A model generated the notes under the pieces. It was not told the origin of the DNA and made no database searches. It saw nothing but the letters and a program-made list of their open reading frames with translations. Source: Candidatus Roizmanbacteria bacterium GW2011_GWC1_37_12 (GTDB lineage: Bacteria > Patescibacteriota > Microgenomatia > UBA1406 > GWC2-37-13). Taken from it: a stretch of 64,000 nt of DNA. Below are positions 1-64,000 of the stretch, piece by piece; the first letter of the stretch is position 1, and the number at the start of each line of letters is the position of its first letter. The stretch spans positions 1 through 64,000 of the forward strand of contig LBST01000002.1 of the NCBI GenBank assembly GCA_000991135.1. Direction: 5' to 3'. Made by a program: the position numbers and the translations under genes.

Positions 1-66
1 AGGATACTTTAATCATACTAAAATTATGAAATATTAACTTTGGAGCATTATATCAATTTAAAGTAG

Positions 67-315
67 TTAATTCAGACCCATTTTTTGAAACTTAAGCCGA
101 TTAAGATATAGATCCATATAAAAAAGAAATACCTTAAAATCTTGTTCATCTAAAAAGATCGGCATCTTATTTACACCTCGGTTATACACGTGATAAAAGC
201 CTTTCTCAACATAAATTTTTATAGAATTTTTACTAGGCATATTTAAAAAAAGGACGGTCTTTAAAAGGACAGTTCCTTTAGGAACTGTCCTTATTAAAAC
301 AGAAGAAAAAACCAA
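67..315 (-). pseudogene. REP-associated tyrosine (Y1/IS200-like) transposase N-terminal fragment
   Basis: Peptide GFYHVYNRGVNKMPIFLDEQDFKVFLFYM resembles the N-terminus of TnpA_REP transposases; ORF stops after 82 aa, much shorter than a full Y1 transposase; N-terminal part of the ORF is translation of a hairpin. Confidence 0.6.
265..292. repeat. REP-like hairpin AAGGACAGTTCC-TTTA-GGAACTGTCCTT
   Basis: 12-bp perfect inverted repeat with TTTA loop next to the transposase fragment; near-identical copy at 18883-18910. Confidence 0.8.
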
Positions 316-386
316 TGTCTATAGACTATACGCTACAAAAGTGATGTTTTAGAAAAACAGAACAAGATAATTTCTTCGATATGCCA
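315..386. repeat. Intergenic element copy A (TGTCTATAGACTATACGCTACAAA...TTTCTTCGATATGC)
   Basis: Shares near-identical 5' and 3' blocks at similar spacing with 5016-5087. Confidence 0.6.
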
Positions 387-424
387 TTGACAAGAAAAAG
401 AAGAAGAAGTAAAATTCTCCTAAG

Positions 425-631
425 ATGAGAATTCTAAAGTTAGTTAATCCTACAAGAAAAGATGCTTTTGATGCTGCAAGAGATGGTAGATATATTTATG
501 GTTGGAAAATTGCCCAAATGTTAAGAGCTATTAATAGAATCTCCAATGAAACCTTAGGAGCCATAAAAGAAGGTTTAGTTAGAATTGAGCAATACAGACA
601 AAGAAACAGGAATTCTAGATTCAAAGCTTAA
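425..631 (+). CDS. Small hypothetical protein (68 aa)
   Basis: ORF with ATG and coding-like composition; no family recognised. Confidence 0.45.
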   Translation: MRILKLVNPTRKDAFDAARDGRYIYGWKIAQMLRAINRISNETLGAIKEGLVRIEQYRQRNRNSRFKA

Positions 632-649
632 TTTAAATTATTAAAATAA

Positions 650-1261
650 TTAAAACTTATTTCTTCCCTCAATTGCCTTTTTCAGGGTCATGTAGTCGGC
701 ATATTCAAGATTGGCACCTATTGGAAGTCCGTAAGCCAGTCTCGTAATTTTGATTTTGGATTTTTGATTTTGGATTTTACTCTTAATGTACATCGCCGTC
801 GCTTCCCCCTCCATATCAGGATTCGTCGCCAAAATAATTTCCTTGACTCTTGATTCATGATTCTTAATTCTTAATTCTAAACTCTTAATTTGAATGTCTT
901 CCGGTCCGACATGGTTTAAAGGATCGATCTTTCCGTGAAGGACATGATAGACGCCGTTATAAATGTTACCGGTTTCAAACGACAACAGATCCAAAACCGT
1001 TTCTACAACGGTAATGATAGAATGATCTCGTTTTTCATCTTTACAGATTTCACAAAGATCGCTTTCTGTTAAATTAAAACAATTCTTGCAGAACTTAGTT
1101 TTCTCTTTCAAAGAAGAAATGCTCTCGGAAAAATCTTTCAGATCTTCATTTGGAAGTCTTAAAAAATAAAATGCCAATCTATTAGCAGTTTTTTCACCTA
1201 TTCCAGGGAGTCTCTCTAAAAATAGACTGATTTTTTTTAAATTATTAGGTAAAGATGTCAT
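650..1261 (-). CDS. recR: Recombination protein RecR
   Basis: LPGIGEKTANRLAFYFL HhH, CKNCFNLTESDLCEIC zinc finger, Toprim region ILATNPDMEGEATAMYI. Confidence 0.95.
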   Translation of the reverse strand: MTSLPNNLKKISLFLERLPGIGEKTANRLAFYFLRLPNEDLKDFSESISSLKEKTKFCKNCFNLTESDLCEICKDEKRDHSIITVVETVLDLLSFETGNIYNGVYHVLHGKIDPLNHVGPEDIQIKSLELRIKNHESRVKEIILATNPDMEGEATAMYIKSKIQNQKSKIKITRLAYGLPIGANLEYADYMTLKKAIEGRNKF

Positions 1262-2931
1262 AACTGAATTATTTCCACCGCAATCAACGGCCTTCTTCCT
1301 TTTTCCTTAAAGAAAAACTCTTCCAGGTCGCCAATCACATCACGTCTAATCTTATTGACGTCAAAGACTCTCCCGCCTCTTGGTTTTAAAGATTTCTCGA
1401 TTAAAGAAATCGCGGCCTTGTATAGTGTTTCTTCTTCTTTTTCAAAGATGAATCCTTTTGAGACTATTCTTGGCCTCGTCACCAATCTCCCTAAATTGTC
1501 AATTATTAAAAACGTAAATACTACTCCGTCGGTCGAAATAGTTTTTCTGTCTCTTAAGACCACATTGCCGATATCTCCTACTCCATAAGCGTCGACGTAG
1601 ATATTTTTTGTTTCCACTTCTTGTCCCCGATAGGCTTTATTTCCTTTAACAAACAAGATTGTTTCACCTTCAGCTAGTGCAAATACTTTTTCTTTTCCAT
1701 ATCCAAGTCCTGTTACCAAATTTTCATACTGCTTCTGGTGTCTAATTGTGCCGCCTATAGGGATAAAGTAGGCGGGATTGGTAAATCTTATGAGGTATTT
1801 TAAATCTTCCTGGTTTCCGTGGCCAGACGAGTGTAGCTGTTCAGCGATATCAGAATAGACGACATCGGCGCCCTGTGACACTAAATCTTCAATTACTCCA
1901 TAAACTTCGTTTTCATTGCCGGGAATCGGGTCTGAAGAAAAAATTATTTTATCTCCAGGCTTTATTTTAACATAAGGATTTTGCCTATCGGCTAATTTTG
2001 ACAGGGCTGACCCGTATTGGCCTTGAGAACCTGCCGCTATGAGGCAAATCTTGTTGGGAGGCAATTTAATCAAGTCTTCATCGCGAGCAAAAAGAGAGTC
2101 GGGGATAGGAAGGTAACCAATTCCAGATGCCAACTTAGTTGATTCTTTCATTGATCTTCCTAGAAAAATTATTTTTCGATTGAACTTAATCGCCGCCTCG
2201 ACACATTGGCGGATACGGGAAATGTTCGAAGAAAAAGTCGTCATAATAAATTTGCCCCTAGTCTTTCTCATTTCGTCCTCGAAGGTCTGACCGACAATAG
2301 ATTCGGATAAAGTTAAGCCTGGACGTTCCGAACCCAAACAGTCCGAAAGCAAACACAAAATTCCCTCGTGTCCGGCTTTGGCAATTTTATAAAAATCCGG
2401 AGGCGAACCATAGGGAGGAGTAAGGTCGAGCTTAAAATCAGATCCGTGATAAAAAGATCCAATCGGAGTTTTTATTATTATGTGAGTCGTATCGGGAATC
2501 GAGTGGGTCATTTTTATAAAAGAGGCTCTAAAGTCTCCGAAAGAATATTCTTTTTCAAAATCCACCCTGTTTATTGCGAGCTTCTTCCCTCTTTCTTTGA
2601 ATTTATTTTCGACAAAAACAGAAGTGAGTTTGCTAGCATAAATAGATGGTTCTCCCAATTCCTGATAGTGGTAAGGTAAAGCACCAATATGATCTTCATG
2701 ACCATGAGTCAATAATATAGCCCTGATTTTTTCTTTTTTATCTTTTAGATAAGAAATGTCCGGAATCACAAAATCAACCCCCAGCTCTTTCTCCAATGGA
2801 AAACCAATTCCACAATCAATAACAAGAATGTCTTTTAATTTCTCATTCTCATAAAGCTCATACAAATACATATTCTTTGTAACACCAACGATGCCACCCA
2901 AAGGAACAAAACGGATTTTAAAATTATTCAT
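1258..2931 (-). CDS. rnj: Ribonuclease J (metallo-beta-lactamase/beta-CASP)
   Basis: LLTHGHEDHIGALPY motif, HSIPD, SSGHGNQEDL; ~557 aa. Confidence 0.95.
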   Translation of the reverse strand: MNNFKIRFVPLGGIVGVTKNMYLYELYENEKLKDILVIDCGIGFPLEKELGVDFVIPDISYLKDKKEKIRAILLTHGHEDHIGALPYHYQELGEPSIYASKLTSVFVENKFKERGKKLAINRVDFEKEYSFGDFRASFIKMTHSIPDTTHIIIKTPIGSFYHGSDFKLDLTPPYGSPPDFYKIAKAGHEGILCLLSDCLGSERPGLTLSESIVGQTFEDEMRKTRGKFIMTTFSSNISRIRQCVEAAIKFNRKIIFLGRSMKESTKLASGIGYLPIPDSLFARDEDLIKLPPNKICLIAAGSQGQYGSALSKLADRQNPYVKIKPGDKIIFSSDPIPGNENEVYGVIEDLVSQGADVVYSDIAEQLHSSGHGNQEDLKYLIRFTNPAYFIPIGGTIRHQKQYENLVTGLGYGKEKVFALAEGETILFVKGNKAYRGQEVETKNIYVDAYGVGDIGNVVLRDRKTISTDGVVFTFLIIDNLGRLVTRPRIVSKGFIFEKEEETLYKAAISLIEKSLKPRGGRVFDVNKIRRDVIGDLEEFFFKEKGRRPLIAVEIIQL

Positions 2932-2991
2932 AAATAATTATTAGAATTTAGCAATAAATCTCATTATAGCAATTGCTATACTTTATTAATA

Positions 2992-3339
2992 ATGAAACTC
3001 TCGAAAGAAAAAATTATGTCTGCTCTTGGTGAAGTTCTTGACCCTGAACTTAATATTTCTATCGTAGATCTAGGACTAGTATACAACGTAAAGATCGAAA
3101 AAGCAATCCCTTCTCGACACCCGCAAGGTGGCCGAACGGACTCCTTGCGGGTGGAAATCCTAATGACATTAACAACAATCGGTTGTCCTTTGATATCAAT
3201 GATCGAGGATGAAATAAAAAACAAACTTGAAGAACTGGGATTAAAAGAAAATCAAATCAAAATTGATCTAACATTTGATCCACCATGGAGTATGGAAAAA
3301 ATGTCGGAAAAAGCAAAAGCAATGTTAGGAATAAGCTAA
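2992..3339 (+). CDS. MIP18/DUF59-family metal-sulfur cluster assembly protein
   Basis: EVLDPELNISIVDLGLVYNV and LMTLTTIGCPL motifs. Confidence 0.85.
   Translation: MKLSKEKIMSALGEVLDPELNISIVDLGLVYNVKIEKAIPSRHPQGGRTDSLRVEILMTLTTIGCPLISMIEDEIKNKLEELGLKENQIKIDLTFDPPWSMEKMSEKAKAMLGIS
3118..3153. repeat. Palindromic element inserted in frame in the MIP18-like CDS
   Basis: CACCCGCAAGG / CCTTGCGGGTG perfect 11-bp inverted repeat, 14-nt loop, GC-rich, 36 nt = 12 codons. Confidence 0.7.
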
Positions 3340-3356
3340 ACAGTTAAGTATTAAAC

Positions 3357-3473
3357 CTTAAACAGTTAAAAAAACTATTAAACTGTTAAGGATTAAACAA
3401 AAAAATTAATTTAAATGTTTAAAGTTTTAAAAGTTTTTTTAAGTTTTAACCGTTTAACGGTTTAACTGTTTTA
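3357..3473. repeat. AT-rich MITE-like intergenic repeat, copy 1
   Basis: ~120 bp nearly identical to 14636-14762; terminal inverted AAACAGTTAAA.../...TTTAACTGTTT and internal ACCGTTTAACGGT palindrome. Confidence 0.75.
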
Positions 3474-3477
3474 TTCC

Positions 3478-4005
3478 ATGACAAAAGGTAAGCTACTAGA
3501 TGATACATTTGAACAGTTGGTTGAACTTGGGTCTTCTACTGCTAAAAAAACCGTTAAATCAGTGGCCCAAACGCTTAATCCTTTTTCTAGTCAATCTGTC
3601 ATTCCGAGCGAAGCCGATCTGTCAACTGGCGGAGAGGCGGAGTCGAGAAATCTCAAAACCTCGGAGGTTAAAAAAGCTAAGAATCACACGCCCTTAGACT
3701 TTCAAAAACTACAAAATAAATTTCAAGACAAAGAAAAAGTAAAAACCGAGGTTTTGAGAAATCGACTTTTCCAGATGGTCCGCCAAGGCGACGAAAGACT
3801 ACTTATGGAAAAGCGGCAAAAAGAACTGGAGAAAAAGAGACAGGAAATTTATCTGGAACAAGAGAAAAAACGAAAAGAAGAGGAAAAAAAGAAAAAAATG
3901 GCCGCTCCTATTCCTCTTGGTAAAATAAGAAAAAGCATTTTTTCCCCAAAAAAAGCCGCTCAACAACAGCACGCCGAAACCAAACCGGCATCAGGTAAAC
4001 AATAA
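3478..4005 (+). CDS. Hypothetical charged, coiled-coil-like protein
   Basis: 175-aa ORF, Lys/Glu-rich C-terminal half; contains an apparent repeat-derived segment VIPSEADLSTGGEAESRNL. Confidence 0.7.
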   Translation: MTKGKLLDDTFEQLVELGSSTAKKTVKSVAQTLNPFSSQSVIPSEADLSTGGEAESRNLKTSEVKKAKNHTPLDFQKLQNKFQDKEKVKTEVLRNRLFQMVRQGDERLLMEKRQKELEKKRQEIYLEQEKKRKEEEKKKKMAAPIPLGKIRKSIFSPKKAAQQQHAETKPASGKQ

Positions 4006-4038
4006 TTTCTCCTCCGATTCATGGTAAAATAAGATCAA

Positions 4039-4112
4039 CGGAGTGTAGTTCAGATGGCCAGAACACACGGTTCGGGACCGTGAGGTCGGCGGTTCAAGTC
4101 CGCCCACTCCGA
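4039..4112 (+). tRNA. tRNA-Pro (anticodon CGG)
   Basis: Cloverleaf: acceptor CGGAGTG/CACTCCG, D-stem GTTC/GAAC, anticodon stem CACGG/CCGTG with loop TTCGGGA, T-stem GGCGG/CCGCC, discriminator A; CCA not encoded. Confidence 0.95.
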
Positions 4113-4148
4113 CACTAAAAAATTTAAGCTAGAAAGAAGGTGATTTTT

Positions 4149-4484
4149 ATGAACTGGTGGAAAATAGCAGGTAAAATACAAATTTTAACTGGCATTATTG
4201 CAATAATATTTTGAACTGTTTCAGGTTCATTTTTCTTAGGAATTGCTAATGGAATTCTAAATATATTAATAGGAATAGCTTTAATAAAAAAAGTTAAAGT
4301 AGTATTTTGGATTACCATTCCTTTAATTCTTTACATGGGATGGAATGTAATTTTTCAAATATCAAATTACACCTCATTTAAAGAAATTAATATATTTCAA
4401 CTTGTTAACTGGACATTAAGCATCGTTGTGTTAATTTCTTATATCATGCTTTGGGAACAAATTAGGAAAGAAAACAAAAAATAA
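4149..4484 (+). pseudogene. Small membrane protein ORF interrupted by an in-frame TGA
   Basis: ATG at 4149 reads MNWWKIAGKIQILTGIIAIIF*TVSGSFFLGIANGILNILIGIALIKK... to TAA at 4482; TGA at 4212-4214. Confidence 0.5.
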
Positions 4485-4516
4485 TCCATGTTTTTTACTT
4501 AATTGCTGAATTTTTA

Positions 4517-4966
4517 TTAATATTCGATACCATATTGCTCTAGTCTTTCTTTTCTTCTTTTATGATCCCAATATAATTGCCAATGGCCAACTTTTATTCC
4601 CGGTTGAATTATAAAATCAGCTAATAAATTATCGATTGTCTCGAAAACTTTTTCTTTTACGACTTTACCTTTAAAAACTTTTACTAATTTTAATTTCTCA
4701 TTTGTTAAAAAAAGCGAATATTTTGAAACAGTTCCGTTTGATACGTTCAATATCTCACAAATATTCCGTTGAGCTATTCCTTTTAATAAGAGGTATATTA
4801 TCGTAATTCTTTTGGCAAATAAGATCTTTTCTTTGGATGTAAAAAACTCATTCATTATTACAAAAAAATCTTCTCTGTTTCCACCTTTCCTCAACAAATA
4901 AAGAAGTAATTTATAAATTTTATTTAAAAGCTTGTCCGGAAGTCTTTTACGAGAAATATTAACCAT
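4517..4966 (-). CDS. Trp repressor-like (YerC/TrpR-family) transcriptional regulator
   Basis: FFTSKEKILFAKRITIIYLLLKGIAQRNICEILNVSNGTVSKYSLFL resembles the TrpR-like helix-turn-helix region. Confidence 0.75.
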   Translation of the reverse strand: MVNISRKRLPDKLLNKIYKLLLYLLRKGGNREDFFVIMNEFFTSKEKILFAKRITIIYLLLKGIAQRNICEILNVSNGTVSKYSLFLTNEKLKLVKVFKGKVVKEKVFETIDNLLADFIIQPGIKVGHWQLYWDHKRRKERLEQYGIEY

Positions 4967-4970
4967 AATA

Positions 4971-4996
4971 AGTTCAGTTAACTAGTTAACTGAACT
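4971..4996. promoter_or_regulatory. Perfect 26-bp palindrome, probable operator of the TrpR-like gene
   Basis: AGTTCAGTTAACTAGTTAACTGAACT is self-complementary and ends 5 bp from the regulator start codon; contains AACTAGTTAACT as in the E. coli trp operator. Confidence 0.7.
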
Positions 4997-5015
4997 TTAT
5001 CGTAAATATTCTTTC

Positions 5016-5087
5016 TTGTCTATGGACTATACGCTACAAAGCAGTACTTTTGGATTATTGGGACAACTATTTTCTTACGATATGCTG
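5016..5087. repeat. Intergenic element copy B
   Basis: TGTCTATGGACTATACGCTACAAA...TTTCTTACGATATGC, similar to 315-386. Confidence 0.6.
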
Positions 5088-5128
5088 TCTGTAGATTTAG
5101 CTTCAAATGATCTGCTATACTTTCATCT

Positions 5129-6526
5129 ATGAAACTCTACAATACCTTATCTCGAAAAATCGAGGAGTTTAAGCCGATAAATCCATCTTTGGTTACTTTG
5201 TATACCTGCGGACCGACTGTTTACGATTATTCGCATATCGGACACATGCGCGCTTACGTTGTTAATGACCTGCTAAAAAGAACTCTTAAATTTTTAGGAT
5301 ACAAAGTCAAACACGTCATGAATATCACCGATGTTGGACACCTGACAGGCGATGACGACACAGGAGAAGACAAATTGGAAAAAGGAGCTAAGAAAACAAA
5401 AAAAACAGTTTGGGATGTCGTGAAATTTTTTACTGATTATCATTTTAAATCAACCGACGCTTTAAATATTTTAAGGCCGGATATCATTTGTGCAGCAACA
5501 GAGCATATAAAAGAAATGATTGAAATGATAAAAAAATTGACCACCAATGGTTTAACTTATGAAACTAAAGAGGCAGTATATTTTGACGTTTCAAAGTTTC
5601 CAACCTACGGTAAACTTTCTGGCCAATCACTTTCTGAAAAATTAAAAGGCGCTCGTCAAGACGTCTACGTCGATCCGAAGAAAAAAAATAAGGCTGATTT
5701 TGCATTGTGGTTCAAGCGAGTCGGCCGATTTGCCGACCATTCCATGCATTGGCAGTCTCCTTGGGGAGAAGGTTTTCCCGGCTGGCATATCGAATGTAGC
5801 GCTATGAGTATGAAATATTTGGGAGAAAACATTGACATTCATACTGGAGGAATAGACCATATTCCGGTTCATCATGAAAATGAGATTGCTCAATCAGAGG
5901 GAGTGATAGGCAAACAGTTTGTCAACTATTGGTTTCACTACAACTTTCTCATGGTTGATAACCAAAAAATGAGTAAGTCGCTTGGCAATTTTTATACGCT
6001 AGACGATATAAAAAAACACAATATCGATCCTTTGGCTTTGAGATATTTATTCTTACAGTCGCATTACCGTCAGCTTGCTAACTTTACCTGGAAATCGATT
6101 GAAGCCGCTAACGAGGGATTAAATAAATTGCGAGCTATTATCGCTGACTTAAAACCATCCTCAAATGAGTCTTATGAGTCAGATAAATCTCAGTCTTTTA
6201 CACAACGATTTAACGAAGCACTCGCCAACGACTTCCAAATACCACAGGCGTTGGCAGTCGCCTGGGAGATGCTAAAGTCAGATCTTTCATCAAAGAAAAA
6301 ACTTGATCTTTTGTTTGACTTTGATAGAGTTTTCGGCTTAAAACTTGATGTAATCAGCAAAGAAAAAATTCCCGAAGAAATAATTAAATTAGCAGAACAA
6401 CGTAAACTAGCAAGAAAAAATAAAAATTTTTCCAAATCCGATGAACTTAGAAAAAAAATAAACGCTTTAGGATTTTCTATTGAAGATTTAGAAAACAACA
6501 AATTTAAACTAAAAACTCTCAACTAA
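5129..6526 (+). CDS. cysS: Cysteine--tRNA ligase
   Basis: [33 protein letters not shown] motifs. Confidence 0.97.
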
Positions 6527-6544
6527 ACTGTTCACTTTTCATTA

Positions 6545-8179
6545 CTAACTCTTAACTTTCTTATATATTCTTATCACCGGATGATCAAACACTGACCAGG
6601 TTTCTTCACTATTTTCATCGCTCAATCCAGCAGAAAATTCTGCCACCTTTTCGAATCCCAATCTACCACTAAACAAATTGTCATAGTATTCTTTGAGTCT
6701 CGGATAGCGACCGTTCAAGTTGGCAAATATTCTTCGCGAGGGTACAAAAATATAATCAGCTTTTTCTAAATGATCTTTTAATTCTTTTTGTAAATCGGGA
6801 CTCTCATCAAGATCATAAAAATTAAATGAGACGACTTTATAAACTTTATGAAATTTATAACTTGGAAGTTCTACTGGAATATCTACTACATTTGCTGTCT
6901 CCGAAAGAATATAGGAATTTTCAGGAATATTTTTATAAATCCACTCGGAAGCTTGAAACCTAACGTCTGGTTTTAGATAAATAGTTAAATAATTAATTCC
7001 TGGTAATAAAATTAAAAAGTAAAAAAGTAAAAATAAAGACGATAATGCAAAATGTAAAACTTTTTGATATTTAATATGTATTTTTGATATTTCATTTTTA
7101 ATATTTAATATAAGTAATATGGCAAAAACGGTTAAAATAGGAAATACCGGCGCCATAAACCGTACCCACTTGGCAAACAAAAATGCATTCGGCAAAAAAT
7201 AAACAAAAAAAGCCAGCCTTAGGAAATTAATTTTCCTATCCCGCCACCCTACACCCATGAGTCCAATAAGTCCAATCAGTCCAATTCCCCAGCCCAACGC
7301 ATATGGAAACACCTTTGTTAACTGAAACCACACTTGAACTGTTCCAACAAACTGCCTCATATAAAAAACTAGAGTTTTTCCCAAAGCAACATCGCTCTCA
7401 TACCTCATCGAGCTTAAAAACTCTTGCCAATTGAGAAGGTTGTGGGGAGAGAAAATTAGTGCAAAAAAAAATGAGACGACTATTGTCATTCCGACCAAGC
7501 GAAGCGCGTGGAGAGATCTTACAAAAAGATTTCTCGACTTCGCTCGAAATGACAAAACAATAATAGATACCGCCGGAACTACTAAAAATATTACCGCCGA
7601 CATCTTCGTCGCGATTGCCAGACCGCAAAAGAAAGAATTTAGAATTATGAATTTAGAATTATGAATTCTATTATCTGAATAAATCAAAGATAAATATACA
7701 ACCGCCGAATAAAACATCATCAGTAGTGATTCAGTCGTGCCAAAATGAGCCAATTGAATCGCATAAGGAGAAAATATCACTGCCAACCATGCCATCCAAT
7801 TATTTTCTTTTTTTGATACAAAATTTATAATCTTTATAATAATTATCGTCGTTATGATTGAAGCAATAGCCGAAATTATTCGCAAAGCCAGCGTTGGATT
7901 TATTTTCATCAACCAAACTATACCGTACCCGAGATAAAGCGGAAGTTGCCCGTATGCGAAAAAATGGGGATTGCCACATTCACGAAAATTCGAAATTCGA
8001 AATTCGAAATTCGAAATTACGCAATTCAGCCCCTGAATTGCGGTCGCCATATTTCTCTCATCCGGATGCATTGGATAAGGAAGACCCCAATCAAGATTTA
8101 CAAATCTGGAATAAACCAATAAACCAATAACCAATAACCAAATAAACACCCCCCACATTCTGTTGATTTTCCTAAGCAT
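6545..8179 (-). CDS. GT-C (GT39/PMT-like) membrane glycosyltransferase
   Basis: Multi-TM; GLPYPMHPDERNM near the N-terminus, typical of ArnT/PMT-like proteins. Confidence 0.75.
   Translation of the reverse strand: MLRKINRMWGVFIWLLVIGLLVYSRFVNLDWGLPYPMHPDERNMATAIQGLNCVISNFEFRISNFRECGNPHFFAYGQLPLYLGYGIVWLMKINPTLALRIISAIASIITTIIIIKIINFVSKKENNWMAWLAVIFSPYAIQLAHFGTTESLLMMFYSAVVYLSLIYSDNRIHNSKFIILNSFFCGLAIATKMSAVIFLVVPAVSIIVLSFRAKSRNLFVRSLHALRLVGMTIVVSFFFALIFSPHNLLNWQEFLSSMRYESDVALGKTLVFYMRQFVGTVQVWFQLTKVFPYALGWGIGLIGLIGLMGVGWRDRKINFLRLAFFVYFLPNAFLFAKWVRFMAPVFPILTVFAILLILNIKNEISKIHIKYQKVLHFALSSLFLLFYFLILLPGINYLTIYLKPDVRFQASEWIYKNIPENSYILSETANVVDIPVELPSYKFHKVYKVVSFNFYDLDESPDLQKELKDHLEKADYIFVPSRRIFANLNGRYPRLKEYYDNLFSGRLGFEKVAEFSAGLSDENSEETWSVFDHPVIRIYKKVKS
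7485..7553. repeat. Palindromic dispersed repeat (GTCATTCCGA...GCGAAG / CTTCGCTCGAAATGAC) inside the GT-C CDS
   Basis: Imperfect terminal inverted repeats; encodes SFRAKSRNLFVRSLHALRLVGMT in frame; related sequence at 3599-3660. Confidence 0.6.
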
Positions 8180-8201
8180 AAATAGTATTATATTACAGAT
8201 T

Positions 8202-8456
8202 ATGAACTATGAACTAACCTTTCTTCTTAAAGAAGAAGCAGAATTGAAAAACATCAAAGATTTGGTCGAATCTTTTGCCAAAATAACCGGCGAGGAAAAG
8301 TGGGGCGAAAAAACCCTTGCTTTTTCTATCAAAAAAAATAATCGCGCTTATTTCTATAATTTTAACCTCGAACTTTCCAAAGAAAAAACCAACGAATTGA
8401 AAAAAAAGCTTAACTTCAATGAAAAATTAATAAGATATTTATTATTAGTTAAATAA
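8202..8456 (+). CDS. rpsF: 30S ribosomal protein bS6
   Basis: MNYELTFLLKEEAELKNIKDLVESF...; immediately before ssb and rpsR. Start placed at the internal ATG 8202. Confidence 0.8.
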   Translation: MNYELTFLLKEEAELKNIKDLVESFAKITGEEKWGEKTLAFSIKKNNRAYFYNFNLELSKEKTNELKKKLNFNEKLIRYLLLVK

Positions 8457-8461
8457 GAATT

Positions 8462-8938
8462 ATGGCAAGCAGATCTTTAAATCGGGTCATCTTAATTGGA
8501 AATTTGACTCGTGATCCAGAGCTAAAATATACACCGGCTGGAACCGCCGTCTGTACTTTCGGAGTCGCCACTAACCGCAGCTGGACGACGGCCGACGGCT
8601 CGACAAAAGAAGACGTCCAATACCACCGAATAGTTGCCTGGCAAAAATTAGCCGAACTCTGCGGTAAGCTTCTAACAAAGGGAAGGAAAGTTTTCCTCGA
8701 AGGAAGATTGACTTACCGAAGCTTTACAGGTAAAGACGGTCAACAAAGATCAATCACCGAAATAGTTCTTGATGATTTTATCGTCTTTAGCGATGGAAAA
8801 AGAGTCGCTGTGGGAGAAGAAAAAACAGAAAAAGAAGAACCCGTAGCTTCAGAAACACCCATAGAAACCAAACCCGAAAAAGAGAAAAAGGAAAAATCAG
8901 ATGAAGAAGATGTCAACCCTGACGATATTCCCTTTTAA
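8462..8938 (+). CDS. ssb: Single-stranded DNA-binding protein
   Basis: NRVILIGNLTRDPELKYTPAGTAVCTFGVATNR...; acidic tail ending DDIPF. Confidence 0.97.
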   Translation: MASRSLNRVILIGNLTRDPELKYTPAGTAVCTFGVATNRSWTTADGSTKEDVQYHRIVAWQKLAELCGKLLTKGRKVFLEGRLTYRSFTGKDGQQRSITEIVLDDFIVFSDGKRVAVGEEKTEKEEPVASETPIETKPEKEKKEKSDEEDVNPDDIPF

Positions 8939-8943
8939 ATCTT

Positions 8944-9150
8944 ATGAAATGTTTTTTTTGTCAATATAAAACTAATCCTAGCTTTAAAGATACTGAAAAT
9001 CTGGAAAAATTTTTGAGCCCTAGGAAAAAGCTTATAGGCCGGGAAAGATCTAATTTGTGCGCCAAACACCAAAGATCTTTGACCAAAGAAATAAAATATG
9101 CACGTTATCTCGGCCTAATTCCTTACGTATCATATCAGGGTTTACGCTAA
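8944..9150 (+). CDS. rpsR: 30S ribosomal protein bS18
   Basis: LSPRKKLIGRERSNLCAKHQRSLTKEIKYARYLGLIPYV. Confidence 0.92.
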   Translation: MKCFFCQYKTNPSFKDTENLEKFLSPRKKLIGRERSNLCAKHQRSLTKEIKYARYLGLIPYVSYQGLR

Positions 9151-9176
9151 CTGTTTTTTCTACTATACTGTAGTTT

Positions 9177-9890
9177 ATGACCATTACCTATAATCTACCT
9201 GACGAAACCGTTATTCTCGTAAAAGAAGGGTTTAAGGTCGATTTTCAAACTCTCCTTCTTGAAAAAAAGGTCGGCAAAGACCTAGAAATAAATATTTCCA
9301 AAGAACTCGACATTGACCCAAAAAATATCTTTCGTCATCTCAAAAAATTAGTCGGAGAAAAAATTGACAAAGGCAGTCTTTTAGCGGAAAAAAAAGGAAT
9401 TTTTTCGACAAAAAAATTCTTTTCACCTGAATCCGGAATAGTCAAAGAAATCGACCATAATAAAGGAATTCTCGTCATTTCGACGGTTGGCAAGGAAAAA
9501 AATAAAATTCTATCTCCTTTTAAGGGAGAAATAGAAAAAGTCGATAAGTATTCTCTTCAAATTAAAATTAATAAAGGAGAAGAATTTCCGGTGAAAAACC
9601 CTTCGTCCGATTTTGGCGGAGAAGTAATTTATTTTGACCCATCTTTGACTCAATCTGCGCTTGAGCTTTCAAAAAAAATTATTCTCACAGATCACATCAC
9701 CTCATATATCCAAGTAAAAACCGAAGCAATGGGTGCTAAAGGCTTCGTCACTTTAGAAAAATTGCCGGAGAAAACCGACGTCTTTACAACCACTATTAAA
9801 AATCTAGAAGACTTTAAAAAAATAGTAAAACTTGGCTATCCCTATTGCACAGTTATTGCTCAATCTGCTAAGATTTATTTTTATCAATGA
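9177..9890 (+). CDS. Conserved hypothetical protein with barrel-sandwich-hybrid-like segments
   Basis: 237 aa; FFSPESGIVKEIDHNKGILVIST and ILSPFKGEIEKVDKYSLQIKI resemble biotinyl/lipoyl-like hairpins. Confidence 0.55.
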   Translation: MTITYNLPDETVILVKEGFKVDFQTLLLEKKVGKDLEINISKELDIDPKNIFRHLKKLVGEKIDKGSLLAEKKGIFSTKKFFSPESGIVKEIDHNKGILVISTVGKEKNKILSPFKGEIEKVDKYSLQIKINKGEEFPVKNPSSDFGGEVIYFDPSLTQSALELSKKIILTDHITSYIQVKTEAMGAKGFVTLEKLPEKTDVFTTTIKNLEDFKKIVKLGYPYCTVIAQSAKIYFYQ

Positions 9891-11035
9891 AAAATTTTAA
9901 GATCAAGCTCGTCAATTTTATTTTTGTCACCGCCTTCATTGTCATAATATTTGGCGGCGGTTATAGATTGGGTCAATACCAGACTCTTTCTAAATTTTCT
10001 TCGCAGACTACCTCCAACAATAAGGCCGTCCCTGTAACTGATTTTAGTTTGTTTTGGAATGTCTGGAGCATATTAGATGAAAAATTTGTTGATAAAAAAA
10101 AGCTCGATTCTAAAAAAATGTTTTACGGAGCGATAAAAGGAATGGTTGCCGCGCTTGAAGACCCTTACACTTTTTTCTTAACTCCCGAAGAAAACGCTCA
10201 ATCAAAGGACGATCTTTCTGGTAAATTTGAAGGAATCGGAGCCCAGCTCGGACTAAAAGATGGGCGGGTCGTTGTCATAGCCCCTCTAAAAAACTCACCG
10301 GCGGAAAAATCCGGAGTCAGAGCTGGAGATTTTATCAACGAAGTTGATGGTCAGAAAACAACCGGTTGGACTTTACCCCAAGCCGTCTCAAAGATACGCG
10401 GGACTAAAGGCACTAAGGTCAAATTAACTCTCGAAAGAAACGAGAAAGAATTCGAACTGACAATCGTTCGGGATCAAATTATTGTCTCATCGGTAGAGCT
10501 TTCATTTGAAAAAAATTTAGCGATACTAAAACTCAACCAATTTGGTGAAAATACAAATTCGGAATGGGACAAAGCCGTTGAAGAAATCAAAGACAGATGG
10601 TCAAAAAAGGAGATTAAAGGAATGGTTTTGGATTTGAGAGATAATCCAGGGGGTTATTTAGAAAGTTCAGTTTACCTGACTTCCGAATTTTTGTCACGGG
10701 GAAAACTAATCGTCAAACAAGAATCAACTGTTAATCCTTATCGTGACTATCTGGTTGAAAGAGATGGACAATTAGTGGATATTCCTTTATCGATCTTAAT
10801 CAATAAAGGATCAGCTTCGGCGAGCGAGATATTGGCAGGATCACTACGCGACCATAAACGGGCTAAGTTAATTGGCGAAAAAAGTTTTGGTAAAGGATCT
10901 GTTCAAGAGGCTCTTGACTTAAAAAGTGGCGCCGGACTACACATTACCATTGCCAAATGGATTTTGCCAAAAGGCGACTGGATCAACAGCAAAGGAATTG
11001 AACCGAATATCAAGGTAGAAAACGAAATAAAATAA
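9887..11035 (+). CDS. S41-family C-terminal processing peptidase (PDZ)
   Basis: GKFEGIGAQLGLKDGRVVV PDZ region; LRDNPGGYLESSVYL; INKGSASASEILAGSLRDHKRAKLIGEKSFGKGSVQ. Confidence 0.95.
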   Translation: MKNFKIKLVNFIFVTAFIVIIFGGGYRLGQYQTLSKFSSQTTSNNKAVPVTDFSLFWNVWSILDEKFVDKKKLDSKKMFYGAIKGMVAALEDPYTFFLTPEENAQSKDDLSGKFEGIGAQLGLKDGRVVVIAPLKNSPAEKSGVRAGDFINEVDGQKTTGWTLPQAVSKIRGTKGTKVKLTLERNEKEFELTIVRDQIIVSSVELSFEKNLAILKLNQFGENTNSEWDKAVEEIKDRWSKKEIKGMVLDLRDNPGGYLESSVYLTSEFLSRGKLIVKQESTVNPYRDYLVERDGQLVDIPLSILINKGSASASEILAGSLRDHKRAKLIGEKSFGKGSVQEALDLKSGAGLHITIAKWILPKGDWINSKGIEPNIKVENEIK

Positions 11036-11044
11036 TACTGTAAT

Positions 11045-12124
11045 ATGAAAAAATTTCTTTTTCTTTTAGCCGCTATAATAATACTTATTTCTGTTGACCA
11101 ACGTTTTAATCTTTTCCCCAACCTATCTAAGACTGCGACTAATCCATTGGTTGAAAAACAAACCGTTGTCTACGAAGAATCAGTCATCACAAAAGTTGTC
11201 GAAGAATCATTGCCATCAGTTGTCACCGTCGGAATAAACACAACCGTTGAGCGGATTCCAGGGAAAACCGAAAAAATAGAAAAAAATATCGGAAGCGGGT
11301 TTATTATCGGCGACGGTCTTATCATCACCAACAAACATGTAGTTTCAGAAACAGATGCAACATATCAAGTTTTAACCAACGATAAGAAGAAATATAATGT
11401 TGAAAAAATTTATCGTGATCCTTTAAACGATCTAGCTATTTTAAAAATTACCATAGTCCCTAATTCTCTCAAATCCCTCAAGCTAGGCGACTCTGATAAC
11501 TTAAAATTAGGCCAGCTAGTAATAGCGATCGGCACACCTTTGGGTGAATTTACAAATACAGTAACATCCGGAATTATCTCTGGGCTAGGCCGGGGGATAA
11601 CTGCCGGAAGCCCATATGAGGAATTTGTTGAAAAACTTGATAATGTTATTCAGACCGACGCGGCTATTAATCCGGGCAATTCCGGAGGACCGCTTTTAAA
11701 TTCTAAAGGTGAGGTAATCGGAGTCAATGCGGCAATTGCCCAGTCCGGACAGAATATCGGATTCGCCATCCCCGTAAATGTCGTAAAAAACCTAATTGAA
11801 AATTTTAATAAAAACGGTGGCAGTTTTGAAAGGCCTTATATCGGTGTTCGATATAAGATGATCGATAAACAAACAGCCATTCTTAATGATATTGTTGAAG
11901 GCGCCTATATTGTTGAAGTAGTTGAAAACTCCCCAGCTAAAAAAGCCGGACTTCAAGAGGAAGATATTATTATTGAGTTTGACGGCAAAAAAGTCAAAGG
12001 CACAGACAACCAAGAATTAACCAAAGCAATAATGGATAAAAAAGTAGGCCAGAAAGTAGTTGTTAAAGTCTGGAGAAATAAGGAAGTGAAAACATTTAAT
12101 CTGACTCTTGAAGCTGGAAAATAA
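11045..12124 (+). CDS. HtrA/DegP-like S1C serine protease with PDZ domain
   Basis: GSGFIIGDGLIITNKHVV, DLAILKI, QTDAAINPGNSGGPLLN, C-terminal PDZ. Confidence 0.95.
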   Translation: MKKFLFLLAAIIILISVDQRFNLFPNLSKTATNPLVEKQTVVYEESVITKVVEESLPSVVTVGINTTVERIPGKTEKIEKNIGSGFIIGDGLIITNKHVVSETDATYQVLTNDKKKYNVEKIYRDPLNDLAILKITIVPNSLKSLKLGDSDNLKLGQLVIAIGTPLGEFTNTVTSGIISGLGRGITAGSPYEEFVEKLDNVIQTDAAINPGNSGGPLLNSKGEVIGVNAAIAQSGQNIGFAIPVNVVKNLIENFNKNGGSFERPYIGVRYKMIDKQTAILNDIVEGAYIVEVVENSPAKKAGLQEEDIIIEFDGKKVKGTDNQELTKAIMDKKVGQKVVVKVWRNKEVKTFNLTLEAGK

Positions 12125-12189
12125 CTAGATCAAAAATTGACTCTTTCTCTGTTAATGAACTTTTCATTATCAAATACTAATTTGAGTAT

Positions 12190-12306
12190 TCAGCCTTTGG
12201 GAATATAATCTTTTCCATCAAGCAGATCTTCTAGATTAAATGGAACAATTTTATCAGGATTAAAATATTCTCCATGCCTGACAAGATATATTGTTAACAC
12301 TTTAAA
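12190..12306 (-). pseudogene. Histidine phosphatase (phosphoglycerate mutase-like) N-terminal remnant
   Basis: LTIYLVRHGEYFNPDKIVPF contains the RHG motif; ORF ends shortly after. Confidence 0.5.
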
Positions 12307-12370
12307 ATGATAACAAAAAAACCTTGAAAAAATAACAGTTCTGAAAATTAAAGAATGATATAATACTAAT

Positions 12371-12988
12371 ATGCCTGAAACCCTGTTCCGACAGCCCAAA
12401 AGTACTAAATTTAATCAAGGTAGAAATCGATTTTTAATAAATTCTCCTGAACAACTCCCTGAATTAATGAAAAAAAAAGTTACTTACGAAATAAATGAAT
12501 TACAACATCATCATAACCATAAAGCAAAATTTGCATTTCGACTTCCTCAAGAGCTACATTTTATACCTTTGTTTGAGCAGGTTTTATTTAATGAACTTGT
12601 TTCGTATCATAATACTCATGCAACAAAAGAAAGATTTGTTCACCCAGATACTTTTATGTTATTAGATAAGGATTTTTGTAAATATATTCCTAGAAAAACG
12701 GGTGCCAGATTACCAATGGAAACCTATTCCGAACATGAAGCGAAACACTGGTTTGAGATAGAAGCAGATAATCAATATAAAAAAGGTTCAAATTTAGTTT
12801 TATTTGAACTTTATTGGATTACAGTACCAGATACGAAAATTAAAGCACTTATATGTCAAGCTACTAATTTATCTAGCGTACATTATAAATCACGCATTAT
12901 GGAAACTTTAATGGGACCTAATTATCCTTCTGGACCAGACTTTAATGATTTAGAATTAGTTTCAGTAAAAATGGACAAATATCATTAA
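12371..12988 (+). CDS. Hypothetical protein (205 aa)
   Basis: ORF with extended -10 (TGATATAAT) 6 nt upstream of ATG; no family recognised; reading frame continues after the TAA to 13153. Confidence 0.6.
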   Translation: MPETLFRQPKSTKFNQGRNRFLINSPEQLPELMKKKVTYEINELQHHHNHKAKFAFRLPQELHFIPLFEQVLFNELVSYHNTHATKERFVHPDTFMLLDKDFCKYIPRKTGARLPMETYSEHEAKHWFEIEADNQYKKGSNLVLFELYWITVPDTKIKALICQATNLSSVHYKSRIMETLMGPNYPSGPDFNDLELVSVKMDKYH

Positions 12989-13185
12989 TTATTAAATAAA
13001 ATTAAAGCATTCTTTATAAAACGAATTAAAGCCAAACAACAAGGCCTATTTTTTTTAAAAACTCCAGTAGATTTGGAACAAGCTTTAGTTTCTTTACACA
13101 AGCAATGGAAAAAGAATAATGCTTATAGGATAAACATGAATGTATATCCATAATAATGTTTAAAAAAGATTAAGCAAATATATTG

Positions 13186-13194
13186 TGATATAAT
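13186..13194 (+). promoter_or_regulatory. Extended -10 promoter TGATATAAT upstream of hisS leader
   Basis: Perfect TGnTATAAT; 6 nt before leader-peptide ATG. Confidence 0.65.
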
Positions 13195-13200
13195 TGACCT

Positions 13201-13257
13201 ATGAAAATATTTTGTTTATCAAATGGTGTTCATCATTTCCTTCCTAACGGAGGGTAA
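13201..13257 (+). CDS. Putative hisS leader peptide MKIFCLSNGVHHFLPNGG
   Basis: 18-codon ORF with tandem CAT CAT (13231-13236) directly before an attenuator-like set of complementary segments. Confidence 0.6.
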   Translation: MKIFCLSNGVHHFLPNGG

Positions 13258-13278
13258 TGTTTATTCTATAAAAATAGA

Positions 13279-13303
13279 CCCTCCGAAAGGAGGGATTTTT
13301 TTT
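13279..13303 (+). terminator. Rho-independent terminator/attenuator upstream of hisS
   Basis: CCCTCC-GAAA-GGAGGG followed by A and T8. Confidence 0.85.
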
Positions 13304-13329
13304 AGTTATAAATTGTATAATTAAACAAT

Positions 13330-14640
13330 ATGAGCACAAAAATTCAAAAATTAGCCGGATTCAGAGATTATTTTGCCGAGGACGTTAAAATCAGAGAATA
13401 CGTTATTAACGTTTTCAAAAAAGTTTTTGAAAAATACGGCTATGAGCCTTTGGAAACTCCGGCTCTTGAACCTTCCAGTATTTTCGTTGGCGAGCTTGGT
13501 GACGAGGCGGAAAAACTATTCTATAGGTTTAAGGATCAAGGAGGACGCGACGTCATGCTTAAATACGACGTAATGACCTCAATGTGCCGAGCCGTCGCTG
13601 AAAACATCAATAAAATTACTTTCCCATATAAACGCTACCAGATCCAAAGCGTCTGGCGAAGTGAAAAACCGCAAAGAGGAAGATTTCGAGAATTCACCCA
13701 ATGCGATGCCGATACAATCGGAAGCCCTGACGTCAACTGCGACGCCGAATTCATCCAAATGGGAATTGAGGCTTTAAAAAATTTAGGTTTTCAGGATTTT
13801 CGAGCCAATATCAATAATAGAAAACTTATGAACGGAATCATCCAATTTGCCGGAGCCTCGATAAAAGAGTTTATTCCTATCTGCATTTCTATCGATAAAT
13901 TACCAAAAATAGGCAAAGAAAAAGTTAAAAAAGAGTTAATAGAAAAAAGAGGGATTAAAGCTGAAATCGCAGAAAAAATTTTAGAGATTTTTTCTTTATC
14001 AGGCAATACCGATGAATTACTATTCAAATTTAAAAAACAGTTAAAAAATATCCCGATTGCTATTGAAGGATTAAACGAACTCGAGACTATATTTAATTAT
14101 TTTGCAGCGGTCGGCTTGGAAACAAAATATTTTCAATTTACTCCCTATATAGCTCGTGGATTGGCTTATTATACCGGGCCAGTTTGGGAATTTGAAATTA
14201 TCGAAGGAGACATCGGTTCGGTCGCTGGTTGCGGACGATATGACGATATTATTGGCAAATTTATTGGCAAATCTGTTCCTGCAACCGGCGGGTCTTTCGG
14301 TATTGAAAGATTAGTAGAAGTAATTAAGCAAAGAAAAATGATTCAAACTTCAAGTAATATTGTTAAAATATTGGTAAGTATATTTAATATTGATTTTTTC
14401 AATAATTCCTTAAAAATCGCTGATCAATTAAGGAAAAATAATATTTCTACTATTCTTTACCCTGTTATTAACGACAAACTCAATAAACAACTCAAATATG
14501 CAGATAGAAAAGGTATTCCTTATGTAGTTATCATCGGGCCGGAAGAAGTAGCAAAAAATGTCGTAAAACTGAAAAATATGAAAACAGGGGAACAAAAAAC
14601 ATTAAGTATAGAAGAAACAATTGAAACAGTTAAAACTTAA
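13330..14640 (+). CDS. hisS: Histidine--tRNA ligase
   Basis: FRDYF, SVWRSEKPQRGRFREFTQCDADTIG, ARGLAYYTGPVWEFE, GGRYD-like GCGRYD, GGSFGIERL. Confidence 0.95.
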   Translation: MSTKIQKLAGFRDYFAEDVKIREYVINVFKKVFEKYGYEPLETPALEPSSIFVGELGDEAEKLFYRFKDQGGRDVMLKYDVMTSMCRAVAENINKITFPYKRYQIQSVWRSEKPQRGRFREFTQCDADTIGSPDVNCDAEFIQMGIEALKNLGFQDFRANINNRKLMNGIIQFAGASIKEFIPICISIDKLPKIGKEKVKKELIEKRGIKAEIAEKILEIFSLSGNTDELLFKFKKQLKNIPIAIEGLNELETIFNYFAAVGLETKYFQFTPYIARGLAYYTGPVWEFEIIEGDIGSVAGCGRYDDIIGKFIGKSVPATGGSFGIERLVEVIKQRKMIQTSSNIVKILVSIFNIDFFNNSLKIADQLRKNNISTILYPVINDKLNKQLKYADRKGIPYVVIIGPEEVAKNVVKLKNMKTGEQKTLSIEETIETVKT

Positions 14641-14762
14641 ACAGTTAAAAAAACTATGAAACGGTTAAGTATTAACAAAGAAAATAATTGTTTTATGTTT
14701 AAGGTTTTAAGGTTTAATAAGTTTTTTTAAGTTTTAACCGTTTAACGGTTTAACAGTTTTTT
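14636..14762. repeat. AT-rich MITE-like intergenic repeat, copy 2
   Basis: Nearly identical to 3357-3473; also abuts the start codon of the downstream gene. Confidence 0.75.
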
Positions 14763-15452
14763 ATGGTTATTAATCCAAACGTCGTAATAATCGAGGCTCT
14801 GCCTGGGGTCGGCGGAGATGAATCCAAGCTTTGGATGAAAGAATTATTGCTTTCCTATATTCGTTTTGCCCAAAAAAAGCTCTTTAAATTCATCAATCTT
14901 GACGAAAATATAATTAAAATAAGCGGCGAAAACGCTTTCAGTTTTTTTAAGAGAGAAACCGGCGTTCACCGTGTACAAAGAATTCCCGAAACAGAAAGAA
15001 AAAGCAGAATTCATACCTCGACCTGTATCATTGTTTCTTTACCGCAAATTGTTAAGTCTGACATTAAAATTAACCCATCCGATTTAGACTGGCAGTTTTA
15101 CCGGTCTGGTGGACACGGCGGTCAAAATGTTAATAAGGTTTCAACGGCGGTTCGACTTACTCATAAACCCACTGGTATTGTCACGACTGCCTCACGCGAG
15201 CGCTATCAAGAAGCCAACAGAAAAATCGCCTACGACTTTCTTTTGAGCAAACTCTACCAACTCGAGGAAGAGAAGAAAAGAGGGATTACCAATTCTTATG
15301 TAAAAAACGTAGGGACAGGGGATAGGGCTGAGAAGATTAGAACCTATAACTTCCCTCAAAACCGATTAACTGACCACAGAACGGGCAAGAGCTTTCACAA
15401 TTTAGAAGACATTATTAAAGAAGGAAAATGGGAAAAAGTATTTGTCTTTTAA
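14763..15452 (+). CDS. prfA: Peptide chain release factor 1-like protein lacking most of domain 1
   Basis: [20 protein letters not shown] (PxT-type) and [21 protein letters not shown] (GGQ); 229 aa. Confidence 0.88.
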
Positions 15453-15477
15453 TTTTTTGTGTTATAATTATTTTCTT

Positions 15478-15777
15478 ATGAAAACCAAGATACATCCAGT
15501 CTTTTATAACGACGCTCAAGTTGTCTGCGCCTGCGGCAATACTTTTACTACAGGAAGCACCAAACAAACAATTTCTGTCGAAGTCTGCTATAAATGCCAT
15601 CCTTTTTATACAGGCGAACATAAATTCTTGGATCGAAAAGGCCGCGTCGACACCTTCCAGAAAAAACAAGCTTTCGCTCAAAAGTATAAGGTCACTTACG
15701 GAATCAAAAAAAACAAAAAGCATGATAAAGAAGAAAGAAATGTAAAAACTTTACGTGAACTTTTGCAGGAATCGTGA
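15478..15777 (+). CDS. rpmE: 50S ribosomal protein bL31
   Basis: MKTKIHPVFYNDAQVVCACGNTFTTGSTKQTISVEVCYKCHPFYTG. Confidence 0.93.
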   Translation: MKTKIHPVFYNDAQVVCACGNTFTTGSTKQTISVEVCYKCHPFYTGEHKFLDRKGRVDTFQKKQAFAQKYKVTYGIKKNKKHDKEERNVKTLRELLQES

Positions 15778-15784
15778 TATAATA

Positions 15785-15836
15785 AATAGATTTCCTAAGA
15801 CCCGGGTAGCATTAAAAGTTCTCCTGGCGAGGAAAA
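15785..15836 (+). ncRNA. Probable ribosomal protein L10 leader
   Basis: CCTAAGACCCGGGTAGCATTAAAAGTTCTCCTGGCGAGG between a TGATATAAT promoter and rplJ; position and sequence resemble L10 leaders. Confidence 0.55.
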
Positions 15837-15839
15837 AAT

Positions 15840-16385
15840 ATGGTCAGTACACAAAAAAAATCCCAAGTCGAATCACTCAATAATCTTCTCAAAGAAAAAT
15901 CGAACTTCGTCTTAATAAAAATCGGTAAAACAACTCATCAGAGTTTGGAAAACCTCCGTAGAGAACTCAAAAAAGCCGATTCAAGCTTGAAAGTTATAAA
16001 AAATACTTTGTTTGAAAAAGCTTTAAACAGATCTTCAGCTGAAAAGGCTGTATTTAAAGATTTAATAAAAAAATTTTTCCCTCTTAGAGAACCTACAGCT
16101 GTTATCACATTTAGCGAAGATTGGGGAGCTGGTCTTAAGTCATTTTATGAATTTGTTCAAAAAGAAAAAACTCTTTCCTTCAAATTAGCGCTTTTGGATA
16201 ACGCTCTTTATAATAGCGAAGAAGCAGAAAAAATTGCAAAGCTGCCTAGTAGAGAAGAATTAATCGCCAAAACCATTGGTTCGATGAAATCACCGATCAA
16301 TAAGTTCGTTTATGCAATTAAATACAATACTAATAAGGTTGTATATATATTAAAAATTAAAAGTAATAATCCGTCGAAAGCGTGA
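15840..16385 (+). CDS. rplJ: 50S ribosomal protein uL10
   Basis: L10-like sequence followed by rplL. Confidence 0.92.
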   Translation: MVSTQKKSQVESLNNLLKEKSNFVLIKIGKTTHQSLENLRRELKKADSSLKVIKNTLFEKALNRSSAEKAVFKDLIKKFFPLREPTAVITFSEDWGAGLKSFYEFVQKEKTLSFKLALLDNALYNSEEAEKIAKLPSREELIAKTIGSMKSPINKFVYAIKYNTNKVVYILKIKSNNPSKA

Positions 16386-16479
16386 CTCTAAGGGAGAATA
16401 GCTTTCGACACAATTAAGGAAAATCGTTGGGAAAAAACCAATAGGTTTTGTCCCATGAAAGAAGGGAGGTGAAACAATA

Positions 16480-16878
16480 ATGTCAGAAATAAAATTAAGC
16501 GACAAATTACAAAAACTAGTTACCGAAATCGAAAAATTGACCGTTATCGAAATGGCTGATCTAGCTAAATATCTCGAAGAAAAGTTTGGTGTTTCTGCTA
16601 TGCCTGTTGCCGCCACTCCAGCCTCCGCCTCCGCAGGAACTGCTTCGGCGGACAAGGAAGAAAAATCAACCTTTAACGTAGTTCTTTCGGCTTCGGGAGA
16701 CAATAAATTGGGCGTTATTAAGGCGGTCCGCGAAATCCTTCCAAATTTAGGTCTTATGGATGCGAAAAAGTTGGTTGAATCGGCTCCAAAAGATCTTTTG
16801 ACCGATGTTAAAAAGGAAGTAGCCGAAGAAGCTAAGAAAAAGATCGAAGCCGCAGGTGGTAAGGTCGAATTGAAGTAA
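16480..16878 (+). CDS. rplL: 50S ribosomal protein bL12 (L7/L12)
   Basis: C-terminal LGVIKAVREILPNLGLMDAKKLVESAPKDLLTDVKKEVAEEAKKKIEAAGGKVELK; strong SD GGGAGGTG. Confidence 0.97.
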   Translation: MSEIKLSDKLQKLVTEIEKLTVIEMADLAKYLEEKFGVSAMPVAATPASASAGTASADKEEKSTFNVVLSASGDNKLGVIKAVREILPNLGLMDAKKLVESAPKDLLTDVKKEVAEEAKKKIEAAGGKVELK

Positions 16879-16936
16879 GAAAATAGAAAACAACCAATTT
16901 CTGCTTTCAATTTAAGGCTAATTACGCTAAAATTAG

Positions 16937-18877
<1,941 letters not shown>

Positions 18878-18882
18878 ATTTC

Positions 18883-18910
18883 AAGGACAGTCCCTTTAGG
18901 GACTGTCCTT
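18883..18910. repeat. REP-like hairpin AAGGACAGTCCC-TTTA-GGGACTGTCCTT
   Basis: Same family as 265-292, between gyrB and ppa. Confidence 0.8.
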
Positions 18911-18920
18911 ATAAAAACCT

Positions 18921-19433
18921 ATGAACACTCAAAAGCTTTCCGCTGGTAAAAACGTACCAGAAGAAGTTAATGTTTTTATCGAAATTCCCCAGGGTTCCTC
19001 TATCAAATACGAGTTGGACAAAGAAACTGACGTCGTCATGGTTGACAGATTCTCTTATACTGCCATGTTTTATCCCTTTAATTACGGTTTCGTACCAGGA
19101 ACATCAGCCGAAGATGGCGATCCAATCGACGTTCTGGTCATCTCGTCGCATCCAGTGTCTCCAGGGGTGGTAATTCCGGCAAGACCGATTGGAATGCTCG
19201 AAATGGAAGACGAGGCCGGAATCGATACTAAAATTATTGCTGTCCCAACAGTTAAAGTTGATCCATTTTTTGCTAATGTTAAAGACATTAAGGATGTCGA
19301 CGAAATGACAAAGAAAAAGATCCAGCATTTTTTCAACCACTATAAAGAATTAGAACCCAACAAATGGGTTAAAACTAAAAATTTCTTGGGTAAAGAAGAA
19401 GCATTAAGGGCAATTAAAAAAGCCATCAAATAA
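18921..19433 (+). CDS. ppa: Inorganic pyrophosphatase (family I)
   Basis: [37 protein letters not shown]. Confidence 0.96.
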
Positions 19434-19449
19434 GTCTTATTAGACTCAT

Positions 19450-21930
19450 ATGTCCAATACTAGTATTCAACAAGCCGAAATCACATCAGAGATGAAACGC
19501 GCTTACTTAAACTATGCCATGTCTGTCATCGTCTCCCGCGCCCTTCCCGATGTCAAAGACGGACTCAAACCCGTCCATCGACGGATCCTTTTTGCCATGT
19601 ACAAAATGGGTCTTTCACACGGAGCTCGTTTTTCAAAGAGCGCTAAAGTAGTCGGAGAAGTCTTGGGTAAATATCATCCCCACGGTGATTCATCTGTCTA
19701 TGAAGCATTGGCTCGTTTGGCGCAAGATTTTTCTATGCGTTACCCTTTGATAAAAGGCCAGGGTAATTTCGGATCAGTTGACGGCGACCCTCCAGCCGCC
19801 ATGCGTTATACCGAAGTTAAGCTTTCTAAAATTGCCGACGAGATGATCGCCGATATCGAAAAAGAAACTGTCACTTATACTGACAATTTCGACAGTACTT
19901 TAAAAGAACCTAATTTCCTTCCGGCAAAACTTCCCAATCTGCTTTTGATGGGTGCCGAAGGAATAGCCGTCGGTATGGCGACAAAAATTCCTCCTCATAA
20001 CTTAACAGAATTAGTAGAAGCAATTATCTTCATGATAAGTAAAGCTAAATTAAATGTTGAAAAACAAGTAAATAATTTGTCTTTCAATGTTACGATTGAG
20101 GATTTATTAGAATACATTAAAGGTCCAGACTTTCCAACAGCCGGCATCATCTACGGCGCCAATGACATAAAACAAGCCTATATGACTGGTCGAGGCTCAA
20201 TTCTAATCAGAGCAAAAATTACCGATGAAGATCTCGGACACGGAAAAACTGCCATCGTCGTCAATGAAATTCCTTATCAAGTCAACAAATCTACTCTTGT
20301 TGAAAAAATCGCCCATCTCGCCAACGACAAAAAAATTGTTGGTATCTCCGATCTTCGTGACGAATCAGACCGCGACGGAATTAGAATTGTCATTGAATTA
20401 AAACGAGACGCCTCCTATAAGAAGGTTCTTAATAATCTTTTCAAATATACTGAACTACAGACTTCATTTCCCGTTAATATCGTTGCCTTAGTTGACGGAG
20501 TTCCTCAAACGTTATCATTAAAAACTATCTTAGAAATTTACATCAGACATAGAATTGAAATTGTCACCAAAAGAAGCGAATACGAACTCAAACAAGCAAG
20601 AGCTCGCGCTCATATCTTGGAAGGATATTTGATTGCTCTTCGCCATATTGACGAGGTAGTCGAAATAATTAAGAAATCCAAAAACGAACTCGACGCCAAA
20701 CTCAAGTTGATGAAAAAATTTGGACTATCTGAACTTCAGGCACAGGCAATCCTCGACATGCAGCTAAAAAGACTGACTGGCCTGGAAAGATCAAAAATCG
20801 AAGATGAATTGTCATTACTCCGTGAAACTATAAAGTACCTTGAATCGCTACTCAAAGATATCTTTAAGATTCTTAAAGTTGTCAAAGACGAGCTTGTTTA
20901 CCTAAAAAATAAATATGGAGATGAAAGACGAACCCAGGTAATTAAATCAAAACCAGGCGAAATTACAGACGAGCAACTGATAGAAAATAAAGAAGTCATC
21001 GTCGTCTTGACCAAAGAAGGATATATCAAACAAGTTCCTAAAGAATCATTTAGAGTCCAGCAAAGAGGCGGAAAAGGTGTAACCGGCATGGAAACTAAAG
21101 ATTCAGACAATGTTTATTTCATCACTACCGCGATGACGCACGACTACATGCTTTTTTTCACTAATCAAGGACGAGTTTTCCAGAACCGAGTCTGGGACGT
21201 CCCTGCCGGATCAAGAATTTCTAAAGGTAAGGCCGTCATTAATTTAGTGGCTCTTCGTCCTGAAGAAAAAATTACTTCTATCTTGACTTATGACAACTCG
21301 ATAATAGAAAAGTCTGAAAAAATGTTTGTCGTCATGTCAACCAAGTTGGGAACAATGAAAAAAACGCTTTTTAAAGACTATGCTAATATCCGCACCAATG
21401 GAATTATCGCTATAAGGCTGGAAAAAGGGGACGAGCTGCTTTGGGTAAAACTGACCGATGGAAGAAAAAACGTCATCCTAGTTTCCAAATTTGGGAAGGC
21501 CATCGTCTTTAAAGAAAAAGAGATCAGACCGACCGGTCGGGCCTCAATCGGCGTCAAGGGTATGGAATTAGATAAATTGGGAAACCAGGTCATAGCCGCC
21601 GATGTTTTTTCCGACGACGAATTTAAGAAAAATATTTTGGTTATCGGAGAAAAGGGAATCGGTAAAAAAACCAAGCTTTCCAGCTTTAAAGGTCAGCACA
21701 GGGGCGGTAAGGGTGTCAAAATCGCTTCTATTGACGATAAAATCGGAAGCCTGGCCTTGGCATCTATTATCCAACCCGAGGATGAAACTTTGATTATGAC
21801 CTCGACCTCGGGCCAAGTCGTCAAAATTTCTCTTTCTTCAATTCCTTCTCGAAGTCGAACCGCCAAAGGGGTGATTTTAATGAGATTTTCCGAAAAAACA
21901 GATCGGATTGTCAGCGCGACCCCGGTATGA
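19450..21930 (+). CDS. gyrA: DNA gyrase subunit A
   Basis: [41 protein letters not shown]-terminal beta-pinwheel repeats (QRGGKGV). Confidence 0.97.
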
Positions 21931-21941
21931 TAAAATAATAT

Positions 21942-22805
21942 ATGTTAATTGACGGTAAAAAGATTTCTTTATTCCTAGGAAAACAGGTAAAAAAAGAGGT
22001 CAAAAAACTGATAAAAAATAGACCGCTTCTCACGGTATTTTTGATCGGCGACGCTTCTGATCAAATTAGCTTTGTAAAAATCAAGTCCAATGTCGCCAAA
22101 AAATTAGGGATTGAATATAATCTAATTCATCTAAAAAATGTTCCCAACTTTATCAGCTTTGCCAACAGAATTAAAGAAGAAGTAAATAATTCTAAAGTTA
22201 CCGGTATAATTATTCAACAACCTCTTCCCGCCCAGTTGTCAACCGAGAGCATCTACGATTACATACCTCAAAAAAAAGAAATAGAAGGCCATCGAAAAAA
22301 ATTTATTTTTTATCCTCCGATAGGGTTAGCTGTTTTGACGATCATCAAGTATATTTTTTCCGGAAAAAAAATCGACAAAAGGCTTTTAGTGAATCTTAAC
22401 AAAGATCGTCATTTTTTCAAAAAAATTCTAAAAAATAAAAAGATTGTTTTGGTTGGCCGCGGCGCTACAGGAGGGAAACCTATCGGTCATATATTACAAG
22501 AAACAAAAATCAATTACATTAATGTAAATTCGCAAACCATCAATCCAGAGGAATATTTTAAAAGCGCCGACATTATCATCACCGCCGTTGGAAAAAAAAT
22601 AATCGATCCCTCGATGCTAAAACCAGGCGTTATCCTTATCAATGCGGGTCTTCGAAAAGAAAACGGAAAACTAAGAGGAGACTATGAGGAAAAAGAAATT
22701 AAAAATATCGCTTCGTATTATACTCCGACTCCTGGAGGCGTCGGCCCGATAGATGTCATATACCTATATAAGAATCTTGTTGACGCTGCTAAACTTCAGA
22801 AATGA
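21942..22805 (+). CDS. folD: FolD-like methylenetetrahydrofolate dehydrogenase/cyclohydrolase
   Basis: GIIIQQPLP, GRGATGGKPIGHIL, YTPTPGGVGPIDV motifs. Confidence 0.88.
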   Translation: MLIDGKKISLFLGKQVKKEVKKLIKNRPLLTVFLIGDASDQISFVKIKSNVAKKLGIEYNLIHLKNVPNFISFANRIKEEVNNSKVTGIIIQQPLPAQLSTESIYDYIPQKKEIEGHRKKFIFYPPIGLAVLTIIKYIFSGKKIDKRLLVNLNKDRHFFKKILKNKKIVLVGRGATGGKPIGHILQETKINYINVNSQTINPEEYFKSADIIITAVGKKIIDPSMLKPGVILINAGLRKENGKLRGDYEEKEIKNIASYYTPTPGGVGPIDVIYLYKNLVDAAKLQK

Positions 22806-23713
22806 TAATAATAACAGGCCAAACCGCTACTGGAAAAACCAAACTAGCGCTCGAATACACCAAAAAATATAACGGCGAACTTATTAATTTCGACTCCCGC
22901 CAAGTCTATAGATATCTGGATATTATTACCGGCAAGGACAAAGAAACAATTCAACAATTCAAGAATTTAGCAGTTCATCTTTATGACATCGTCGAGCCAA
23001 ATCAATATTTCTCATCCTTCGAATACGTCAAAATCGCTCAAAATATAATAAAAGATATCGAAAAACGCGGCAAAACACCGATTCTTGTTGGCGGTAGCTA
23101 CTTTTATCTAAAACATCTTCTTTACGGATTCGACTTCAAAGTCCCACCTAACTTTAAACTCCGAGAAAAACTTAACAAAAAAACCGTTTCCCAGCTTCAA
23201 AAAATGCTCCTAGGTTCTGTCCTTAAAAGGACCATTCCTCAGATGAATCATAGTGATTGGAACAACCCTAGAAGACTAATAAGAAAGATTGAAATCGAAA
23301 ATGATAAAAAAACGGGGCCTGTCTCGGGTTCATTCCCGTCGGTGCTCGCTTCGAACAATACCCCTCGACTGCGCGCCGCCGGGAACCCTTTCCCCTCAAC
23401 ACCCGTTTTTTTATTCATCGGTTTTCGTTATAAAAATAAAGACGATCTTATTAAAGCCATTAAGGCTAGAGTAGAGAAACGCCTTAAGCAAGGAGCGATT
23501 GAAGAAGTTAGATCTCTACTAAAAAAGGGCTATAAAAAGACCGACCCCGGGCTAAAAACCATCGGCTACAAGCAAATCATCGACTATTTAGAAAAAAAGA
23601 TAACAAAAGAGGAAGCTATTGAAAAATGGATTACCGCCGAAATCCAGTATGCCAAAAGACAGCTTACTTTTATGAAGAAAGACCCTAACATAAAATGGCG
23701 CAAGATTAAATAA
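22802..23713 (+). CDS. miaA: tRNA dimethylallyltransferase
   Basis: ITGQTATGKTKLALEY, FDSRQVYRYLDIITGKD, NPRRLIRKIEI, GLKTIGYKQIIDYLE. Confidence 0.93.
   Translation: MIIITGQTATGKTKLALEYTKKYNGELINFDSRQVYRYLDIITGKDKETIQQFKNLAVHLYDIVEPNQYFSSFEYVKIAQNIIKDIEKRGKTPILVGGSYFYLKHLLYGFDFKVPPNFKLREKLNKKTVSQLQKMLLGSVLKRTIPQMNHSDWNNPRRLIRKIEIENDKKTGPVSGSFPSVLASNNTPRLRAAGNPFPSTPVFLFIGFRYKNKDDLIKAIKARVEKRLKQGAIEEVRSLLKKGYKKTDPGLKTIGYKQIIDYLEKKITKEEAIEKWITAEIQYAKRQLTFMKKDPNIKWRKIK
23306..23412. repeat. GC-rich palindrome-bounded insert within miaA
   Basis: AAAAAAACGGG / CCCGTTTTTTT perfect 11-bp terminal inverted repeat bounding a GC-rich segment in an AT-rich gene. Confidence 0.6.
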
Positions 23714-23795
23714 ACAAATGAATAATTTAATCATTTAAATAATCAAATTTATTTGAATATTGATTTGTAGATTTGCAGATTTGTTTATTTGGTTA
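23711..23795. terminator. Possible bidirectional terminator between convergent miaA and lepA
   Basis: AAATAAACAAAT ... ATTTGTTTATTT inverted repeat in a convergent intergenic gap. Confidence 0.4.
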
Positions 23796-25595
23796 TTTAC
23801 GAAAAAGCTTCATGAATGCCTCCTTCGGTATCTCAACCCTTCCTACCATCTTCATCTTTTTCTTCCCTTCCTTTTGCTTTTCCAAAAGTTTTTTCTTCCG
23901 ACCGACGTCGCCGGCGCCGATTACTTTACCGCTTTTTATCAAAACATCTTTTCTAAAAGGAGCGATTCTTGTTGAAGCGATTATCTTTCCTTTATATTGG
24001 GCCTGTATTTTTACTTCATACTGCTGGCGGGGGATTAACTCTTTTAAGCAGCTTGTTAAAAAGCAAGCTTTTTCATAAGCTCTTTCCTCAACAACAACTT
24101 CACTGAATTCATCAATCGGATCACCGTTCAAAAGAAGTTCGAGCTTTCCCGCCTTAACGATGCGATAATCCAAAAACTCCCAGTCCAAAGAAGCAAATCC
24201 CGAAGAAACACTTTTTAAATTGTCAAAAAAATCAGAGATCAATTCAGACATCGGCAGTTCGTATTCCAAAATCATTTGATTTTTATTGTCCATTGTCAAA
24301 AACTTACCTCGATAGTTTTGCGTGAGTTGCATTATCGCTCCGACGTATTGATCCGGACAGATTATCATTACTTTAACAATCGGTTCTTTAAACATCACTC
24401 CAGCTGGGCTATATTCTACTTGGGGTGGAGTCAATACCAAATTAAGACCAAACTCTCTTTCTAGTCTCTCGCGGACGACGTCGGCGTGAAGTAAACCCAA
24501 GAATCCCACTCTATAGCCAGCTCCAAGCGCTTGACTGTAAATAGAACTAAACTCGAGAGAAGAATCATTCATATATAATTTTTCCAAAGCTTTCTGGAAG
24601 TTTGGATAGTCGGCTGTATCGGTCGGAAAAATAGACGCAAACACCATTGGTTTAATCTTTTTATATCCAGGTAGGGAACGAATATATGCGTTCCGTACAT
24701 CAACGATCGTATCTCCAACCGCTATCTTGTGGATGTCTTTAAGATTGGTGACGATGTAACCGATCTCACCAGTTGCCAATTTATCACTTGCTACCAAGTC
24801 AGGAGAAAAATATCCGACTTCATTGACCTCAAATTCCGTTCCAAGATTTGCCAATTTTACTTTTTGTCCTTTTTTTAACTCTCCATCAAAAATCCTGACA
24901 AAAGCAATCACGCCTCGGTGAGAATCGTAGTACGAATCAAATATTAAAGAAAGCGAAGACGCCTGTTTTTGAATCAATGACTTGGGGGACGGTATTTTCT
25001 CTATCACTGCTTTTAACAACTCTTCAACACCCACTCCCGTCTTAGCCGACACTGTAAATATTACTTCTTCTTTTATCCCCAAAAAATCCATCAACTGTTT
25101 TTTTGTTTTTTCAACATCGGCGCTTGGCAAATCGATTTTATTGACAACAGGAATAATGATTAAATTTTTCTCAATTGCTTTATAAGCGTTGGAAATTGTC
25201 TGGGCCTGAATGCCTTGAGTAGCGTCAACAAGAAGTATTACTCCTTCGACACAAGCCAATGTTCTATCGACTTCATAAGAAAAATCCACGTGTCCGGGAG
25301 TATCTATTAGATTTAAAATTATTTGATTAGTTGATTCCGGATTACGTATTTCGGATTTAGATTTAATCCGTAATTCGTCATTCGTAATTAAATAATTATT
25401 TAATTCATAGAGCATTCTAACAGGAGCAAGTTTAATCGTTATTCCTCTTTCCCTCGAAATCGGATTGCGATCCAACATTTGTTCATCGTGTTCTCCCGCT
25501 TCAACCGTCCCAGTCAATTCCAACAACCTGTCGGCTAATGTCGACTTCCCATGGTCAACATGAGCAATAATGGCGAAATTTCTGATATTATTCAT
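23793..25595 (-). CDS. lepA: Elongation factor 4 (LepA)
   Basis: IAHVDHGKSTLADRLLE, RERGITIK, LIDTPGHVDFSYEV, GFLGLLHADVVRERLERE. Confidence 0.97.
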   Translation of the reverse strand: MNNIRNFAIIAHVDHGKSTLADRLLELTGTVEAGEHDEQMLDRNPISRERGITIKLAPVRMLYELNNYLITNDELRIKSKSEIRNPESTNQIILNLIDTPGHVDFSYEVDRTLACVEGVILLVDATQGIQAQTISNAYKAIEKNLIIIPVVNKIDLPSADVEKTKKQLMDFLGIKEEVIFTVSAKTGVGVEELLKAVIEKIPSPKSLIQKQASSLSLIFDSYYDSHRGVIAFVRIFDGELKKGQKVKLANLGTEFEVNEVGYFSPDLVASDKLATGEIGYIVTNLKDIHKIAVGDTIVDVRNAYIRSLPGYKKIKPMVFASIFPTDTADYPNFQKALEKLYMNDSSLEFSSIYSQALGAGYRVGFLGLLHADVVRERLEREFGLNLVLTPPQVEYSPAGVMFKEPIVKVMIICPDQYVGAIMQLTQNYRGKFLTMDNKNQMILEYELPMSELISDFFDNLKSVSSGFASLDWEFLDYRIVKAGKLELLLNGDPIDEFSEVVVEERAYEKACFLTSCLKELIPRQQYEVKIQAQYKGKIIASTRIAPFRKDVLIKSGKVIGAGDVGRKKKLLEKQKEGKKKMKMVGRVEIPKEAFMKLFRK

Positions 25596-25598
25596 TTA

Positions 25599-26093
25599 AT
25601 GAGATATCTATATATCTTAATAATTTTTTTAAGAATACTTTTTGCTCTTTTAATCTTTAGATTACCGCAACTTTCAGTAATTGTATCATTTTTTCTCGAC
25701 GTAGTTGACGGCGATTTCGCGCCATCTGCCATAACTAAAAAACAATATCAGTTTGTAGATAAAACTGTTGATTTTTTTGTTTATATCTTTGAAATGATTT
25801 ATGCCTGGATCAATTTTCGAGACTTTAGATTATTTTTGCTGGCGCTCCTCCTTTGGAGATTTATAGGAATGGTTGTTTTTTATATAACTAAAAACAGACG
25901 GTATTTTATTATCTTTGGTAATTATTTTGAGAATGCTTTTTATGTGATTTTCTTTAATTTCATCGTCATCAATTTTGTCTTTACATTAATAACCGTTTTT
26001 GCCTTCAAACTTTTCCAAGAATGGTTCATCCACGTCGCCGATCTATCAGTAAGAGAGGATATTTTCAAGAAGAAAAGAAACTGGAAAAAATAA
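25599..26093 (+). CDS. Membrane protein, degenerate CDP-alcohol phosphatidyltransferase-like
   Basis: DVVDGDFAPSAITKKQYQFVDKTVD approximates the DxxDGxxAR...GxxxDxxxD motif; multi-TM. Confidence 0.5.
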   Translation: MRYLYILIIFLRILFALLIFRLPQLSVIVSFFLDVVDGDFAPSAITKKQYQFVDKTVDFFVYIFEMIYAWINFRDFRLFLLALLLWRFIGMVVFYITKNRRYFIIFGNYFENAFYVIFFNFIVINFVFTLITVFAFKLFQEWFIHVADLSVREDIFKKKRNWKK

Positions 26094-26129
26094 GTAATAA
26101 TATAACAATTTTTTGTTTATAATAATGTA

Positions 26130-27398
26130 ATGATCGCAAAGATCAGCCAATATCTAAAGAAATTCAAATATAGACTGCTGATTTTCTTAGCTATTTTAGG
26201 GCCGGGGATTATTACCGCTGTTGCCGATAACGACGCCGGAGGCGTCGCCACCTATACAGTAGCGGCCTCACTTTTTGGTATGGCTTCTCGCTTTCTCATC
26301 ATCCCTGAAGCGATTTTACTCGCAGTTACCCAAGACGTCGGCGCCCGAATCGCTATTGTCACCAGAAAAGGACTCGGAAGTCTGATAAGAGAAAGATACG
26401 GAGTAGCAATTTCCATGTTCATTTTTGCTCTGTACTTTATTACTAACCAAGGTGTCGTTCTTCAAAATGTTTCTGGACTCAAATCCGCCTTTCAACTTTT
26501 TAATCTCCCTTGGCAACTTTTTCTTATTCTTACTTGTATTTTTCTAATTCTTATCGTCATTAAATTTAATTACAAAAAACTACAAAATATATTTCTATTT
26601 ATGATTTTGTTTTATTTTGCCTATGTTGTTTCAGCAGTCCTATCTCGACCCAACTGGGGAGATGCCATGAGAGAAAGTTTTGTCTGGCCGAAAAATATAA
26701 ATGTCGGCGATTTTAAGTTTTGGTTCTCGAGAATCGCTGTTCTTGGTACGACAATTACGGCTTGGGGTCAATTTTTCATCTCAAGTTTTATCCTCGATAA
26801 AAATCTGACACCATCTCATCTTAAAGCAGAGAAAACGGAAATTTTTTTGGGCGCCATTGTCACTAGCTTTTTCTCTCTCATGATGGCTGTTGCCGTTACC
26901 TATACTCTGTTTGTCAACAATATCAAAGTATCTGACGGTTATTCAGCTGCTTTAGCGATGACTCCTTTGGCAGGAAAGCTTTCTACTCTTCTTTTTTCTT
27001 TTGGTTTGCTTGGCGCCTCGATTCTTGGCCTGACCATTGTTCCTTTGGCTACAGCCTATGTTTTTTCCGAGATGTTTGGCTTTGAAGGTAGCTTGGATGC
27101 CAATTTCAAAAAAGGCAGGCTTTTCTACAGTTTTTTCATCATCCAGATTGTCATCTCTCTTATAATTTCCCTCTTTCCTCATACATCGCTTTTTCAGCTG
27201 ACTCTTTACGCAGACTTCTTAAACGGCGCCATGCTTCCGATTATTTTTTTCTTTTTGATTAGGTTTTCCGGAGACGAGGAGATTATGGGAAAATACAGGG
27301 TTGCTGGTTTTTCAAGATTTGTTATAGTTGCCTCTGCCATTATTATTACCGGAGCGGTTCTTATTACATTTTTAGGAAAGATATTTAATTTTAGCTGA
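26130..27398 (+). CDS. NRAMP-family divalent metal transporter-like protein
   Basis: AILGPGIITAVADNDAGGVATYTVAASLFG; VLGTTITAWGQFF; ~11 TM. Confidence 0.85.
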   Translation: MIAKISQYLKKFKYRLLIFLAILGPGIITAVADNDAGGVATYTVAASLFGMASRFLIIPEAILLAVTQDVGARIAIVTRKGLGSLIRERYGVAISMFIFALYFITNQGVVLQNVSGLKSAFQLFNLPWQLFLILTCIFLILIVIKFNYKKLQNIFLFMILFYFAYVVSAVLSRPNWGDAMRESFVWPKNINVGDFKFWFSRIAVLGTTITAWGQFFISSFILDKNLTPSHLKAEKTEIFLGAIVTSFFSLMMAVAVTYTLFVNNIKVSDGYSAALAMTPLAGKLSTLLFSFGLLGASILGLTIVPLATAYVFSEMFGFEGSLDANFKKGRLFYSFFIIQIVISLIISLFPHTSLFQLTLYADFLNGAMLPIIFFFLIRFSGDEEIMGKYRVAGFSRFVIVASAIIITGAVLITFLGKIFNFS

Positions 27399-28128
27399 TA
27401 GTCTGGCGGTACTTTTCAATTCCTTCTTTAGTTTCACCAAAATAGACCTGCTTACCGCTGTCCAAAACCAACACTTTATGACAGTAGTTTTCAATTTGTT
27501 CTGACGAATGGGTTACTAAAACTAAAGTTGCTCCCTGCTTTTGAAATTCTTTAATTCTTGTTAGGCATTTTTCCTGGAAACGAATGTCACCGACAGCCAA
27601 AATCTCGTCAACCAATAAAATGTCTGGTTTTTCGGCGACGGCGACGGAAAAAGCCAGTCTCATATACATTCCTGATGAATAATGTTTAACCGGCTGGTCC
27701 ATAAAATCATGAAGTTCGGAAAAATCGACGATTCCTTTGTAAAGCCTATCCATCTCTTTTCTTTTTATGCCGAGAATCGAAGCGTTAAGATAGGCGTTTT
27801 CCTTGCCTGTTAGCTCCGGATGAAAACCCGCTCCAAGCTCGATTAAAGGAGCCACCCGTCCGGAAACGGTGATTCTGCCGTCTGATGGCTTGGTGACGCC
27901 GGCAATAATCTTTAAAAGAGTCGATTTTCCCGATCCGTTCCGACCAAGAATTCCCAGCGACTCTCCCTTTTTTATTTCAAAATTCAGATGGGACAGAGCG
28001 CTTAATAAATATTTGGTTGATTGTCCGGAAAATAAAGCCGGCAAAAATTCCTTGAAAGTTCGTTGTTTTTGCAAAGAATAAAGTTTTGTTAAATTTTCTG
28101 CTTTTATCATATTAAACGTAGTCGGCAA
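27391..28128 (-). CDS. Polysaccharide ABC exporter ATP-binding protein (Wzt/TagH-like, short form)
   Basis: LGILGRNGSGKSTLLKIIAGVTKPSDG, VKHYSSGMYMRLAFSVAV, DILLVDEILAVGD. Confidence 0.95.
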   Translation of the reverse strand: MPTTFNMIKAENLTKLYSLQKQRTFKEFLPALFSGQSTKYLLSALSHLNFEIKKGESLGILGRNGSGKSTLLKIIAGVTKPSDGRITVSGRVAPLIELGAGFHPELTGKENAYLNASILGIKRKEMDRLYKGIVDFSELHDFMDQPVKHYSSGMYMRLAFSVAVAEKPDILLVDEILAVGDIRFQEKCLTRIKEFQKQGATLVLVTHSSEQIENYCHKVLVLDSGKQVYFGETKEGIEKYRQTIS

Positions 28129-28912
28129 ATTTTCCTTCCAACTTTTTAAATATTAAAAAAGCGACCAGAAAGAAAATTAAAGAAGATAGAGCGGCAATTT
28201 TTAAGCTGTTTAGATTGGGCGGCGAATCGGTAAATATCACCTGGCGGTAGGCGTTGATTATCACCGACATCGGATTCAAAGAAAAGATAAACCGGTACTT
28301 TTCCGGAAACTGTTCGACTGGGTAGATCACCGGAGTCAGATAAAACCAAAGCGAGACAATGAGAGTCAGAAGATATTGGATGTCCCTATAAAATAGATTT
28401 AAAGTCGATATTAAAAGCGAAAATCCAGCGGTGAAAATCAATTGAATAATAAATATCGGAATAACCCAGATAACCTGGGGTGTCAAAGCAGTTTTATAAT
28501 AAATAAAAAACGGTACAAGCACCAAACAAGAATAAAAAAAATCAACCATTTTGGCAATAATAGTGCCGTAAACCAGAATTTCCCTCGGAAAGTAAATCTT
28601 TGTGATTAACGATGAGTTACTCGTCAAAGAATTGACCGATGACGAAAGACTCAAGGCAAAAAAATTCCAGGGCAAAAGACCGACGACTAAAAATATGATA
28701 TAAGGAACCGAATAAAAAGACACCCTGAAGACTGTCGAAAAAACAAAAGATAAAACAACTATCTGGAAGAGGGGATTAAGAACAACCCAGGCATAACCGA
28801 GGATTGATTGCTTATACCTTTGAGAAATCTCTCTGTAGGCAAGATTAAAAAGCAGCTCCCGATAGGAAAAAAATAGCTTTATATTGGCGAAAAGTTTCTT
28901 GACTTTATCCAT
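28112..28912 (-). CDS. Polysaccharide ABC exporter permease (Wzm-like, ABC-2)
   Basis: REISQRYKQSILGYAWVVLNPL and multi-TM; overlaps the ATPase gene. Confidence 0.93.
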   Translation of the reverse strand: MDKVKKLFANIKLFFSYRELLFNLAYREISQRYKQSILGYAWVVLNPLFQIVVLSFVFSTVFRVSFYSVPYIIFLVVGLLPWNFFALSLSSSVNSLTSNSSLITKIYFPREILVYGTIIAKMVDFFYSCLVLVPFFIYYKTALTPQVIWVIPIFIIQLIFTAGFSLLISTLNLFYRDIQYLLTLIVSLWFYLTPVIYPVEQFPEKYRFIFSLNPMSVIINAYRQVIFTDSPPNLNSLKIAALSSLIFFLVAFLIFKKLEGKFADYV

Positions 28913-28914
28913 AC

Positions 28915-29649
28915 TTATATTTTATCACTTTGATCTAAGAGAAAGCTAGCTTTTATAAAACCAGATACATTCCTTAATCTCTCAACTACAAACTTCCAAT
29001 TGAATTTAATAATATCCTTATGCTTAAAATATAACCTCCACCAATTAACCATGTCCTGCCTCGCCTTAAAATTTCCCATCGTTTTTGTCGTCGTCATGTG
29101 ATTATGAAGAACTTTAGCGTCTTTAACGATCCCCATTTTATATCCGGCTTTTTTAAATCTCAAAAAAAAATCCACATCTTCAAGATAGGCAAAAAATCTC
29201 TCGTCAAATCCTTTCAATTTTTTAAAGACATTAGTTTTTATTAGTAAGCAAGCAGCAGTCAGCCCGTCTAATTCGTAATTCGTAATTCGTAATTCTTTAA
29301 TTAATTTAATCTTTCCATAGGGAAATACTTGATAACCGTAATTTTCAACTTCCCCATTCGGGTTAACCAAAATAGGGGATACTGCATCCAATTTACTTTT
29401 TTCTGCCACTTCGATTAAACGTTTAATCGAAGTATCATCATAGAATTCAATATCATCATTCAATATCAGCATCCACTTTGTCTTGACATCTTTTGCCCCC
29501 TTATTGACGCCTCCAGCAAACCCTAAGTTTTTCTTTTTATTATCAATAATAACGACTTTGTAAGGTTTGTCTTTAAAGTAATTTAATAAGTATTTTAAAC
29601 CTTTTACGTTATTTAAAGTTGGAATAACCACCGTTATCTTCACTTTCAT
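28915..29649 (-). CDS. Glycosyltransferase family 2
   Basis: TVVIPTLNNVKGLKYLL; LILNDDIEF; GFDERFFAYLEDVDFFLR. Confidence 0.93.
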   Translation of the reverse strand: MKVKITVVIPTLNNVKGLKYLLNYFKDKPYKVVIIDNKKKNLGFAGGVNKGAKDVKTKWMLILNDDIEFYDDTSIKRLIEVAEKSKLDAVSPILVNPNGEVENYGYQVFPYGKIKLIKELRITNYELDGLTAACLLIKTNVFKKLKGFDERFFAYLEDVDFFLRFKKAGYKMGIVKDAKVLHNHMTTTKTMGNFKARQDMVNWWRLYFKHKDIIKFNWKFVVERLRNVSGFIKASFLLDQSDKI

Positions 29650-29656
29650 AGCAGTA

Positions 29657-30670
29657 TTATAACAGTATTTTTCTTACCGATTTTATTATCGCCTCGCTAT
29701 CTATTTCTTCATAACGTAAAAGTTCTTCTGTTAAACCAGAACAAGGTATCTTACGAACACAAAGATGAACAAAATTAGTAATTCGTTGTTGAAGATTATT
29801 GACTAATAGAGATGAGATGGCTTCGCCGATCCCACCATAAGGATAATGGTCTTCGACTACTATAATATTTTTATATTCTTCAGTTAATTTGATAATTGTT
29901 TTTTCATCCAATGGCTTAACAGAATAACAATCCAACACTAAAGCGTCTATTCCTTCCTCGATAAGTTCCTTTTGTGCCTTTAATGCCTCGTGGACTGTTA
30001 TCCCTGCCGCTATAATCAGTATTTTTAATTTTTCATTTTTAGTTTTTAATTTAAAAATCTTGCTTCCTCCCATCTTAAATCTTTCATTTTCACTATAAAT
30101 AATGGGCGTTTTATTTCTTGTCAGTCTCAAATAAAATATTCCTTTATTTGCTGCCATAAGCTTAGTTAATTTTTTAGCTGATACGGCATCTGCCGGATAA
30201 AAAACAACGCTGTTTAAAATACTGCGAAACATGGCAATATCTTCAAGTCCCATCTGGGATGGGCCGTCGGCTCCTATCGAAACACCGGAGTGAGAACCGA
30301 CTATATTTAAGGACCCTGACCCGCTTTTACTAACTTGACTATATTGGGCCATCCTTACCTGATCAAACGTTTGGGTAAGAAAAGAAGCGAATGTGGAAAG
30401 AAAAGGAATATAGCCAATTTTTGAAAGACCCAAAGCAACGCTCATCATATTCTCTTCAGCGATGAACATCTCAAAAAACCGATCGGGAAATCTTTTTTGA
30501 AATTCATTTTCAAAGGTAGAATTGGCTACTTCAGCATCAAGAACGACGACGTTTTGATTTTCTTTACCAAGTTCAACCAGAGCTTCGCCATAAGCTCCTC
30601 GCGTGGAGTAGAAACTTGATTCCGAAATTCTTACTTTAAGTCTATTTAAAACTTTTTGAATTTTTTTCAT
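29657..30670 (-). CDS. Transketolase, C-terminal subunit
   Basis: GEALVELGKENQNVVVLDAEVANST, MFIAEENMMSVALGLSKIG, VVEDHYPYGGIGEAI. Confidence 0.92.
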   Translation of the reverse strand: MKKIQKVLNRLKVRISESSFYSTRGAYGEALVELGKENQNVVVLDAEVANSTFENEFQKRFPDRFFEMFIAEENMMSVALGLSKIGYIPFLSTFASFLTQTFDQVRMAQYSQVSKSGSGSLNIVGSHSGVSIGADGPSQMGLEDIAMFRSILNSVVFYPADAVSAKKLTKLMAANKGIFYLRLTRNKTPIIYSENERFKMGGSKIFKLKTKNEKLKILIIAAGITVHEALKAQKELIEEGIDALVLDCYSVKPLDEKTIIKLTEEYKNIIVVEDHYPYGGIGEAISSLLVNNLQQRITNFVHLCVRKIPCSGLTEELLRYEEIDSEAIIKSVRKILL

Positions 30671-31524
30671 TTGTCTAATTCTTTTATCGCTAATCTCAAC
30701 TCCTTTTTATCAAGTGTCTTTCCATGCCAGTTTTCTTTATTTTCCAAAAAAGACACACCCTTACCTTTGATTGTTTTGGCAATGACCATTTTAGGTTTTG
30801 AAGCATGCGTTCCCGAAGAAACCTTTTTAAAAGCTCTATATATTTCACTTATTACATGTCCATTTTCAATAATAATTGTTTCCCAACCAAAAGCCCTAGC
30901 TTTTTTCTCATAGTTATAGATGTCCCAACCTTCTTCAGTTTCCCCATACTGTCCGAGACGATTAACGTCTATTATTGCTATTAAATTATTTAATTTATAG
31001 TAGGCGGCAATTTCCATCGCCTCCCAAACCTGTCCCTCGGCCATTTCAGAATCTCCTAAAAGTACCCAAATCTTTGGCTCTCTCTTTATTTTTAATTTTT
31101 TATTCTTAATTCTCAATTTTACTCCGAGCGCCATTCCTACACCAACAGATAATCCTTGCCCTAGGCTTCCTGCTGCTACATCAATAAAATCAAGTTTTGG
31201 AACAGGATGGCCCTCATACGGCGAGCCAAATTTTCTCAGTCGATTTACCCAATCAGAGGGAACAACGCCCAAAGCCGAATAAAGAGCATACAAAAGCGGT
31301 GCAGCGTGACCTTTGGAAAGAAGGAATTTGTCGTTTTTATCAAAAAATCCTCTGAAAAATAAGGTTGTTAAAAGCTCGACTGCTGAAAGCGAAGAAGTCG
31401 GATGACCGCTTCCTGCATTTGTTGTCGAAACTAAGATTTCATATCTGACTTTTTTGCAAATTTCTCTTAATTTACCTTCATCCATATATTTAAGAGTAAC
31501 AAAATCTAATAAATAATCCAACAA
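30667..31524 (-). CDS. Transketolase, N-terminal subunit
   Basis: GSGHPTSSLSAVELL, LSKGHAAPLLYA, AAGSLGQGLSVGVGMALG, GDSEMAEGQVWEA. Confidence 0.94.
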   Translation of the reverse strand: MLDYLLDFVTLKYMDEGKLREICKKVRYEILVSTTNAGSGHPTSSLSAVELLTTLFFRGFFDKNDKFLLSKGHAAPLLYALYSALGVVPSDWVNRLRKFGSPYEGHPVPKLDFIDVAAGSLGQGLSVGVGMALGVKLRIKNKKLKIKREPKIWVLLGDSEMAEGQVWEAMEIAAYYKLNNLIAIIDVNRLGQYGETEEGWDIYNYEKKARAFGWETIIIENGHVISEIYRAFKKVSSGTHASKPKMVIAKTIKGKGVSFLENKENWHGKTLDKKELRLAIKELDK

Positions 31525-31569
31525 AAACCATCATCTTCTTTCTTAGATTCTTTTTGGTAGAATAAATGA

Positions 31570-32898
31570 ATGAATATTGCCTTTGAGATCAGCCCGATGA
31601 TGACTGCTTCCGGGTCATTCGGTGATAAATCCGGAGTCTACCGGTATACCTACGGTATGATAACTTCTTTCAGCAAGTATCTGAAAAAAAAAGACAGGAA
31701 ATCAAAAATCATTCTTTTCTCATTCAACTACGATTTTCTCAAACAACCTCTCAATCCGGAGCTATATGATCTTTTTAAAAACAATAACGTCGTTTACTTG
31801 GACAAATTATCAAAGCTTCGTAAGAAAAGATTCATCGACGGTGAATTTTTTGACATTCCTTTGATCAAGGGAATTTTAAAACCTTTTAATAGAATATTCG
31901 GACTAAAAACAATGTACTCTAAATTTTTGAATACGGTAAAATTTGAAAATTATCTGAAAGACCTAGATCGCGAGTTTAAAAAAAGATCGGTCACCCATAT
32001 CGTTCATTCGGAGACCAGTTTTTTTCCATTAAAGGAATACAAAAATATCATTACCATATACGATCTGACCGCTTTTATTGTGCCGGAGTTCCATCGGTCG
32101 GAGACCATTGACCTACAGACAAGGAAGTTAAAATTTGCCAAAAAACACTGCCAGGGGATAATCTGCATTAGCCAATCGACCAAAAGAGACCTATTGAACT
32201 ATTCCCGCGAGTTTAGACAAAAAAAAATTATGATCGGTTATCCAGGCGTAGAAGAATTATTCTTAAAAAATGTAAAATCAGATCATAACAAAAATCATCA
32301 TATTATTTGCCTTATAAATAATAAAAAGATCTCTATAAAATCTAAGAAATATTTTCTTTACTACGGTACCTTTGAACCAAGAAAGAATTTGAATTATCTC
32401 GTAAAAGCTTTTATCGATCTGATCGAATCTAAAAAAATTCCTGAAAATTTTAAACTTTTAATGATTGGGGGGAAAGGATGGGGTGATATAAGAACTAAAA
32501 TAATAGATTATCTTAAGGAAAATTACCCTGCTGAAGATAAAATACCGATAACCATATCTAATTTTATCAATGATAAAGACTTAATTAAAATAATTAAAAA
32601 TGCCTATGCTTTAGTTTATCCCAGTTTTTATGAAGGATTTGGTCTTCCTGTTCTTGAAAGCATGGTACTCGGAACACCGGTAATCTGTTCGGAAAATTCG
32701 TCGTTAACCGAAGTAGGCGGAGATTCGGTCTTATATGTCAACCCCAGAAATTTCAATGATTTAAAGGTTAAGATTTCTTACTTGATAAAAAATAAAAAGA
32801 TTGCTCATATAATGTCCAAGGATGGCTTGGAGCAAAGTAAGAAATTTAATTGGACTGACACCGCAAAAAAGTTCTACAAATTTATAAAAGAATTATAG
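31570..32898 (+). CDS. Glycosyltransferase family 4 (GT1-type)
   Basis: YYGTFEPRKNLNYLVKAF, ALVYPSFYEGFGLPVLESMVLGTPVICSENSSLTEVGGD. Confidence 0.94.
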   Translation: MNIAFEISPMMTASGSFGDKSGVYRYTYGMITSFSKYLKKKDRKSKIILFSFNYDFLKQPLNPELYDLFKNNNVVYLDKLSKLRKKRFIDGEFFDIPLIKGILKPFNRIFGLKTMYSKFLNTVKFENYLKDLDREFKKRSVTHIVHSETSFFPLKEYKNIITIYDLTAFIVPEFHRSETIDLQTRKLKFAKKHCQGIICISQSTKRDLLNYSREFRQKKIMIGYPGVEELFLKNVKSDHNKNHHIICLINNKKISIKSKKYFLYYGTFEPRKNLNYLVKAFIDLIESKKIPENFKLLMIGGKGWGDIRTKIIDYLKENYPAEDKIPITISNFINDKDLIKIIKNAYALVYPSFYEGFGLPVLESMVLGTPVICSENSSLTEVGGDSVLYVNPRNFNDLKVKISYLIKNKKIAHIMSKDGLEQSKKFNWTDTAKKFYKFIKEL

Positions 32899-32899
32899 T

Positions 32900-35134
32900 C
32901 TAATTTATCGAAATCTTTCTGAACTTTACGAATAACTCCCTGTTGTCCGTATTTCCTGGAAATATTTCTGAAGGTCTATATCCATTATCATATACAAAAC
33001 TAATATTGTGGACGCCTCTTCCGAAAAAAGAATTTATCGGCAATGAATTAATAGACCATTTTTCTTTAATAGTTAATGAACCGATTTCTTTGCCGTCTAT
33101 ATAGATTGTAATATTTTGCGGTTCTTTTAACGTTTGCGCCTCAATGGTAAGATTCGAAATAAAATCATTTTTCGAAACAAGCCTTAATCTGGATTCTTTA
33201 CTGTTTGCCCATCTTATCTCACCTTCAATAATATCGAAACCGAATATTAACAGACTGTCCTCATAATCATTTTTTCCGATTTCGATAAGCGAAAGGTCTC
33301 TGTTAGATTGTAAAAGACATTCCTCGGCGTTGCATATATGCCCAAGCTGAAAGTATTCATTGTTCCAAATGATATCTTTAAGAATTATCTTGGGAGGCGG
33401 TAGCCAAGGATTTAGTTTTGATAATAAAACCAAGCTATTATCCGGTACTTTGTTTTTATGCTGATCATCGTTAAATAGCGTCGGTACACTCGAAATGTTT
33501 TTGTAATAAATAAAATATTCCATCCAATTTCTTTTCCATAGCGGGATTTTATCATTCACAAAACTTTCTATGTATATGGGTTCGTTTATATTTTGATTTT
33601 TCAACCCTAACAACGACGAATATGATTCATCTACCGAAAGCCTTCCACCAATAAATCTTCTGTTAAGCTTGAGTCCAGAAAATATGACTAGTCCGGCAAG
33701 AAAACAAATAATGACTTTGAAAAAGAGGGGTTTTTTTAAGGTTTCAAGGAGATGGGTAATTCCGATTGAAAAGATAATTAACCAAACTGGCAAGGTATAG
33801 GTAAGCGCCCGGTTATAAATAAAAAAATTAGGTTTATGGATACCCAACAAATAGTAAAAAAACAAGTAAACAATAAGATAACTTATAATTAATAGTTTTT
33901 TTTTCGATACCATCACTCCATAGATTATAACGATAGCTGTCAATAAACTAAGAAGTATGGCAATTAACGAAGGCAACGGAGAAAACGAATGGATACTGTA
34001 AAAACCGATCGCTTCAAACGGATTTGCAAAGGGAATTTTCTCGCGGAATAACTCCCAGCCTATCGGTTGGTTCGGATCAGCCTTGAAAGCTAAGTTAAAA
34101 TCAAAAAATATCGAATAAACGATGGAAATCGAACCGCTTAGGATCGCAACTAGCGCTATTTTCATAAATTTTATTAGATTGGAGATGATGTTTTTCTTTA
34201 ACAATAAGGATATTAATAAAAAAAGGCCAAGCGGTGCAACCACAAAAAAAGCCGGTTCATGATATGTAAAATATAGCACTGATATAGACCCTCCTATCAA
34301 ATAATCATATCTGTTAAAAAAGACTTTGTTATTTTTTTCGTCTTCTATATATGAATATAATAAAATTAACAAAAACATCTGTATGCCCCAAAAAAGCGTT
34401 TGACCGAAAAAGTCATGATAAAGCATATAAAGCAGATTAGCGTTGAAAGTTGCAATAACCATTAAAAAACCTAAAACAATAAGACTTCCTTTGTAAATAA
34501 TTTTCAAAAATATAAAAAAAAGCGGCAAGGTCAAAGCAAACAATATTACCTCGAAAAGATAAATAAATTGATAGCTTTCCAGCTGAAATAAATTAATAAA
34601 AAATGACCCGATAATCGGAGGTCCGAACCGGTAAAATCCTCCTAATAAATTGCTTATAGTTTCAGGTACGGACGTATAATAGATTTCAATAATGGGATGG
34701 TTTACCAAATAATCAGCCGAGGTTACGTAGGCAATAATATCATTATTACCCATAGACAACGAAGTCAAAGTTCTATCACGCACGACTAAGGGACTGGTAT
34801 TAAAAACAATGCTCATGCCTATAAATAAAGCGATTATTAATTCTTGCTTCAAATCGAAAGTGATCTTAAACTTTTTTCCCAAAATTGCAGCGATATCTAA
34901 AATAAGCGAAAAAGCAATGACAGATGGAGAAACCTGTTTTACTGTTAAACCGGTAAAACTCAAAATAACCAGGCTAAATATAAGAAAAAAGGCCCCAAGC
35001 CAGGGGATCAACCAAAAAGCGTATTTCTTTAGCGGAGACGGAATAATGAATTGGGCCAAACCGTAGCCCAATACAAAAAGAGCGAGAATGGTTAAAAACG
35101 AATAGACGATGATCGTTAGCGTTATTGAAATCAT
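32900..35134 (-). CDS. Large multi-TM protein, family A, with C-terminal soluble module
   Basis: Paralogous to 35140-37353 and 39644-41476 (N-terminal KYAFWLIPWLG...GNNDIIAYV). Confidence 0.75.
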   Translation of the reverse strand: MISITLTIIVYSFLTILALFVLGYGLAQFIIPSPLKKYAFWLIPWLGAFFLIFSLVILSFTGLTVKQVSPSVIAFSLILDIAAILGKKFKITFDLKQELIIALFIGMSIVFNTSPLVVRDRTLTSLSMGNNDIIAYVTSADYLVNHPIIEIYYTSVPETISNLLGGFYRFGPPIIGSFFINLFQLESYQFIYLFEVILFALTLPLFFIFLKIIYKGSLIVLGFLMVIATFNANLLYMLYHDFFGQTLFWGIQMFLLILLYSYIEDEKNNKVFFNRYDYLIGGSISVLYFTYHEPAFFVVAPLGLFLLISLLLKKNIISNLIKFMKIALVAILSGSISIVYSIFFDFNLAFKADPNQPIGWELFREKIPFANPFEAIGFYSIHSFSPLPSLIAILLSLLTAIVIIYGVMVSKKKLLIISYLIVYLFFYYLLGIHKPNFFIYNRALTYTLPVWLIIFSIGITHLLETLKKPLFFKVIICFLAGLVIFSGLKLNRRFIGGRLSVDESYSSLLGLKNQNINEPIYIESFVNDKIPLWKRNWMEYFIYYKNISSVPTLFNDDQHKNKVPDNSLVLLSKLNPWLPPPKIILKDIIWNNEYFQLGHICNAEECLLQSNRDLSLIEIGKNDYEDSLLIFGFDIIEGEIRWANSKESRLRLVSKNDFISNLTIEAQTLKEPQNITIYIDGKEIGSLTIKEKWSINSLPINSFFGRGVHNISFVYDNGYRPSEIFPGNTDNRELFVKFRKISIN

Positions 35135-35139
35135 ATTTT

Positions 35140-37353
35140 TTACTCTAAACTAATCCGTTTGAAATTAACGGCCAGATCCCGATTATCGGCCGATCGGCTT
35201 ATCTCCGAAGGCTTATAGGTATGTGCGTAAGAAAAAAGCAACGAATGAGATCCCACCGGAAGAGGTTTTTTAAATTCAACTACGTACTTTCCAAACATTT
35301 CTGACGGAGAAAATGACCCTACATATTCACCGTCTATGGTTATTGTCACGATTTGCGGTGATTTGAGGGTCAAGGCTTCAATTATGATCTTTGATTTTAC
35401 GCCATCGTTATTTATCAGTCGTAGACTTGACTGTTTTCCTTCCGTCCACCTGTTCTCCGGTTCGCTTGCGCTCCAGCCGCTTAAAAGCAGACTATCTTCG
35501 AAACTTGAAAGTCCGAAATTAATCGTTGACAAATTTTCCGATGAGCTCATTAGGCATTGATCGTTGCTGCATAAGCGACCTATCCTGAAATAGTCGTTTT
35601 CCCAAATGATGTCTTTTAAGACTATTCTTGGGGAATTGACATAGGTATTTGGTTTATGGACCAAAACGAGGCTGTTTTCCGGGACGGTTAACTTTTTCCC
35701 GCTTTCGGCGACCACCGGTAAAATAGGAATCCTGTTCAGGTTTAAAAAATAAGGCAGCCACATATAGTTCCAAAAGGGGATACCCTGTTTAATGTCGTTC
35801 TCAAGATAAAGTGGCTCGTTAATAAATTGTTTTTCTTTTTGGATTTCCTGCAGGGATATGTATTGTTTATTGACTGTGAGCCCTTCGCTGACGAATCTTT
35901 TTACCAGCTTATAAGCCATGAAAAATTCCGATATGACCATAAGGACAACTATCGAATAAAGAATGGTTTTATTTTTTTTGAAAGAAGACTCAAAGCCGAT
36001 AACTAATATACTTATGAATATAGGCAAAGTGTAGGAAATAATTCTTGCGTAATCGAAAAAATTCTGATTGATAAATATTGCTTTTAATAGAATGCCAATA
36101 AAAATAATAAGGAAACTAAAAATCAGCAGTTTATATCTTATCTTTAAAAAACCAATGACTAATATAACAATTACCAATAAACTAAAAAATATCGCAATCA
36201 AAGACGGAAGAGGAGGATATGAATGTATGCTGTAGAAACCCAGCGCCTCAAATGGATTGGCAAAAGGTACTTCGCTTCTGAAAACCTGCCAGCCTATGGG
36301 CAGATTGCTTAAAGACGAGGGCTTTAGCATATTGACTAAAAAACGGAAACTGTAAATTATCGACGGCAAACTCATTGTAAGTGTTATCAAAGCGATTCCG
36401 ATTAATTTATTTAATAACTCTTTTGTTTTCTCCCTTAAAATCAACTTGAAAATAAAAAACAAAGCAAAGGGGATGACAAAAAAAGGGGCTATCTCCTGAT
36501 AAGAAAAATATATCGTCGAAAGTCCCAAAGAAATAACTAATGCCTGCGAAAAATCCTGGTTGCTTTTTTCATTGGAATAAAAATAATTGATCGCATGTAT
36601 CAGCAAAAATATCGTCAGTCCTCTGAATAATATGTGAGGGAAAAAATTATGATACAGCATGTATAGTAAATTGACGTTAAAAGCGGTAAGGATGAAGGAT
36701 AAAATTAGAGTCATTATGCTTTTTTTGTAAAGGTATTTCACTAGGATATAGGTAAGTGAAACAGCCAGCGAAAAGAACGTTACTTGAACAATATAACTAA
36801 TTTGATACGCTTTGAGGCGAAATAGGTATTGAAAAAAACTATAAATGAAATTCGGCCCCCACCTGAAAGCTCCTACCAACATATTATCGGCGCCGAAGCT
36901 GGCCTTTGTTATAAAAGCATCAAGAAGAGAATTTGATAAGAGGAAGTCGGACGCTCCGACATAATCTCCGATATCGTTATTGCCGAATGATATCGTGGTT
37001 GGATAATTTACCAGCCTGATAAGTGGATATAAGTTAAAAAAAATGCTGAATAATATCAGAAAGGCCGTCAAAAAGTCTTCACTCCTATCAAATTTCAGGA
37101 TATTTTTTTTTAGGAACAAGATATAGCCGTTCAAGATCGATGAAAAAACTAAGATAGCCGGGGCAATGATCTTCATCGGCAGCCCCAAAGAACTCATCAA
37201 AACCGAAAAAACGATAAGATAAATTGTCCCGTACCAAGGCGTAAACCAAAAAGCATATCCTTTTAATTTATTGGGAATAATAATAGCCGTAATTCCATAA
37301 CCAAGATAAAACATCGCAAACAAAGTTAAAAGAGAGTAAAAAAAAATTACCAT
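35140..37353 (-). CDS. Large multi-TM protein, family A, with C-terminal soluble module
   Basis: Paralog; C-terminal GSHSLLFSYAHTYKPSEISRSADNRDLAVNFKRISLE. Confidence 0.75.
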   Translation of the reverse strand: MVIFFYSLLTLFAMFYLGYGITAIIIPNKLKGYAFWFTPWYGTIYLIVFSVLMSSLGLPMKIIAPAILVFSSILNGYILFLKKNILKFDRSEDFLTAFLILFSIFFNLYPLIRLVNYPTTISFGNNDIGDYVGASDFLLSNSLLDAFITKASFGADNMLVGAFRWGPNFIYSFFQYLFRLKAYQISYIVQVTFFSLAVSLTYILVKYLYKKSIMTLILSFILTAFNVNLLYMLYHNFFPHILFRGLTIFLLIHAINYFYSNEKSNQDFSQALVISLGLSTIYFSYQEIAPFFVIPFALFFIFKLILREKTKELLNKLIGIALITLTMSLPSIIYSFRFLVNMLKPSSLSNLPIGWQVFRSEVPFANPFEALGFYSIHSYPPLPSLIAIFFSLLVIVILVIGFLKIRYKLLIFSFLIIFIGILLKAIFINQNFFDYARIISYTLPIFISILVIGFESSFKKNKTILYSIVVLMVISEFFMAYKLVKRFVSEGLTVNKQYISLQEIQKEKQFINEPLYLENDIKQGIPFWNYMWLPYFLNLNRIPILPVVAESGKKLTVPENSLVLVHKPNTYVNSPRIVLKDIIWENDYFRIGRLCSNDQCLMSSSENLSTINFGLSSFEDSLLLSGWSASEPENRWTEGKQSSLRLINNDGVKSKIIIEALTLKSPQIVTITIDGEYVGSFSPSEMFGKYVVEFKKPLPVGSHSLLFSYAHTYKPSEISRSADNRDLAVNFKRISLE

Positions 37354-37356
37354 AAT

Positions 37357-39624
37357 CTAGGTTTCTGACAAAAATATCTTGGTAAATTTACCACCAAGCT
37401 GTCTTCGATCAAGACTACCTTCCATCACTTCAGCTGGTCGATATGATTTACCAAACATAAAATATATCGTATTTATGCCTTCGTCAAGAACCTTATCCAC
37501 CTTCATGGAATAATCTTTAACATCGGTTGTCATATTAATCTTTCCGACTTTTTCCTTGTTCAGGTATATAGTTACCGGTTGATTCTTATAAAAAGCCGCT
37601 CCGGAAAAATTTAGTTTCATTTTCCGTTTTTTATTTACCTTAAACATGACACTGCTTCTTCTGTCAACCCAGCGGAATTTTTCTTCCGGATAGTGCCAGC
37701 CGAATCCCAGGTAACTAGCAGAGAATCGATCGGTCAAATCTAAACTAAGAACTTCTTTATTTTCCAGAGGCCTCTCCCATAAAGAATAGTTGCCGTCTGT
37801 TTTTACTTTATTAAATCCAAGTTCGTTTAAGGTCGAAGACAAAGTCGCCATATATCTTCTTTCGTCATCGCTTATTACATACTTTAAATCAAGAAAATTA
37901 ATGGCATCTTTGCTTTTTTCTATGTCTATCTTTTGCCACTTTGGAAGATCTGATCTATCTATTATCGGATTTTTGTTTATATCACCATCGATGGCACGGC
38001 CGACAAACCCCAAAAAAGGATTCTCCTGATAATAGGATTTTTTGTAATCGGCGATCCTTCCTGTATATCCACCCAAGACCGGCTTTTTATGGATCGACTC
38101 ACCGATGATCATCTGAAAAGCATCTCCGTCGCCGAAGTAAGTAAAGCCGTCTCTCACGGTAAACGGTATCTCCAAGACGGTCGATCTTTCAGGATCTCTT
38201 TTGATTACGTTATACAGCATGTTGGGATATTTTTTCGGCGGGGGAGCGTTTGGATCGACGAAATACCGCTGGTCGAGAATAAAAATCACGAAAAGAATAA
38301 TGAAAAATATTTTTTTAAAATTGGCTGACTTATTTTTTATATAAAAATTTAATATATAGGCCGAAACCAAATAAGCGAAAAAAATAAAGGCAACTATTAT
38401 TCTTCCAGGAACCCTGACGTTATTTAAGAACGGGATATAATGCAAAACTATGTAGGGAAGGGGAACGACGATTTTTATACCGTCATCAACGGTCAAAGTC
38501 CAGTGGCCAAAAACGTGCAGGAAAGGTCCAAGAGTGAGAATTAAGAAAACAAGACTCGTTAAAAAGAAAGGCATTAAGTTTTTTTTCGTTTCTTTGTTTA
38601 TTTTTCTGTAAAAAACAAATAGGAAAAAAAACGACCCCAAGATAATTATTCCCGGATAGGTAAAATTTTCAAATATTAACCGCGATCCAGGCGTATAAAG
38701 CTGTAAGAATAGCTTAAAAGGAAATATTAAAAACGGAAACCTGGTAAAAAGCCAACTGTAACTGCTGGGGATGAAGTAATTGAAAAGATCAGAGGCAAAT
38801 TCGATCGCTCCTCCCCAGCCATCGGTTTTCGGGACGATATCAAATCTGAACATGTCGTATAAAGCCGTCAACCAAGGAGTGAGAAAAATAAGAATCAGGA
38901 CCGCTTTCAAAATCATGAATCTCCATGACTTTTTCAGTTCCAAAAAAAAAGTTTTTCTTTCAAAAACTAAGAAATAGACAATCAACGAAAATATTGAAAT
39001 GAGAAGCATGACAAAATAATAGAAGTTTAACCAAAGGGCAAGTACAAAGAAGATAGACGATCCTAAAATATTTAGAAGTCTTTCTTTAATATTTTTTGTC
39101 GTAAAAAAGCGAGTGACGAATAAATAAAACCAGGGAAAAACGAAATGGCACCAGTAGCTTAAGTGTCCTCCTCTTGGCAGGAGAAATGTCATGTAACCGA
39201 ACGCGGCGCCGATTATGAATGAAAGAACTTTATTGATATTGAGCTTTCTTAAAAGAAGGTACATTCCGACGTTTGCCGCCAAAAGAGATAGGGCAACGAC
39301 GATGGACAAAGACTGATGGGTCGAAAGATATGCCTTAAACAACGGATAAAACAATCCGTTACCAGCGTCAACCAATCCAAGGTATAAACCAAACGGGTAT
39401 AACATATTTTTCACTAGCCCAAATGGGTTATTGCCAGCAACCAACTGCTCATAGAATTTTTCTGTCAGCCAGCCGTAAGCTTGGACTTCACCCCAAACCG
39501 CTCCTATTTTTGACTTATCAAATATCAGTTGGTTCCAAAAAAGATTGATATTAAAAAAAAGATTGATAATAAAGTAGCCAAAAAAAACAAAAACCATTTC
39601 GAGGCGTTTGATTATTTTATACAT
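37357..39624 (-). CDS. Large multi-TM protein, family B (GT-C-like), with C-terminal soluble module
   Basis: Paralogous to 41476-43320; C-terminal GINTIYFMFGKSYRPAEVMEGSLDRRQLGGKFTKIFL. Confidence 0.75.
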   Translation of the reverse strand: MYKIIKRLEMVFVFFGYFIINLFFNINLFWNQLIFDKSKIGAVWGEVQAYGWLTEKFYEQLVAGNNPFGLVKNMLYPFGLYLGLVDAGNGLFYPLFKAYLSTHQSLSIVVALSLLAANVGMYLLLRKLNINKVLSFIIGAAFGYMTFLLPRGGHLSYWCHFVFPWFYLFVTRFFTTKNIKERLLNILGSSIFFVLALWLNFYYFVMLLISIFSLIVYFLVFERKTFFLELKKSWRFMILKAVLILIFLTPWLTALYDMFRFDIVPKTDGWGGAIEFASDLFNYFIPSSYSWLFTRFPFLIFPFKLFLQLYTPGSRLIFENFTYPGIIILGSFFFLFVFYRKINKETKKNLMPFFLTSLVFLILTLGPFLHVFGHWTLTVDDGIKIVVPLPYIVLHYIPFLNNVRVPGRIIVAFIFFAYLVSAYILNFYIKNKSANFKKIFFIILFVIFILDQRYFVDPNAPPPKKYPNMLYNVIKRDPERSTVLEIPFTVRDGFTYFGDGDAFQMIIGESIHKKPVLGGYTGRIADYKKSYYQENPFLGFVGRAIDGDINKNPIIDRSDLPKWQKIDIEKSKDAINFLDLKYVISDDERRYMATLSSTLNELGFNKVKTDGNYSLWERPLENKEVLSLDLTDRFSASYLGFGWHYPEEKFRWVDRRSSVMFKVNKKRKMKLNFSGAAFYKNQPVTIYLNKEKVGKINMTTDVKDYSMKVDKVLDEGINTIYFMFGKSYRPAEVMEGSLDRRQLGGKFTKIFLSET

Positions 39625-39643
39625 ATGATTGCCGGAACTACTT

Positions 39644-41476
39644 TTACTGCGTAATTCCTGGTATTATTAGATCCGGCCAGACTTCCAAAGGTTCTATTTC
39701 TCCCAGCTTATAAAAATCGTTTTCCCAAACGACTTTCTTAAAGACAATTTTTTTTTCTTCTCTTTCCAAATAACTCTTCTCGGCTAAAACTAGCTTTATC
39801 TCTTTTGTCAAATCTATCTGTCTAACGTAATTTTGTCTACTGATTAGATCTTTATCCATTAAAATATTTTCTCTCCACGCCCGCTTCCATAGATTGTATT
39901 CTCCAAGATAAACGTCTGCCGTGAAAAATGGCTTTTTAATTTTCTTGCTTTTATTGAGTTCGGAAAGAGAGACGAGCGACTGGTCTACAAACTGCAAGTG
40001 GGCATAAAATAAATTATAAGTTCGGTAGAAAGACCTAGAGGTAAAAACCAAAATAATTATTAAAAACAATAATTTTGCTATCTTGTTTTTGAAAAGAGAA
40101 AAAAGATAAGAGACTCCGATAGTAAATAAAATGATGAAGAAAAAAATCGTATAAGTAACTGTCCGGTGATAAGTAAAAAAATTCGGAGAAACATATCGGT
40201 ATAAAACAAGTAAGAATAATATCATAATGATGTTCATTAAAAATATCAGTTTGTTTTTTATTTGGGTAAAACCAATTATCCAAACAGAAGCGATTGTCAA
40301 ACCAGCTGCCAATGCTAAAATTAAGGAAAGTTCTTGTGAATAATTGATATTATAGAGTCCAATCATCTCCAAAGGATTGGCGCTTCTGATTTTTTCCCAG
40401 CCGATCGTTGTCACTCCAATCGTAGAAATAAACATTTTTATATTTTGTCTTATGCTTAATCCAAAAGTAACCGGGCTGATTACTATGGAAATGATGAAAA
40501 ATTTAGTGAAGGCCGATAAATATGAAAACCTATGTTTGTCAAAGATCATTTTGAAAAAAACAAATCCTGCAATCGGAAAGAGAATGAATAACAATCCTTC
40601 GGGATAGATAGTGGCAACAGCGGCTATAACTAAAGCAATTATAAAATCATAGTTATTAGGGTAAAAATCTACTTTCTTTATTTCTTCAAAATAGGAATAA
40701 ACAAGAATCGTAATAAAAAGGTATAGTCCGACAAAGATAAACTGTCCGAAAAAGACGTGATAGAGCATGTAGAGAATTGTTGAGTTTAAGGTAAATGTCA
40801 GGAAAGTCAATACGAGGATAAAATATCTATCTTTCTGGTATATCGTCCGTGTCAGAATATAGACCAAAGGAAACGATAACGAAAAATATAAGTTAATTAA
40901 AATTGTAAAAACTTGATAAGATTTTAAACCAATAAGGCTCGAAAAAAAACTTAAAATCATGGGGCTGCCCCAGCGGAAACTGTGTGTGACAAAATCAATG
41001 ACCGACCAGATGTAAGGTCTGAAATCAAGAAATCCCCGCACATCTCTGACCGTATGATTAATTAAATAATCACCGACATTCGAGTAAGTAAGAACGTCTA
41101 AATTTCCGAAAGAGATAGAAGTTGGAAACCTAATTTTATATAAGAGAGGGAAGATATTTATTAAAAAAGACAGCCCTGTAAAAATCGCTATAAAAACTAT
41201 TTCTTTGGTTAAATACTCTGTTTTCCTTTTCAAAAAAAGACTGTAAACTAGAAAAAAAAGAGATAGTGATAGAATTACGTACTTGCCCTGTGATATGGGA
41301 ATTCCGGCCAGGTTTAATGAAACCGATAACAGGACAATAAATACGGTGCCAAGCCAGGGTGAGAGCCAAAAACCATACTTTTGTAATTTCTCGGGAAGGA
41401 TAATCCTTGTAATACCGAATCCCGTAAAAAAAAGAAAGAAAATTATTTTTAGTGACAAAATGATTATTTCGTCCAT
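39644..41476 (-). CDS. Large multi-TM protein, family A, without C-terminal module
   Basis: KYGFWLSPWLGTVFIVLLSV..., FPTSISFGNLDVLTYS; 610 aa. Confidence 0.75.
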   Translation of the reverse strand: MDEIIILSLKIIFFLFFTGFGITRIILPEKLQKYGFWLSPWLGTVFIVLLSVSLNLAGIPISQGKYVILSLSLFFLVYSLFLKRKTEYLTKEIVFIAIFTGLSFLINIFPLLYKIRFPTSISFGNLDVLTYSNVGDYLINHTVRDVRGFLDFRPYIWSVIDFVTHSFRWGSPMILSFFSSLIGLKSYQVFTILINLYFSLSFPLVYILTRTIYQKDRYFILVLTFLTFTLNSTILYMLYHVFFGQFIFVGLYLFITILVYSYFEEIKKVDFYPNNYDFIIALVIAAVATIYPEGLLFILFPIAGFVFFKMIFDKHRFSYLSAFTKFFIISIVISPVTFGLSIRQNIKMFISTIGVTTIGWEKIRSANPLEMIGLYNINYSQELSLILALAAGLTIASVWIIGFTQIKNKLIFLMNIIMILFLLVLYRYVSPNFFTYHRTVTYTIFFFIILFTIGVSYLFSLFKNKIAKLLFLIIILVFTSRSFYRTYNLFYAHLQFVDQSLVSLSELNKSKKIKKPFFTADVYLGEYNLWKRAWRENILMDKDLISRQNYVRQIDLTKEIKLVLAEKSYLEREEKKIVFKKVVWENDFYKLGEIEPLEVWPDLIIPGITQ

Positions 41477-43320
41477 TAGTTTTCCAATAACAAATAATTT
41501 GCGTCCTTTTGTTTTTCAACGAATCCTGATTGTTCAAACAACTCTCTTAAATAATTCGAATACTTTTCGTCTGTCTTCAATATTATATACCTTATATTAA
41601 AATTATTTAATTCTTTTGTAGCAACTTCTTTAGGATATGAAAAAGGAAATAAATTCGTTTCTCCGGGTTTTTCTTTTAGTGGATTGTAATTGCCTTTATC
41701 GATGATTTTAGCCAAATAACTGATGAATTTAGTTTTACTATAGCCTTCAAAAACTTCGTTAGGAACCCTTGCAATATAACCTCCGATAATCGGTTTTCCG
41801 TGAATCAGCTGTCCTGCCATAGGTTGAATAGCGTGAACAAATCCAACATATTTTAAACCATCACGAACAGTAAAAGGAATTTCAAGAACTGTACCAGCTG
41901 GTTTTTCTTTAACAGCTTGATAGATTATTTTAGGATAAAAACTGTTTTGTTGTCTAGGTAAACGATAATACTGATCAAAAATAAATATCAAAAACAATAA
42001 AATAAAAGCAAGGATTCTTTTCTTATTGTTTATTTTTTTGAACCAGTAGTTAAGCAAATATGCAAGAATAATCGAACTAAAAAAAATAAAAGCTGGTGCA
42101 AACCTTGCCGGCGCTCTTAGATTTCCCAATCCCGGTATATATCTAAGCAGCAAAAAAGGTAACGGAATAACAACTGCTACTCCGTCAAGATTGATATACC
42201 ACCTGTTAAAGATCTTTAAAAAAGGTCCAAGCATGAGTATGGCAAAAAAAATGCTTGTGTAGTATAAAAGTTTTATTTTATTCCAAAGGGTTTTATCAAA
42301 TTTTTTTTTAATGAGCAAATAAAGGATAAAAATATGCATTAAAGCAATCAATGCTCCGGGATATACAAATCTATCCCAACTATTTAGATAGAAATTATTG
42401 AGTTTGGAAAAAATAGGATTCAAGTTAGTCGTTCTCGCGAAAAAAGTTTCGTAAAAAGGATTGTATTTGCTCGGCATCACAAAGTTAAACAAATCGGCTG
42501 ACAGGTTAATTGCGCCGTAAAAACTTCTTATTTTTTTTTCGCTACTGAATCTAGTCAGAGTATAAACATTCACGATCCAGGGTAATAGAATAATAAAAAA
42601 AGTTAAAAAGCTTAAAATAAAATATTTGATATTGTTTAAAAAGAAGTCAAAAAATTTCTTGGTTTTGGAAATAGCTAAATATACTATGATAAACAATAAG
42701 GCAACCACTATAGTAAAAAAGTAGTAAAAGTTTGTCATCACTATAAAAGATAACAACAATCCGAAAACTGCTGACAAAAATGGTTTTTTACGATTTTCAG
42801 AGGAAATAAACTGATCGATTACTAGATAGGTCAATGGGAAAAAGAATATCGGCGTATAGCTGTAATGTTCTGATAATAAATTTGTTAGAAAAGGACTATA
42901 GCCGAATACTAAACTAAGTAAAAACGACAGAAAAACTCCGAACCTCTTCTTGATAAACAATAAGTAAATTACCAGATTATTTAAAAACAGATAAATCAAC
43001 ACTATAAAAATCACTGATTTTACCGGGTTCATAAACGGTCTTACAAAAATAAAAATCACACCCCAGGCGATACCCGGATCCGATAAGGCTGTATTGAGAG
43101 TAAATGGATATAGAATATTATTAATTACGAAAGGGTTTTTAAAATTGATAAGTTTCTGATAAATATTTTCTATTCCCCAAACCGCAAGAATTTTATCTGC
43201 TGAAGAGCCTATCGTGCTTGAGTTTGTTAACAGACTGTTCCAGAGTGAAGAATTAAAAACCAAGGATATTATAATAAAAAGTATAATTATAAAAAACGTC
43301 TTTCTTTTTTTAAATAACAT
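41476..43320 (-). CDS. Large multi-TM protein, family B (GT-C-like), without C-terminal module
   Basis: NPFVINNILYPFTLNTALSDPGIAWG..., LGNLRAPARFAPAFIFF; 614 aa. Confidence 0.75.
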   Translation of the reverse strand: MLFKKRKTFFIIILFIIISLVFNSSLWNSLLTNSSTIGSSADKILAVWGIENIYQKLINFKNPFVINNILYPFTLNTALSDPGIAWGVIFIFVRPFMNPVKSVIFIVLIYLFLNNLVIYLLFIKKRFGVFLSFLLSLVFGYSPFLTNLLSEHYSYTPIFFFPLTYLVIDQFISSENRKKPFLSAVFGLLLSFIVMTNFYYFFTIVVALLFIIVYLAISKTKKFFDFFLNNIKYFILSFLTFFIILLPWIVNVYTLTRFSSEKKIRSFYGAINLSADLFNFVMPSKYNPFYETFFARTTNLNPIFSKLNNFYLNSWDRFVYPGALIALMHIFILYLLIKKKFDKTLWNKIKLLYYTSIFFAILMLGPFLKIFNRWYINLDGVAVVIPLPFLLLRYIPGLGNLRAPARFAPAFIFFSSIILAYLLNYWFKKINNKKRILAFILLFLIFIFDQYYRLPRQQNSFYPKIIYQAVKEKPAGTVLEIPFTVRDGLKYVGFVHAIQPMAGQLIHGKPIIGGYIARVPNEVFEGYSKTKFISYLAKIIDKGNYNPLKEKPGETNLFPFSYPKEVATKELNNFNIRYIILKTDEKYSNYLRELFEQSGFVEKQKDANYLLLEN

Positions 43321-43364
43321 TGATGTGTTTATATTGTATCTATATTATAATATATAAGTTTTAT

Positions 43365-44453
43365 ATGCAAAGAAATTTAGGTCTTGATATCGTAAGAAGT
43401 ATCGCTATTATCCTTGTTATGGTCGCTCATCTATCGCCCTTTTTTACTCAAAATCCGATCATTTTTAACTTACTATATCATTCTGGACTCTACGGGGTAG
43501 AATTGTTTTTCATCTTAAGCGGGTTTTTAATAGGACAAATCGCAATCAGTAAATTTACTCCTAACTTTTCTTTCAAAAGGCTGAAAACATTTTATTTCCG
43601 TCGGTTATTGAGAATTTTACCTTTATATTATTCTATACTTATATTGTTTCTATTAATTAGTTATTTCGCATTTAAATTAAAATCAATCCACTTATTGCAT
43701 TTTATTTTTTTGCAAAATTTAATTGAATCCGAGGTCAGCTTTTTTGCCGTTTCTTGGACTTTGTCTATACAATTTTGGTTTTATATTTTTATTCCGATAT
43801 TACTTTTATTTTTTGTCCGAAAAAAATATTCGTTAGGAAAATTATTAAGGAGTTTACTCATTTCAATTTTTATCATTATCTTTTTAAGAGCTTTATATAT
43901 ACTTCTATATAACCCTACTTTTGATTTCGGCGTCAGAAAAAATATTTTTTTCAGATTTGATTCATTGTTAATCGGTGTCTTGTTTGGATTATTTAAGCTA
44001 AAACTCCCTAGTTTATATAAAAAATTGGCAAACTCTTACTTCTTCTTATTTTCTTTAATCTTCCTTTTCGTATTTTATTGGTTTTATGTAGTGGTGATGA
44101 TTAATCAAGGAATCCAATATTTTGACGGATCTTTTTTGTTTAGAGCGTTTAGTTGGCCGTTTATGAGTCTTATGTTTATATTATTTACTATATATTTTGA
44201 AAATAGTAATTTTATAAATAAAATACTAAGCGGTAAAAAGGTCGTTTTATCGTTTTTCACAAGACTTAGCCGATATTCGTTTTCGCTTTTCCTAATCCAT
44301 TACGAAATATATACATATTTTGAAACTTATCTCGACAAAATTAACGTGGCTATTACGATCATAACGGCCACGTTCATAATCTGCGTTTTATCTTATTTTC
44401 TGTATAATTTTATCGAAAAACCGTTCCTGTCTAAAAGAGTTAAATTTACTTGA
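43365..44453 (+). CDS. Acyltransferase family 3 (OafA-like)
   Basis: LGLDIVRSIAIILVMVAHL...GLYGVELFFILSGFLIG; start placed at ATG 43365. Confidence 0.92.
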   Translation: MQRNLGLDIVRSIAIILVMVAHLSPFFTQNPIIFNLLYHSGLYGVELFFILSGFLIGQIAISKFTPNFSFKRLKTFYFRRLLRILPLYYSILILFLLISYFAFKLKSIHLLHFIFLQNLIESEVSFFAVSWTLSIQFWFYIFIPILLLFFVRKKYSLGKLLRSLLISIFIIIFLRALYILLYNPTFDFGVRKNIFFRFDSLLIGVLFGLFKLKLPSLYKKLANSYFFLFSLIFLFVFYWFYVVVMINQGIQYFDGSFLFRAFSWPFMSLMFILFTIYFENSNFINKILSGKKVVLSFFTRLSRYSFSLFLIHYEIYTYFETYLDKINVAITIITATFIICVLSYFLYNFIEKPFLSKRVKFT

Positions 44454-45556
44454 GTTTAAGCACCATGCCAAAAGTAACCGTCATCATATCCGCTTTTAAC
44501 CATGAAAGCTATGTTTCCGAGACGATAAAAAGTATCCTTGATCAAACCTTCAGGGATTTTGAACTTATAGTTGTCGATAACGGTTCGACCGACTCCACCT
44601 ACAAAATAATTAAGTCTTTTTTCGATCCCAGGTTAAAAGTTTTTAGAATCAGGAAAAACATTGGTTTCGGGTATGCTCTAAACTTTTGCTTAAAAAAAAG
44701 CCAAGGTGAATATGTTTCATTATTCAGTTCTGACGACATTGCCATTCCTACTAAACTGGAAAAACAGGTTCAATATTTAAATTCCCATTCGGAGGTTGAC
44801 GCAGTTTTTTCTCTAGCGCAATTGATAGACGAAAATGATCATATCTTAGAAAAAAACTATTACGAAAATGTGTTCAATCAAAAAAACAAAACGAGATACC
44901 AATGGTTGAATTATTTTTTTAATAATGGCAATTGCATCTGCTTTCCGACCGCCTTGATAAAGAAATCCATCTACGAGAAAATTGGTTACGAAAACGAAAG
45001 ACTGGCTCAACTGCATGATTTTGACCTATGGGTAAGACTTTGTCTAAAAACCGAAATCTATATTCTTCAACAAAAATTAGTTAAATTTAGAATCAGAAGT
45101 GATAATAAAAATGTCAGCGCCGATACGTTAGATAATAAAATCCGCAGTATGTACGAATTCTCCCATGTCCTAAAACATTATCTTAAGATAAAGAGCGTCA
45201 AAGAATTCTTGAAAATATTTCCCCATTCTCAGGAAAAATATAAAGACATTAGTGATAACGAATTAATTCCTTTTTATGTCGCCCGGGAAGCTTTAAATGT
45301 AGAACATGTCTTTCATCAAAAGTTTGCTTTGGATACTTTATTCGATTTACTACAAAATAAAAGAATTGCCAAAAAGCTCCAAAAAAAGAACAACTTCGGC
45401 TATGCCGATTTTATCCGCCTCACCGGAAAATATGATCTTTATCACGTCCAGCATATTGCTTTTCAGGAGGATTTGGTAAGGAGATTAAAACTGGAATATG
45501 AAGATCTAAAATATCCACTAAGGAAATTAAAAAAAACTATCTATGGCAAAAGTTAG
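44450..45556 (+). CDS. Glycosyltransferase family 2 (tandem paralog 1)
   Basis: VTVIISAFNHESYVSETIKSILDQTFRDFELIVVDNGSTD. Confidence 0.95.
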   Translation: MSLSTMPKVTVIISAFNHESYVSETIKSILDQTFRDFELIVVDNGSTDSTYKIIKSFFDPRLKVFRIRKNIGFGYALNFCLKKSQGEYVSLFSSDDIAIPTKLEKQVQYLNSHSEVDAVFSLAQLIDENDHILEKNYYENVFNQKNKTRYQWLNYFFNNGNCICFPTALIKKSIYEKIGYENERLAQLHDFDLWVRLCLKTEIYILQQKLVKFRIRSDNKNVSADTLDNKIRSMYEFSHVLKHYLKIKSVKEFLKIFPHSQEKYKDISDNELIPFYVAREALNVEHVFHQKFALDTLFDLLQNKRIAKKLQKKNNFGYADFIRLTGKYDLYHVQHIAFQEDLVRRLKLEYEDLKYPLRKLKKTIYGKS

Positions 45557-46646
45557 CATCATCATTCCCTCATACAACCACGAAAAGTACGTCGGTTATG
45601 CACTTGAAAGTGTTTTTAGCCAAACCTTTCAGGACTTTGAGATAATCATTACCGACGACAACTCCCAGGATAAGACAGTAGAAGAAATCAAAAAATTTAA
45701 TGATCCGCGAATTAAATTATATCCTTCTATGAAGAACCAGGGTGTTTGCGTTGCTATCAATAACTGCCTGGAACATTGTCGTGGAGAATATGTTGCTCAC
45801 CTTAATTCTGATGACGCTTTCTTTCCAGATAAATTGGAAAAACAGGTTAAATATCTTGATAACCATCCGAAAATCGGGGCTGTTTTCTCGCAAGTACGGA
45901 TGATTGACGAAGAAGGAAACAATCTGCCAGACTCTGCTCATTTTCATGGTTTGATGAATGGACTCCGAAACAGAAGCCGGTATCAATGGCTCAACTATTT
46001 TTTTTATAACTGCCGTTGGCTTTGGCATCCTTCGATGATGATGAGAAAAAAAGCTTACGACGATATCGGTTATCATAATCCCTGCTTGGCACAAATCCAG
46101 GATTTTGATATCGGAATCAAGCTATCTCTTAAATACGAACTATATATAATCCAGGAACGATTGACCAAATTCAGAATAAGAGCTGGAGACATGAATGCCA
46201 GCGCCGCGACACCGAAAGCAGTCATTCGCAGCATGTTCGAATTCTCCCATGTCCTAAAACATTATCTTAAGATAAAGAGCGTCAAAGAATTCTTGAAAAT
46301 ATTTCCTGATTCACAAAAAAAACATAAAGATATCGTCGACGACGAATTGATTTTATTCTATGTCGCCCGGCAAGCCTTGGAAGTCGAACATGTTTTTCAC
46401 CAGAAGTTTGCGCTTGATGTTATCTTCGATTTATTAAACAACAAGATAACTTCTTCGAAATTGAGAAAGAAAAGCCATTTTGATCAAGGAGATTTTATAA
46501 AACTCACAGGAAAAAATGACCATTATCATGTTCAGCATATTGAATATCAAGAAGACCTCATAAACAAATTGCAAGAAGAAATTATCTTATTAAAAAAACC
46601 GATTAACCGGATAAAAAACACAGTTAAAGAACTGATCGGTCGATGA
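45543..46646 (+). CDS. Glycosyltransferase family 2 (tandem paralog 2)
   Basis: VSIIIPSYNHEKYVGYALESVFSQTFQDFEIIITDDNSQD. Confidence 0.95.
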   Translation: MAKVSIIIPSYNHEKYVGYALESVFSQTFQDFEIIITDDNSQDKTVEEIKKFNDPRIKLYPSMKNQGVCVAINNCLEHCRGEYVAHLNSDDAFFPDKLEKQVKYLDNHPKIGAVFSQVRMIDEEGNNLPDSAHFHGLMNGLRNRSRYQWLNYFFYNCRWLWHPSMMMRKKAYDDIGYHNPCLAQIQDFDIGIKLSLKYELYIIQERLTKFRIRAGDMNASAATPKAVIRSMFEFSHVLKHYLKIKSVKEFLKIFPDSQKKHKDIVDDELILFYVARQALEVEHVFHQKFALDVIFDLLNNKITSSKLRKKSHFDQGDFIKLTGKNDHYHVQHIEYQEDLINKLQEEIILLKKPINRIKNTVKELIGR

Positions 46647-47883
46647 ATTTTCTGATTGCTTTTTTTACATAATTCAACATCTCACCATCTATTCCCGGAT
46701 AAACTCCGATCCAAAAGGCGCTGTTTAAGACAATGTCGGCGTTTTTCATCTCCCCGATGACTTTTATTTTGTCTTTTATCTTCAGGTAGGCAGGATGACG
46801 AAGAATGTTGCCGGAGAAAATATTTCTTGTGCCGATTTTATTATCTTCAAGATATTTGGTGAACTCGTTTCTTGTAAATGGAGCATTAGCTTTAACAATA
46901 GCAGGAAAACCGAAATAACTGACGTATTCATTTTTGTCTGCTTTCATAAGAATAAAATATTTTTCGTAATTTTTGAAAAATTTATAAAGATTTCTGTAAT
47001 TTTCCTGGCGTTTTTTGATGAAGTAGGGGAGCTTCTTAAGTTGAGCGACGCCGATTGACGCCTGAAAATCGGTCAACTTTAGATTATAACCGATCTGGGA
47101 ATAAGTATATTTATGATCATAGCCAAAAGGCAGTTCTCCCAGCTTCCAGTGGAAACGGGCATTGCAGGTATTGTCGGCTCCGGTGTCACACCAACAATCA
47201 CGACCCCAGTCCCGAAACTGGCGGATAGATTTATTGATTAAAACATTATTGGTTATTACCGCACCGCCCTCGCCCATGGTGATCTGGTGGGCCGGGTAAA
47301 AACTAAAAGTAGCAATATCCCCATATGTTCCAACCAATTTTCCTTTATATTTTGAGCCCAGGGCATCGCAGCTATCCTCAATTACCCAGAGATTATATTT
47401 TTTTGCCAAATTCATTATTTTATCCAGATCATAAGGTTTTCCCAAAGTATGGGCAACCATAATCAGCTTAGTTTTTTCGGTGATGGCCTTTTCGATTTTT
47501 GACACGTCAATATTAAGAGTGTCAAGTCTTGCGTCGATAAAAACAGGTTTCAAACCATGCTGGACCCCCGGGTTGACGGTCGTTGGAAAAGCCACAGCAG
47601 TCGTGATATATTCGTCTCCGGGTTTAAGTTGCCTTTTTCCAAAAACATTAGAAGTAAGGGAGGCCAAGGCAACTAGATTGGCGCTTGACCCGGAATTGAC
47701 AAGAGAAACATAACGGACTCCAAAAAATTTCTTGAAATCGCTTTCAAATTGCTTTGTCCACCGACCCTCTGTCCACCAGCCGTCTCGGGCTGCGGCAATA
47801 GCATTATTGACTTCTTCTTCATCATATACTTTTCCCGAAACCGGCACGTAGGTCTCGCCGGGTATAAATTTTGTTTTTTTCAT
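46624..47883 (-). CDS. rfbH: CDP-4-keto-6-deoxyglucose 3-dehydratase (E1/RfbH/DdhC type, [2Fe-2S] PMP enzyme)
   Basis: DegT fold with SFYPAHQITMGEGGA (His replaces PLP Lys) and exact C-X57-C-X1-C-X7-C (EDSC...DCWCDTGADNTC). Confidence 0.92.
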   Translation of the reverse strand: MKKTKFIPGETYVPVSGKVYDEEEVNNAIAAARDGWWTEGRWTKQFESDFKKFFGVRYVSLVNSGSSANLVALASLTSNVFGKRQLKPGDEYITTAVAFPTTVNPGVQHGLKPVFIDARLDTLNIDVSKIEKAITEKTKLIMVAHTLGKPYDLDKIMNLAKKYNLWVIEDSCDALGSKYKGKLVGTYGDIATFSFYPAHQITMGEGGAVITNNVLINKSIRQFRDWGRDCWCDTGADNTCNARFHWKLGELPFGYDHKYTYSQIGYNLKLTDFQASIGVAQLKKLPYFIKKRQENYRNLYKFFKNYEKYFILMKADKNEYVSYFGFPAIVKANAPFTRNEFTKYLEDNKIGTRNIFSGNILRHPAYLKIKDKIKVIGEMKNADIVLNSAFWIGVYPGIDGEMLNYVKKAIRKFIDRSVL

Positions 47884-47936
47884 TATCTGATTATTTATTT
47901 TACCAGAATAAATGACTATATGTTAAAATTAAACCC

Positions 47937-48650
47937 ATGCGCCCAAAACTAAGCATAGTTCTATCCATGTATAATGAAGAAAAAGCGATCCAGTTGGTAG
48001 TAGAAGAATTAACAAAAATTCTTGAAAAAAACAAAATTTCCCATCAGATAATTTTAGTCGAAGGCGGGTCGTCGGATAACTCTTTTAAAATTGCAAGGCG
48101 ACTGGAAAAAAAATATCCACAGTGCATAGCCGTAAAATACGGCCACTTGCTCGGTGAAAAAATTATCAAGGGATTAAAGGAAGCTAGGGGAAAGTATGTT
48201 GGAATTATGTATTCTGATGGTCAGGTAAATCCTTATGTTATACCTTCTTTTATTAAGATGCTCGACGAAAAAAAATCGGATATTATCAAAGGATCAAGAA
48301 GGGCGCGAAAGGGTTTAAGCCGTCGCATAACGAGTTTTTTTTTCAATTTAATATCAAGATTATTGTTTTCTATAAAAACATGGGACATCAACGGCCATCC
48401 TAAAATATTCGACTCCAGATTAATCTCTCTCTTAAATCTTCAGGTTAAAGACGTCACGATTGACCTTGAAATAATGGTAAAAGCTAAAAAGCTCAATTTA
48501 AAAGTTAAAGAAATACTCGTCGACGAAAGAGATCGAATAGGCGGCTCATCTTCGGTATATTTTATCACCGCTTTAAGAACATTGATGCATGTCTTATCAT
48601 TCAAGTGGGGAAAAAAGAAAAAATTATTTGAAGTTGAAAATATTAAATGA
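47937..48650 (+). CDS. Glycosyltransferase family 2
   Basis: LSIVLSMYNEEKAIQLVVEELTKIL... Confidence 0.9.
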   Translation: MRPKLSIVLSMYNEEKAIQLVVEELTKILEKNKISHQIILVEGGSSDNSFKIARRLEKKYPQCIAVKYGHLLGEKIIKGLKEARGKYVGIMYSDGQVNPYVIPSFIKMLDEKKSDIIKGSRRARKGLSRRITSFFFNLISRLLFSIKTWDINGHPKIFDSRLISLLNLQVKDVTIDLEIMVKAKKLNLKVKEILVDERDRIGGSSSVYFITALRTLMHVLSFKWGKKKKLFEVENIK

Positions 48651-49567
48651 AAATCCGATTGTTAATAACTGGCGCAACTGGTTTTACTGGATGTTATCTC
48701 ATAAGGGAACTCCTCAAAAAACGTAATTATGATTTGGCAATAGTTAAAAGAAAAAACTCTGATATTTCTGGAATAAAAGAAATATTAAAAAAAGTAAGAG
48801 TATATAATATTGATCCTTTATATGATCAAATTTACAAAATCATAAAAAAGGAGAAACCTGATCTTGTCATTCATTTGGCTGCAACTTACCCTCGCAATGA
48901 AACAAAGGAAAATATCGAATTAATGCTAAATTCAAATATTATCTTTGGGACAAAACTTCTAAACGCCATGGCTTTATATAACGTCAAAAAATTTCTCAAT
49001 ACGGGAAGTTCTTTAGAGTATTTCAATGGTCCACCCGTTTACAACCCAGCCACTTTTTATTCTACAACCAAAAGAGCTTTCCAAGATATAGTTGAATTTT
49101 ACATTAGATCTTTTGATTTAAAAGTAGTCACTTTACTTCCATACAATACCTATGGTCCTTATGATAAAAGAAATAATCTATTTTCTTTATTGAAAAACGG
49201 TTTGAAACAAAAAAAGAAGATAAATTTGACTCCCGGTGAACAGTTCATAGATCTTCTTTATATTGAAGATCTTATCAACGCTTACCTTAGAACTATAAAA
49301 TATTTGTTACGGAAGAAATCCGACGATCATGAAAAATATTTTGTCGGCTCTGGAAAATCGGTAAAACTGAAAGAAATCGTTAATTTATATAGAAAAATTT
49401 CGGGTGTTGACATTCCTATAGACTTTGGCGCCATTCCATACAGAAGAAGAGAGGTCATGTTTGCGCAAGCTGATATAAAAGAAGTTGCTAAAAAACTAAA
49501 ATGGAAGCCAAAAGTCTCACTCTATAAAGGAATAACAAAAACGTTAAAAAAGGATAAAATAATTTAA
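48647..49567 (+). CDS. NAD-dependent epimerase/reductase, CDP-abequose/paratose synthase-like
   Basis: LLITGATGFTGCYL; YSTTKRAFQ; PYNTYGPYDKRNNL; LTPGEQFIDLLYIEDLINAYL. Confidence 0.75.
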   Translation: MKIRLLITGATGFTGCYLIRELLKKRNYDLAIVKRKNSDISGIKEILKKVRVYNIDPLYDQIYKIIKKEKPDLVIHLAATYPRNETKENIELMLNSNIIFGTKLLNAMALYNVKKFLNTGSSLEYFNGPPVYNPATFYSTTKRAFQDIVEFYIRSFDLKVVTLLPYNTYGPYDKRNNLFSLLKNGLKQKKKINLTPGEQFIDLLYIEDLINAYLRTIKYLLRKKSDDHEKYFVGSGKSVKLKEIVNLYRKISGVDIPIDFGAIPYRRREVMFAQADIKEVAKKLKWKPKVSLYKGITKTLKKDKII

Positions 49568-49589
49568 TAAATTGTATAATTCAGTTAAA

Positions 49590-50528
49590 ATGAAGCTAAA
49601 AAAACTTATTTCCATTGTCATTCCGATTTATAACGAATCACTAGTAATTCCGGAGTTGATCAAACGGCTGACAAATTTTATTAATAAAAATCCCAAATAT
49701 GAATTTGAAATTATTTTAGTCGAAAACGGCTCCGAAGACGAATCTTTCAAACTATTAAAAAAATACACCGGGTTGGATAAAAGGTTTAAAGTGCTTCAGC
49801 TTTCTAAAAATTTTGGCTGCGACGGCGGCATCATTGCCGGTATGCGTTTTGCCAAAGGCGACGCCTGCGTAATCATGATGGCTGACCTCCAGGAACCAGT
49901 AGAACTGATTTTTGACTTTATTAAAAAATGGGAACAGGGATATGAAATCGTTTACGGCATCGTCAAAAAAAGGACAGCCGGATTATTGAGAAATTTGAAT
50001 TCGCGCCTTTTTTACAAAATAATAAATTCGCTGACCAATAATATGTTTCCTGAAAACGCCAGCGACTTCAGATTAATAGACAAAAAGGTTTATGAAACGA
50101 TAAACAGTATGGGCGAACAAAATAAATATTTAAGGGGACTTGTCATCTGGACAGGTTTTAAACATATCGGTATTCCATTCAACCGAGCAAAAAGATTTGC
50201 CGGAGAATCAAAAGCAGATTTTAAAACAGCCCTTTATGTAGCTTTAAATGGAATATTTTCTTTTTCCTATCTTCCTTTGAGGCTGGTCTCGGTACTCGGG
50301 GTCGCCATCACTTTTATCTCGGTTATTCTTATCGTCGTCTACCTCTATCTTTATTTTGTCCACGGCCGAGAAGCCCCGGGAGCCGCGACGATGATCCTTC
50401 TTACTTTGAGCTTGTTCGGAATTCTTTTCTTTGTCCTAGGAATTATTAGTGAGTATTTGGCCAGGATTTACGACGAAGTAAAAAGTCGACCAACTTATAT
50501 AGTAAAAAATAAGGTAAATTTAACATGA
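49590..50528 (+). CDS. Glycosyltransferase family 2 (GtrB/DPM-like, C-terminal TM)
   Basis: ISIVIPIYNESLVIPELIKRL; MMADLQEPVELI; two C-terminal TM segments. Start placed at ATG 49590. Confidence 0.92.
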   Translation: MKLKKLISIVIPIYNESLVIPELIKRLTNFINKNPKYEFEIILVENGSEDESFKLLKKYTGLDKRFKVLQLSKNFGCDGGIIAGMRFAKGDACVIMMADLQEPVELIFDFIKKWEQGYEIVYGIVKKRTAGLLRNLNSRLFYKIINSLTNNMFPENASDFRLIDKKVYETINSMGEQNKYLRGLVIWTGFKHIGIPFNRAKRFAGESKADFKTALYVALNGIFSFSYLPLRLVSVLGVAITFISVILIVVYLYLYFVHGREAPGAATMILLTLSLFGILFFVLGIISEYLARIYDEVKSRPTYIVKNKVNLT

Positions 50529-51706
50529 AAAATTCTAGCCCGCCGTTTTCAAAACAACTAGACGCCTTAAAAGCCGAAGGCGCTTACGCCGTCTTGAATA
50601 AAGCCACTAAGCTCGAAACGGAGGGAAAAAAGATTATCCATTTTGAGATCGGCCAACCGGATTTTCCAACGCCCCAAAATATTACATCAGCAGCAATTAG
50701 CGCTCTTAAAAAAGGACTCACCAAATATAATGCACCGCTTGGGATCATGCCGCTTCGGAGAAGAATCGCCCAGGGATTAAACGAAACAAAAAATATATCG
50801 GTCTCCGAAAACAATATTGCCGTTACTCCTTCCGGAAAGACGGCAATTTTTGTCGCTATGTCTTCTATTCTTGAAAAAGGAGACGAAGTGATCCATCCCG
50901 ACCCAGGCTTTCCCACCTACAGATCTCTTATTGATTTTCTGTCATGCAAACCGAAACCGATTCCGCTTCTTGAAGAAACCGGTTTTAGTTTCGACATGAA
51001 GATTTTCAAGAAAAATTTTTCAAAAAAAACCAAGCTCGTTATCTTGAATTCTCCAAGCAATCCAACAGGAGGGATTATCAAATTAGAGGATCTGGAAGAA
51101 ATTAGAGAGATGGTCAAAAAAACAAATTGTTGGGTAATGACTGATGAAATGTATTCTAAAATCATCTATGATGGTATAAAATATCCAAGTTTTTATAGCT
51201 TCAAGAGTCTCCATCATCAAACAATTCTCGTCGACGGATTTTCCAAGACGTTTTCGATGACCGGCTGGAGAATCGGCTATCTTTCGGCACCGGCGTCACT
51301 GATCGAAAAAATAGATTATTTTCTGACTCATACAGTAGGCTGCACGGCTACCTTTACCCAGTACGCCGTCTTGGAAGGACTGAACGGCCCTCAAAATCAG
51401 GTGAAAAAAATGGTCAAGGAATTTGAGAAGCGAAGAAACTTTGTCGTTTCCGAACTAAATAAAATCAAAGGCATCAAGTGCCAAATTCCACAAGGAGCTT
51501 TTTATGTATTTCCCAATATAAAATCATTTAAAAAGTCATCAAAATGGATTGCTAACTATCTTCTTGAGGAGGCCGGTGTCGCTCTTCTTGACGGAACTTC
51601 TTTTGGAAAATACGGTGAAGGATATCTTAGAATCTCGTATGCGACGAGTATGGAAAATTTAAAAGAAGGAATTGATAGAATTAAAAAGGGGCTAAATAAT
51701 TTATGA
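50525..51706 (+). CDS. Class I/II PLP-dependent aminotransferase (AspAT-like)
   Basis: LNSPSNPTGGIIKLEDLEEI, DGFSKTFSMTGWRIGYLSAP, GEGYLRISYA. Confidence 0.94.
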   Translation: MKNSSPPFSKQLDALKAEGAYAVLNKATKLETEGKKIIHFEIGQPDFPTPQNITSAAISALKKGLTKYNAPLGIMPLRRRIAQGLNETKNISVSENNIAVTPSGKTAIFVAMSSILEKGDEVIHPDPGFPTYRSLIDFLSCKPKPIPLLEETGFSFDMKIFKKNFSKKTKLVILNSPSNPTGGIIKLEDLEEIREMVKKTNCWVMTDEMYSKIIYDGIKYPSFYSFKSLHHQTILVDGFSKTFSMTGWRIGYLSAPASLIEKIDYFLTHTVGCTATFTQYAVLEGLNGPQNQVKKMVKEFEKRRNFVVSELNKIKGIKCQIPQGAFYVFPNIKSFKKSSKWIANYLLEEAGVALLDGTSFGKYGEGYLRISYATSMENLKEGIDRIKKGLNNL

Positions 51707-53487
51707 GAATTGCTGATTACATTATCGATTACATTTACAAAAATGGGACTGACACCATTTTTACCTTGGCTGGCGGTGGAGCGATGTTTTTGAACGACGC
51801 CGTAGCTTGTCATAAAAAAATGAAATATGTCTGTAATCATCATGAACAAGCTTCGGCTATGGCCGCCGAGGCTTATGCCAAGACAAACCAGGGCATAGGC
51901 GCCGTTATGGTAACTTCAGGACCGGGGTCAACCAACGCAATCACCGGGTTACTTGAAGCCTGGCAGAATTCTATTCCCGTTATCTTTATCTCGAGCCAAG
52001 CCAAAAAATCGCAGATGACTCATTTTTCCGGTCTTCCCATCCGCCAGTTTGGTATCCAGGAATTAGACATTATTCCCATCGTCAGGCCGTTGACAAAGTA
52101 CGCCGATTATGTTGAAAAACCAGAAGAAATCCGCTTTAAAATTGAAAAAGCCTACCAAGAGATGTTATCTGGCAGGCCTGGACCAGTCTGGCTCGACATC
52201 CCTCCTGACGTCGCGAGCCAGAGCATCGACCCGGAAAAACTACCTGGATTTGTAGACAAAAAAACACCCAATAGTCTACCTAAAATTTCCACTCGGGAGA
52301 TCGGTTTGGTAATAAATTTATTAAATAGAGCGCGAAAACCAATCATCATCGCCGGCGGCGGAATAAAATTGGCAAAAGCAGTTTCGGAATTCAGAGCCTT
52401 AGTCAACATTTTAAAAATTCCTGTAGTCGTCCCGGAGATGGGAATTGATCTTTTGGAAAACAATCATCCTTGCTATGCTGGCCATGGAGGAACAAAGGGA
52501 GATCGAGCCGGAAACATCGTCATTCAAAACAGCGATCTAATTTTGGCAATCGGCAGCAGGCTCTCTGTTTCTTTTACCGGGCACGAATTTGACAAATATG
52601 CGCCGAGATCTGTAAAAATCGTTATCGACGTCGATGAAAAAGAGCACCAGAAAAAAACAGTTAAAATCAACCATCTTATTATTTCCGACGCCAAATATTT
52701 TATTGAGGAAATGATCAAAAATAAGCAAAAACTGATAGATAATAAAAATGTCTGGTTGAAGAAATGCCAAATAATTAAAAATAAATATGGTTTATATCTA
52801 CCCAAGATTAAAGATAAAAATGGCGAAATCAGCATGTACCACATCGTCGATACTATTTCTAAACTGTCTCGACCCGGTGATTTTTTTATCACCGACGCCG
52901 GAGTGACTGCCTACATCGCCGTCCAAACTTTGAAATTCAAAAAAAACCAAAGGATGATTATTCCCGGAGCCACTCTGACCATGGGCTATAATCTGCCGGC
53001 AATCCTTGGCGTCTGGGCTGCCAATAAAAACGCCAGGATAATCTGCATTACCGGCGACGGGTCGCTCCAGATGAACATCCATGAACTGGGGACGATCGCT
53101 TATCACAAAATTCCGGCAAAAATATTCGTCATCAATAATCATGGTTATCTGGCGATCCGCACGACTCAAAAAAATTTTTTCCAATCAAGACTGATCGGAG
53201 AGGGGAGTGGCTCCGGAGTCTATCTACCCAGTTCCCAAAAAATCGCTCAAGCTTATGGTTATAAATATGTCAGAATAAAAAATTACAAAGAACTATCTAA
53301 GATAAAACAAGTAATGAAGGAAAAATCAGCGGTTATCTGCGAGGTCTTTAGTCCTTATTGGCAGGATGTTCTAACTGTCTCTTCGAAGAAAATGCCCGAT
53401 GGGAAAATGGTCTCGCTGCCTATAGACGATATGTATCCGTTCCTACCTGAAGAGGAAATGAAACAAATTAGGCAGTCTCTCAAATAG
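51703..53487 (+). CDS. ThDP-dependent acetolactate synthase-like enzyme
   Basis: NHHEQASAMAAEAYAKTN (catalytic Glu), TSGPGSTNAITGL, ITGDGSLQMNIHELGTIAYHKIPAKIFVINN (ThDP motif). Confidence 0.93.
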   Translation: MRIADYIIDYIYKNGTDTIFTLAGGGAMFLNDAVACHKKMKYVCNHHEQASAMAAEAYAKTNQGIGAVMVTSGPGSTNAITGLLEAWQNSIPVIFISSQAKKSQMTHFSGLPIRQFGIQELDIIPIVRPLTKYADYVEKPEEIRFKIEKAYQEMLSGRPGPVWLDIPPDVASQSIDPEKLPGFVDKKTPNSLPKISTREIGLVINLLNRARKPIIIAGGGIKLAKAVSEFRALVNILKIPVVVPEMGIDLLENNHPCYAGHGGTKGDRAGNIVIQNSDLILAIGSRLSVSFTGHEFDKYAPRSVKIVIDVDEKEHQKKTVKINHLIISDAKYFIEEMIKNKQKLIDNKNVWLKKCQIIKNKYGLYLPKIKDKNGEISMYHIVDTISKLSRPGDFFITDAGVTAYIAVQTLKFKKNQRMIIPGATLTMGYNLPAILGVWAANKNARIICITGDGSLQMNIHELGTIAYHKIPAKIFVINNHGYLAIRTTQKNFFQSRLIGEGSGSGVYLPSSQKIAQAYGYKYVRIKNYKELSKIKQVMKEKSAVICEVFSPYWQDVLTVSSKKMPDGKMVSLPIDDMYPFLPEEEMKQIRQSLK

Positions 53488-54556
53488 CTATATATCCCTT
53501 CTTTATAAGTAATTCTGCTAATAATATTGCGCCTCCGGCTGCCCCTCTTACCGTATTATGAGACAGGCCAATAAACCGCCAGTCAAATATTTTGTCTTCT
53601 CTTAGTCTTCCCATTGTGATTCCCATTCCGTTTTCAAATTCTCTTTCACTTTCTGTTTGAGGACGATCTGGTTCGTTAAAATATTTTATGAATTGCTTAG
53701 GTGAAGACGGAAGGTTTAATTTTTTTAATGGATTAAAGTTTGTAACGGCTTTTATGATCTGCGATTTTGTTGGTTTTTTAGCAAACTTTACCGTAACTGC
53801 TGCCATATGACCGTTTGTCAGCGGCACCCTGATGCAATTAGCCGAAATCAGCGGCTTCTTGGCCAAAACAATTTTCCTTTTTTCTACTTTTCCCCATATC
53901 TTCATTGGCTCCTGTTCTGATTTTTCTTCCTCATCGCCGATGTAAGGAATGACGTTGTCAACCATTTCCGGCCACATTTTAAAGTTTTTTCCCGACCCCG
54001 AAATCGCCTGCATGCTCGTGACTACCACTCTCGTCGGCTTGTACTTCATTAAAGGAGTTAGAATAGAAACGTAAGACTGAATTGAACAGTTCGGTTTGAC
54101 GGCAATCAACCCCTTTTTCCAGCCTCTTATCTTCCTCTGTATGTCGATTAATTTAAGATGATTAAAATTGATTTCGGGCATGACCATCGGCACATCTTCT
54201 GTAAAACGGTGAGCGGAATTATTTGAAACGACTGGAATACCGACTTCTGCATAATTTATTTCTAGTTTTTTTATTTGCTTCTTGTCTAAATCCAAGGCGC
54301 TGAAAATTAAATCAACTTTGTTTCTGATTTTCTTTATGTTATAAACCGAATAAACCATCATCTGCTTGACAGTGTCTGGAATCGGTCTATCTATCCGCCA
54401 TCTGTCACCAAGAGCTTTAAAATAGGTCTTTCCGGCCGATTGAGGAGAAGCGGCAAGGCAACTGATTTCAAACCAGGGATGTTGTGACAGAATTGAAATA
54501 AATCTTTGTCCGACCATACCAGTCGCCCCTAGTATTCCTACCCTGAATTTTTTCAT
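53480..54556 (-). CDS. asd: Aspartate-semialdehyde dehydrogenase
   Basis: VGILGATGMVGQRFISILSQHPWFEI; VKPNCSIQSYVSIL; MQAISGSG. Confidence 0.93.
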   Translation of the reverse strand: MKKFRVGILGATGMVGQRFISILSQHPWFEISCLAASPQSAGKTYFKALGDRWRIDRPIPDTVKQMMVYSVYNIKKIRNKVDLIFSALDLDKKQIKKLEINYAEVGIPVVSNNSAHRFTEDVPMVMPEINFNHLKLIDIQRKIRGWKKGLIAVKPNCSIQSYVSILTPLMKYKPTRVVVTSMQAISGSGKNFKMWPEMVDNVIPYIGDEEEKSEQEPMKIWGKVEKRKIVLAKKPLISANCIRVPLTNGHMAAVTVKFAKKPTKSQIIKAVTNFNPLKKLNLPSSPKQFIKYFNEPDRPQTESEREFENGMGITMGRLREDKIFDWRFIGLSHNTVRGAAGGAILLAELLIKKGYIAI

Positions 54557-55536
54557 AAACTAACAATTTTAATAACTCTTAATAGATCTCCAAAAATGCC
54601 TCCGGCAGTCACTTGCGGACCAGCGCCCGGGCCTTTAATGACCAATGGATTTTTTGAATAGTTCTTGGTTTTGATGACGGCGATATTATCCGGACCGTCA
54701 AGTTGACCTACGTCGCTTTCTAAATCGGCTTCTGTTAGACCGACAGAACAACTTCTTTTGTTTACTTTTGCAACAAAACGTAACGTCTTCTTGTTTTTTT
54801 TGGACCGATTCATCATTTTATTATACTTTTTATCCAATAACGTTATCTTCTTCATAAAATCATTAACCGATAAATTACTCAACTTTTGAGGAAAGAGCGG
54901 AGTTATCTTAATATCTTCTAAAGATATCTTACTGTCAATTAGCCTAGCTAAAATTAAAGCTTTTCTAGCTACATCTAATCCTGACAGATCATCTCTAGGG
55001 TCAGGTTCGGTAAAGCCTTTTTCTTTGGCTTCAAAAACCGCCTGGGAAAATTTCCTGCCTTTTTGTAAAAGGCTGAAAATATATCCCAAAGTACCTGAAA
55101 AACAACCTTGAATTTCCAAAATTTCATCACCACTTTCTATTAACTCTCTAATTGTGTTAATAATCGGCAGTCCAGCTCCGACCGTCGTCTCGAAAAACAA
55201 TTTATTTCTGTAACGAAATAAAGAGTCGAAAGTCTTTTGATTGGAGGCGAGTGGTTTTTTATTTGACATGACGACAAATCCGCCTTTTCTTAGAGCTTTC
55301 CCGATGGCTGTAGTTGTTTTATCCGAGGCGGTTGTATCAATAAAAACCAGAGGCAGGGGAGCGGCGGTGATCCTTTCCTTTACGGTAATATCATTTGATT
55401 TGGAATCAAAAACAGCTAAAATCTTAAGTCTAATATTATATTGCTTTTCAATTTTAACTTTATTGGTCGTAAGTTGATCAAGAAAAGTTTTCCCAACGCG
55501 ACCTGGTCCCAGGTGTATTATATTTAAGGTTCTCAT
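54553..55536 (-). CDS. hom: Homoserine dehydrogenase (no ACT domain apparent)
   Basis: NIIHLGPGRVGKTFLDQL; FETTVGAGLPIINTIRELIESGDEI; GCFSGTLGYIF; DPRDDLSGLDVARKALILAR. Confidence 0.93.
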   Translation of the reverse strand: MRTLNIIHLGPGRVGKTFLDQLTTNKVKIEKQYNIRLKILAVFDSKSNDITVKERITAAPLPLVFIDTTASDKTTTAIGKALRKGGFVVMSNKKPLASNQKTFDSLFRYRNKLFFETTVGAGLPIINTIRELIESGDEILEIQGCFSGTLGYIFSLLQKGRKFSQAVFEAKEKGFTEPDPRDDLSGLDVARKALILARLIDSKISLEDIKITPLFPQKLSNLSVNDFMKKITLLDKKYNKMMNRSKKNKKTLRFVAKVNKRSCSVGLTEADLESDVGQLDGPDNIAVIKTKNYSKNPLVIKGPGAGPQVTAGGIFGDLLRVIKIVSL

Positions 55537-55547
55537 ATTAATAAAAG

Positions 55548-56444
55548 TTAACTTGAAACGATTGTTCCTTTATCTCCTGGATTCAGAAAACTTTTCACAA
55601 AGATCGGAATATTCTTTTTCCTAACCGGTTCAACGGCTTTGTGATAGATGATTTTTGCTCCTTTTTTTGCCAGACTTTTGGCTTTGCTGTATGTAAGCTT
55701 GTCGTACTTGATCGCTTGTGTATTTTTATTTGGATCTTTGTCATAAAAACCGCTGACGTCTTTCCACAAGTAAAGAGCCTCTGCTCCTAAAAGATTGGAT
55801 AAATAAGCAGCTGATAGATCGCTCCCGCCGCGCCCCAAAGTCGTTGTGCAGCCGTCGTGGGTAAAACCAATATAGCCGGTAACAACCGGAATAACGTTAT
55901 TTTTAATTAAAGGAACCAAAATCTCGTTTATATGATGTTGGCTTTTTTTATAAAGGGGAATGGCGTTATTGAAGTTATTATTTGTAGCGACGATGTAGGA
56001 AGCATCGATCGAATGGGCAATTACTCCGTTCATCTCTAAAGCATCAACGACAACAGAACACGATAATCTTTCTCCGAAAGAAACGATAAAATCGACTCTC
56101 GCCGGAGTAATTTTTTTTTGCGAGACGTTTTTGATAAAAGTTATCAATCGGCTGATTAGATTAATTATATCCGACTCAACTTTAACTGCTTGCGGTCTTC
56201 TGTCAAACTTATATAATACCTTGATGTGCTGTTTTTTTATCTTCTCTACTAACTCCAGGGATTCTTTGATTTTTTTGTTTTTTAAATAATCAGACACTTG
56301 AAACAGTTGATCGGTCACTCCTTTCATCGCCGAAACGACCAGGATTATTTTATTTTTTTTCCGGTATTTTTTTACAATTTGGCAGGCTTTTAATATTCCA
56401 TCCGCAGTTGATAACGAAGCCCCTCCGAATTTCATTACTATCAT
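55548..56444 (-). CDS. Aspartate kinase catalytic domain (no ACT domain apparent)
   Basis: MIVMKFGGASLS; FIVSFGERLSCSVV; TTTLGRGGSDLSAAYLS; LWKDVSGFYDKDPN; 298 aa. Confidence 0.93.
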   Translation of the reverse strand: MIVMKFGGASLSTADGILKACQIVKKYRKKNKIILVVSAMKGVTDQLFQVSDYLKNKKIKESLELVEKIKKQHIKVLYKFDRRPQAVKVESDIINLISRLITFIKNVSQKKITPARVDFIVSFGERLSCSVVVDALEMNGVIAHSIDASYIVATNNNFNNAIPLYKKSQHHINEILVPLIKNNVIPVVTGYIGFTHDGCTTTLGRGGSDLSAAYLSNLLGAEALYLWKDVSGFYDKDPNKNTQAIKYDKLTYSKAKSLAKKGAKIIYHKAVEPVRKKNIPIFVKSFLNPGDKGTIVSS

Positions 56445-57397
56445 CTACTTATTTTACCATCTTTAATATTAGTCGTACTTTCCACAATATACATCGGCCT
56501 GGCTTTTGTTTCCTCAACAATCACTTGAATGTATTTTCCGAGAATACTTATTGCCAAAAGCAAAATTCCTCCGAAAAAGAAAATTGCGAGCATGAGCGGA
56601 ATCGAAGCCTGTATCGGATTACCAAAAACTATAACCCAATACAAATACCCAGTAATAAATAAAAATGAGACAAAAGTTAAAAAAAAGCCTCCATACACCA
56701 TTAAATCTAATAAAAAATATGAAAATCCGAATAATCCTCTTTCGGCGTGATGCAAATAATCAAAGAAATTATAAGAGCTTTTTCCGTAAAGTCTTTTTTT
56801 TCTTTCGTAAGAAATAAAAGCTCTTTTGAATCCAACCCAAGACAATATGCCGCGACCGAAACGATATTTCTCTGGAAGCTTCCGCATCGCCAATAATACT
56901 TTTCTATCAAATAATCCAAATCCAGTTGAATCCGCAGGAATATCTATAAAACTTATTTTTTTTTGAATTAAATAATAAAGTTTTCTTATCGATTTCATCA
57001 TTAAATTATCAGAAGTTTTTTTATAGACTCCTAAAACCACATTATATCCTTGCTCCCATTTTTTAATAAATTTGGGAATCATTTCCGACGGCTCTTGTAA
57101 ATCAGCCGGAATACCAACGATTGCGTCACCAATTGCATGATCATAAGCAGCGTGACCAGAAGATTCCGGCCCGAAGTTTCTAGACAAAAAAATACCTTTT
57201 ACTTTTTTATCTTTACTGGCTATTTTATTTATTAGTTGCTTTGTTTTATCAAAACTGCCATTATCAACAAAAATAAATTCATAATCATAATTCTTTAATT
57301 TCTTCATCACTCTTGTCAAAGAGTGATAGGCAATAACGACATTAGTTTCTTCGTTGTAACAGGGAATGCAGATGGATATTTTTTTCATTTTTGTCAT
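56441..57397 (-). CDS. Glycosyltransferase family 2 (GtrB/DPM-like)
   Basis: ISICIPCYNEETNVVIAYHSL; PADLQEPSEMI; C-terminal TM pair. Confidence 0.93.
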   Translation of the reverse strand: MTKMKKISICIPCYNEETNVVIAYHSLTRVMKKLKNYDYEFIFVDNGSFDKTKQLINKIASKDKKVKGIFLSRNFGPESSGHAAYDHAIGDAIVGIPADLQEPSEMIPKFIKKWEQGYNVVLGVYKKTSDNLMMKSIRKLYYLIQKKISFIDIPADSTGFGLFDRKVLLAMRKLPEKYRFGRGILSWVGFKRAFISYERKKRLYGKSSYNFFDYLHHAERGLFGFSYFLLDLMVYGGFFLTFVSFLFITGYLYWVIVFGNPIQASIPLMLAIFFFGGILLLAISILGKYIQVIVEETKARPMYIVESTTNIKDGKISR

Positions 57398-57410
57398 AAG
57401 TCAAATAAAT

Positions 57411-58337
57411 TCAGTAATTGTTTTTCCTTTCCCGTAATATTTTTGAGTTTGGAAAAATAACAAAAAAATTCTTTTTTTCCACCATTAGTTTTTTTTCTTC
57501 ATCGGTATATAGATACTCGACTATTTTTTCTCTTTCTCTAGCTCCTGTTATTTTTATCTTTACCTTTTTACCTTTACCGTATTTCTTAATCGTTTCCTTG
57601 GCAAAATCGTAGATATTTTTTTCCGGCATTTTTAAAACAAAAACTTCCTGACCTTTCATTTTTGATGCTGCCAGTATTATTAATTCAACCGCTTCAGGAA
57701 TTGTCATAAAAAATCTTTTCATATTTTTATTGGTAACTGTAACTGATTTTCCTTTTTCTATCTGTTCAATCCATAAAGGAACAACTGATCCTCTTGAGTT
57801 AAGTACATTGCCGAAACGAACGACACAGAATTTTGTCCTTGATTTTCCTATGTAGTAGCTTGAGGAAACTATCATTCTTTCCATCATTAGTTTGCTTATT
57901 CCCATAATTGTGTTTGGATTAACAGCTTTATCTGTTGATATGGCAACGACTTTTTCCACATTATGCTCTATTGAAAGATCAATGACGTTTTGGGTTCCAT
58001 AAATATTAGTCTTAATCGTTTCAAAAGGATTATATTCACAATAAGGAACATGTTTCAAAGCAGCGGCGTGAAAAACAATATCAACGTCTCTGAATGCTTT
58101 ATCTAGTCTTTCTTTATCACGGATGTCTCCGATTAAAAATTTAACGTCGATCTTTGTTCCAATTTCTTCAATTTCCTTTTGAAGAAAAAAATGTTTTGAT
58201 TCATCTCTCGAATAAATTCTCACTTGCTTCGGGAGATAATTTTTTATTATATAACGAACTATTTCGCTGCCGATTGAACCAGTTCCACCACTAATCAAAA
58301 TATTCTTTTTGTAAAAAATTCTTTTTAGTTTTTTCAT
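57411..58337 (-). CDS. UDP-GlcNAc 4,6-dehydratase-like SDR (PseB/CapD type)
   Basis: ILISGGTGSIGSEIVRYI; ALKHVPYCEYNPFETIKTNIYGTQNV; STDKAVNPNTIMGISKLMMER. Confidence 0.92.
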   Translation of the reverse strand: MKKLKRIFYKKNILISGGTGSIGSEIVRYIIKNYLPKQVRIYSRDESKHFFLQKEIEEIGTKIDVKFLIGDIRDKERLDKAFRDVDIVFHAAALKHVPYCEYNPFETIKTNIYGTQNVIDLSIEHNVEKVVAISTDKAVNPNTIMGISKLMMERMIVSSSYYIGKSRTKFCVVRFGNVLNSRGSVVPLWIEQIEKGKSVTVTNKNMKRFFMTIPEAVELIILAASKMKGQEVFVLKMPEKNIYDFAKETIKKYGKGKKVKIKITGAREREKIVEYLYTDEEKKLMVEKKNFFVIFPNSKILRERKNNY

Positions 58338-59446
58338 TTTAAGATTTTTTCAATTTCCATACAAATATACTTGACCTGCTTTTCCTTTAAACCTATATAT
58401 AGAGGTAAAGCTAGCGTTTCAGAAGAGATTTTTTCGGCGATGGGAAAATCACCTTTTTTAAAATTAAATTCCTTTTTCATAAAAGGCTGAAGATGAATCA
58501 CCGGCAGATATGGTTTGGTTTGTATACCTTTTTCAGCCAACTTTTTCATTAAAAAGTTTCTCCTATTATTCAAGACTCTAACGACATAAACAAACCATGT
58601 GTGGGTTCGATCTTTTCCGATTTGAGGAATAATTAGTTTTTTGTTTTCTGAAAGATAACGATTATACAGATTAATGATCTTCTTTCTTTCATTAATCATC
58701 CAATCTAATTTTTCAAGTTGAGTTATTCCTAGGGCCGCACTCATTTCATCCATTCGGTAGTTATAACCCAATCTTTCATGTATTAACCAATCGTTCTTTA
58801 GATTTCTTCCTTGATTTTTTAAACTTTTAATCATTAAGTCAATTTTCTTATTATTTGTAACAACAATTCCACCTTCACCAGTAGTCATCTGTTTATTTGG
58901 GTAGAACGCAAACACACCGATCTCTCCAAAAGTTCCAGTCATCTTGTTTCTGTATTTGGCTCCTAGACTTTCACAAGCATCTTCAATTATCTTTAATTTT
59001 TTCTTTTTGGCGATTTCTAAAATGGGCGTCATGTCCGCCGACTGACCAAATATATGAACCACCAAAATCGCTTTTGTTCTTTTGGTTATCGCTTTTACTA
59101 TCTTTTCCGGATCTATATTATAGGTAGTTTCTTCAATATCGACAAAGACTGGTTTGACTCTTTCAAATAACAAACAGTTAGATGAAGATACAAACGAAAA
59201 AGGAGTTGTAATCACTTCGTCTCCTTCCTTCAAACCTAATGATTTCACTGCCAAATGTAATCCGACAGTACCATTACTTACCGAACTAGCATATTTTGAC
59301 CGGCAATACTTAGCTATTTTCTTTTCAAATTCAAGATGTTTTGGTCCCAAGGATAGATAGCCTGACTCCAAGACGTCAATAACAGCTTTTTTGTCTTTTT
59401 TGTCGATATAGGGTGAGGCTATTTTGATGCTAACTTGGGCTAACAT
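58334..59446 (-). CDS. DegT/DnrJ/EryC1/StrS aminotransferase (PseC/LegC-like)
   Basis: SVSNGTVGLHLAVKSLGLKEGDEVITTPFSFVSSSN; EDACESLGAKY; FYPNKQMTTGEGG (PLP Lys present). Confidence 0.93.
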   Translation of the reverse strand: MLAQVSIKIASPYIDKKDKKAVIDVLESGYLSLGPKHLEFEKKIAKYCRSKYASSVSNGTVGLHLAVKSLGLKEGDEVITTPFSFVSSSNCLLFERVKPVFVDIEETTYNIDPEKIVKAITKRTKAILVVHIFGQSADMTPILEIAKKKKLKIIEDACESLGAKYRNKMTGTFGEIGVFAFYPNKQMTTGEGGIVVTNNKKIDLMIKSLKNQGRNLKNDWLIHERLGYNYRMDEMSAALGITQLEKLDWMINERKKIINLYNRYLSENKKLIIPQIGKDRTHTWFVYVVRVLNNRRNFLMKKLAEKGIQTKPYLPVIHLQPFMKKEFNFKKGDFPIAEKISSETLALPLYIGLKEKQVKYICMEIEKILK

Positions 59447-59466
59447 AATTTCTTACTGTATTATAG

Positions 59467-60237
59467 TTATTTTTTAGCATTATTCAACTTCTTGTTAATA
59501 AAGGACAAAGTCTCTTGATTGACTAAGGTAAACTTTTCATCTTTTATTTTTATATAGGCTCCGGAATAAGGAGGAAAGAAAAATGCTCTAATTTTTTTGT
59601 TAATGATATTGGTTTTTTTTGTTTTTAAATCAACTTTTTTCATCTTTTCCAGCTGGTCGGAGCTGACATAGATTCCACCTTTGTTTTTAATTGTATTAAT
59701 TTTTGATTCTAGATTCAGCTTTTCTAAAGTATCTTTAAAGAGCAAAAACAACTGTTTTTGGGATTTTTCTTCAAGTGTATAGGCATTTTCATTTTCATCT
59801 ATTGGGAATTCAGTTACTTTTATGATCGGACCGGCATCAAATCTTTCATCTGTTATATAATGGGCGCTGACTCCGTATTTTTTTCTACCGTCTAAAATTG
59901 CCGTATTATAACCAGCTCTTCCTTTATAATCAGGGAGTGGGGCAGGGTGAAAATTGATACAACCGTATCGGGGCAAATCTATTAAAGGTTGTTTTATTCT
60001 TCGCCAATAAAGATACGAAACTACCAAATCAATATTGGCAATCTTTTGGCTTTTCTTGCTTATCAGAGAATAGAGTGTTTTGTCATTCGTCTCAACAGGA
60101 ATTCCATAACAATACCTAAGACTGTCAAGAATAACGTATTTAATTGTGTATCCTTCACATAATAAATATTTTATCGCCTCATAAGCCAAAGGTTTTCTTC
60201 CTAAAAAAACAATATTTTTTATTTTCATATTGCTCAA
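59467..60237 (-). CDS. Formyltransferase-family protein (sugar N-formyltransferase-like)
   Basis: CINFHPAPLPDYKGRAGYNTAILDGRKKYGVSAHYITDERFDAGPIIKV. Confidence 0.88.
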   Translation of the reverse strand: MSNMKIKNIVFLGRKPLAYEAIKYLLCEGYTIKYVILDSLRYCYGIPVETNDKTLYSLISKKSQKIANIDLVVSYLYWRRIKQPLIDLPRYGCINFHPAPLPDYKGRAGYNTAILDGRKKYGVSAHYITDERFDAGPIIKVTEFPIDENENAYTLEEKSQKQLFLLFKDTLEKLNLESKINTIKNKGGIYVSSDQLEKMKKVDLKTKKTNIINKKIRAFFFPPYSGAYIKIKDEKFTLVNQETLSFINKKLNNAKK

Positions 60238-61379
60238 TAACTTATTTGCTTATTCCAAAGTTTTTCATCAAGTCTTATTCTTTCCAAAACATTGGAAATT
60301 CTAAAGCCGGCTTTTCCGTCACCCCAGGGATTTTTTATTTTTTTTATTTTCTCTAAAAATACTTTATTTGACTGACATTTTTCTATTACCTTTATTATTT
60401 CTTTTCTTTTAAAATCAACATCAATAACATTTTCCGCCTTTATTCTTCCTTCCTGTCTTTTGCCCAAATTAACAACTGGTTTATGAAATGATGCTGACTC
60501 AATTACTCCGGCGCTGCTGTTTGTCACCCAAACCAAAGCATGTCTTTCCAGTGAGATAAAAGTTTCTCTATCGACGTTGGGAAAAATTCTAAAAAAAGGG
60601 TTCTTTTTTTCTTTGTCAATAGTTTTTATTATTTCTTTACTTCCTGGATCGGCGTTTGGGTATATGAAAACGACTGGAGTCTTAAAGTATTTAACAGCAG
60701 CTACGGTTTCTTTTATCTGATCACTAACATTTTTTATTTCCTCAAAAACTGGATGCTGCCAAACAAGAAGATATTTATCCGAATTATTCAACCTAAGAAA
60801 TTTCATTAATCTATCTCTGTCCATAGTTTTTTCACTCAAAATGTTATCCAGCCCAGGAGCACCTACATTAAAGATCCTCCAATCTTCCTCTCCCATTCTT
60901 TTTACTCGGTCGGCCGCATCGTCAGTAGCAACAAAATGAAGATGAGATAGTTTTGTTATTGCGTGCCGCGCTACTTCATCGATATGGCGAGTCTTGTCTC
61001 CGCCGTGTATATGGGCAATAGGTATTTTAAAATAAAGAGCAACCATTGCTGTTGCAAGCATTTCTATTCTGTCGCCTAAAACAATGACAATATCAGGTTT
61101 GTTTTTCAAAAAAACTTTGACCAGATTTTCTGTAAAATCCTTCAAAAACAGATTCATGCTGTTTGACCCGCTCTTGTCAAAACTGGCTGATATTGTTTTT
61201 GCGAAAGGGTATTGCTTTTTTATGAGATTTTCGCTTTTTCCATGCTTTTCCATGAGGTGAAGACCGGTATAATATAGTTGAAGATCAAGAAATTTACTTT
61301 TGATAATATGGTCAAGTACAGATGTCATTAAACCAAAATCCATTCGGCCGCCTGATATATAAGCGATCTTCTTTTTCAT
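60234..61379 (-). CDS. UDP-N-acetylglucosamine 2-epimerase, hydrolysing (NeuC/LegG-like)
   Basis: SGGRMDFGLM; VLGDRIEMLATAMVAL; IAHIHGGDKTRHIDEVARHAITKLSHLHF; VTNSSAGVIESA. Confidence 0.93.
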   Translation of the reverse strand: MKKKIAYISGGRMDFGLMTSVLDHIIKSKFLDLQLYYTGLHLMEKHGKSENLIKKQYPFAKTISASFDKSGSNSMNLFLKDFTENLVKVFLKNKPDIVIVLGDRIEMLATAMVALYFKIPIAHIHGGDKTRHIDEVARHAITKLSHLHFVATDDAADRVKRMGEEDWRIFNVGAPGLDNILSEKTMDRDRLMKFLRLNNSDKYLLVWQHPVFEEIKNVSDQIKETVAAVKYFKTPVVFIYPNADPGSKEIIKTIDKEKKNPFFRIFPNVDRETFISLERHALVWVTNSSAGVIESASFHKPVVNLGKRQEGRIKAENVIDVDFKRKEIIKVIEKCQSNKVFLEKIKKIKNPWGDGKAGFRISNVLERIRLDEKLWNKQISY

Positions 61380-61383
61380 AAAT

Positions 61384-62442
61384 TTATTTAAAGTCAGAAT
61401 TAGATATTTGTTGATCCAATTTGACGGATTTTTTCAATACTTTTCCTACGTAATTTTTGAAGTATAAAGTGGGTATTCCATTACCAGGTCTTTTTCCCTC
61501 AATATCTTCAAATGTAATTTTTTTGCCTTTTTTAAAATCTCGGCTATAGACTAGACTCCGTCTTACCATTTTTATATACTGTTTTTCGCTTTTCCTTGGT
61601 CTTTTTATCGGATTACCCATTATTAAAGCTGATTTCCTGATTGCATCAATTCTTGATTTTGCTTCTATCGGATCAGCCGAGGCAACTTGATCCGGTCCAG
61701 GCATTTTCTTATCCAAAGTAATATGAAATTCATATACTGCCATTCCTAGTGCTGAAGCCATGGTTGCCACTTGGTTGCCTTCACTATGATCAGAATAACC
61801 AACCGGTACGTCAAGTTTTTTCATCAAAGTGACCATAGCATTTAAGTCAACCTCGTCCGGTTTACAGGGGTAATTGGTCGTACAGTGCAACACAACAATC
61901 TTATTGTTTCCGTAGGATTTAATAAATTTAACAGCATCAACTACTTCTTTTAAGGTCGCCATTCCTGTAGACAGGATTATCGGCTTTTTTAGTCTTGCCA
62001 ACTTATCGAAAAGAACATAGTTAGTCAAATTTCCAGAATCTATCTTATACAACTCCACCCCTAATGACTCTAGTAAATCTACGCTTTTCTTTCCTCCATG
62101 AGGAGTCGAAAAAAAAATGATTCCTTTTTCTTTACATCTTTTAATAATTGGTCTATAAAATTCTTCTGGAAGCTCCAATTTCTTTAGCATTGCTCTTTGA
62201 CTTTCGGATTTACCCAGGTTCTTTTTCTGATACTCAGCCATTTCTGCCTTTTCAGTTGCTAACTCCTCGGCTCTAAAAGTCTGAAATTTAACAGCGTCGG
62301 CGCCGATTTCGGCCGCCATATCAACTAGTCTTAAAGCAAGATCTAAACGCCCGTTGTGGTTGACTCCGGCTTCAGCAATTACAAAAACTCTACCTCCTTC
62401 TTTGATTAGATGGTTTTTTATCCTAAAGGTTTTTTTTATCAT
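61384..62442 (-). CDS. N-acetylneuraminate/legionaminate synthase family (NeuB/LegI-like)
   Basis: VIAEAGVNHNGRLDLALRLVDMAAEIGADAVKFQTF; LHCTTNYPC; GYSDHSEG; C-terminal SAF domain. Confidence 0.94.
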   Translation of the reverse strand: MIKKTFRIKNHLIKEGGRVFVIAEAGVNHNGRLDLALRLVDMAAEIGADAVKFQTFRAEELATEKAEMAEYQKKNLGKSESQRAMLKKLELPEEFYRPIIKRCKEKGIIFFSTPHGGKKSVDLLESLGVELYKIDSGNLTNYVLFDKLARLKKPIILSTGMATLKEVVDAVKFIKSYGNNKIVVLHCTTNYPCKPDEVDLNAMVTLMKKLDVPVGYSDHSEGNQVATMASALGMAVYEFHITLDKKMPGPDQVASADPIEAKSRIDAIRKSALIMGNPIKRPRKSEKQYIKMVRRSLVYSRDFKKGKKITFEDIEGKRPGNGIPTLYFKNYVGKVLKKSVKLDQQISNSDFK

Positions 62443-62461
62443 AATTGTGATTAATTAATTA

Positions 62462-63346
62462 TTAACTTTTAGTCTTGCTCCTTTCTAAAAATTCGTCTTT
62501 TATAACTGCTTTTTTATCAAGTTCACTTAATCTAGTTTTAAAATACTCATAAAATTTTCTGATCGAATCTTCATAAGAAGTAATTTTGAGGGAGGGGATT
62601 GTTTCCATCAGCTTTTGATTGCTGCCCGTATATTGATAATTTAATTCTCTATTGATTACCGTTACTTTTGACGGTTTTTTGGATATTTTGTTTATTAATT
62701 TAATAATTTGAGTTAGTCTGATTGACTCGGTCGATGAGATATTGAAATCACCGGACACTTTTTGATTTTTCAGGAAAAACTTCATGATTGGAATTAAATC
62801 CTTAATATATAGATAATCAAATATCACGTCCTGTTTAATTTTTATCGGCAGACCCAAAAGATTTTTTGCGATAGAATTGGCAATAAATTTGAATCGGTAA
62901 TCTTCGCCTGGCCCGAAGATGCCGAAAGGAAGCAGGGTAGTGATTTTTTTATTTCCTTTTGATAATTGGCTGCAAATCAATTTACCCAAACCGTAATTAT
63001 CTTGGGGGATAAACTTTCCCAGTTCGTTCTCTTTTACCTTTTTTAAATCCCGGGTTTTTGCATATTCTGCTCCCGAGCCGAAGTTGATAAATTTATCCAG
63101 CAGATCAAGATTATTATAAATCGATATAAACATCCGCAAAATATTTTCAAGAACTTGGTCGCCTCCTTTGACAGCAGTGTGAATAATAACTTTAATTTTA
63201 TTTTTCTTGATGTAATTTCTAAGGGCTACAGAATCCCTAATATCCAATTCACTATGACGAGGAGTAAAAATTTTATAGTCGTTTTTCAGTCCTTCAATCA
63301 AATTGCTTCCGATAAATCCGGTGCCGCCGGTTATTAAAATATTCAT
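62462..63346 (-). CDS. NAD-dependent epimerase/dehydratase (GDP-fucose synthase/RmlD-like)
   Basis: ILITGGTGFIGSNLIEGL; NYGLGKLICSQL; FDYLYIKDLIPIM. Confidence 0.88.
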   Translation of the reverse strand: MNILITGGTGFIGSNLIEGLKNDYKIFTPRHSELDIRDSVALRNYIKKNKIKVIIHTAVKGGDQVLENILRMFISIYNNLDLLDKFINFGSGAEYAKTRDLKKVKENELGKFIPQDNYGLGKLICSQLSKGNKKITTLLPFGIFGPGEDYRFKFIANSIAKNLLGLPIKIKQDVIFDYLYIKDLIPIMKFFLKNQKVSGDFNISSTESIRLTQIIKLINKISKKPSKVTVINRELNYQYTGSNQKLMETIPSLKITSYEDSIRKFYEYFKTRLSELDKKAVIKDEFLERSKTKS

Positions 63347-63347
63347 A

Positions 63348-63995
63348 TTATTTAAAAAAAGTCATGTTTTTTTTTAATTCTTCTCTAGATAATAATGGCC
63401 AGAGATCTTCAAGCGGTCGCGATTTTAACTGACCATCTTTATTACGATAGGTGACGGATTTTGGAATTCTTGGTTGATCAAAGGCAATATTGACTTCATA
63501 CAGTGTCGGTCCTTTAAATTCCAACGCTTCTGAAATTTTCTTTTTTAGTTCTTCATTGTTTTTTATATATCCGTATTTCAGATTGTATCCTTCTGAAATT
63601 TTTTTAAAATTTGGGTTTTGGACTCCTGATGTTTCATCGGCGCCGACCAATCTTCCCTCAAAAAGATTGTTCTGCGTATCTCTTATGGATTTATATCCTT
63701 TATTGCTAAAAACAAAGATCTTAATAGGTAATCGATAGTAATCTATCGTATTTAACTCTTGGATATTAAATTGAATACTTCCGTCACCGGTCACGCAAAC
63801 TGTTCTTGATTTTTTATTTCCGACACAGGCACCGATTGTCAAAGGTAGACACCAACCCATACCGCCGAAGTGTTTGTTGGCAAATGCGCGTTGGCCTTTT
63901 TTTATTTTAAATGCCTGATAAAAAGCAACGACATCCTGGCCGATTCCAGTTGTTAAAACATCAGTTGGATTCGTTATGTCTGATAAAACATCCAT
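63348..63995 (-). CDS. ThDP-dependent acetolactate synthase-like enzyme (C-terminal part; N-terminus beyond window)
   Basis: VTGDGSIQFNIQELNTIDYYRLPIKIFVFSN ThDP motif; C-terminus resembles 51703-53487 product. Confidence 0.85.
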   Translation of the reverse strand: MDVLSDITNPTDVLTTGIGQDVVAFYQAFKIKKGQRAFANKHFGGMGWCLPLTIGACVGNKKSRTVCVTGDGSIQFNIQELNTIDYYRLPIKIFVFSNKGYKSIRDTQNNLFEGRLVGADETSGVQNPNFKKISEGYNLKYGYIKNNEELKKKISEALEFKGPTLYEVNIAFDQPRIPKSVTYRNKDGQLKSRPLEDLWPLLSREELKKNMTFFK

Positions 63996-64000
63996 GAATA

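Follow-up and report, generated by a model that had tools for sequence, protein, structure and literature searches.

The perfect palindrome that abuts a regulator gene in the window (a stretch of 64,000 nucleotides from Candidatus Roizmanbacteria bacterium GW2011_GWC1_37_12) is probably the binding site for a dimer of the adjacent TrpR-fold protein, placed between a promoter-like element and the start codon, where a bound dimer would bring about negative autoregulation. The features are listed in Table 1.

Table 1. Features at the regulator locus (window positions)
Feature	Position	Strand	Basis or remark
TrpR-fold regulator (TrpR-L), 149 aa	4517..4966	-	PF01371 score; AlphaFold2/Foldseek
28-bp perfect palindrome AAGTTCAGTTAACTAGTTAACTGAACTT, proposed dimer binding site (self-operator)	4970..4997	.	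direct sequence check
Palindrome core CAGTTAACTAGTTAACTG	4975-4992		core kept in G068 ortholog
Promoter-like element GCATATCG...TTTGTAGCGTATAGTCCATAGACA	5016..5088	-	core TTGTAGCGTATAGTC at 5025-5039; putative -10 TATAGT at 5031-5026
cysS (cysteinyl-tRNA synthetase), divergent neighbour; palindrome within its upstream region	5129..6526	+	synteny kept in ortholog

The palindrome and the adjacent regulator gene

The sequence-only reading had described a self-complementary 26-mer, AGTTCAGTTAACTAGTTAACTGAACT, at positions 4971-4996. This is correct, and the 26-mer is nested inside the longer palindrome of Table 1, which has CTAG at its centre and is separated by 3-4 bp from the ATG of the TrpR-like gene (4966-4964, minus strand). 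In ~4,000 dinucleotide shuffles across 81 comparable upstream regions no palindrome scored this high, and ~0.0003 sites matching the degenerate 18-mer CAGTTAAYTARTTAACTG are expected by chance in a genome of this size. The genome scan that had been proposed gave only two exact copies of GTTAACTAGTTAAC in the 994,505-base assembly.

The core of the promoter-like element is present in 16 exact copies in the genome and in none in the reversed control. A version of the element lies upstream of most genes of the family that we term TrpR-L (defined below), with a peak near -54. If TATAGT is taken as the -10 sequence, the palindrome would lie ~20-50 nt downstream of the transcription start. We propose that a dimer of the adjacent TrpR-L protein occupies the palindrome and that, because this lies between the gene's own promoter element and the start codon, the bound dimer would block the early transcript, with negative autoregulation as the likely outcome. 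The site is conserved in genome G068, whose ortholog is 77% identical and has the same cysS neighbourhood: this gene retains AGTTCA-TTAACTAGTTAACTGA ahead of its ATG and has a second copy, GCAGTTAACTAGTTAAATGC, beyond its stop codon. Together with the palindromes that paralogs have at the same place, this makes the autoregulation suggested from the sequence well supported, though unproven.

Residues ~11-105 of the protein are TrpR-like with a helix-turn-helix, and are followed by a C-terminal extension in which PG and W motifs are conserved. The protein scores 25.1 bits against Pfam PF01371 (cut-off 27), a model that its siblings L003 (40.5) and L004 (31.0) pass, and it has no match to TIGR02531 (HisR/YerC). 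A PDB sequence search with the protein alone gave nothing meaningful. A PDB profile search gave weak TrpR-like matches; designed helical repeats also came up and were judged a false lead. The AlphaFold2 model (built from 33 sequences, mean pLDDT 70) has the TrpR fold, with E. coli TrpR as its top PDB matches (Foldseek probability 1.00, TM ~0.7 by target, E-values only 0.02 or weaker), and the extension (~residues 105-149) is of low confidence in it. When the protein was aligned to the E. coli TrpR sequence, Arg54 was kept and Arg84, Gly85 and Ser88 were replaced by Lys, Tyr and Phe. Since these three equivalents are changed, the ligand may differ from that of TrpR.

Two further observations concern this locus. 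An open frame of ~111 codons at window 4149-4484 (+), starting MNWWKIAGKIQILTG, is broken by one in-frame TGA and may be a pseudogene, a sequencing error or something else. The promoter-like element belongs to a conserved ~75-bp element (TATCG...TTGT...CTAAA...TTTGTAGCGTATAGTCTATAGACA) that is also found at window 324-338 (minus) and at L016-L035 and L214-L243, with the variant TTTTGTAGGTTATAAGCG.TTGAC in relatives. It lies mostly ~50-130 nt before genes for ComEA-like, ComM/YifB, Y1 transposase, 23S-IVP four-helix, GIY-YIG and BrnT proteins, and also before most TrpR-L genes and, by sequence look, before RadC, TIR and HigB-like genes. It may be the promoter of a competence/mobile-gene regulon.

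The TrpR-L family and its upstream palindromes

We define TrpR-L proteins by a length of 143-149 aa, C-terminal PG and W motifs and the start M-x-x-[ILV]-S. The window protein has all of these, and its gene has the palindrome just upstream of the start codon that is common, although not universal, in the family. Relatives are present in 30 of 73 same-family genomes, often several per genome, and the close named ones carry the label Candidatus Roizmanbacteria (Patescibacteria, Microgenomates) or come under less specific Patescibacteria/bacterium bins. A search of genome contigs with the window protein as single query found none; an alignment-based search of the contigs found 33 loci, mostly labelled Candidatus Roizmanbacteria. 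TrpR-L regulators form a large and unusual set, centred on Roizmanbacteria, in which the TrpR fold is joined to a C-terminal extension. Our literature searches turned up no paper dealing with regulators of the TrpR type in Patescibacteria or Roizmanbacteria.

A palindrome (score at least 8, within the 35 bases before the ATG) is present at 39 of the 81 TrpR-L genes that have enough upstream sequence. Shuffles give such a palindrome at a rate of 0.4%. Among 140 control genes 5 have one, and three of these five sites are of the TrpR type, the window's own among them. The commonest centre is -13 (20 of 39). Between subfamilies the operator sequence varies and the position is constant: the left half-site classes include CAGTTAACT, CAGTTAATT, CAATCGATT, CAATTATTT, CAATGTTTT and CATTATATT, within a common architecture in which the half-site is often CA[A/G]Tnnnnn. 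The centre positions are palindromic as well (67% and 88%), which fits a DNA dyad. This suggests that TrpR-L paralogs carry different palindromic operators of one architecture. Counting against the operator reading, about half of the TrpR-L genes have no strong palindrome before the ATG. A few such palindromes also precede more distant relatives in other families. Operator distance tracks overall protein distance, and co-divergence is significant only at the level of the whole protein; a link specific to the helix-turn-helix was sought and none was found (partial Mantel r 0.07, p 0.16), which also counts against the operator reading.

There are five TrpR-family genes in this genome, of which two are short (L001 and L002) and three are long TrpR-L genes (the window gene, L003 and L004). 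L001 (95 aa) is of the YerC type, passes TIGR02531 and is divergent from hutH. L002 (81 aa, contig C6) lies upstream of a TrpB-like gene (PRK12391/TIGR01415 type) and has the palindrome TATACTAGTATACTAGTATA directly upstream. The L003 palindrome, ACTTTAATTAATTAAAGT, has six exact copies in the genome (none in the reversed control), and that of L004, ACTACATTATATTAATATAATGTAGT, has six sites at up to 3 mismatches (control 0). An Rfam search at the five TrpR loci found tRNA alone, with no riboswitch and no T-box. Separately, an L003-type palindrome is found 9 bp upstream of a gene for a fused prephenate dehydrogenase-prephenate dehydratase (contig C7:28779, L039), which suggests a link of this paralog to aromatic amino acids.

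Comparison with TrpR and HisR systems

The sequence-only reading had pointed to operator specificity conserved with E. coli. In the strongest form of this idea, the palindrome would be a conserved E. coli-type trp operator and its binder a TrpR that needs tryptophan. The operator of E. coli, trpO, has been printed as ATCGAACTAGTTAACTAGTACGCAAG (PMC11748629), and it does contain the shared 12-mer AACTAGTTAACT. The 12-mer is in a different register in the two sites, however. CTAG, which had been called the core, is indeed the centre of the palindrome here, but in E. coli it belongs to the flank of a TTAA-centred operator. Against the TrpR consensus TGTAcTnGTnnACnAgTACA (PMC9413887) the window site matches at 8/16 at best in all registers, whereas unrelated sites in the window reach 12/16 by chance and E. 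coli trpO 13/16. The site at L002, a short TrpR gene with a TrpB-like neighbour, reaches 14/16; TACTAGTATACTAGTA has a single exact copy in the genome. Judged by these scores, the trp-type specificity of this genome is at L002 and not at the window gene. In favour of a trp operator are the site of the same class before trpS (below) and the residue aligned with Arg54, which is kept in the window protein and invariant in A2. The protein itself is far from the TrpR equivalog model, however (TIGR01321, 21.3 against a cut-off of 67.25), and the residues at Arg84, Gly85 and Ser88 differ. An E. coli-type operator was rejected as the main explanation on the scores in all registers, and we consider it very unlikely. 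What the system has in common with TrpR and trpO is the fold, the palindromic site, probable autoregulation and the 12-mer; the extension of ~45 residues, the altered ligand pocket and the centre of the site set it apart. With the short TrpR L002 it likewise shares the fold and a palindrome directly upstream of its own gene, but the L002 site is a true trp-type operator.

HisR/YerC, a TrpR-family histidine repressor, has lineage-specific palindromes, and about half of hisR genes are preceded by a candidate site (PMC9413887). TrpR-L resembles it in all three respects: the fold, the lineage-specific palindromes and the fraction of genes with an upstream candidate. Additionally, the palindrome of the sibling gene L003 fits the HisR consensus cacTTTAnnnnnnTAAAgtg. 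In contrast, the window site does not fit this consensus, the window protein is without a match to the HisR/YerC model, and the genome has a separate YerC-like gene.

The CAGTTAAYTARTTAACTG class is represented in this genome at the regulator's own gene, upstream of trpS and in the hutH/yerC leader, the last with one mismatch. This suggests that the window regulator probably governs a small predicted regulon linked to amino acids. The trpS gene (TIGR00233, 274 bits), which is fused to a tRNA-editing domain, is preceded at a distance of 41 bp by CAGTTAATTAATTAACTG. In genome G026, CAGTTAACTAGTTAACTG lies 55 bp before trpS, at roughly the same distance. The presence of the site before trpS in two genomes suggests a link to Trp. 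G026 has eight sites, six with the full 18-mer, including those 20 bp before an EamA-type transporter gene, 7 bp before an aspartate ammonia-lyase/fumarase-type gene and in the leader upstream of a YerC-like gene; the likely binder of these eight sites was sought in ~998 kb of G026 and was not identified. In G030 one palindrome of the window's class is on both sides of a TrpR-L gene.

G000 and G017 have the copy in the hutH leader, and G026 and G027 also show this leader together with the site. The copy sits between the stop of a His-His leader peptide and a terminator, and other relatives have a different A-T hairpin in its place, so it may be an RNA element. This overlap with a probable RNA attenuator hairpin counts against reading the copy as an operator. 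As an observation in its own right, several relatives have, ahead of hutH, a terminator and a short leader peptide that carries a conserved HHxLPxAG-like motif (L147, contig C6; L148-L154), a probable histidine attenuator that has no Rfam match.

Fixed positions, switched sequences and alternative explanations

Comparison of palindromes between this genome (~574 kb covered) and G026 (998 kb) shows that orthologous positions can be occupied by different sequences. At the same codons of queA this genome has ACTTCATTATATTAATATAATGTAGT where G026 has ATTACAATGTTTTAAAACATTGAAAT; across the two genomes the 3' end of cca has TACTACATTCTATTAATAGAATGTAGTA and TTACAGTCTATTAATAGACTGTAA, and the region upstream of tuf has ACTTTAGTTAATTAAAGT and ACTTCGATTAATCGAAGT. 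In each case both halves of the palindrome are altered. In a systematic comparison, seven of the 50 palindromes that could be mapped have a palindrome no more than 40 bp away in the other genome, against ~0.4 expected from shifted positions; two of these matches are between sites downstream of TrpR-L genes, and a third is a hairpin of a different, GC-richer type. Joint change of the two halves at a constant position, in one case inside a coding region, is expected of a dimer binding site. Many sites of the family lie within genes or at their 3' ends, where plain repressors would not usually bind, and this counts against a simple operator reading. Because of these sites, the TrpR-L family may do more than repress promoters.

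Alternatively, the palindromes might represent small repeats of a mobile or REP-like kind, or sites with a general role in chromosome organisation (as for MatP, Noc or ParB), with their proximity to TrpR-L genes having nothing to do with transcriptional autoregulation. Consistent with this, TrpR-L genes are flanked on both sides in G068, G030 and G026, palindromes are found between convergent genes and inside genes, and families reach ~15 copies. A mobile repeat, however, would not keep orthologous positions with both half-sites changing together, as at queA, cca and tuf. The fixed position before the ATG of TrpR-L genes is in keeping with operators, as are the sites that lie 7-55 bp ahead of several starts, and we regard the repeat and organisation explanations as unlikely. 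We think it highly improbable that the palindrome acts as RNA, through a 5' UTR hairpin that masks the start codon or terminates transcription. It abuts the ATG and, lying downstream of the putative -10, is probably transcribed, and the hutH copy is within a leader-peptide attenuator that has a terminator. But a palindromic centre leaves no free loop, stems rich in A-T make weak terminators, and the same class is found upstream of genes, downstream of them and between convergent genes, with related classes inside genes. Binding by a dimer of the adjacent regulator is our preferred reading and a probable one.

Rather doubtful, and offered tentatively, is the wider reading that Roizmanbacteria have a genome-wide code in which several TrpR-L paralogs each read their own palindrome and positions are held while the sequence and the paralog that reads it switch. 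The proteins would then be more than simple repressors and would form natural orthogonal operator-regulator pairs. Transcription control in Patescibacteria is almost unexplored. If the proposals are true, one protein family offers dozens of predicted regulator-operator pairs of differing specificities that are ready for DAP-seq, and a case of operators that alter both halves in step at fixed positions. The evolution of DNA specificity in the TrpR family would then be directly testable.

Finally, other palindromes were seen. A second perfect 26-bp palindrome, ACTTCGATTAAACGTTTAATCGAAGT, lies at window 29408-29433 within a glycosyltransferase-like gene; it is similar to the operator of another TrpR-L gene (L118), and L142 has a similar start, CTTCGATTAAACGTTT. 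Repeated palindromes of 26-28 bp of the type GTAGGGAACAAAAATTTTTGTTCCCTAC occur at L356, L370, L373 and L375 and are possibly REP-like repeats tied to several Y1 transposase genes.

Follow-up and report, generated by a model that had tools for sequence, protein, structure and literature searches.

A putative formyltransferase in the acetyltransferase position of a predicted legionaminic-type nonulosonate cluster from Candidatus Roizmanbacteria

Background

Which acyl group would a sialic-acid-like sugar carry if a formyltransferase takes the place of the acetyltransferase in its pathway? The question is raised by five adjacent genes in Candidatus Roizmanbacteria bacterium GW2011_GWC1_37_12, which the initial annotation read as a nonulosonate operon with a formyltransferase in the acetyltransferase slot and a 7-formamido nonulosonic acid as predicted product. 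The genes lie in a stretch of 64,000 nucleotides (LBST01000002.1:1-64000, hereafter the window, meaning the whole of the DNA analysed) on a contig that runs to 88,885, part of an assembly of 994,505 bases in 18 contigs that is 94% complete (G000; its contigs carry C-numbers, and other G-numbers denote comparison genomes). Genomes listed for the phylum span about 0.5–1.8 Mb, most of them near 1 Mb, sizes that suggest a Patescibacteria/CPR lineage. Judging from gene families and gene neighbourhood, we consider it probable (roughly 0.7) that the product is a nonulosonic acid of legionaminic type, acetylated on the nitrogen at C5 and formylated on that at C7, its configuration at C8 being tentative.

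Results

An ORF check and family searches recovered all five annotated genes in place on the minus strand: a NeuB/LegI-type nonulosonate synthase of 352 aa with NeuB and SAF domains (61384..62442; PF03102 plus SAF, TIGR03569), a NeuC/LegG-type hydrolysing 2-epimerase of 381 aa (60234..61379; TIGR03568 above the cut-off), a predicted sugar N-formyltransferase (FT) of 256 aa in the acyltransferase slot (59467..60237; PF00551, E = 8.5e-20), a DegT/DnrJ/EryC1 sugar aminotransferase in the LegC/PglE/PseC role (58334..59446; PF01041, E = 2.8e-119), and a soluble UDP-GlcNAc 4,6-dehydratase of 308 aa (57411..58337; PF02719, E = 7e-103). The genes had been described as standing in pathway order, which holds for their arrangement along the DNA, but the genes are transcribed in the reverse of the chemical sequence, with the synthase first and the dehydratase last. 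Overlaps of 4 bp join FT to NeuC and dehydratase to aminotransferase, and a gap of 20 bp separates aminotransferase from FT; since the five genes overlap or nearly touch, a single transcript is likely. The same run is extended by a GT2 gene on the minus strand resembling polyprenyl-phosphate-sugar transferases (PgfS/ArnC-like; 56441..57397), which probably belongs to the same operon. No NeuB was found in the other genomes of the genus that were searched.

The type of sugar is indicated by the enzymes flanking the FT—a NeuB-type PEP-condensing synthase, an epimerase of NeuC/LegG rather than PseG type, and a 4,6-dehydratase paired with a 4-aminotransferase, as expected of a legionaminic-type pathway. 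The synthase, which is 46–61% identical to NeuB of the partner clusters described below, scored 399.3 bits with TIGR03569, just under the cut-off of 399.65, and 134 bits lower (265.5) with the PseI model. NeuC reached 383 bits with TIGR03568 (cut-off 235.9), and among solved structures it lies closest to the GDP/UDP-N,N'-diacetylbacillosamine 2-epimerase (5zlr/5xvs), ahead of human GNE. For the aminotransferase, whose PLP lysine lies within PNKQMTTGEGG, the closest solved structures are perosamine-synthase-like, ahead of the 2fn6-type enzyme, which we take to be H. pylori PseC. Together, the NeuC model, the NeuB scores, and an aminotransferase nearer to perosamine enzymes favour a sugar of Leg/Neu type over one of Pse type, and this gene complement argues for a legionaminic-type product. 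The NeuC type and the NeuB score speak against a pseudaminic pathway, which was rejected.

The dehydratase bears on stereochemistry. It carries the triad T-x9-M-x3-K (STDKAVNPNTIMGISK) and a CapE-like STDKA...MGISK motif, and its best scores are with Pen-like, CapE, WbjB, and FlaA1 enzymes, a group with several 5-epimerising members, and not with PglF. On this likeness, the dehydratase could invert hexose C5, the later C8 of the nonulosonate, such that the same formyl-for-acetyl swap would yield an 8-epi-legionaminic-type 7-formamido acid or another stereoisomer. However, SpsM of Bacillus subtilis, which shares the triad with CapE and has a CapE-like predicted structure, supports legionaminic acid synthesis with C5 retained and can be replaced by the retaining enzyme PglF, not by PseB (PMC7439481). 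The motif is thus common to retaining and inverting enzymes, and the resemblance to CapE, WbjB, and FlaA1 is compatible with either outcome at C5; with the aminotransferase also standing closer to perosamine-type enzymes than to PseC, we regard inversion as rather unlikely, if still worth considering. The choice of M or Y in the motif was dropped as a test for retention, given that CapE and SpsM both carry M.

To place the FT in context, we compared six clusters—that of G000 and those of five other genomes of its class (G062, G277, G256, G534, and G593). The G000 order of NeuB, NeuC, FT, aminotransferase, dehydratase, and GT2 is repeated in G062 with a NeuD/PglD acetyltransferase in the slot (TIGR03570, 169.1 bits, cut-off 160.8), and G593 has NeuB, NeuC, FT, aminotransferase, and dehydratase, its slot FT being 47–50% identical to that of the window. 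G277 encodes NeuB, NeuC, a hexapeptide acetyltransferase fused to the aminotransferase, and the dehydratase. The order in G256 is NeuB, an interposed gene (x), NeuC, a 132-aa hexapeptide acetyltransferase, aminotransferase, and dehydratase, and that in G534 is NeuB, a gene designated FT2, NeuC, PIG-L, a 137-aa hexapeptide acetyltransferase, aminotransferase, and dehydratase. An acetyltransferase therefore precedes or is fused to the aminotransferase in four clusters (G062, G277, G256, and G534) and an FT takes that place in G593, which strongly backs the initial placement of the window FT in an acetyltransferase slot and is the weightiest evidence for it. Core proteins are 50–69% identical to those of G000 in G062, G277, G593, and, except for its NeuC (41%), G534, and 41–48% identical in G256; the same order in other genomes, with core proteins 41–69% identical, indicates that the cluster is not a chance arrangement. 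A GT2 gene beside the dehydratase is found in G000 and G062 (64% identical) and was not seen there in the other four clusters.

Gene trees separate the history of the slot from that of its surroundings. The FTs of the window and G593 are sisters (support 99/96), but a tree of the four concatenated core genes pairs G000 with G062 (100/100) and G534 with G593 (96/96). A clade of the two FT-bearing clusters was rejected for the core (AU test, p = 1.6e-10; the grouping was set beforehand by gene content, and the tree holds six clusters only, with G256 on a long branch). These conflicting pairings imply that the gene in the slot moved without its core neighbours. Across six clusters, the acyl slot is, from its gene content, a putative exchangeable cassette in which an FT or either of two kinds of acetyltransferase occupies one position.

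The FT itself starts at a TTG codon or at an in-frame ATG three codons downstream. It combines a Formyl_trans_N fold with the catalytic N-H-D set expected of a sugar N-formyltransferase; N95, H97, and D134 (window FT numbering) are invariant in an alignment of 15/15 FTs. An AlphaFold model (pLDDT 84, pTM 0.84) has among its top matches WbkC (GDP-perosamine), Rv3404c, ArnA, and a Francisella 4-N-formyltransferase, with Met-tRNA formyltransferases close behind. The protein thus models as a putative sugar N-formyltransferase, with a nucleotide-linked amino sugar as its predicted substrate. A role as Met-tRNA formyltransferase was rejected: TIGR00460 gives 85 against a cut-off of 201.5, the protein branches away from fmt-like sequences, and a separate fmt-type gene on C14 indicates that the window FT is not the tRNA enzyme. 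Along with a FolD match (22428..22799, plus strand; PF02882), which lies outside the cluster and may supply 10-formyl-THF, this fmt-type gene shows a formyl-folate economy in the predicted gene content of G000.

Orthologs that are ~40% identical come from Bacillaceae, Erysipelotrichaceae, Lachnospiraceae, and one Longimicrobiaceae MAG. NeuB, NeuC, and FT occur together in two Lachnospiraceae loci, one of which also holds a CMP-transferase. Bacillaceae loci instead combine the FT with a PglF-like dehydratase, an aminotransferase, and a PglC-like transferase, with no visible PglD and no NeuB; they fit UDP-4-amino-4,6-dideoxy-GlcNAc as FT substrate, a match that is suggestive only, and loci L041 and L050 also carry PglD. 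Because some orthologs adjoin PglD or a PIG-L deacetylase, substrate need not be uniform across the subfamily. The Bacillaceae loci, together with the ArnC/PgfS-like GT2 gene adjoining the window cluster, might suggest that the FT serves some other amino sugar—bacillosamine, for instance, which once formylated could be passed directly to a lipid carrier, either by the GT2 or by a sugar-phosphate transferase—leaving the nonulosonate 7-amino group free or otherwise acetylated. We think this improbable, as in two separate genomes the FT sits between NeuC and aminotransferase, the acetyltransferase's place in syntenic clusters, and no other acyltransferase is nearby.

The reported absence of an acetyltransferase stands for the cluster and its surroundings, and no NeuD/PglD match exceeded the cut-off in the 94%-complete G000 genome, though a divergent acetyltransferase, or one encoded in the ~6% that the assembly lacks, may exist. 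The acetyltransferase candidates seen elsewhere in G000, two GNATs (C6) and a WcaF-like protein (C13), all lie away from the cluster. These distant candidates would be needed for N7 if the FT formylated N5, as may be the case in Halorubrum sp. PV6, which makes an N-formyl-legionaminic acid with the formyl assigned to N5; there, legG has a candidate FT gene as its neighbour and LegH is encoded elsewhere (PMC6137143). On the other hand, N5 arrives already acetylated from GlcNAc, the cluster lacks the PIG-L-type deacetylase seen in G534, and the slot position points to the hexose 4-amino group; formylation at N5 is accordingly a very unlikely reading of this locus.

Activation of the sugar is the one step without a candidate gene. 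As the initial annotation proposed, the CMP-transferase is outside the gene content of the window, but its expectation that the gene would lie past 64000 or elsewhere did not hold: none was found to the contig end at 88,885 or in the 994-kb assembly. PF02348, TIGR03584, and a seven-sequence profile gave no real match to a CMP-nonulosonate synthetase in the 94%-complete assembly; weak PF02348 matches belong to a UTP-glucose-1-phosphate uridylyltransferase-like ORF (C18) and a GlmU-like ORF (C6), not to CMP-transferases. An RfbF-like cytidylyltransferase (L002:7750-8529) was rejected as a substitute because it scores as a glucose-1-phosphate enzyme, and the RfbF-like gene of G049, which travels with TPP/SDR genes, also counts against it. 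A CMP-transferase was likewise not found in the 93% complete assembly of G062, and the remaining four relatives (G277, G256, G534, and G593) each have one close to the cluster. Assembly incompleteness is the simplest cause. Since G000 and G062 both lack PF02348, the four other clusters have it, and the GT2 gene is common to the former two, this sub-lineage could conceivably do without a canonical PF02348 CMP-synthetase in activating or transferring its nonulosonate, although we hold this to be a slim prospect.

Discussion

For the favoured 7-N-formyl product, enzyme families come from sequence matches and we infer the substrates. The dehydratase would convert UDP-GlcNAc to a 4-keto-6-deoxy sugar, which the aminotransferase would turn into UDP-4-amino-4,6-dideoxy-GlcNAc. 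The FT would formylate N4, the position acetylated in other bacteria (the LegH/PglD step), with 10-formyl-THF as donor, the NeuC/LegG enzyme would hydrolyse off UDP and invert C2, and NeuB would condense 2-acetamido-4-formamido-2,4,6-trideoxy-mannose with PEP; activation to the CMP-sugar would fall to an enzyme for which the assembly yielded no gene. If true, this pathway would extend the sialic-acid-like sugars of bacteria with ultra-small genomes to 7-N-formyl-legionaminic-type acids and add an FT subfamily distinct from PseJ to the pathways that make such sugars. The cluster comparison also shows that the N-acyl step can be swapped—among FT, NeuD/PglD, and small hexapeptide acetyltransferases—independently of the core, which makes the acyl choice predictable from genome sequence.

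The reference system is the CMP-legionaminic acid pathway (LegB-C-H-G-I-F in the Campylobacter GDP route; SpsM-C-D-G-E-F in the Bacillus subtilis UDP route), which shares with the cluster the dehydratase, aminotransferase, N-acyl transfer, hydrolysing 2-epimerase, and NeuB-type synthase. The cluster differs in having an FT in place of the acetyltransferase LegH/SpsD, and no CMP-transferase was found in its assembly. A comparable exchange is reportedly made in the 7-N-formyl-pseudaminic acid route, where PseJ, a folate-dependent FT, acts on the UDP-4-amino intermediate in place of the acetyltransferase PseH. PDB entries 6ci2/6ci4 are titled 'formyltransferase PseJ'; the window FT is only distantly related (E = 6e-8 with a single sequence, 1.7e-11 with a profile) and no closer to PseJ, which ranks below many other FTs, than to other sugar FTs. 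Its partners are NeuC- and NeuB-type, with no PseG or PseI as in the PseJ route, and we found no basis for counting it as PseJ-like.

Pseudaminic acid with a 7-formamido group is a known natural sugar (PMC3210612). Our literature search, to which subscription journals were closed, found no published account of 7-N-formyl-legionaminic acid. The cluster resembles Halorubrum in its N-formylated legionaminic acid, here predicted from genes alone, and in pairing an FT gene with a NeuC/LegG neighbour; unlike in Halorubrum, where the formyl is assigned to N5 and LegH is present, its FT stands in the acetyltransferase gene's own place. A published positional precedent for an FT replacing an acetyltransferase in a sugar cluster is Geobacillus fmt3, found in place of fdtC (PMC5109656), although that pathway leads to a dTDP-linked amino-6-deoxy-galactose, not a nonulosonate. 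By analogy with PseJ and the N-formyl-legionaminic acid of Halorubrum, the formyl-for-acetyl swap predicted here is not unprecedented.

Neighbours of the nonulosonate cluster in the window

At lower coordinates than the cluster, the window carries an AspC-like aminotransferase paired with a TPP-dependent enzyme (50525-53487), and a pair of similar appearance lies beside the nonulosonate cluster of genome G534 (L108:1-2648). Next, at 53480-56444, the sugar locus of this small-genome bacterium includes genes whose sequences look like those of aspartate-semialdehyde dehydrogenase, homoserine dehydrogenase and an aspartate kinase. On the other side, an SDR and a TPP enzyme adjoining RfbF/RfbG-type CDP-sugar genes (window 62462-63998 and L002:1348-8529), with relatives in genomes G062 and G049, look like a branched CDP-sugar module adjoining the nonulosonate cluster.

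Formyltransferases in other genetic settings

A formyltransferase of the same subfamily as that of the window is encoded on a putative viral contig from IMG/VR (L056:8001-8657), together with aminotransferase and SDR genes. Genome G184 has a different nonulosonate synthase/formyltransferase pairing, in which a NeuB-like gene is followed directly by a short, divergent formyltransferase of 170 aa (L078:9122-10766). Among the formyltransferase orthologs of Erysipelotrichaceae (L044, L045, L049, L053) and Lachnospira (L047), proximity to a PIG-L-type deacetylase gene—Pfam-confirmed in L053, assigned by appearance of the sequence in the other four—suggests deacetylation followed by formylation, on another sugar.

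In genome G593, genes for HisF-like and HisH-like proteins and for the N-acetyl sugar amidotransferase WbuX adjoin the formyltransferase-type cluster (L109:10291-15075), suggesting that the cluster's own sugar, or a neighbouring one, carries an acetimidoyl group. The G534 cluster retains its hexapeptide acetyltransferase alongside an ArnA-like second formyltransferase and a PIG-L deacetylase (L108:9796-12350); by analogy with Halorubrum, in which the formyl group is assigned to N5 (PMC6137143), these two enzymes are candidates for an exchange of acetyl for formyl at that position.
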